In this document: piece after piece, positions 1 to 22,020 of the stretch
Position numbering within the stretch: position 1 is the first letter of the stretch
How the letters are laid out: every line of letters begins with the position of its first letter
Origin: a virus
Strand: one strand, 5' to 3'
Virus record (IMG/VR): IMGVR_UViG_3300028840_008162
Coordinates: 1 to 22,020 of that record
Length of the DNA: 22,020 nt
Translations under genes and position numbers: made by a program
Notes under the pieces: model-generated
What the model saw: the letters and a program-made list of their open reading frames with translations, nothing else
What the model was told of the DNA's origin: nothing
Databases searched by the model: none

Positions 1-1260
1 GGTGAGACAGGACTCCAGGGACCTACTGGTATTCAGGGACAGACTGGTATCCAGGGCCAGACAGGGGTCACCGGTGAGACGGGACTCCAGGGGTCCACAG
101 GACTTCAGGGACCTACCGGTATCCAGGGACAGACCGGTGTCCAGGGCCAGACAGGAGTCACCGGTGAGACCGGACTCCAGGGGTCCACAGGACTCCAGGG
201 ACCTACCGGTATTCAGGGCCAGACCGGTATTCAGGGCCAGACCGGAGTCACCGGTGAGACAGGACTCCAGGGACCTACTGGTATTCAGGGACAGACCGGT
301 ATTCAGGGACAGACCGGTGTCCAGGGCCAAACTGGTATCATTGGTGAAACGGGACTCCAGGGATCCACGGGACTTCAGGGACAGACTGGTGTCCAGGGGC
401 AAACGGGTATTCAGGGCCAGACAGGTATCACTGGTGAGACAGGACTCCAGGGACCTACCGGTATTCAGGGACAGACTGGTATCCAGGGCCAAACTGGTAT
501 CCAGGGCCAGATAGGAGTCACAGGTGAGACGGGACTCCAGGGGTCCACAGGACTTCAGGGACAGACCGGTATTCAGGGACAGACCGGTGTCCAGGGCCAG
601 ACAGGAGTCACAGGTGAGACGGGACTCCAGGGACCTACCGGTATTCAGGGCCAGACAGGTATCACTGGTGAGACAGGACTCCAGGGACCTACCGGTATTC
701 AGGGACAGACTGGTATCCAGGGCCAAACGGGTATCCAGGGCCAGACAGGAGTCACAGGTGAGACGGGACTCCAGGGATCCACAGGACTTCAGGGACAGAC
801 TGGTATTCAGGGACAGACCGGTGTTCAGGGCCAGACCGGAGTCACCGGTGAGACAGGACTCCAGGGACCTACCGGTATTCAGGGCCAGACCGGTGTTCAG
901 GGCCAGACCGGTGTTCAGGGCCAGACAGGAGTCACCGGTGAGACAGGACTCCAGGGACCTACCGGTATTCAGGGCCAGACTGGTGTCCAGGGCCAGACTG
1001 GTGTCACAGGTGAGACCGGAGTTCAGGGTCTAACCGGTGTCCAGGGCCAGACTGGTGTCCAGGGTCAGACGGGTGTCACAGGTGAGACTGGAATCCAGGG
1101 TCAGACTGGTGTCCAGGGTCAGACTGGTGTCCAGGGCCAGACTGGTGTCACAGGTGAGACCGGGGTACAGGGACAGACTGGTGTCCAAGGTCAGACCGGA
1201 GTTCAGGGACAGACCGGGGTACAGGGTCAGACCGGTGTCACAGGTGAGACCGGAGTTCAG
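1..1260 (+). repeat. Collagen repeat region A: Gly-Glu-Thr super-repeat, mostly 90 nt
   Basis: A marker triplet pair, G(V/I)T-GET, recurs through this part of the fiber gene. GET codons start at 1, 73, 163, 253, 343, 433, 523, 613, 667, 757, 847, 937, 1009, 1081, 1153 and 1243. The spacings are 72, then 90 six times with the first at 73-163, then 90, 54, 90, 90, 90, 72, 72, 72 and 90, so every interval is a multiple of 18 nt (two Gly-X-Y triplets). The pattern indicates expansion and contraction by whole 18-nt units. Confidence 0.9.
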
Positions 1261-2655
1261 GGACAGACTGGTGTCCAAGGTCAGACCGGGGTACAGGGAC
1301 AGACCGGTGTCCAGGGCCAGACCGGAGTCCATGGCCAGACCGGAGTCCAGGGACAAACCGGTGTCCAGGGCCAGACCGGTGTCCAGGGCCAGACCGGTGT
1401 CCAGGGCCAGACCGGTGTCCAGGGCCAGACCGGGGTACAGGGACAGACCGGGGTACAAGGACAGACCGGTGTCCAAGGACAAACCGGAGTCCAGGGACAA
1501 ACCGGTGTCCAGGGCCAGACCGGGGTACAGGGACAGACCGGGGTACAGGGACAGACCGGTGTCCAGGGCCAGACTGGTGTCCAGGGTCAGACCGGTGTCC
1601 AGGGTCAGACCGGAGTACAGGGTCAGACCGGAGTACAGGGGATACAAGGTCAGACCGGGGTACAGGGTCAGACCGGGGTACAGGGACAGACCGGTGTCCA
1701 GGGCCAGACTGGTGTCCAGGGCCAGACTGGTGTCCAGGGTCAGACCGGAGTACAGGGGATACAGGGTCAGACTGGAGTACAAGGGATACAGGGTCAGACT
1801 GGAGTACAAGGGATACAGGGCCAGACCGGAGTACAAGGGATACAGGGCCAGACCGGAGTACAGGGGATACAGGGTCAGACTGGAGTACAGGGGATACAGG
1901 GTCAAACTGGAGTACAGGGGATTCAGGGTCAGACCGGAGTACAGGGGATACAGGGTCAGACCGGACCCAGGGGACTGACTGGAGTACAGGGGATACAGGG
2001 TCAGACTGGAGTACAGGGGATACAGGGTCAGACCGGAGTACAGGGGATACAAGGTCAGACCGGAGTACAGGGGATACAGGGTCAGACTGGAGTACAGGGG
2101 ATACAGGGTCAGACTGGAGTACAGGGTCAGACCGGTATCCAAGGTCAGAAGCCGTCCGGTCAACTCTTTTTGTCGGCAGCCGGTATGTGGCCGTCAACAA
2201 CAAGTGGATGCAGTTTAAATACAAAAACTGAATTAGCGACTAATAAAGTTAACAATTATACCTTGGACTTTGATCCATCCTCAATAGAATATTCCGAAGC
2301 TACTGTAAGCATGCCATCAGATTGGAATGGAGGTACAGTTTCAGCTAAGTTTTATTGGTCACATCCATCTACTGCTACAAATTTTGGCGTTGTTTGGGCA
2401 TGTCAAGGTAGATCTTATGGAGATAATGAGGCCCTAGATCAGGCTATGGGGACAGCTCAAACTGTTACAGATACAGGTGGGACTACAAATAATTTATATA
2501 TATCATCTGAAACTTCTGCTATAACGTTATCTGGAACTCCTGCCGCATCTGAAATGGTCCAGTTTAGAATTTATCGTAATGCTACAGATGGGTCAGACAC
2601 ATTAGCGGTAGATGCAAAACTTCTTGGTGTTATGATTACTTATACTAGAAGTTAA
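1..2655 (+). CDS. Collagen-like phage fiber protein, 5'-truncated by window edge
   Basis: The frame beginning at base 1 is open to the TAA at 2653-2655, giving 884 residues with no start in the window, so the N terminus lies upstream. Codons 1-717 are 239 consecutive Gly-X-Y triplets with no break in phase, mostly [18 protein letters not shown] and GPT. This predicts a long trimeric collagen-type rod. Residues about 718-884 form a globular tip (starting [16 protein letters not shown]) rich in beta-type sequence, with a [15 protein letters not shown] stretch that I recognise from C-terminal domains of other phage fiber-like proteins. The likely role is a virion fiber or head/tail appendage contacting the host or its surface glycans. 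Proline is rare and the Y position is mainly Thr or Gln, unlike animal collagen. The repeats are GC-richer than the tip domain. Attachment site on the virion (tail or head) cannot be told from this window. Confidence 0.9.
1261..1746 (+). repeat. Collagen repeat region B: GVQGQT 18-nt units
   Basis: After the last Gly-Glu-Thr marker the gene turns into nearly uniform hexapeptide units (Gly-Val-Gln-Gly-Gln-Thr, 18 nt each), with local exceptions such as GVH at about 1327 and a single 27-nt unit at 1630-1656. Neighbouring copies are nearly identical at nucleotide level, which suggests recent tandem duplication. Confidence 0.85.
1747..2115 (+). repeat. Collagen repeat region C: 27-nt GVQGIQGQT units
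   Basis: Thirteen nonapeptide units of 27 nt start at 1747, 1774, 1801, 1828, 1855, 1882, 1909 and 1936, then after a single 18-nt GPRGLT interruption (1963-1980) at 1981, 2008, 2035, 2062 and 2089. Copies differ mainly by silent changes (GGT/GGC, ACT/ACC, CAA/CAG). Confidence 0.9.
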
Positions 2656-2710
2656 AAGTTATTTTAAAAGGTAGTAACTAATATTATTCATAAGATAGAA
2701 GGATTTAAAA

Positions 2711-3904
2711 ATGTCAGATTTTTATGATATTTCAAATGTTGACGGTAAATATATTTTTTCTTCACCTGAAATAATTGTAGAAGTGGGCGATACTAAGCAG
2801 GAAGATTTTTATCCACAGACAAAATTAATAAAATGGAATAATGAAGTTAACTTTAGTATTAGATTTACAGATAATTTAGAAGATAGTTCAAATACAATAG
2901 ATGAAAACGGGGTTGTAACATGGGTAGGTAAAGATGATATTGAGATAAAAATGTATGGGGATAATAACGTAAACCCGTCAGATATAGGATTTGAATATGA
3001 AATAAAATTACCGTATAAACCGTCATTTAATACATTTGAAATGACCATAAGAACTAAAAATATTTCTTTAATATATAATCCAGAAATATCGGATGAACAA
3101 GCACAAAGACTTATTGATAACAGAATTGCTGCGGAACAACCAACACCTACACTGGAAGAAGCGAAGAGAATAATACGCCCTGAAATAATAGTGGGGTCAT
3201 ATGCTGTCTATTATAATCTTAATAAAAATGATAAGTATAGATCAGGAAAGGCGTTTCATATTTATAGGCCAAAAGCAGTAGATTCTGAAAACAATGAAAC
3301 CTGGTGTGAGATGAATATAGACATTGTTAATGAAATAATGACTATTTCTGTACCACAGGATTTTATAGATTCAGCAGTTTATCCTGTTATAATTGACCCG
3401 ACATTCGGGAATACTTCGATTGGTGGATCATGGTATGAATATGTAAACGGCCAGGGTTTCGCGGGTATCTACACCTCCAATGACACAACTTATATAGATT
3501 CATTGGTTTTCTATGCAAAAAGAACATATGCTGGAGGGACTACTCCGAATCTTAAAGGTGTGATATGGGGTGGTGGTACGCCCCCTGCCGCTATATTGAC
3601 AAATGGAGTAGATGGATCCGTTGCCGTCACAAATACAACGGGGGATTGGTATACTGTAAGATATAATACCAAACCTTCCGTTTCTAATGGGACGGCATAT
3701 CGACTCGGTGCTATCTGTGATCAGAATTTCTCGTCGGCTTCTATCGCTTATGATGGAAATGTAGAAATTGACCCAAACAATTATGCAACTCCAGAAGCAT
3801 ATGAGCCATTTACTAGTGAACCAACGTTCCAGCCAAGCGTATATGCTACATACTTTTTTCCGAGAAACGGATTTGTTAATTTTCAAGATCCAGGAATATT
3901 TTAA
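2711..3904 (+). CDS. Phage virion/surface structural protein, beta-rich
   Basis: A 397-residue protein starting at ATG 2711 behind an AGAAGGA ribosome binding site. The middle (about residues 160-235) contains a segment with AFHIYRPKAVD, a short beta stretch, and YPVIIDPTFG; I recognise this combination from uncharacterised phage structural proteins, usually near fiber or head genes. The C-terminal part (about 236-397) is rich in Gly, Ser, Thr, Asn and aromatic residues and looks like a beta-sandwich that could bind a surface or sugar. No signal peptide or membrane segment is seen. It follows the collagen-like fiber gene by 55 bases and is probably part of the same virion appendage set. Enzymatic function is not indicated. 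The family assignment is by general resemblance only. Confidence 0.7.
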   Translation: MSDFYDISNVDGKYIFSSPEIIVEVGDTKQEDFYPQTKLIKWNNEVNFSIRFTDNLEDSSNTIDENGVVTWVGKDDIEIKMYGDNNVNPSDIGFEYEIKLPYKPSFNTFEMTIRTKNISLIYNPEISDEQAQRLIDNRIAAEQPTPTLEEAKRIIRPEIIVGSYAVYYNLNKNDKYRSGKAFHIYRPKAVDSENNETWCEMNIDIVNEIMTISVPQDFIDSAVYPVIIDPTFGNTSIGGSWYEYVNGQGFAGIYTSNDTTYIDSLVFYAKRTYAGGTTPNLKGVIWGGGTPPAAILTNGVDGSVAVTNTTGDWYTVRYNTKPSVSNGTAYRLGAICDQNFSSASIAYDGNVEIDPNNYATPEAYEPFTSEPTFQPSVYATYFFPRNGFVNFQDPGIF

Positions 3905-4030
3905 AAAGCCTATGTTAAAACCTTATGAATGTGCTGCTGTTTTCGATAAAGAGAGAGCCGACTTTAATAATGTTCTAATAATGTTTTATGTTTATGTCGT
4001 TTAATATCTAAATAATATAGGGGGCCTAAA
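3905..4030 (+). other. Intergenic gap, no convincing gene
   Basis: This 126-base AT-rich gap holds no gene I can support. An out-of-phase open frame crossing from the previous gene has no ribosome binding site at its start and an atypical composition. Near its end is an AT-rich stretch (TTTAATATCTAAATAATA, about 3999-4018) weakly resembling the intergenic promoter-like motif found at 8843 and 13808, followed by the AGGGGG ribosome binding site of the next gene. Confidence 0.5.
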
Positions 4031-4228
4031 ATGAGTGGTTACACCGAGTTAGATTATCGAAGAGAACTCAGTGCCTTTGATGAGAAAATAGCCCTGGCTG
4101 AGCTTGAGGCTTCAAAAGCTCAAGAAAGGGTTAATGAGCTGAAATATCAGAAGGCCCGTTTCAACCTTGAGTTTCTGGTAGCTACCATTAGAGCTCAACA
4201 ACAGCCTGAGAACCAAAATGCCGGGTGA
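4031..4228 (+). CDS. Small coiled-coil protein, unknown function
   Basis: A 65-residue protein with a clear AGGGGG ribosome binding site seven to nine bases before ATG 4031. Residues about 8-55 are charged and helical with heptad-like spacing (ELSAFDEKIALAELEASKAQ and onward), predicting a coiled coil. The end overlaps the next gene by 11 bases, which suggests translational coupling and a shared transcript leading into the portal gene. Small coiled-coil proteins are common in phage head modules, but nothing here identifies a specific role. Confidence 0.7.
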   Translation: MSGYTELDYRRELSAFDEKIALAELEASKAQERVNELKYQKARFNLEFLVATIRAQQQPENQNAG

Positions 4229-4529
4229 ATTAAGCGACCCAACTCAATCTGTTCCATATCATTACGATAGGAGATATGAACCATCTTCTAACCCCGCTAA
4301 TTGGGGTTTTAATGAATTGGACAGTTTTCTTAATAATCTTTCCGGTCAGGTTCTGGGAAGATCTCTCACAAAGAATGAGATGTCGTCTTTGAAAGAGTCT
4401 CTTGAAGAAAAGGGGTTCCTCCACAGGAATTTTGGTGATGAGTCTTACAAACAACGCGTCATCACCTATCTAAATAAAATGAAATCCGCCAGGAAGGTGG
4501 CAAGCACATGGCTGACCTCAATAAAATGA
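4218..4529 (+). CDS. Hypothetical protein upstream of the portal gene
   Basis: A 103-residue protein starting at ATG 4218 inside the end of the preceding gene and overlapping the next by 22 bases. It begins with a polar segment (PYHYDRRYEPSSNPANWGF), then a helical region with LGRSLTKNEMSSLKESLEEKGF and a basic C-terminal helix. I do not recognise the family. The overlaps on both sides and the position just before the portal gene imply co-translation with head genes; a head-assembly or packaging accessory is possible but not shown. Confidence 0.7.
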   Translation: MPGELSDPTQSVPYHYDRRYEPSSNPANWGFNELDSFLNNLSGQVLGRSLTKNEMSSLKESLEEKGFLHRNFGDESYKQRVITYLNKMKSARKVASTWLTSIK

Positions 4530-4882
4530 TGGATAACCTTGAATCGAGAAGTAAAAGGTTATCCAAAGAAATAAGAGAGTTTATTGGGATTTACGATAAT
4601 GTTTTCAGAGAGGCTAATAAGGAGTTTCAGCAGGAAAGAGTCGCTGCTGGGAATATGGATGGCCTTGAGGATTTCTACAGACTCGTTAATACCCTGAAAC
4701 GAAACAGGGATATTCTTGGGTCTCTAGAACGTGGTATACGTGGAATGAGACCCCTAAACAAGTTCCGGTTTATCGAGGAGGAGGTTCCTCAGTCGGAAGA
4801 AGAGGCTAAAGATCAGCCCGCTGAGATGTATGAATATGAACCGGCTGAAGCAGAGGAACCGGAGGAAGAAATAGATGGCTAA
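4508..4882 (+). CDS. Hypothetical helical protein with acidic tail, coupled to portal
   Basis: A 124-residue protein, largely helical (residues 1-80, with many charged residues) and ending in a very acidic Glu/Pro-rich tail (about residues 88-124). The start at ATG 4508 lies within the previous gene, and its last bases overlap the portal start by 8 bases, so expression is probably coupled to the portal. An acidic disordered tail is seen in some phage assembly factors and DNA-mimic proteins, but no specific homology is evident. Function unknown. Confidence 0.75.
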   Translation: MADLNKMMDNLESRSKRLSKEIREFIGIYDNVFREANKEFQQERVAAGNMDGLEDFYRLVNTLKRNRDILGSLERGIRGMRPLNKFRFIEEEVPQSEEEAKDQPAEMYEYEPAEAEEPEEEIDG

Positions 4883-7800
4883 GAGAATAAGAGTTGTAAC
4901 ATCAAGCAGCACTCCTGAGAAGAAGTTTTCCCCTCAGAAAAGAGTCGTATCCGCTTCTGATAATCCACGGCCATCAATGAAGATGACTAAAAACGAGATT
5001 ATGGCCCGTAGAAATAGAAGGATTGCTACAACGACTACTTTTGGGTCTTATGGAATGAGAACGGCTGGAGATGTTCTCGATAGCGGGACAAGCCAGTTCT
5101 ATTCTCCTCAGCTTAGTACTGACTTCCTCGAAAAGCCACAGAACCTTCGTGAGAGAAGAGCCTTTTACCGGTTCTTTTATAATACAAATGAAATAGTAGG
5201 TCAAGCAGTAGATATTCATTCTACACTTCCTTTGTCTAAGCTCAGACTGGTTCCACCAAAGGGTAGTAATAAGCATCAGAATCAATATGTCTTCAAATTT
5301 TTTGAAGACATGTGCGAGAGAATGAAGCTTTTCAAGACTCTTATTGAGGTAACCCATGAGTATAATTTGATGGGGAATTGCGTATCGAGGGATTCCTTAT
5401 TAAGGACTCCACAAGGCTACATGAGGGCGGATCAGCTTTCGATTGGTGATGAAGTCCTTACTAATAAGGGCAGATTTAAGAAAATACTTAAGAGGTCTAT
5501 CAGACCATCCGAAGTTGTTTTGAACATACGATGTTGGAAGGATTTTAGAAATTTAAGAATAACAGATGAACATCCTATAGAAGTTTTAAGAGATGAAGGC
5601 TTTGAATTTATTCAGGCTAGTGAACTTACACTCTCTGATTATGTTCGAATCACGTGGCCGAGTGAAATTAAGGATATAGATAAAGTAACGCTTGAATTCC
5701 CTAATAATTATGTAAAACTAGATAGGGGATATGAATCCAACGTTGAAATAGTCCGTTTAAGAAGTGATAAAGCCAACAGCGCAAGAAAATCCTTGCTGCT
5801 GTGGCTAGGTTCATTAGGTGAACCTGCTATTAAAACACGAAAGGAATTAGCCAATCAGTTCAATGTATCGGAATCAACCCTTAATAATGTCATAAATACT
5901 TTAACAGTGGAATTAGATCAGAAATTTCATGAGAGACTAGGAGCTAAAGGATGGCAAAAGGGGTCCCAGATAAGATGGTTACCCATTGATTTGAGTAATA
6001 TTGAAATCAGGGATTCATATATCATAAAAAGGTCGAAAATACTCAGCGCTATTGATGAGCTTAAAATTGATAACAATTTCGCTTATCTGGCAGGATTTTG
6101 GCTAGGAGACGGGACTCTAGGAAGAGATTCTCAAAGAAATAATTGGGGAAGGGGTCTGTGGCAGATATCCTTCTCAGAAAAGGAAACTGTTAATATTGAT
6201 AGGATTAAAAAAATACTTATAAGCATTTTTGGAGAAGATTCTATAAAAAGTTGGAATAGTAATGGAAATACATATATAAAAGTTAATTCGAATCCGGCAT
6301 TTATAGAATGGTGGTCAGATAATTTTGGAGAAACTACTTTTGAGAGAAACCTGAAAAGAGTTCCCCAATGGTTGATAGACCTTCCTGTTGATAAGCTGAA
6401 GTATTTCCTTGCAGGTTTGATAGACTCTGATGGATGTGTATCAGTTAGTGGCGATAAGAGGCTCTCGATAGTAGATATAAAGACGGCATCGCGGAATATA
6501 ATGGATGCTGTAAGAGATATATGTCTAAAATGCGGAGTTATAATAAATTACAATAATTCTGTTCCAAGGACTACTAAGCTTCCAAACGGTAATGAGACAA
6601 TTTCTAGCGAGATGTTCATTGTAACGGCAAGTGAAGAAGAGTCTTGCCGAATTCTAACTGATTATTCTAATAAGAAGTTGCCTGAAGATGCAACTTTTAC
6701 CATTATGGATAGATATTGGCAAAGGACTGATGGGGGTCTGGCCTTAAAAATAAAAGAGATTTGTACAGAGGACTATAAAGACCTGGTTTATAATTTTGAG
6801 GTTGAGGAAGACCATACATATCAGGTAAATGGGTTCTCAACTCACAATTGCTTCGTGTTCGCTGAGGAAGATGATTATTCTGATGATTCTTCACCAGAGG
6901 AAAAAGCTCAGAAAAAGGAAGAAGCTAAACAGAGAAGTCAATTCCTGAAGCAAAAGTATGATATCAGTGATAAAGACCCCCTGTTTAAAGGCTGGAAGAA
7001 ACTTATTGTTCTTCCTCCTGACCAGGTAAGGGTTAGAAAGCTACCCCTATCAGATGATGTAGCTATTGAATATGTTCCTGATCCAGAAACGAGAAAATAC
7101 ATAACATCTGAAATGCCCATGTACCCGGATCAGATGCTTGAATCGAGCGGAATAAAGTATGACATTCCTTCAGAAATACGAAATAAGGTCATGCAGAGTG
7201 GCACCATACCACTTGATACCGACCCCTATACAGGGTCACATGTATATCATCTTGCCCGTAAAAAATCTCAATATGAGCCCCTCGGTATTTCTGTCATTGA
7301 GCGGTGCATAAATACCCTTGTTCTGATGGATAAGCTCCGTCAGGCCCAGACCTCTATTGCATCCCGTCATATGACTCCCATGCGTATCGTATGGGCTGAG
7401 GACCTCAGTTCTGACCAAGTCGATGAACTCAGAGAACAGGTCGACCTGGCTCTTGTGGATCCAGACTATAGTATCATAGCTAACTATGAGGTCCACTGGG
7501 AAGAGATGGGATCTAACGGGCGTCTGCTCGATATCGAGGCTGATTATGAGGGGTCCCTGAACAGGCTGTTTGCTGGTCTTGGAGTAACCAGAGAGATTCT
7601 CACCGGAGAGGGAACATACACCGGTAGTAAGATATCTCTGGAGATAATGAATACTCAGTATCTTCTTTATAGGGAAATCCTACAGGATTATGTCGAGAAC
7701 TACCTGTTTAAGCCCATAGCAAAGAAAAAAGGCTTCGTTGAATATGATGAGTATGGCAATGAAGTTGTTCTCTACCCTCGACTGAGTTTCACAAGACTTG

Positions 7801-8231
7801 CAATCAGGGATAACGAAACATTCTTTGATGCGGCCTTCCAGCTTTATCAGAAGGGGTCAGTATCTATAGACCTCATACTCGATATACTCAATATCGACCC
7901 AGAGTCTACCCGTGAAAAGATCGAACATGATATGTTCACGGTTAATGATAATCAGTTCAATGAAGTCCTTAGAAACATCTATACGAATGTTGCGACAGGA
8001 CTCGTTGAGAACACTGATATCGTTCAGAAGCTCGCTAGATATATGGGTTTGAGTATGACAGAACAACCTCAGCCCGCTGAAGGAGCTTCAAGGTTCAGCT
8101 CTGAAAAGAAAGCTGCTCTTCCTGTTCCGACGAATGGAAAAGTCATAAGTAAGGAACATGCTGAAAAACTAACCAGAGTTATCAGTTTCTTATCAAAGAA
8201 TCCTGAAGCTCTCGATAAGGTGTTCAAATAA
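4875..8231 (+). CDS. Portal protein precursor with embedded intein
   Basis: A 1118-residue reading frame starting at ATG 4875 with GGAGGAAG upstream. Residues 169-658 are an intein (separate entry); joining residues 1-168 to 659-1118 gives a 628-residue protein of a size usual for portals of large myoviruses. Features consistent with a portal: a basic N-terminal tail; a segment with RRAFYRFFYNTNEIVGQAVDI; the YNLMGN/CFVFAEED junction, which resembles the conserved 'G-N-x-F-x' region of portals; an acidic insertion; VYHLARKKSQYEPLGISVIE, typical of the portal wing/stem region; and an RLFAGLGVTREILTGEGTY stretch. The portal forms the dodecameric ring at one capsid vertex, binding terminase and the neck. 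Position before the protease, scaffold and capsid genes supports the call. The stop overlaps the next start (TAATG). Confidence 0.88.
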   Translation: MAKRIRVVTSSSTPEKKFSPQKRVVSASDNPRPSMKMTKNEIMARRNRRIATTTTFGSYGMRTAGDVLDSGTSQFYSPQLSTDFLEKPQNLRERRAFYRFFYNTNEIVGQAVDIHSTLPLSKLRLVPPKGSNKHQNQYVFKFFEDMCERMKLFKTLIEVTHEYNLMGNCVSRDSLLRTPQGYMRADQLSIGDEVLTNKGRFKKILKRSIRPSEVVLNIRCWKDFRNLRITDEHPIEVLRDEGFEFIQASELTLSDYVRITWPSEIKDIDKVTLEFPNNYVKLDRGYESNVEIVRLRSDKANSARKSLLLWLGSLGEPAIKTRKELANQFNVSESTLNNVINTLTVELDQKFHERLGAKGWQKGSQIRWLPIDLSNIEIRDSYIIKRSKILSAIDELKIDNNFAYLAGFWLGDGTLGRDSQRNNWGRGLWQISFSEKETVNIDRIKKILISIFGEDSIKSWNSNGNTYIKVNSNPAFIEWWSDNFGETTFERNLKRVPQWLIDLPVDKLKYFLAGLIDSDGCVSVSGDKRLSIVDIKTASRNIMDAVRDICLKCGVIINYNNSVPRTTKLPNGNETISSEMFIVTASEEESCRILTDYSNKKLPEDATFTIMDRYWQRTDGGLALKIKEICTEDYKDLVYNFEVEEDHTYQVNGFSTHNCFVFAEEDDYSDDSSPEEKAQKKEEAKQRSQFLKQKYDISDKDPLFKGWKKLIVLPPDQVRVRKLPLSDDVAIEYVPDPETRKYITSEMPMYPDQMLESSGIKYDIPSEIRNKVMQSGTIPLDTDPYTGSHVYHLARKKSQYEPLGISVIERCINTLVLMDKLRQAQTSIASRHMTPMRIVWAEDLSSDQVDELREQVDLALVDPDYSIIANYEVHWEEMGSNGRLLDIEADYEGSLNRLFAGLGVTREILTGEGTYTGSKISLEIMNTQYLLYREILQDYVENYLFKPIAKKKGFVEYDEYGNEVVLYPRLSFTRLAIRDNETFFDAAFQLYQKGSVSIDLILDILNIDPESTREKIEHDMFTVNDNQFNEVLRNIYTNVATGLVENTDIVQKLARYMGLSMTEQPQPAEGASRFSSEKKAALPVPTNGKVISKEHAEKLTRVISFLSKNPEALDKVFK
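5379..6848 (+). mobile_element. LAGLIDADG intein in the portal gene (490 aa)
   Basis: Splicing block A starts with Cys1 at 5379 (CVSRDSLLRTPQGYM, then LSIGDEVL). Block B is LRITDEHPIEV, with the T-x-x-H pattern. Two LAGLIDADG motifs are intact: YLAGFWLGDGTL (Asp at portal residue 412) and LAGLIDSDG (Asp at 519). Block F is VYNFEVEEDHTYQVNG, and block G ends STHN at 6848 with Cys as the next extein residue. All residues needed for Cys-type protein splicing and for a two-motif homing endonuclease are visible, so both activities are likely. Between the N-terminal splicing part and the first endonuclease motif lies a helix-turn-helix-like segment (TRKELANQFNVSESTLNNVI), perhaps an added DNA-recognition part. 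The intein is visibly more AT-rich than the flanking portal sequence, which suggests later acquisition. Confidence 0.95.
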
Positions 8232-8503
8232 TGAGAGTAAGCTTCTCAAACCTTCTAAGAGCAATGGTTGCTACTCTTCCTGATCCAGCTCAGGGAGAGA
8301 TAGTGACTAAATTCAGGGAGGCTCCTAAACAGAAGCCTCCAAGAAGAAGGCCGTCGGTAAAAAATAAGAGCAATAGAACCGACTATATGAAGTTGTATAT
8401 GAAAAAGTATCGTGAGGATGGTAACGATTATCAGAAGGTTCCTGAAAAGGTCAAAGAGTGGCGTAGAGAGCAAAAGAAGAAGTTAGAGGAATCTAAAAAG
8501 TAA
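8231..8503 (+). CDS. Small basic protein after portal, unknown
   Basis: A 90-residue, strongly basic protein whose ATG shares a base with the portal stop (TAATG), implying translational reinitiation. After an N-terminal amphipathic stretch (MRVSFSNLLRAMVATLPD) it is dominated by Lys and Arg, with a PKQKPPRRRPS patch and a Tyr/Lys-rich helix. The high positive charge suggests nucleic acid binding or packing inside the head. The family is not recognised. Confidence 0.65.
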   Translation: MRVSFSNLLRAMVATLPDPAQGEIVTKFREAPKQKPPRRRPSVKNKSNRTDYMKLYMKKYREDGNDYQKVPEKVKEWRREQKKKLEESKK

Positions 8504-8504
8504 C

Positions 8505-8522
8505 GATAATCTATTAATCCTG
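8505..8522 (+). promoter_or_regulatory. Candidate phage promoter motif, copy 1
   Basis: GATAATCTATTAATCCTG lies in the 51-base gap before the gene at 8555, starting 50 bases before its ATG. It matches the motif copies at 8843 and 13808 over the core ATAATCTnTTAATnC. It is the most divergent of the three clear copies. Confidence 0.4.
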
Positions 8523-8554
8523 AAATCTTCCCATGACTGAATGGGGGTGCTATA

Positions 8555-8845
8555 ATGCCTAAGAAAAAAGGGTTAGGTCGGGATATAGAGAAGTCTCTTG
8601 AATCTATGAAGACGCTGCTGTCTTCTTTGAATGACTTCTCAAAGGCTCCCCTTAAAAGGGGCCTGCATGGTAACGGTATGGATGATGAAAAAATGATGAA
8701 GCTGGTTAATGAAGCCAGTGAAAAGGCGCATTCCTTAGCCATCATGGTTGAGGACCTTCATGATACTGTACGTGGCTTTAAAGGAAATAAAAACAGCCGC
8801 TTTGCTTCCAAAGTGGTTGAGAATTTCCTTAGCGAGACCATGTAA
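8555..8845 (+). CDS. Hypothetical small helical protein
   Basis: A 96-residue protein with a GGGGGTG ribosome binding site (8543-8549) before ATG 8555. It has a basic N terminus, then two predicted helical segments (about residues 11-30 and 43-75) and a charged C terminus. A short hairpin, CCCAT (8530-8534) pairing with ATGGG (8541-8545), overlaps the start of the ribosome binding site and could modestly affect translation. It lies in the small-gene block between portal and protease. Function unknown. Confidence 0.7.
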   Translation: MPKKKGLGRDIEKSLESMKTLLSSLNDFSKAPLKRGLHGNGMDDEKMMKLVNEASEKAHSLAIMVEDLHDTVRGFKGNKNSRFASKVVENFLSETM

Positions 8846-8862
8846 TAATCTCTTTATACAAG
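8843..8862 (+). promoter_or_regulatory. Candidate phage promoter motif, copy 2
   Basis: TAATAATCTCTTTATACAAG begins at the stop codon of the preceding gene and 51 bases before ATG 8894. It matches the copy at 13808-13827 at 18 of 20 positions. The TTTATACA part resembles an AT-rich -10 element. No clear -35 element is visible, so a phage-modified or phage-encoded sigma factor would be one explanation. Confidence 0.5.
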
Positions 8863-8893
8863 ACTTAAGAGCGTATTAAACAACGGGGTAGTA

Positions 8894-9424
8894 ATGGATA
8901 TACTCATAATGGCACCGAGGGTTATTCAGGGATATATAGAGCGGTTCCCTGAGGTTTATCACAATGCTTATGGGTATTTCAATTACGATAAAAGAGTGGT
9001 CGAGGAAAGAGTCCCCAGGGGTGACTTTCAGGTGCCCTATAAGGGCCCCGATGATCTCACAGAGGGTGACTATCAGGTTATCGTGTCATATGCTCAGACA
9101 TTAGTAGACCCCATACTCCTTAAATATAACCAGAGGGTGGCTCTCGAAGACGCCCTGGCAAAGGCAATAAGGACATATGGTAACGGCGTTTTTGATAACA
9201 AAATAAACGCTAATAGGTATAATGTCCTCCTTCAGTCACTACTTGCTTCTCGTTTTGCGAAGAAGACAGAGAAAGCCCCTGAAAAGACTGAAGTTAAGCC
9301 TCGTGTAATGAGAGAACTCGGTCTTAAATCGAAAGATATTCCCCATCAGGTCAGGAGACGGGATCATAAAGGTCCTGCACTCTACAAGTCCAGAGGGAAA
9401 ACCTACATAGAAAAGAACAAGTAG
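8894..9424 (+). CDS. Hypothetical protein in head gene cluster
   Basis: A 176-residue protein. ATG 8894 is preceded by an ACGGGGTAG ribosome binding site; ATG 8909 (MAPRVIQGY) is a less likely alternative. The N-terminal half is mixed alpha/beta with several aromatic residues (NAYGYFNYDKRVVEERVPRG). The middle is helical, and the C-terminal third (about residues 120-176) is highly basic and probably disordered, ending in YKSRGKTYIEKNK. I do not recognise a family. Neighbours and the preceding promoter-like motif place it in the morphogenesis operon. Confidence 0.7.
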   Translation: MDILIMAPRVIQGYIERFPEVYHNAYGYFNYDKRVVEERVPRGDFQVPYKGPDDLTEGDYQVIVSYAQTLVDPILLKYNQRVALEDALAKAIRTYGNGVFDNKINANRYNVLLQSLLASRFAKKTEKAPEKTEVKPRVMRELGLKSKDIPHQVRRRDHKGPALYKSRGKTYIEKNK

Positions 9425-9443
9425 TCCTTAAAAGGAGGATCGC

Positions 9444-9764
9444 ATGTTGAAGAATGCCAAGAGTTACACTGAGCGCCTCGATAAGATCGCTGAGGAAGTT
9501 CAGGCCTACAGCCCCGAAGTTGCTCTTCAGATCGACCTGGTTTCGGATGTCATTGAGGGACGTCGTGAAGCCTCTACTCTGAAGTTTGATGCCGATGAGG
9601 GCCGTTATATGGCCAACCGTTTCAACTCGAACGTTCGCAGCCGCGAAGCCGACGAGCCCTATATGGATAACTTTAACAAGAGCAATTTCGAGCAGGTGTC
9701 TATAGCCAAACAGAATCCGACGCCGGTTAAGAAGGCCAGTGCTTTCCCGTATCAGAAGGCCTAA
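9444..9764 (+). CDS. Small abundant structural or prohead-core protein (putative)
   Basis: A 106-residue protein behind a strong AAAAGGAGG ribosome binding site, seven bases or so from ATG 9444. Its codon use (for example AAC, CGT, GTT, GAC) is like that of the scaffold, decoration and major capsid genes downstream and unlike its AT-richer neighbours, which suggests high expression. Residues 1-45 look helical (YTERLDKIAEEVQAYSPEVA), followed by an acidic then basic polar tail. Small, abundant, charged proteins in this position in other large phages include internal head or prohead core proteins; that is an inference, not a recognised homology. Confidence 0.7.
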   Translation: MLKNAKSYTERLDKIAEEVQAYSPEVALQIDLVSDVIEGRREASTLKFDADEGRYMANRFNSNVRSREADEPYMDNFNKSNFEQVSIAKQNPTPVKKASAFPYQKA

Positions 9765-9779
9765 GAGAAGGGAAGAGGG

Positions 9780-10283
9780 ATGCCCTCCTTATATCCGATG
9801 AGTTCGTCCCCTGAGGATTTCCTTATTGGGGATAGAGTCAGAAAGTTTGTAAGTGAGATAAGTGTGTCTCCATACATAGGTGTGGTTACACACTTGAGTC
9901 CCTCTACTTATAAGGTCTGGGTACAATGGCCGGATGGCAACGAGGCACAGGAAGACCCTGATACTCTTATCAGGGTCAATCCTGCTCTCGGACTTCCAAC
10001 GGTGCATTGTGATAAGGGCTACGACTCCTATGAGAAACAGCTCTCTGAAAAATTCTATGGTCCAGTACAAAAAGCTGTTCTGGCCACAAATAAGATGGCT
10101 ATCAGAGTGGCCTATAGTTTTGCAAATAATGTCATAGGGAAATTGGTGGATGACGCTGCAAACCTTTTCGATGAAGGTCTGAGTGATGTACAAGCCTATA
10201 ACAGGTTGTACACAAAATATGGCAGTGTATGTTCAGACCACATGATTAAGTCATCCATTCAAAAGATATTCGGGGAGGTATAG
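9780..10283 (+). CDS. Hypothetical protein with SH3-like beta-barrel domain
   Basis: A 167-residue protein starting at ATG 9780 after a purine-rich GAAGGGAAGAGGG stretch. Residues about 16-60 (GDRVRKF, YIGVVTHLSP, YKVWVQWPDG, EDPDTLIRV) have the pattern of a small SH3-like or KOW-like barrel. A link region with GYDSYEKQLSEKFYG follows, then a helical C-terminal half (about 95-167). Similar barrel proteins exist in phage genomes beside head genes, but I cannot name a function. It abuts the next gene, whose GTG start directly follows its TAG stop. Confidence 0.7.
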   Translation: MPSLYPMSSSPEDFLIGDRVRKFVSEISVSPYIGVVTHLSPSTYKVWVQWPDGNEAQEDPDTLIRVNPALGLPTVHCDKGYDSYEKQLSEKFYGPVQKAVLATNKMAIRVAYSFANNVIGKLVDDAANLFDEGLSDVQAYNRLYTKYGSVCSDHMIKSSIQKIFGEV

Positions 10284-10688
10284 GTGTATCTCCATAAGTA
10301 TACCTCTGATGGTGAAACTTTTTATCTGGTTTCATCCAAATCAGCTAAACCGGGCGGGTCTATTGTCCTGAGCTCTAAAGAATGGAAGGGTTATTCCACA
10401 GGATCGGACATCGAAACTGCTGTGAAGCTTATATCTGGCAGTAAGTTTTCAAAAGACGTTCCTGAAGAGCCTAAGAAGGAACCGGTTGAAAAGAAGAAAA
10501 AAGCTTTCTCAGAACTTATCAGAATGGTAGCAACAAGGTCTGATGACTATAAAAAGTGGACTGATGATGAGCTCTGGGATGAGTTCAATGAGCTGAGGAA
10601 GATAGGTGGAGGAGATAAGGAATTTCAAGATAGATGGACCAGGGTAACTTACGAGATTAAGAGAAGAAAACTTTTTCCTAAGTCATAA
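10284..10688 (+). CDS. Hypothetical protein, GTG start
   Basis: A 134-residue protein. GTG at 10284 immediately follows the previous stop and is preceded by GGGAGG, so this start is chosen over later ones. Residues 1-50 look like a small beta-containing domain (YTSDGETFYLVSSKS). A Lys/Glu/Pro-rich linker (about 55-75) connects to a helical C-terminal domain with WTDDELWDEFNELRKIGGG and RWTRVTYEIKRRKLF. This last part resembles small charged helical modules found in phage proteins. Function unknown. Confidence 0.7.
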   Translation: MYLHKYTSDGETFYLVSSKSAKPGGSIVLSSKEWKGYSTGSDIETAVKLISGSKFSKDVPEEPKKEPVEKKKKAFSELIRMVATRSDDYKKWTDDELWDEFNELRKIGGGDKEFQDRWTRVTYEIKRRKLFPKS

Positions 10689-11018
10689 ATGATGATTTTA
10701 TCCTTAGCTGACATTATCAGGATAGCTAGTTTTGGAGCTCACGAAGCCGGACACCAGGCTTTAAGAGACCTGGACAAGAACATGTCAGAATTGAATATTC
10801 TGAATAAAGAGCTTCAGGAAAAATCTCAGAAGTTGAAGGAACTTTTAGGAGTAAGATCCAGACCCTTATCTAAGGATGAAAAAGATAAGAAAGAAACAGT
10901 TAAAGAACTCGGTACTATTGTTGATGAAATCGGTAATGTATCCAAGTTGTTCTCGCGTACCGTAGGAATAATGTATGGCGATATTAGACCAGATCGTTCT
11001 CGCACACCTCAGGATTAA
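10689..11018 (+). CDS. Hypothetical coiled-coil protein before protease
   Basis: A 109-residue protein whose ATG directly follows the previous stop; a second ATG at 10692 is equally possible. The N terminus has a hydrophobic amphipathic stretch (MMILSLADIIRIASFG). Residues about 25-90 are strongly helical and charged, predicting a coiled coil (LDKNMSELNILNKELQEKS). It sits 5 bases before the protease gene. A role in prohead core assembly fits the location but is not shown. Confidence 0.65.
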   Translation: MMILSLADIIRIASFGAHEAGHQALRDLDKNMSELNILNKELQEKSQKLKELLGVRSRPLSKDEKDKKETVKELGTIVDEIGNVSKLFSRTVGIMYGDIRPDRSRTPQD

Positions 11019-11023
11019 TATAT

Positions 11024-13786
11024 ATGGCGATGTTAAAATACGGTAATGCTTCATTAATCCAGCCAAATATATCCGTTGATGGCTGGGTTAATAATTTATA
11101 TAACGTAGCTTGTAGTAACGGTAAGTGCCGCATGAAGACGGCAAAGACCGTACTGGCAAAATATGACCCGAAAAAGTATTATCTGAGCCACTGCACAATC
11201 ATTGCTGCTGTTGACACCGATCTTGCAAACCCGAAAGAAGAAAAGTCTGATTATCTCATTAAGCCTGAATATTCAAAGTTCGTAAATAATAACGGTGATG
11301 CATGGTCTAAGAGGCTCCTCCAAGCTTGTTATAGAACCTTTATTGGTTGTAATAACTATTGTTTTCCTTCTGGTACTCGGGTACTGTTGTCCGACGGGAC
11401 TTATAAAAATATAGAAGAAATTAAAGTTGGGGATACAGTTATAAATAGGAAAGGTGAGATAGGGACTGTAACCAATGTATTTAAGAGGGAATCTTCTGAT
11501 TTAATGGAAGTTAATGGAAAAGGAATTCTATCAAGGTCACTGTTTGTAACCAAAGAACATCCGTTTTGGGTATATAGTGCGCGTAAGAGTTGTCCGAAGA
11601 CTGGTCGACCAAACAGCTTTAATAGGGATAAGGATTTTTATCGTCTAAGCACATGGAAGGGATTCTCGACAGGAGTTCATGAAGGGCATGGAGAATCCTA
11701 TCCCACGGGCATTATTCCTGGATGGAAAAATGCTGAAGATTTAGATGTTAATAGAGATTTTTTAACACACCCAATTTCCCAGGCAGAGCAGTTTAACAAT
11801 GAGGTAAATGCTAATAGAGCTGAGTTGATCGGGTGGTTTTTGGCAGAAGGTTCTTACTCATATACTAATGATTCTTCAGATGAAGAATCAGGCATTACCT
11901 TCAATTTGGGCAACGATGAAAATGATGTAGCTCAGAAATTGTCTCTCCTTCTTATTGAAGAATTCGGAGATAAGCTGAGAATAGATTGCCAACCAAGAAT
12001 ATATGAGACCCAGAGTGGATCCTATAATTTATGTTTAAGTAATAAATATGTAGCTGAATATTTCAAGAAGTGGTGCGGAAAGTATTCATGGGCGAAATAT
12101 ATGCCTGAGGAAGCCATGTGGCTTCCTAAAAAACTTCAGGCAATAATATTGCATAATTGTTTATTTGGTGATGGTACTTCTAAAATTAGTTCTCGTGGAT
12201 ATTGTATAGAGTTAAAATCTAAGAAATTGATACAACAGTTGATGTGGATCTCTTGGAGATTGGGTATACTCCCTAGTTATAAAGAGGTCGGAGTATTGCC
12301 TAGATATACTGATATATCTATTATTGATGGATATGAGGTCTATACCGATCCAATCTCAGGAAAAAGATCCAGACCCGGTTATTCATTGAAATTCACTACA
12401 AGAGATTCAAAGAGACTATGTGATTTTTCAAAATATGATGATGTTAATATCACGGATAAAAGTTCAAATAGATATACCCATTCGTTAAAATGTGATAATA
12501 ATGAATGGATGATATCAAAAATAAAAAAAGTTCAAAGTACTGATGTATCTTGTACGGTCTATAATATAGAAGTCGATAATGATAACTCCTATATAGTTGA
12601 GGGTGTTGCTGTTCATAACTGTGAACATGTCCAGATACCCGAGCTCAGTAAGGGAAAAGTTATTGATGCCGTGCTTCGGGATATCCCAATAGGTAAAGAT
12701 AAAGAAGGTAATGACCTTACCACCTACTATGTTGATATCCTCGTAGCTACTGATAGAAAACATGATGACCTTATTCGTAAGATAGAGGCTAACGAACTCA
12801 ACACCCTGTCGATGGGGTGTACAATATCATATTCAATTTGTTCAAAATGCGGTAATAAAGCCGTAGATGAAACGGAAGCATGCCAGCATGTTCGATATGA
12901 AAAGAATAATCTCTTTTATGATGATAGAGGAGTACAGAGAAAGGTTGCAGAGCTCTGCGGGCATTGGTCGGAGCCAGACAGCGTAAAGTTTGTAGATGCC
13001 TCTTGGGTGAAAACCCCGGCATTTGTCGGAGCGGTCAAAAGAAGTACTATCAGTGTCCCTGATGACATTTCGAAAAAGCTTGAGGCCGCAGAGAAGGTTG
13101 AAGGATATCGTAAGAAAGAGGGCGATTTCCTGAAAGCAGCCCATGTCGTTGCTCAGGATGAAGAAGACACAACGGAAGAGGCACCTGCTGAGGAAACTCC
13201 AGATGACGAAGCCCCCGTTGAAGAAGCTCCTCCTGAAGAGTCCCCCGCTGAAGAAAATCCAGAGTTCAATCTTGATTCCTGGAAAGAGGAAACCAAGAAA
13301 GAGCTCATGGACCAGATCCGTAATGAGATCCTTAAAGAGCTCAGTAATGAAAAAAGGCCGAATGAGCTGGAGACCCTTGACGATACGATAATTAAACCGG
13401 CTTCTGTCTTTAAAAAAGTATGGGGAGCAAAACTATCCTGGGACAGATTCATTACACAGTCCGTAGGTAATATTGATAAGAAATCCTTTGATAAACTCAG
13501 GCATGGAAGTCACATAGTTCTTACTAGCAGTGACCCTACTGTTCTTAAGGATTATGGGTACACAAAAAGGGACTTCCTTGCAGTGCTTTCATTTATTGAT
13601 AGCCATACTACAAACCCTCTGACCTTTAAGATCAAAAAAGCTGTAGCTTCAATGGGCGGAACAGAAAATAAAAGCCCAATTCAAGTCCTTGCGAGAATAG
13701 TAGAGTTAACGGGTGAAAAAATCACTAAGGCACATGGTAAAAAGGTCCTTGTATGGGCCAAGATGTTGGACAGTTTTAATTGCTAA
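11024..13786 (+). CDS. Prohead (head maturation) protease with scaffold-like tail, intein-containing
   Basis: A 920-residue frame; removing the intein (residues 113-532) leaves 500 residues. The protease part includes NNNGDAWSKRLL, then across the splice junction CEHVQIPELSKGKVIDA, in which His535 resembles the catalytic His of the large-phage prohead protease family. LSMGCTIS follows, with Ser596 as the likely nucleophile. Next comes a Cys/His cluster (CSKCG and EACQH) that could bind a metal. After about residue 700 there is an acidic Pro/Glu-rich linker (EEAPAEETPDDEAPVEE), a charged helix (WKEETKKELMDQIRNEIL) and a C-terminal helical domain, suggesting a fused scaffolding or core segment. 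The enzyme would cleave scaffold and capsid precursors inside the prohead. The start at ATG 11024 has only a weak AGGATT site. Confidence 0.8.
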   Translation: MAMLKYGNASLIQPNISVDGWVNNLYNVACSNGKCRMKTAKTVLAKYDPKKYYLSHCTIIAAVDTDLANPKEEKSDYLIKPEYSKFVNNNGDAWSKRLLQACYRTFIGCNNYCFPSGTRVLLSDGTYKNIEEIKVGDTVINRKGEIGTVTNVFKRESSDLMEVNGKGILSRSLFVTKEHPFWVYSARKSCPKTGRPNSFNRDKDFYRLSTWKGFSTGVHEGHGESYPTGIIPGWKNAEDLDVNRDFLTHPISQAEQFNNEVNANRAELIGWFLAEGSYSYTNDSSDEESGITFNLGNDENDVAQKLSLLLIEEFGDKLRIDCQPRIYETQSGSYNLCLSNKYVAEYFKKWCGKYSWAKYMPEEAMWLPKKLQAIILHNCLFGDGTSKISSRGYCIELKSKKLIQQLMWISWRLGILPSYKEVGVLPRYTDISIIDGYEVYTDPISGKRSRPGYSLKFTTRDSKRLCDFSKYDDVNITDKSSNRYTHSLKCDNNEWMISKIKKVQSTDVSCTVYNIEVDNDNSYIVEGVAVHNCEHVQIPELSKGKVIDAVLRDIPIGKDKEGNDLTTYYVDILVATDRKHDDLIRKIEANELNTLSMGCTISYSICSKCGNKAVDETEACQHVRYEKNNLFYDDRGVQRKVAELCGHWSEPDSVKFVDASWVKTPAFVGAVKRSTISVPDDISKKLEAAEKVEGYRKKEGDFLKAAHVVAQDEEDTTEEAPAEETPDDEAPVEEAPPEESPAEENPEFNLDSWKEETKKELMDQIRNEILKELSNEKRPNELETLDDTIIKPASVFKKVWGAKLSWDRFITQSVGNIDKKSFDKLRHGSHIVLTSSDPTVLKDYGYTKRDFLAVLSFIDSHTTNPLTFKIKKAVASMGGTENKSPIQVLARIVELTGEKITKAHGKKVLVWAKMLDSFNC
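11360..12619 (+). mobile_element. LAGLIDADG intein in the prohead protease gene (420 aa)
   Basis: Cys1 is at 11360 (CFPSGTRVLLSDGTYKNIEE, then VGDTVI: block A). Block B is LFVTKEHPFWV with T-x-x-H. Endonuclease motifs are LIGWFLAEGSYSY (acidic residue Glu275 of the precursor) and CLFGDGTSKI (Asp383). Block F is VYNIEVDNDNSYIVEG, and block G ends AVHN at 12619, followed by extein Cys533. The Cys1, His, Asn and Cys+1 set is complete. It is AT-rich relative to the flanking gene and is not closely similar to the portal intein beyond the shared motifs, so the two appear to be independent acquisitions. Confidence 0.95.
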
Positions 13787-13807
13787 TTACCCAAATTTCA
13801 GGATGTT

Positions 13808-13827
13808 TAATAATCTCTTAATACAGG
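13808..13827 (+). promoter_or_regulatory. Candidate phage promoter motif, copy 3
   Basis: TAATAATCTCTTAATACAGG, 59 bases before ATG 13867, nearly identical to the copy at 8843. It lies in the 80-base gap between the protease and the highly expressed scaffold, decoration and capsid genes, where an extra promoter would make sense. Confidence 0.5.
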
Positions 13828-13866
13828 TTTCAAAGTTACTGAAAAAGCCTTACTAGGAGGTCAGAG

Positions 13867-14706
13867 ATGAGGAAGAGATTGAGCTGGGATGAAGAGAAGG
13901 TCGCCGAACTGGAGAAGAAGGCTGACCCGTATACCATGAATCAGACTCACGAGAACCCCCCGGTACAGAAGTACCAGACGGGTAGCCCGAGTGCTTGGGG
14001 TGAGGATCCGAATATGGCCACCCCGTGGAAGACCGAGGGTAGGACTGAGACCGGTCATCCCGCTCCTGCAAGTAAGGCTGCTCATGAGGCTGTTCTGGCT
14101 GCTCGTAAGCTTGAGGACAAGGCCATCAAGTGCATCACGATTGCACAGCGCATGCTGCCCAATGCCAATGATGAGATCATTGAGGCCCAGGCTACCGACC
14201 TGATGTATCTGCCCGAGCGTTCGGTCCTTGCCACTCTTCAGCGTCAGGCTGAGCTTGCTCAGATCCTTTCCGGTAAGAAGTGTGACACTGAGGAAGGCGC
14301 AGATGTAGAGGCCAAGAAGGCCCCGAAGGCCCCGAAGATGGATGACGGAGGCTCAGCTGAGGAAGAGATGACAGGCGCAGATGTGGAGGCCAAGAAGGCC
14401 CCGAAGATGGATGACGAAGGCGCAGATGTAGAGGCCAAGAAGGCCCCGAAGATGGATGAAGAAGGCGCAGATGTGGAGGCCAAGAAGGCCCCGAAGATGG
14501 ATGAAGAAGGCGCAGATGTAGAGGATGAGGCACCTGATGGTAAGGAAGCCGGTGACCTCCTTGATCAGATTTTTGCTCAGGAAGTTACGGCTTCTGAAAA
14601 GACTGGTGCAAAGAAGTTGAGTGGTCTTGTGAAGCAGGCTTCGGAGAGTGATTCCCTGGCTGGTCTATGGGATACCGCTCCGGACGTTTCCAAGATCTTT
14701 CGTTAA
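13867..14706 (+). CDS. Scaffold or prohead-core-like protein with 15-residue repeats
   Basis: A 279-residue, highly charged protein with AGGAGGT just before ATG 13867. Residues 1-65 are polar and likely disordered. Residues about 67-137 are helical (ASKAAHEAVLAARKLEDKAI onward). Residues about 144-219 contain tandem GADVEAKKAPKMDxE repeats of 15 residues. The C terminus has a helical segment and a SLAGLWDTAPDVSKIF end. High charge, low complexity, location just before the decoration and capsid genes, and codon use typical of highly expressed genes all fit an internal scaffolding or core protein, possibly a substrate of the upstream protease. No enzyme motif is seen. A minor virion protein is the main alternative. 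Confidence 0.65.
   Translation: MRKRLSWDEEKVAELEKKADPYTMNQTHENPPVQKYQTGSPSAWGEDPNMATPWKTEGRTETGHPAPASKAAHEAVLAARKLEDKAIKCITIAQRMLPNANDEIIEAQATDLMYLPERSVLATLQRQAELAQILSGKKCDTEEGADVEAKKAPKAPKMDDGGSAEEEMTGADVEAKKAPKMDDEGADVEAKKAPKMDEEGADVEAKKAPKMDEEGADVEDEAPDGKEAGDLLDQIFAQEVTASEKTGAKKLSGLVKQASESDSLAGLWDTAPDVSKIFR
14296..14523 (+). repeat. 45-nt tandem repeat inside scaffold-like gene
   Basis: Units starting GGCGCAGATGT lie at 14296, 14374, 14419, 14464 and 14509. The three full copies at 14374-14508 are exactly 45 nt each and encode GADVEAKKAPKMD(D/E)E. The first copy carries an insertion, and the last is truncated after GADVE. All remain in frame. Confidence 0.95.
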
Positions 14707-14738
14707 TGTATAAACCATGTATGAGGAGGTGAACTAGG

Positions 14739-15302
14739 ATGGGTTCAAACAATCCAGTTCCTGACACTCACATGGATGTTCTGTACCGTCAGACGTTCAA
14801 CACGTACGGCCAGATTACTTCTGCCGGTCTGACTCAGAACAACCGCGTGGGTAACGACCAGAAGGCCAACAACACCCGTCTGAATGCCAACACGAATGCT
14901 GGCATCCTGGCTGGTAGTGTTGTTGCGGTAGCGGGTGACGGACTCATTGGCCCCTGCGCCGGTGACAGCAGCTCGACCTTTGATAAGGCCGTAGGTCTTG
15001 CTGTTAACGATGCACTGGGTAATGCGTACGAGTCGAGCTCCGCAGTGGCTTCCGAGCGCGTCGCGTACTGCCATGGGACGGGTACAATGTTCCGTACCGA
15101 CATTTACGAGACGAAGGGTACCGATGGTACCGCTGCTGTCGCGTACACTGCCGGTGACAAGCTGTACGCTTCCCAGAATGGGCTCCTGACCAACGTGTCG
15201 GGCATGGACAACACTAACCTGACCTATTCGACTCTGATCGGTATCGTGTTGAAGGCCCCGTCTGCGACGGACGCCTACATGACCGTTCAGATGAGAATCT
15301 AA
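14739..15302 (+). CDS. Capsid decoration/stabilising protein (putative)
   Basis: A 187-residue protein with a strong GAGGAGGTG site before ATG 14739 and codon use like the capsid gene. It is rich in Gly, Ala, Thr, Asn and Val and looks like an all-beta protein (AGILAGSVVAVAGDGLIGPC, then TAGDKLYASQNGLLT and a beta-rich end VLKAPSATDAYMTVQMRI). Small beta proteins of this composition, encoded directly before the major capsid gene, are commonly head decoration or cement proteins that trimerise on the capsid surface. The TAGDKLYASQNGLL pattern is like that of decoration proteins with a 'G-D-x-ly-a-s-x-G' turn. The assignment rests on pattern and position. Confidence 0.7.
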   Translation: MGSNNPVPDTHMDVLYRQTFNTYGQITSAGLTQNNRVGNDQKANNTRLNANTNAGILAGSVVAVAGDGLIGPCAGDSSSTFDKAVGLAVNDALGNAYESSSAVASERVAYCHGTGTMFRTDIYETKGTDGTAAVAYTAGDKLYASQNGLLTNVSGMDNTNLTYSTLIGIVLKAPSATDAYMTVQMRI

Positions 15303-15319
15303 GAGGAGGTGAAATCTCA

Positions 15320-16192
15320 ATGGCTGAAATTAGCAATGATGTAAAACAGCAGATTATCGGCGAGCATCTCAAGACCGCCGCTGGACGTGCCAAGCTGGCA
15401 GCGTCCATGATTCAGCCTCTGCGTCTGAGGAGAGATTACACCTCCGTTGGTCGTAAGACCTTCCTGGTGGAGCAGCTCCCTGACGGTGCGTTGCCGATCT
15501 ATGACAAGGATCCCAACGTTACGGCGTATGTCGTCGGCGAGGAAGGTCAGAATATTCTGGCCATCACGAAGCCCCGCCGTGTTATTTTCCCCCTGTTCGA
15601 GATTGCCTCGAACCCGGAGATCCCGCTCACTCAGATCAAAGAGCGCCGGTTCGACCTGATCGAACGTGCTCAGGACCTGGGTAAGGCTGAGATTCAGGCC
15701 GAGGAAGATACCCGTGTCTTCGAGGTTCTGGATGCGGTCGCAACGAGTGGTTTTGACAACATTGGTGCCACCAATGCTGACGTGAACGCCGTTGCTCCTC
15801 TGACGCCTCCCGACCTGGCCGATGCGTTCGCTCGTATCGAGCGTCATGACCTGCGTGTTGCGAGAGTCTTCGCGAATGCCCTCGACTATTCCGACATCCG
15901 TAAGTGGGGACGTGACGTCCTGGACATCGAGTCCCAGGCTACGTTGCTCCGCACCGGTCTGATGGCGACAGTCTGGGGTGCTCAGATCATAGTGTCTCGT
16001 AGGGTGCCTGCCGGGTACATCTACGTGTGCTGTGAGCCCGAGTTCTTCGGCCGTATCCCAGTTCGTACGGAACTTACCGTTCTTTCTGCTGACGATCCTA
16101 AGAACCGTACCATCGGGTTCTCGATTTTCGAGAATCTGGGTATCGGCTGCCACAACCCGCTGGGTCTGTGCAGGGTGGTCATTCAGAGGTAA
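15320..16192 (+). CDS. Major capsid protein, HK97-fold (putative)
   Basis: A 290-residue protein with AGAGGAGGTG before ATG 15320. Its order after portal, protease, scaffold-like and decoration-like genes, its strong ribosome binding site, its GC-richer codon use and the terminator after it all fit the most abundant head protein. The N-terminal region is helical (SNDVKQQIIGEHLKTAAGRA). The middle has a long helix with ERRFDLIERAQDLGKAEIQ and EDTRVFEVLDAVA, as in the spine helix of HK97-fold capsids. The C-terminal part has RVFANALDYSDIRKWG, ATVWGAQIIVSRRVPAGYIY and a final GFSIFENLGIGCHNPLGL segment, typical of capsid A-domain ends. No separate long delta domain is obvious, so processing at the N terminus cannot be placed. 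Confidence 0.8.
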   Translation: MAEISNDVKQQIIGEHLKTAAGRAKLAASMIQPLRLRRDYTSVGRKTFLVEQLPDGALPIYDKDPNVTAYVVGEEGQNILAITKPRRVIFPLFEIASNPEIPLTQIKERRFDLIERAQDLGKAEIQAEEDTRVFEVLDAVATSGFDNIGATNADVNAVAPLTPPDLADAFARIERHDLRVARVFANALDYSDIRKWGRDVLDIESQATLLRTGLMATVWGAQIIVSRRVPAGYIYVCCEPEFFGRIPVRTELTVLSADDPKNRTIGFSIFENLGIGCHNPLGLCRVVIQR

Positions 16193-16216
16193 CTAACTCT
16201 TAACAGAGTAGTTATA

Positions 16217-16251
16217 GGGGTTATGAGAATCTTCTCATAACCCCTTTTTTT
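16217..16251 (+). terminator. Intrinsic terminator after the major capsid gene
   Basis: GGGGTTATGAGA (16217-16228) pairs perfectly with TCTCATAACCCC (16233-16244) around a 4-base loop, and is followed by seven T residues. This is a strong Rho-independent terminator 24 bases after the capsid stop. It separates the structural operon from the AT-rich operon that follows. Confidence 0.95.
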
Positions 16252-16314
16252 ATTCTTCCCCTACACTATAAAATTAGTTATATTATTAATAACAGTGCAT
16301 TGAGGAGATTTCTA
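16252..16314 (+). promoter_or_regulatory. Likely promoter region for the homing/ParB operon
   Basis: The AT-rich stretch with TATATTATTAATAACA (16280-16295) follows the terminator and precedes the TGAGGAG ribosome binding site (16301-16307) of the gene at 16315. A promoter is expected here because the upstream operon ends in a terminator. Part of it (ATTATTAATAACA) is similar to the motif at 13808, but the match needs a gap. Confidence 0.35.
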
Positions 16315-17958
16315 ATGCCCTCTGTTTGGATTGAAGAAAAAGATTTTGATAAAATTTTACATAACAAATATGGTGTTTATTCTAAATCAGAACTCGAACA
16401 GCAGATTAGAGAGGGCAATCTTACTATAAATGAACTTGGTAAGATTTATTCATTATCTGAAGTTCAAATAGTGCATGTATTACGCTTATTAAACCTTACG
16501 CACCGTAATATATTAAGTGACACAAGAATTTCATCCTTTGAGATAACCCCCTCAATACATCAGGTAATCTTAGGAACACTTTTAGGAGATGCTTACATGA
16601 AGGAAAAGAATTCTTTCATGTTAGGTCATAGCATCCATCAAATGGATTATTTCTATACGGTTGCAGAAAAATTAGGGTGTTCAGTATCAACGATATACTA
16701 TAAGAGGGCCACATTAGGAAAGTCTCTGTCTTTATGGACAAATAGACATCCATGTTTTGAGACTTATTTCGAGAGATTCTATCTTAATGGTAAGAAAAAG
16801 AAGCGATTTTCTGAAAAATCAGTTTATGACTTGGAACCTGAGGGCCTAGCTTATTGGTATATGGATGATGGGAAATTTGATGAATATGGCCTAGTTTTAT
16901 GTACGGGGGGTTTTTCAAGAGAAGAGAATTGGATACTTATCGATTTATTGAGAAATAAGTTTTCTGTTGAAGCTACAGAGCAATACCATGATAGAAAAAA
17001 GGATTACCGATATCTCTATATTAAGGCTGAGAGCAGGGGTCATTTCATATCTCTGATAGAACCATATGTTATACCCTCTATGAGGTATAAATTAGAAGGA
17101 AAACCTTATCCAAAATTATCAAACGAGATAGAAATAGCTATTAGGCATATGACTTTCTGTGAAAAAATAGATAAACCGGTTAGGTTTTCTGGTAATTCTG
17201 AACTTAAGAAGATGATAGTTTATAATGTTCCCGATAAAAAAATAGAATACATGAATTCTATAAGGGAGTCAATAAAAGAGAGAAAAATTGTTTCACATAC
17301 GAATGTTAGAAAAGAGCCTTCTTTTGAAGAATTAAAGGCTTTGTTTAAAGACGGGTTAACGGACCAGCAAATAGCCTCACGCTATGGTTTTGGTAGGAAT
17401 AGAATATCTAAAATAAGACGTTCCTTAAATATACCTAGAAAATCAGTTAGATGTAGTTCTGACAGGGTTTGTTTTCCATGCATGAAAGTAAAACTTGTGC
17501 CGTCGGAGAAAGTTGTATCTAATGAATATAATCCGAATAAAGTAGCCCATACCGAGATGTCGCTATTAATACACAGTATAGAAGAAGATGGACTCACTCA
17601 GCCCGTAGTTGTTTTTTATGATTCAAGTATTGATAAATATATAGTTATTGATGGCTTTCATAGATTTACTGTCTTAAAGGACCACTTTAAAGTGGATAAA
17701 ATACCCGTTGTAGTTCTTGAGAAGAAACTTGAAGATAGAATGGCTTCTACTATACGTCATAATAGGGCACGGGGTAAGCATCAAGTGGACCTTATGGGGA
17801 TTCTGGTTAATGACCTGTCTGCTAAAGGTTGGTTAGATGAGCAGATAGCTCAGCACCTTGGTATGGAGGGGGAGGAGCTCTTAAGATTAAGACAACAAGT
17901 TGGATGTGCTAAATATTTAGCAGGAAGTGAATATTCCTCTTCATGGGAAATTAAATGA
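16315..17958 (+). CDS. LAGLIDADG homing endonuclease fused to IbrB/ParB-like domain
   Basis: 547 residues from ATG 16315, chosen because TGAGGAG lies 7 bases upstream; a TTG at 16300 overlaps that site and is unlikely. Residues 24-62 look like a helix-turn-helix. Residues about 80-280 are a LAGLIDADG endonuclease with ILGTLLGDAY (85-94) and LAYWYMDDGKFD (178-189). Residues 336-375 form a second helix-turn-helix-like segment. Cys380, Cys386 and Cys389 form a small cluster. Residues 394-547 match the ParB-like IbrB family: VPSEKVVSNEYNPN, then IDGFHRF (445-451), RMASTIRHNRARGKH and an HLGMEGEELLRL end. No Cys1 block A or His-Asn-Cys end surrounds the endonuclease, so this is a fusion, not an intein. 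The stop overlaps the next start (ATGA). The activity of each half is inferred from motifs. Confidence 0.9.
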   Translation: MPSVWIEEKDFDKILHNKYGVYSKSELEQQIREGNLTINELGKIYSLSEVQIVHVLRLLNLTHRNILSDTRISSFEITPSIHQVILGTLLGDAYMKEKNSFMLGHSIHQMDYFYTVAEKLGCSVSTIYYKRATLGKSLSLWTNRHPCFETYFERFYLNGKKKKRFSEKSVYDLEPEGLAYWYMDDGKFDEYGLVLCTGGFSREENWILIDLLRNKFSVEATEQYHDRKKDYRYLYIKAESRGHFISLIEPYVIPSMRYKLEGKPYPKLSNEIEIAIRHMTFCEKIDKPVRFSGNSELKKMIVYNVPDKKIEYMNSIRESIKERKIVSHTNVRKEPSFEELKALFKDGLTDQQIASRYGFGRNRISKIRRSLNIPRKSVRCSSDRVCFPCMKVKLVPSEKVVSNEYNPNKVAHTEMSLLIHSIEEDGLTQPVVVFYDSSIDKYIVIDGFHRFTVLKDHFKVDKIPVVVLEKKLEDRMASTIRHNRARGKHQVDLMGILVNDLSAKGWLDEQIAQHLGMEGEELLRLRQQVGCAKYLAGSEYSSSWEIK

Positions 17959-18779
17959 ATGGCTCTGTCCTTTTCACTAACAGCGTAGATTTTGAGGTCA
18001 AAAAAATATTATCAGTCTCATTGTGGTCAAAAAGAAGATTCTACATATACGGAAGTTGCCCATCTTTAGATGAGCTTAAGCAGCGCCTTCCAGATTTTGT
18101 TTTCGTAGATTTGAGAGATCTATTAGATCCACAGTTTATAAAAATATTTATCGACAACTCAGATTCAGATTTTTTTGTGATAAAGTGCCTTAGATTTAGC
18201 GATATAATGCATAGGGGCATTGAGAAGTTACAGTTATCATTAGGGTATAAATTTGTTGTAGATAATCATCCTTTTATGGGAAAATCAGAAATATACTGGT
18301 CGTATTTTTTATGGAGCTTCTTCGATAGGTCATTGTTGGGTTATCCCCATTGCTATTCTTTTATCACGGCTCTTAAGAACAATCCTTTTAATATCATGGA
18401 CATAGCTTCAAGGGTTATATCTAAAACTGATACTGATATCCGTGAAATTTTTGATAAAATAGAGGTAAAGAGAATTCAGGTAGATATAGAAACAAAAAAT
18501 GATTATCAGAAACTCAAGACAAAATTATTTGAGGAAGAAAACAGTCCTTTAGTAATATCCAAGAAACTAAGAAGATTTGTAATTCAAAAATATCCTGAGC
18601 TGAAAGAGGGCTTTGACCTTCTAAGGTTAGGTAATGTTTTTGATCAATTCCAAAAGGGTATCAGGACTATAATCGTGTCGGACCTTAAAGTAGATGAATA
18701 TTTGGAAAATAGATTCTGGGAATACATTAATAATGCCAATATTTTTATGAGAACTATATATGACGGAAAAACTGAATAG
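17955..18779 (+). CDS. Unknown protein between ParB-like and PP-loop genes
   Basis: A 274-residue AT-rich gene starting in an ATGA overlap with the ParB-like gene and overlapping the next gene by 20 bases, so all three are co-translated. The N-terminal half is alpha/beta in character, with alternating hydrophobic strands (RRFYIYG, FVFVDLRDLL, DFFVIKCL) and a Trp/Tyr/Phe-rich centre (SEIYWSYFLWSFFDRSLLGY). The C-terminal half is helical and charged. No Walker A, PP-loop, zinc or nuclease motif is visible, and I do not recognise a family. Its position implies that it works with the flanking ParB-like and PAPS-reductase-like proteins. Confidence 0.85.
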   Translation: MNGSVLFTNSVDFEVKKILSVSLWSKRRFYIYGSCPSLDELKQRLPDFVFVDLRDLLDPQFIKIFIDNSDSDFFVIKCLRFSDIMHRGIEKLQLSLGYKFVVDNHPFMGKSEIYWSYFLWSFFDRSLLGYPHCYSFITALKNNPFNIMDIASRVISKTDTDIREIFDKIEVKRIQVDIETKNDYQKLKTKLFEEENSPLVISKKLRRFVIQKYPELKEGFDLLRLGNVFDQFQKGIRTIIVSDLKVDEYLENRFWEYINNANIFMRTIYDGKTE

Positions 18780-19848
18780 AATCTATTTATCAGATAATGT
18801 GCTATTTTCTGCTCAGAAAAGGATTGCTCTTATTTTTAATGAGTTTGAGAAAATTGTTGTATCCATAAGTAGTGGTAAAGATAGTACAGTTCTTTTCTGG
18901 CTGGCTATGGAGGAAGCAATAAAAAGGAAGAGGAAGATAAAGGTATTTTTCTTAGATCAGGAGGCTGAATATGAGTCCAGTATAAAACTAATAGAATTTA
19001 TGATGACCCAATCGTTAGTTGACCCCATGTGGTTTCAAATACCCCTAAGATTAACCAACGCTACTTCATATAGTAATAGTGTATTCTGTTGTTGGGAAGA
19101 AAATAAGGAGTGGTTGCGTTCAAAGCATCCTTTAGCAATACATTCACTCAAAGAAAAATACCCAGACAGGTTCTATGGCTTTTTTAATTGGGTAGAGAAG
19201 AAGAATTCCGATACAGCTTTTTTAATTGGGCTTAGGGCTGAAGAGAGCATCAATCGGTTAAGAGCTGTAATGTTAAATCCCGGTTGGAACTCAATCAGAT
19301 GGAGTACTAAAACTAAAGGGAGTAATACTTTTCGATTTTACCCGATATATGATTGGGTAGTTAGTGATATCTGGAAATACATTTATGAAAATAATCTACC
19401 TTATAATTCTGTTTATGATAGAATGTATCATTCCAATAAAAACTATTATAAAACGATGAGGGTAAGTAATCTTATACATGAAAAGAGCTTTAGATGCTTA
19501 GGGGACTTACAGATTTACGAACCGGTGATGTTCGATAAATTGGTAAAGAGATTACCCGGTATTCATGTGGCTTCTATTTATTCCAAAGAAAAGACTGTTT
19601 TCAACACCGATGTATTACCTAAGAGTTTTAAGTCATGGAAGGATTATAAGGATTACCTTTTAAGAACGACTCCATTAGAATATAAAAATAGGTTTGATAA
19701 GAGATTCTCAAAACAGCCTGATAATGAGAATATGGCCAGAAAACAGGTTAGACAGATTTTGTTAAATGATTATGAGAATAATTTAAATATAAAAACAGTG
19801 AAAAAAAATAAGATTGAATTGTATGAAAAATGGTGGGATAAATTTTAA
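18760..19848 (+). CDS. PAPS-reductase-family PP-loop protein, IbrA-like
   Basis: A 362-residue protein starting at ATG 18760 inside the previous gene. Residues 32-46 (IVVSISSGKDSTVLF) hold the PP-loop ATP-binding signature with SSGKDS in place of SGGKDS. LDQEAEY (65-71), GLRAEES (157-163), PIYDWVVSDIWKYI (195-208) and NLPYNSVYD (212-220) are all typical of the PAPS reductase / adenylyl-transferring PP-loop family. Cys110-Cys111 and Cys246 are the only prominent Cys positions; the ECGLH-type Cys motif of assimilatory PAPS reductases is absent. Together with the ParB-like partner this matches the IbrA/IbrB pair of E. coli and prophages. A sulfur-transfer or adenylation role is possible, but the substrate is unknown. 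Confidence 0.88.
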   Translation: MTEKLNRIYLSDNVLFSAQKRIALIFNEFEKIVVSISSGKDSTVLFWLAMEEAIKRKRKIKVFFLDQEAEYESSIKLIEFMMTQSLVDPMWFQIPLRLTNATSYSNSVFCCWEENKEWLRSKHPLAIHSLKEKYPDRFYGFFNWVEKKNSDTAFLIGLRAEESINRLRAVMLNPGWNSIRWSTKTKGSNTFRFYPIYDWVVSDIWKYIYENNLPYNSVYDRMYHSNKNYYKTMRVSNLIHEKSFRCLGDLQIYEPVMFDKLVKRLPGIHVASIYSKEKTVFNTDVLPKSFKSWKDYKDYLLRTTPLEYKNRFDKRFSKQPDNENMARKQVRQILLNDYENNLNIKTVKKNKIELYEKWWDKF

Positions 19849-19853
19849 CTAGA

Positions 19854-20042
19854 CTAATCATCATGATGCGGCTTAATATGACTACTGGAACGATTCATCT
19901 GTCCTATTTTATGCTCCGGTAAGCCGTCCGTATCATGGGGTGTTTTAAGTGGGTGGTCCTCTGATATAGCCGGTTGAGGGGGTACGTATTCTCCGCCCTC
20001 AAGCTGCCAGTAATATTTGATCTTTTTATTTATTTTAGTCAT
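19854..20042 (-). CDS. Small hypothetical protein
   Basis: A 62-residue minus-strand frame with an AGGAAA site before its ATG at 20042. It is polar, with KINKKIKYYWQLEGGEYVPP at the start and a His/Ser/Asp-rich end. It lies 45 bases after the membrane-protein gene on the same strand and converges on the PP-loop gene with only 5 bases between stops. No family is recognised, and a non-coding interpretation is possible. Confidence 0.5.
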   Translation of the reverse strand: MTKINKKIKYYWQLEGGEYVPPQPAISEDHPLKTPHDTDGLPEHKIGQMNRSSSHIKPHHDD

Positions 20043-20060
20043 ATCTGTTTCCTATTTATG

Positions 20061-20080
20061 GGGGCTGATAGCTCAGCCCC
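20061..20080. terminator. Hairpin between two minus-strand genes
   Basis: GGGGCTGA (20061-20068) pairs with TCAGCCCC (20073-20080) around a TAGC loop. On the plus strand it is followed by TTTAGTTT, a weak T tract, so it could stop transcripts reading out of the PP-loop gene. On the minus strand there is no T tract, so it may instead act as a processing or attenuation hairpin. Confidence 0.5.
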
Positions 20081-20086
20081 TTTAGT

Positions 20087-20452
20087 TTATTGATTTGTTT
20101 CCTCTGGTTCCGGAGTAGCAGATTCATCTTCAATCGTTGGAGCTGGCAAGAGATACTCGGTAATTTTCTTATCCTTCTCTTCTTTCGTAAGGTCTTTTCT
20201 ACCATCCAGATAGACTCCAAAGGACAGGTCCTGGAAGGTCGTCTGGATAGTAAGACCGAGTCTTTGCCAGAGAGATTCTGCTGCGGGGGATTTGAAACTA
20301 CGCTTTTGAAGAAAAACAGTTCCGAGGAATCTATTGATGACCATACCATACTGAATGGTTTTCTTCCTGGGTAAGATCATACCTATAAGTGACGGTAAGA
20401 TCGACCCAGCAAGGATAAGTGCAAGGTTAACCATACGGTCATCCCATTCCAT
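20087..20452 (-). CDS. Small membrane protein, possible holin-like
   Basis: A 121-residue protein on the minus strand with an AAAGGGGGT site before ATG 20452. Residues about 8-27 (VNLALILAGSILPSLIGMIL) form one strong membrane segment near the N terminus. The rest is polar, ending in an acidic Pro/Glu/Thr-rich tail (APTIEDESATPEPEETNQ). Size and a single N-terminal membrane span are compatible with a holin or other small phage membrane protein, but no lysin gene is seen beside it, so that role is unproven. Its start overlaps the end of the DUF5824-like gene by 14 bases, so the two are probably co-expressed. Confidence 0.65.
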   Translation of the reverse strand: MEWDDRMVNLALILAGSILPSLIGMILPRKKTIQYGMVINRFLGTVFLQKRSFKSPAAESLWQRLGLTIQTTFQDLSFGVYLDGRKDLTKEEKDKKITEYLLPAPTIEDESATPEPEETNQ

Positions 20453-20876
20453 AATCTACCCCCTTTATAAAGAGTGAGGCGACTTTCTTTGCAGATTCTT
20501 TATCTGCTTTTTCCATTTGAGCTACTATTTTTTTAGCCCAGATATAACCGGGATCACCTCCCCATATTAACCACGCCACATAGCCCCTATCCTTCCAGGG
20601 TTTGTCCTTATACTCTGGATTAATGGCCTTATTCTTCTCGTGCCTATCGAAGAAGGCTTTCATTCTTTTAACCGTTGAGGGGGATAGTTCGTCCCTGTTC
20701 TTAAGATTCACTGCTCTTTGGACTCCCGACCCGATACCTTCCTTCTTAGCCTCAGAGACTGAAAGGCCTCCTTTTCCACCCGCTTTTCTACGATATTCTA
20801 AGCCTTTTTCTGCCTCTTTTGCAACGGTCTCTGGGGGCCTGAAATCTATGTGACTGTAACGATTGGGCTTAGACAT
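20439..20876 (-). CDS. DUF5824-family protein
   Basis: A 145-residue minus-strand protein with a strong AAAGGAGA site before ATG 20876. It begins MSKPNRYSHIDFRPPETV, then carries GLEYRRKAGGKGG, a LSPSTVKRMKAFFDRHEKNK helix and a YVAWLIWGGDPGYIWAKKI end. I recognise this pattern from the DUF5824 family, found in cyanophages and other phages, whose function is not known. The conserved helix-rich, basic character suggests nucleic-acid or head-protein contact, but this is speculative. Confidence 0.8.
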   Translation of the reverse strand: MSKPNRYSHIDFRPPETVAKEAEKGLEYRRKAGGKGGLSVSEAKKEGIGSGVQRAVNLKNRDELSPSTVKRMKAFFDRHEKNKAINPEYKDKPWKDRGYVAWLIWGGDPGYIWAKKIVAQMEKADKESAKKVASLFIKGVDYGMG

Positions 20877-20956
20877 TAAAATCTCCTTTTTTCAGAACTT
20901 TATATCGAGAGATTATTAAACTATCATTAAATAAGCCCTAAATACAAGGAGTTAGC
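20877..20956. promoter_or_regulatory. Divergent promoter region
   Basis: This 80-base AT-rich gap separates the minus-strand gene ending its 5' end at 20876 from the plus-strand gene at 20957, so it should carry promoters in both directions. It contains GATTATTAAACTATCATTAAATAAG (split here as 20911-20920 and 20921-20935), related in composition to the motif at 13808, starting about 46 bases before ATG 20957. AAGGAG sites for both genes are present at its ends. Confidence 0.5.
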
Positions 20957-21355
20957 ATGACTTATCTCAATGATGTTATGAAGTCTAAAGAGGATGCTGC
21001 AGAGAATCTTAATCTACTTGAAGAGAGTATTAAGAAGCTGAGAAAGGAGTATGATGTTCTCTCACAAAGACTCTACGAATTATCTGAACGAGAGCTGAAG
21101 GTTAAGGAGATATATCGATTGGCTGGGATACATCTACCCAGGCTTCAGAGGAGAACAGAGCTCAGTGATAAGGATAAGGCTGAGATTGAAAAATGGCTTT
21201 GCAGGGCGAAGTCGCTGAGTGGCCTTGATGATATTATATTAGCCTTCCGAGAGATGGATAAATATAAGGCTGGTGATATCAAAATAAATTTGTATGCCCT
21301 TATCCAAAAGATTATTATAGGTGGACCATTCAAGGAAGGGACCGGTAAGAAATGA
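20957..21355 (+). CDS. Hypothetical coiled-coil protein
   Basis: A 132-residue protein with AAGGAG before ATG 20957. Residues about 8-60 are a long charged helix with heptad-like hydrophobics (AAENLNLLEESIKKLRKEYD onward), predicting a coiled coil. A second helical part contains LSDKDKAEIEKWLCRAKSLS, and the C terminus ends in a glycine-rich basic tail. The stop overlaps the glycosyltransferase start (ATGA), so the two are translationally coupled. Function unknown. Confidence 0.75.
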   Translation: MTYLNDVMKSKEDAAENLNLLEESIKKLRKEYDVLSQRLYELSERELKVKEIYRLAGIHLPRLQRRTELSDKDKAEIEKWLCRAKSLSGLDDIILAFREMDKYKAGDIKINLYALIQKIIIGGPFKEGTGKK

Positions 21356-22020
21356 CTGATATATTCATTCCTTGTAGCCCGAATTATTATCGTAAGCTCC
21401 CGTCTGCCCTCTGTAGCGCTCTTACTCAGACCTACCAAGATAAAAGGGTGTTGCTTTATTTAGATGGAATCAATGGTGATACTGAAGGGTTACTCAGACA
21501 ATGGTGGTATACAGCTGATGATACCCCTGGATCCAATAAGGATCATCAAACTTTCAGATTATTAAGAAGAGACCTAGAGATAGAGTACTGTAAAAGAGGA
21601 GTTCTTATTAAGAACTTTGACGGTCCTCGTGGTAGTGCTGCTATTTCAAGACAGTGGCTTTTCGAGTGGCCTTGTATTTCAGAATGGGTTAAGACACTCG
21701 ATGCGGATGATATTCTCTTACCGGATGCTCTGGACTATATGATGTCCTATGCAAAAGATGGTGTAGATGCAGTTTTATGCCCCATGATGTTTTGTCGAAA
21801 GAATAGGCATATTGAAATTATTCCCGGTCGACCTATGATAGGTAAGTGTGGAACAGGTAGTTTCCTGTATTCAAGGAACTTTCTGAAAAGACTTATAGAA
21901 ATGGGTTTCTGTTGGCCCAATCAATGGGCTCATGACGCTTCATTTCTTACTTTCATTCAAGATAAAGGATTCAATTTTGTTACCACATCTGAAAATTTTT
22001 TGTATGTATATATAAAATGA
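21352..22020 (+). CDS. Glycosyltransferase, GT2-like (GT-A fold)
   Basis: A 222-residue protein complete to a TGA at the last bases of the window. The N terminus (TDIFIPCSPNYYRKLPSALC, SALTQTYQDKRVLLYLDG) is the classic GT2 nucleotide-sugar fold start. DADD at residues 117-120 supplies the metal/UDP-sugar binding DxD motif. A later GTGSFLYSRNFLKRL and a WAHDASFL segment fit the acceptor side. It is rather short for a full GT2 enzyme, and no membrane helix is seen. It would transfer a sugar to a protein, lipid or DNA acceptor. In this context a virion protein, such as the Thr-rich fiber, or modified phage DNA are candidate acceptors. Confidence 0.8.
   Translation: MTDIFIPCSPNYYRKLPSALCSALTQTYQDKRVLLYLDGINGDTEGLLRQWWYTADDTPGSNKDHQTFRLLRRDLEIEYCKRGVLIKNFDGPRGSAAISRQWLFEWPCISEWVKTLDADDILLPDALDYMMSYAKDGVDAVLCPMMFCRKNRHIEIIPGRPMIGKCGTGSFLYSRNFLKRLIEMGFCWPNQWAHDASFLTFIQDKGFNFVTTSENFLYVYIK

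Follow-up and report, generated by a model that had tools for sequence, protein, structure and literature searches.

The window (the whole stretch of DNA analyzed here, 22,020 nucleotides of the IMG/VR virus record IMGVR_UViG_3300028840_008162) appeared, from the relatives of its capsid protein, to be a piece of a huge phage genome. These relatives included LR745208 (485 kb) and Bacillus phage G, with the capsid protein matching Tunturi_5 and LR745208 at 50 to 77% and gp27 of Bacillus phage G at 39%. Behind the capsid gene and its terminator lay three overlapping genes, coding for a homing endonuclease (HEG) fused to IbrB, a middle protein, and IbrA. The features were as follows.

15320 to 16192, + strand: major capsid protein gene, the conserved left border of the hotspot described below (phrog_2522 "major head protein," 2e-53)
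16216 to 16245, + strand: intrinsic terminator after the capsid gene (13 pairs and a T-run; fold z = -6.9)
16315 to 17958, + strand: HEG-IbrB fusion open reading frame (ORF), 547 amino acids (Pfam and PHROGs profile matches)
16393 to 16503, + strand: N-terminal helix-turn-helix (HTH), HTH_ParB-like, belonging to the HEG (Pfam HTH_ParB 1e-4, residues 27 to 63, barely above the cut-off)
16561 to 17034, + strand: LAGLIDADG_2 homing endonuclease domain (PF03161, E = 5e-28, residues 83 to 240)
17341 to 17424, + strand: second HTH, C-terminal in the HEG part (HTH_23 4e-7, residues 343 to 370)
17482 to 17958, + strand: IbrB domain, ParB/Srx type (ParB_N 2e-7, residues 391 to 474; phrog_2159 "ParB-like" 4e-57)
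17955 to 18779, + strand: middle protein, 274 amino acids, a predicted degenerate SNF2-type ATPase with a RecA1-like core and the start of RecA2 (AlphaFold, Foldseek, profiles, motif check)
18760 to 19848, + strand: IbrA, a PP-loop (SSGKDS) ATP pyrophosphatase with DUF3440, 362 amino acids (PF01507 1e-17; PF11922 2e-10; phrog_2302 "PAPS reductase" 1e-89)

The initial annotation of this DNA had described three AT-rich genes, overlapping by 4 and 20 bases, that follow a strong terminator and differ in composition from the capsid genes, and all of this was borne out. In 1-kb bins, the GC content was 0.32 to 0.37 over the three genes versus 0.55 to 0.57 over the end of the capsid gene, and the DNA similarity between related pairs of sequences stopped approximately 50 to 75 bp beyond the capsid stop codon, near the position of the terminator. 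The evidence supports a mobile and foreign-looking character of the cassette.

The fusion ORF begins at ATG 16315, preceded by a GAGGAG ribosome-binding site (16302 to 16307). Its HEG part belongs to the LAGLIDADG_2 family, scoring 98.6 bits against PF03161 (cut-off, 25) and carrying both LAGLIDADG motifs (LLGTLLGDAYM and LAYWYMDDG), with the acidic residues D92 and D184/D185 invariant in all seven aligned HEG-A proteins. No group I intron was matched by Rfam within the window, and a Pfam search found no Hint/intein domain in P0001; thus, the HEG appears to be of the free-standing type. In the IbrB part, ParB_N scored 31.3 bits against a curated cut-off of 26.3, and D446, G447, H449, R450, N403, N406, P407, N408, T479, N483, G487, H489, E521, and R524 were approximately 100% conserved among 69 sequences. 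As originally proposed, the ParB-like partner in the window carries an N-terminal LAGLIDADG domain and two HTH-like segments. The HEG-IbrB fusion recurs in L009/L122 but is not universal: in two other lineages, the two parts were separate genes, namely in L003/L100, where IbrB begins 3 bases past the HEG stop, and in L082/L086/L087, where they overlap by 4 bases. The N-terminal HTH was also found in the separate HEG of L003, the second HTH was kept in the alignment of separate HEGs, and ATG 17482, a candidate internal IbrB start, matches the FPCM context of the separate IbrB genes. HEG and IbrB are separable and were fused in just two lineages, an observation that weighs against the reading favored below.

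Matches to IbrA were also above the cut-offs (PAPS_reduct, 64.7 bits against 22.5; DUF3440, 41.5 bits against 25), so that LAGLIDADG, ParB, and PAPS_reduct domains all passed profile searches and the IbrB/IbrA pairing recognized at the outset was supported. As in the known pairs (phrog_2302/phrog_2159; YbdN/YbdM of E. coli; Flavobacterium phages 1H, 6H, and FCL-2), the gene for a PAPS_reduct and DUF3440 protein lies beside one for a ParB_N protein that carries DGFHR, and the window proteins matched those of the Flavobacterium phages at 44 to 45% (IbrA) and 49 to 51% (IbrB). Two features set the window apart from these pairs: its IbrB is fused to a HEG, and the middle gene lies directly 5' of IbrA, whereas profile searches did not find it in the Flavobacterium and mycobacteriophage loci tested. 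Neither gp102 of mycobacteriophage Gaia nor the gene preceding IbrB in a Flavobacterium phage showed homology to the middle gene by profile.

The middle protein, which had been left unrecognized, had no Pfam match, but it can now be placed as a predicted SNF2-type fold that has lost its ATPase motifs. The AlphaFold model (pLDDT, 92.6) was best matched in Foldseek by the SNF2 protein of PDB entry 1z63 (E = 8.5e-6; probability, 1.00), and the first 33 matches were SNF2-type or related SF2 ATPases, although with modest TM-scores (0.35 to 0.62 on the query). The family profile also matched SNF2 helicases encoded next door in several loci, at approximately 1e-11, and the phage helicase phrog_62 likewise counts among the closest known SNF2/SWI2 ATPases. 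While the motifs were intact in these neighboring helicases, Walker A was missing in 26 of 26 middle-protein homologues and the motif II/III positions were altered; the window protein lacks Walker A, DExx, LTGTP, and QxxRxxR, and a newly conserved Asp marks the family (D103 of the window protein; ≥90%). The profile used was the first-round one, built from genes directly 5' of IbrA, as iteration drifted into full SNF2 helicases; since the structure match to SNF2 confirms it, this drift reflects real distant homology. Among 50,697 phage records, tblastn with five representatives gave no match to the family, and the window protein had none in plasmids; the sole match in genome contigs (L007, Thermoproteus) rested on a short DNHPFMG stretch and was discarded as a chance hit. 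An automatic rule placed the middle gene directly 5' of IbrA in 34 of the 37 rows of one IbrA clade, with an upstream match to it in the other three rows as well, versus 0 of 36 rows outside the clade, and the gene orders were IbrB-middle-IbrA and middle-IbrA-IbrB. Because the middle gene is a near-invariant neighbor of this clade, the earlier idea of a three-gene system is supported.

The chemistry of IbrA was less in line with the initial annotation, which had suggested a sulfur-type modification of DNA or RNA. PAPS reductase chemistry requires cysteines. The PP-loop columns of IbrA (G39, K40, D41, and S42) were 97 to 99% conserved, yet no cysteine was conserved across 74 sequences (best column, 38%), and the match to the PAPS/APS reductase (CysH) model PRK02090 was 42.4 bits, below the cut-off of 154; thus, IbrA failed as a CysH-type reductase. 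The solved structures closest to IbrA (AlphaFold pLDDT, 87.5) were FAD synthase and CysD, both of which transfer AMP, followed by PAPS reductases. The lack of a conserved cysteine and the resemblance to adenylyltransferases therefore make sulfur chemistry a disfavored option.

HEGs and modification modules recur at a hotspot immediately 3' of the capsid gene. Across 20 whole records (2.94 Mb), 14 of the 21 LAGLIDADG_2 matches fell within approximately 4 kb 3' of the capsid gene, where 0.6 was expected (binomial, 1e-17). We surveyed 51 nonredundant capsid loci of relatives, counting as a modification module an SPPY methyltransferase (MTase), Mom, or IbrB/middle/IbrA. A LAGLIDADG HEG was present in 38 loci, of which 34 also had a module, while 4 loci had a module alone and 9 had neither (Fisher, 1e-4; this value ignores shared ancestry). 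In-frame fusions of a HEG to a modifier were found in 25 of the 51 loci (22 with an MTase, 2 with Mom, and 2 with IbrB, one locus having two). Most fused partners were DNA modification families (N6_N4_Mtase, Mom, and phrog_1384 "Mom-like DNA modification protein"), and the SPP[YF] motif was present in 28 of 31 MTase copies. The HEG clade of the window was found solely at the capsid-3' site in the sequences searched, and it was accompanied by Ibr genes in 9 of 11 loci, whereas other HEG clades had them in 1 of 19 (P = 3.5e-5, hand classified and ignoring shared ancestry). Evidence of mobility came from relatives, with a HEG present/absent pair (L143/L144) and a cassette swap (L102/L103), and no empty site for the window's own IbrB cassette was seen among the related pairs compared. 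Mom, known from phage Mu, is also present at this hotspot, where it is fused to HEGs from two different clades; its chemistry is of the GNAT type, unlike the PP-loop of IbrA. In the related viruses, the same spot joins other HEGs to known DNA modification enzymes, which suggests that cutter and marker move together and possibly also act together. The endonuclease of the window is genetically linked to a putative DNA modifier, an arrangement that may recall restriction-modification. HEGs are selfish elements that may also adjoin modification genes without a functional tie.

The reading that we favor by a little is that of a HEG-linked DNA modification module (HEG and IbrB, pseudo-SNF2, and IbrA) behind the capsid terminator of a phage G-like huge phage. 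DNA modification gains support because the hotspot pairs other HEGs with methyltransferases and Mom; ParBc domains are frequently fused to DNA methyltransferases (PMC12783734). DNA as the substrate, and any functional coupling of HEG and modifier, we infer. A targeting system that joins cutting to ParB-like DNA binding, as also raised initially, is conceivable. A HEG with two HTH segments would have been installed in the hotspot together with the three-component module. During co-infection, it would cut the DNA of cassette-free relatives close to this site, and repair would copy the cassette across, as HEG biology and the present/absent and swap pairs suggest. Judging by their folds, IbrB (ParB/Srx-fold NTP binding) and the ATPase-dead SNF2 protein may hold or present DNA, while the PP-loop of IbrA could use ATP to attach AMP to a target that is probably a DNA base, and another nucleophile would then displace the AMP, with no need for sulfur. 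The mark may then protect the phage genome against enzymes of the host, and perhaps against the HEG as well, given a site shared with methyltransferases and Mom.

Pure hitchhiking, with a selfish HEG in a tolerant site behind the capsid terminator and IbrAB/middle, MTases, and Mom as ordinary antirestriction genes kept for the benefit of the phage, is possible but the lesser prospect. L144 retains Mom without the HEG carried by L143/L145, MTases occur without a HEG in L117, L137, and L139, and the HEG tree shows at least 19 changes of partner; however, in-frame fusion in about half of the loci exceeds what a neutral neighborhood needs, and the same profiles detected no partner of this kind at 15 distant HEG loci elsewhere. 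In line with hitchhiking, other jumbo phages also combine a mobile endonuclease and a second gene in one module, as in the moraphage HEG with CcdA/HicB antitoxin genes (PMC12619734) and a weaponized HEG (PMC12908238), but here the cargo consists of DNA modification enzymes, often in one reading frame and at one fixed capsid-adjacent site. About equally tentative is a role of IbrAB/middle in modifying RNA (a tRNA base, like TilS and other PP-loop enzymes) or a metabolite, or in regulating transcription, at a general cargo site. The E. coli IbrA/IbrB pair is known as a regulator of eib genes. TilS/MesJ and TtuA were among the structural matches of IbrA, no biochemistry tying IbrA/IbrB to DNA modification was found in the searchable literature, and bacterial IbrAB and YbdNM carry annotations as regulators (PMC4490671, PMC9068703), IbrA/IbrB being termed coactivators of prophage gene expression (PMC4490671). 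Against this, the pseudo-SNF2 and ParB-fold partners point to DNA, and DNA is the substrate of the other fused cargo that recurs at this site.

A Dnd/Ssp-like phosphorothioate modification of DNA seems very improbable. Dnd likewise pairs a ParB-superfamily protein (DndB) with a PP-loop enzyme (DndC), DndH has an inactive SNF2-type domain (PMC10853773), and IbrA weakly matched DndC models (PADLOC, 2e-10; TIGR03183, 2e-7), but the TIGR03183 score was 30.6 bits against a cut-off of 290.4, the top structural matches of IbrA were adenylyltransferases, and it lacks a conserved cysteine, whereas a cysteine dyad is mentioned for DndC (PMC12839542). No dndA-, dndD-, or dndE-like gene was recognized among the selected genes scanned in this 22-kb fragment. 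The fused ORFs are known from the DNA sequence of assembled IMG/VR contigs, and the separate genes in L003/L100 and L082 might suggest an assembly artifact or a decaying pseudogene; we would be surprised by either, as the same 552-codon ORF is present in L002, a near-identical record, L009/L122 contain an independent fusion (approximately 53% identity), and the LAGLIDADG and IbrB motif residues are intact.

The favored reading of a HEG-linked modification module can be extended, with low probability, to a self-protecting homing system of huge phages, in which a LAGLIDADG endonuclease would be combined with an interchangeable modifier (methyltransferase, Mom, or IbrB/pseudo-SNF2/IbrA). The mark set by the modifier would keep the cutter from recognizing the genome of its own phage, whereas co-infecting relatives that lack the mark would be cut and then converted; the phage would thus encode a restriction-modification gene drive. 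The IbrB/pseudo-SNF2/IbrA complex would in this case make a new ATP-dependent base modification. Many phages carry IbrA/IbrB-like pairs, and this locus gives such pairs a third partner in the apparently dead SNF2 protein. Because methyltransferases and Mom share the site, it also offers a setting in which DNA modification by IbrA/IbrB can be tested directly. Should the endonuclease and the modifier act jointly, the homing endonucleases of huge phages would no longer count simply as selfish genes but would form compact cut-and-mark systems in phage-phage conflict. Either way, the capsid-adjacent hotspot is a place to seek new DNA modifications.

The site directly 3' of the capsid gene (15320-16192, + strand) is a hotspot at which a homing endonuclease and a DNA modifier are paired repeatedly. 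In the window it holds a three-gene cassette, with a LAGLIDADG homing endonuclease gene (HEG) fused to IbrB:

16216-16245: strong terminator, 5' of the three-ORF cassette
16315-17958: HEG-IbrB ORF
17955-18779: middle gene, overlapping HEG-IbrB by 4 bases
18760-19848: IbrA, overlapping the middle gene by 20 bases

The ORF coordinates, both overlaps and the preceding terminator agree with the initial annotation, and the LAGLIDADG, ParB-like and PP-loop domains that it proposed were recovered in profile searches as LAGLIDADG_2, ParB_N, PAPS_reduct and DUF3440. The middle protein matched no Pfam, PHROG, NCBIfam or PADLOC model.

To survey the hotspot, 80 capsid relatives were fetched and their 3' sides read; all IMG/VR contigs are assemblies, and because loci (L numbers) were located via conserved peptide patterns, close relatives are overrepresented in the sample. 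ORFs after the capsid gene were frequently 600 to 1100 amino acids long. Three arrangements joined LAGLIDADG_2 to a following modifier in one ORF: an N6/N4-type DNA methyltransferase (L085, L099, L121, L124, L126, and L136; Pfam), Mom (L090 and L118), or IbrB. Among 51 nonredundant loci whose downstream DNA extended for 2.3 kb or more, scored with profiles built in this analysis, 38 carried an HEG and 38 a modification module (methyltransferase, Mom, or IbrB/middle/IbrA); 34 had both and 9 neither (Fisher test, 1e-4, ignoring shared ancestry), and 25 of the 51 had an in-frame HEG-modifier fusion. SPP[YF] was retained in 28 of 31 methyltransferase-like stretches, some of which were assigned through similarity to Pfam-positive members. 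The 20 whole records contained 21 LAGLIDADG_2 matches, 14 of which lay 3' of the capsid gene at a distance of no more than about 4 kb (P of about 1e-17, with positions assigned by hand). The published genome LR745208 carries HEG-HEG-methyltransferase there, phage G and Tunturi_5 gave no match at this site, and distant HEGs on other contigs (L173 to L187) had no such modifier partners by the same profiles. Large hotspot proteins with RRXRR and/or DUF7487 (L103, 9311-11188; L111, 2683-4758; L143, 6921-8756) are perhaps another mobile-nuclease family.

Loci L102 and L103 were 96% identical until approximately 70 bp beyond the capsid stop, then carried different HEG cassettes, beyond which 99% identity resumed. 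An 833-bp HEG insertion beside Mom in L143 and L145, about 3,213 bp past the capsid stop, was missing in L144, with flanks 93 to 96% identical; this clean present/absent pair is suitable for mapping a homing site. A quick HEG tree, with some long branches, required at least 19 partner changes. Mom and IbrB had each become joined to two distinct HEG lineages, and the methyltransferase label required at least 7 gains or losses, provided that the starred branches can be trusted. The HEG-IbrB fusion is recurrent but optional, since a single frame occurs in the window and in L009 and L122, while the genes overlap by 4 bases in L082 and are separate (381 and 170 amino acids) in L003 and L100. ATG 17482 may be an alternative IbrB start in the window.

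A middle-gene profile, built from 19 genes directly 5' of IbrA among 63 IbrA relatives fetched from IMG/VR, matched the equivalent gene at almost every locus in one IbrA clade; the next matches (approximately 1e-11) were SNF2 helicases just upstream in some of those loci. An automatic rule scored the middle gene as present in 34 of the 37 rows belonging to this clade, the three exceptions also having an upstream match, and in none of the 36 tree rows outside it; its presence was strongly clustered (4 changes versus 24 in shuffles). The initial annotation had allowed that the middle gene might prove rarely linked, an objection that fails given this clade-wide linkage. The linkage also outlasts rearrangement, as gene order varies (IbrB-middle-IbrA or middle-IbrA-IbrB). 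The AlphaFold model (pLDDT of 92.6, 26-sequence alignment) had SWI2/SNF2-type ATPases as its top Foldseek matches in the PDB (1z63, E = 8.5e-6) and mostly SNF2 or DEXD helicases as its best named matches among viral models, with modest TM-scores, as expected if the two lobes are placed differently. None of 26 family members had a Walker A motif, motif II and III positions were altered, and a conserved Asp (D103) was newly acquired, whereas neighboring true helicases retained Walker A, DES and motif VI. Two SNF2 helicase genes, in the records of L122 (G007:C1:24245-26164) and L136 (G002:C1:190480-192438), carried a LAGLIDADG_2 insert between N- and C-terminal SNF2 stretches.

PP-loop residues G39, K40, D41, and S42 of IbrA were 97 to 99% conserved among 74 sequences, which shared no conserved cysteine. 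By profile search, its nearest relatives of solved structure were FAD synthase and CysD, followed by PAPS reductases; Foldseek likewise placed FAD synthase on top, with PAPS reductases close behind. These relatives and the lack of a conserved cysteine favor AMP transfer over sulfur redox, contrary to the sulfur-type modification first proposed. IbrB retained DGxHR and NxYNPN-type residues, which also occur in NTP-binding proteins of the ParB/Srx fold, among them SbnI and ParB, its weak matches in the PDB. In L091 (9448-11817), the IbrA gene had its own LAGLIDADG_3 intein near the PP-loop.

The window, 22,020 bases long, most likely represents part of a huge-phage genome, since its capsid protein was 77% identical to that of LR745208 (uncultured phage, 485 kb), 50% to that of Tunturi_5 (308 kb) and 39% to that of Bacillus phage G (497 kb), and IMG/VR contigs carrying its relatives reached 470 kb. 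Its portal protein gene (4875-8231) was split by an intein with LAGLIDADG_3/Hom_end (Pfam Intein_splicing and Hom_end), and a head-maturation-protease-like gene (11024-13786) held a second intein-like insert (Hint and weak LAGLIDADG_3), missing in the L003 homologue, which aligned on either side. The product of 13867-14706 had 279 amino acids versus 316 in the near-identical IMG/VR record L002, and the L003 homologue had many DEKDAAKK repeats. The left end (1-2655) was GC-rich (0.61) and open, with long ORFs on both strands, and differed from the rest.

We found no report of the hotspot or of huge-phage HEG-modifier fusions in the open-access papers searched, which argues weakly for novelty. 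Within the HEG clade of the window, the modifier was IbrB/middle/IbrA in 9 of 11 loci, compared with 1 of 19 in other HEG clades. Because of the modifier's place at the site (guilt by association) and a DNA-type fold in two of the three proteins, we interpret IbrB/middle/IbrA as a DNA-modification module whose carrier is a homing endonuclease. Judged from sequence, the two halves may cooperate, in a restriction-modification-like manner, or may merely travel together.

Follow-up and report, generated by a model that had tools for sequence, protein, structure and literature searches.

A LAGLIDADG endonuclease joined in frame to an IbrB-type ParB protein downstream of the capsid gene in a huge phage related to phage G

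Self-protection of homing endonucleases is normally provided by the insertion itself or by differences in the target sequence. Intronless homing has been established for T-even phages (PMC2988022), and the endonuclease genes of phages cluster near essential genes (PMC10448857). Endonucleases have also been reported in association with other activities: in moraphages, they are paired with antitoxins (PMC12619734), and some actinophage methylases contain a lone LAGLIDADG domain, although a one-chain restriction-modification role was judged unlikely for these proteins because no such system with a LAGLIDADG enzyme had been described (PMC9957025). A LAGLIDADG fusion with an IbrB or Mom-like protein was not found in our literature search, which was largely confined to sources other than subscription journals.

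The locus described here is located in a stretch of 22,020 nucleotides of a metagenomic virus record (IMGVR_UViG_3300028840_008162, positions 1 to 22,020), referred to below as the window; from the capsid gene to ibrA, all the features that are located below lie on the + strand. Just downstream of a ribosome-binding site, GAGGAG, read from the sequence at 16302..16307, a single uninterrupted frame of 547 codons extends from the ATG at 16315 to the stop codon at 17956-17958. Residues 1-380 (16315..17454) constitute an endonuclease part, the extent of which matches that of the free-standing endonucleases of two related contigs, L003 and L120. This part consists of a helix-turn-helix segment (HTH1, residues 24-62, 16384..16500, PF17762), a LAGLIDADG_2 domain (residues 83-240, 16561..17034) and a second such segment (HTH2, residues 336-375, 17320..17439), and it is followed by a short junction (residues 380-383, 17452..17463) and a complete IbrB part (residues 384-547, 17464..17955). 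In the Pfam search, the protein matched LAGLIDADG_2 at residues 83-240 (E 5e-28), HTH_ParB at 27-63, HTH_23 at 343-370 and, weakly, ParB_N at 391-474 (E 2e-7), whereas in PHROGs, residues 76-261 were assigned to the LAGLIDADG family phrog_11023 (E 6e-18) and residues 388-547 to the ParB-like phrog_2159 (E 4e-57). Both endonuclease motifs, GTLLGD92 and MDD185G, are intact, including the acidic residues D92 and D185, invariant among the relatives and aligned with the two motifs of I-SceI, as in I-SceI-like LAGLIDADG homing endonucleases (PF03161); by sequence, the nearest solved structures are 6x1j, a probable intron-encoded endonuclease, and I-SceI itself. One gene encodes a complete I-SceI-like LAGLIDADG endonuclease and a complete IbrB-type ParB protein, end to end, and the original prediction of a direct in-frame fusion with both partners intact is borne out by the single frame, the full-length domains and the conservation of both motifs.

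The structure model of the fusion protein (mean pLDDT 58, pTM 0.32) was not usable. Another contig, L001, which is 99.7% identical to the window without being the same sequence, encodes the same 547 amino acids at 100% identity. These two contigs differ in the copy number of the GADVEAKKAPKMD repeat units found at 14289-14530 of the window, within the ORF 13867-14706 (~14.4 kb). The G+C content drops from ~57% in the capsid gene to 32-40% at the fusion region, the rest of the window being also largely AT-rich.

Two HTH segments had been predicted to flank the endonuclease domain; both are present, but they belong to the endonuclease itself, because unfused relatives carry both of them, HTH2 being found in the free-standing endonucleases of L003, L120, L123 and L126. 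The proposed Cys380/386/389 cluster fared worse: in the closest relatives only Cys389, a part of an FPC motif, recurs, so that a zinc site is not supported. The claim that the gene is not an intein stands, since none of the intein models matched the fusion protein and no splicing blocks were recognized, whereas two other proteins of the same window matched these models clearly and served as positive controls. These are the head maturation protease, with an intein at residues 113-532 (11360-12619) that ends in VAVHN before Cys, and the portal protein, with an intein at residues 169-658 (5379-6848) that contains a LAGLIDADG_3 domain and ends in FSTHN before Cys; both match the intein C-terminal model. 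A further intein, with a LAGLIDADG domain, splits IbrA in L123 (9430-11814) at the SSGKDS nucleotide-binding loop, and this example also served in the rejection of the intein reading. The head maturation protease of L003 lacks the intein that is present in its homologue in the window. An intron was rejected as well, given that no group I or group II intron was matched by Rfam anywhere in the window and that the frame of the fusion is unbroken.

Comparison with unfused relatives identifies the place where the two partners meet. The gene order of the window, namely, capsid, endonuclease, ibrB, p274 and ibrA, is exactly reproduced in L119 and L120, where the endonuclease and IbrB are separate, and in L120, the endonuclease stop codon overlaps the IbrB start as ATGA, which coincides with the junction in the window. 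Between an AGA codon common to both and the codons for FPC, a manual count gives the window 4 nt more than L120, which puts the endonuclease and IbrB in the same frame. The two loci share 73% identity in IbrB and 47% in the endonuclease; pN/pS between them is 0.28 and 0.52, respectively, a rough sign of constraint given that synonymous sites are saturated. In L002 and L003, a capsid gene of the window type (87% identity) is followed by a free-standing endonuclease of 394 residues with both HTH segments and by a second LAGLIDADG ORF; in L003, a 109-residue ORF comes next and then a free-standing IbrB of 175 residues, so that two further ORFs separate the endonuclease from IbrB. Unfused endonucleases also occur in several additional lineages. 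Because L120 and L003 contain separate whole genes, the gene in the window represents two genes joined at residues ~380-384, not a ParB gene interrupted by an in-frame insertion of the endonuclease, as had been proposed alternatively. The endonuclease might, as the original prediction also suggested, make use of ParB-like DNA binding or come under its control.

The next gene downstream, p274 (17955..18779), encodes a protein of unknown function of 274 residues, for which the structure model reached a mean pLDDT of 60. L120 has a homologue at the equivalent position (46% identity), and weaker homologues are present in L010 and L012. It is followed by ibrA (18760..19848), identified by Pfam and PHROGs as a PAPS-reductase (PAPS_reduct)/DUF3440 protein; it weakly resembles DndC. 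The IbrB-type ParB core is of full length and lies in an operon with ibrA; a scan of eight to ten proteins of the window gave no ParA-like match, and the operon partner of the ParB-like part is IbrA. Our guess, by analogy, is that IbrB, p274 and IbrA might form a DNA-modification module, because IbrA is weakly similar to DndC, the ParB domain of the fusion also matches the phage DNA-methyltransferase family phrog_498, and methylases and Mom-like proteins occupy the same place in related loci. In an IbrB relative from Flavobacterium phage VK48 (KY979245.1, 5374-5984), the match is broken into two segments and spans more sequence than in other relatives.

Upstream of the fusion gene lies the gene for the major capsid protein (15320..16192, phrog_2522, assigned by PHROGs and homology), closed by an intrinsic terminator with a 13-pair stem and a T-run (16216..16251; 0.1 expected in shuffled sequences). 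The capsid protein is 77% identical to that of the huge phage LR745208.1 and 39% identical to gp27 of Bacillus phage G, and its relatives belong to phage-G-like huge phages, with contigs of up to 437 kb. Capsid relatives were fetched irrespective of endonucleases, and the best 80 capsid loci were read; endonucleases were called with a profile built in this analysis (E 1e-4, stop-to-stop frames), and LAGLIDADG_2 was confirmed by Pfam in 10 of the 10 calls checked. When the endonuclease-selected loci are included, there are 67 clusters at 95% capsid identity, 59 of them covered, in which the first 1 kb 3' of the capsid gene contains the starts of 34 endonuclease ORFs, and none was found upstream of this gene in the covered stretch. 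Among the 50 non-redundant loci from the best 80 of the capsid search alone, that is, clusters with at least 2 kb of downstream sequence, an endonuclease is present within 3 kb downstream in 27. In phage G and Tunturi_5, no endonuclease is annotated 3' of the capsid gene, and the site is thus empty in these phages. The site 3' of the capsid gene is a hotspot for LAGLIDADG genes, and the one in the window has the features of a free-standing homing gene, being located outside introns and inteins, in an intergenic position beside a conserved gene, and absent in some relatives.

Other genes also occur at this site. IscB/RRXRR-type ORFs are found 3' of the capsid gene in L009 (4070-5998) and L136 (2656-4755), and ORFs with a similar start in L129, L133 and L138, whereas in L142 a TnpB-like transposase gene (phrog_506, 9092-10225) is located 3' of the capsid gene, immediately 5' of an endonuclease fusion described below. 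In L004 (2308-3204), an endonuclease of the window family is antiparallel to the capsid gene, and therefore the gene tolerates either orientation.

The predicted fusion recurs in related phages: the endonuclease and IbrB share one frame 3' of the capsid gene in two divergent contigs, L203 (135 kb) and L195, where the fusion is at the contig end and IbrB is incomplete. In a tree of 14 endonucleases, the sister of the window sequence is the unfused L003 (support 99/96), and three changes are needed to account for the fused state. A single clade of the three fused sequences (window, L203, L195) was rejected (AU p 0.0024) in a test that was performed with the tree already known and in which the fused group was defined by gene structure. 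Thus, the two genes have been joined or split on at least three occasions, with fusion and fission both possible as the tree does not polarize the change. None of the 80 loci fetched with an IbrB search has a fused endonuclease. In searches of the phage and plasmid collections, coverage of the fusion reached 80% in no record, and among the matches listed, only the IbrB part is represented; in the genome collection, only distant LAGLIDADG relatives (27-36%) were detected, none with IbrB, IbrA, the methylase or the capsid protein in the fetched stretch.

The partner itself is exchanged. In 16 of the same 50 capsid loci, the endonuclease shares a frame with an N6/N4 DNA methylase (PF01555, N6_N4_Mtase) that retains the SPP(Y/F) motif, and thus these chains combine, by domain content, a nuclease with a DNA-modification enzyme. 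A frame of this kind, 1230 residues long, follows the capsid gene of LR745208.1, a phage of 485 kb. A LAGLIDADG ORF of L142 continues in frame into a Mom-like protein (phrog_1384, E 9e-15), and L196 has a relative of the window endonuclease joined to a homologue of this Mom-like part (E 3e-115). Judging by domain assignments, capsid-adjacent endonucleases are repeatedly joined to enzymes of the DNA-modification type, with three classes of partners, IbrB, methylase and Mom-like.

Traces of insertion are apparent at two loci only. In L271, the endonuclease-methylase gene precedes a degenerate duplicate of the capsid 3'-terminal codons (59 nt, 90% identity). L124 has the initial 42 codons of an endonuclease-methylase-like gene, joined directly to a duplicate of the final 16 capsid codons; an endonuclease of the window family starts next. 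These duplicated capsid ends suggest break repair or cassette insertion at the capsid 3' end.

Taken together, these observations make it fairly probable, in our assessment, that the locus is a free-standing homing cassette that carries, and is physically coupled to, a DNA-modification module. The mobile cassette would comprise the endonuclease-IbrB gene, p274 and ibrA, situated 3' of the capsid gene in a huge phage of the phage-G type. Upon co-infection, the endonuclease would cut the genome of a cassette-free relative at or near the conserved capsid 3' end, and repair of the cut genome would copy the cassette over by intronless homing. IbrB, p274 and IbrA would travel as cargo, presumably with a role in DNA modification, as the methylases and Mom-like proteins in the equivalent place of the sister cassettes suggest; the fusion would prevent separation of the nuclease from its cargo and may direct the modifier to the site of the nuclease. 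A stronger version, in which the same chain marks the carrier DNA, so that the cassette would cut unmarked rivals at the capsid gene and spare its own genome, with IbrAB as a modification system interchangeable with the methylases and Mom-like proteins, appears rather unlikely.

The main competing possibility, which we rate as appreciably less likely than the coupled homing cassette, is that a small indel joined two ATGA-overlapping genes to no effect, the domains working as before, the joint having no function of its own and an internal start perhaps still yielding IbrB. The overlap in L120 and the net difference of 4 nt are what such an event would leave, an in-frame ATG is present at the former IbrB start in L203 and Met390 lies just 3' of the FPC motif in the window, and the junction sequences of the window, L203 and L195 differ from one another; however, fused IbrB is found in three separate branches, methylase and Mom-like fusions are common at the same site, and L195 has no evident internal start for IbrB. 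Overlapping neighbours can be fused by one small indel, and therefore the recurrence indicates tolerance as well as a possible benefit. A present role of the endonuclease chiefly in sequence-specific DNA binding, as an arm that delivers IbrB or a methylase to the long endonuclease site, is quite improbable: the two HTH segments and the DNA-binding LAGLIDADG fold would suit this role, as would the persistence of this part while the partners are swapped, but both motif aspartates, needless for a mere binding arm, have been retained in the endonucleases of the window, L203, L195 and L196. An artefactual joining of two genes by a sequencing or assembly error, the refutation envisaged in the original prediction, might be suspected in a metagenomic contig that differs by only 4 nt at the joint from the nearest unfused operon; it is disfavoured to the point of being highly improbable, because fusions recur in the independent lineages of L203 and L195, and the non-identical contig L001 has the same frame.

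Provided that nuclease and partner have the same DNA as their substrate, the repeated in-frame joining of such endonucleases to three kinds of modification-type partners at one site would give selfish nucleases a new means of distinguishing self from rival. The joint gene in the window is a hint of a mobile element equipped with the scissors as well as the mark. The fusion also offers a test of whether the function of the widespread IbrAB pair is DNA modification.

Among the described systems, the free-standing seg and mob endonucleases of T-even phages (PMC2988022) are similar in that the gene is located between conserved phage genes, beside a gene whose relatives lack the endonuclease, and is expected to spread by cutting the cassette-free allele; however, these enzymes are of the GIY-YIG or HNH type, whereas the window encodes a LAGLIDADG enzyme in one chain with IbrB and with multi-gene cargo, for which cutting is inferred. 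I-SceI (PF03161) is among the closest solved structures by sequence, with both motifs aligned, but it is intron-encoded and has neither a C-terminal HTH nor a partner. Moraphage endonuclease-antitoxin pairs (PMC12619734) likewise combine a homing endonuclease and a cargo gene in one module of huge phages, although their cargo consists of antitoxin genes, in contrast to the modification-type enzymes found here. In the IbrA/IbrB modules of phages and plasmids, the IbrB core adjoins IbrA as in the window, whereas the fused endonuclease is absent from all of the 80 loci recovered by the IbrB search. The actinophage methylases of the Taj_79 type (PMC9957025, PMC11855218) also contain LAGLIDADG in frame with a DNA methylase, and no intein or intron parts were found in them; but in that case, the domain is an insertion, to all appearances inherited vertically, within a single methylase family, whereas here the endonuclease forms the N-terminal part of chains with complete partners of three classes, an arrangement that recurs at a single genomic site.
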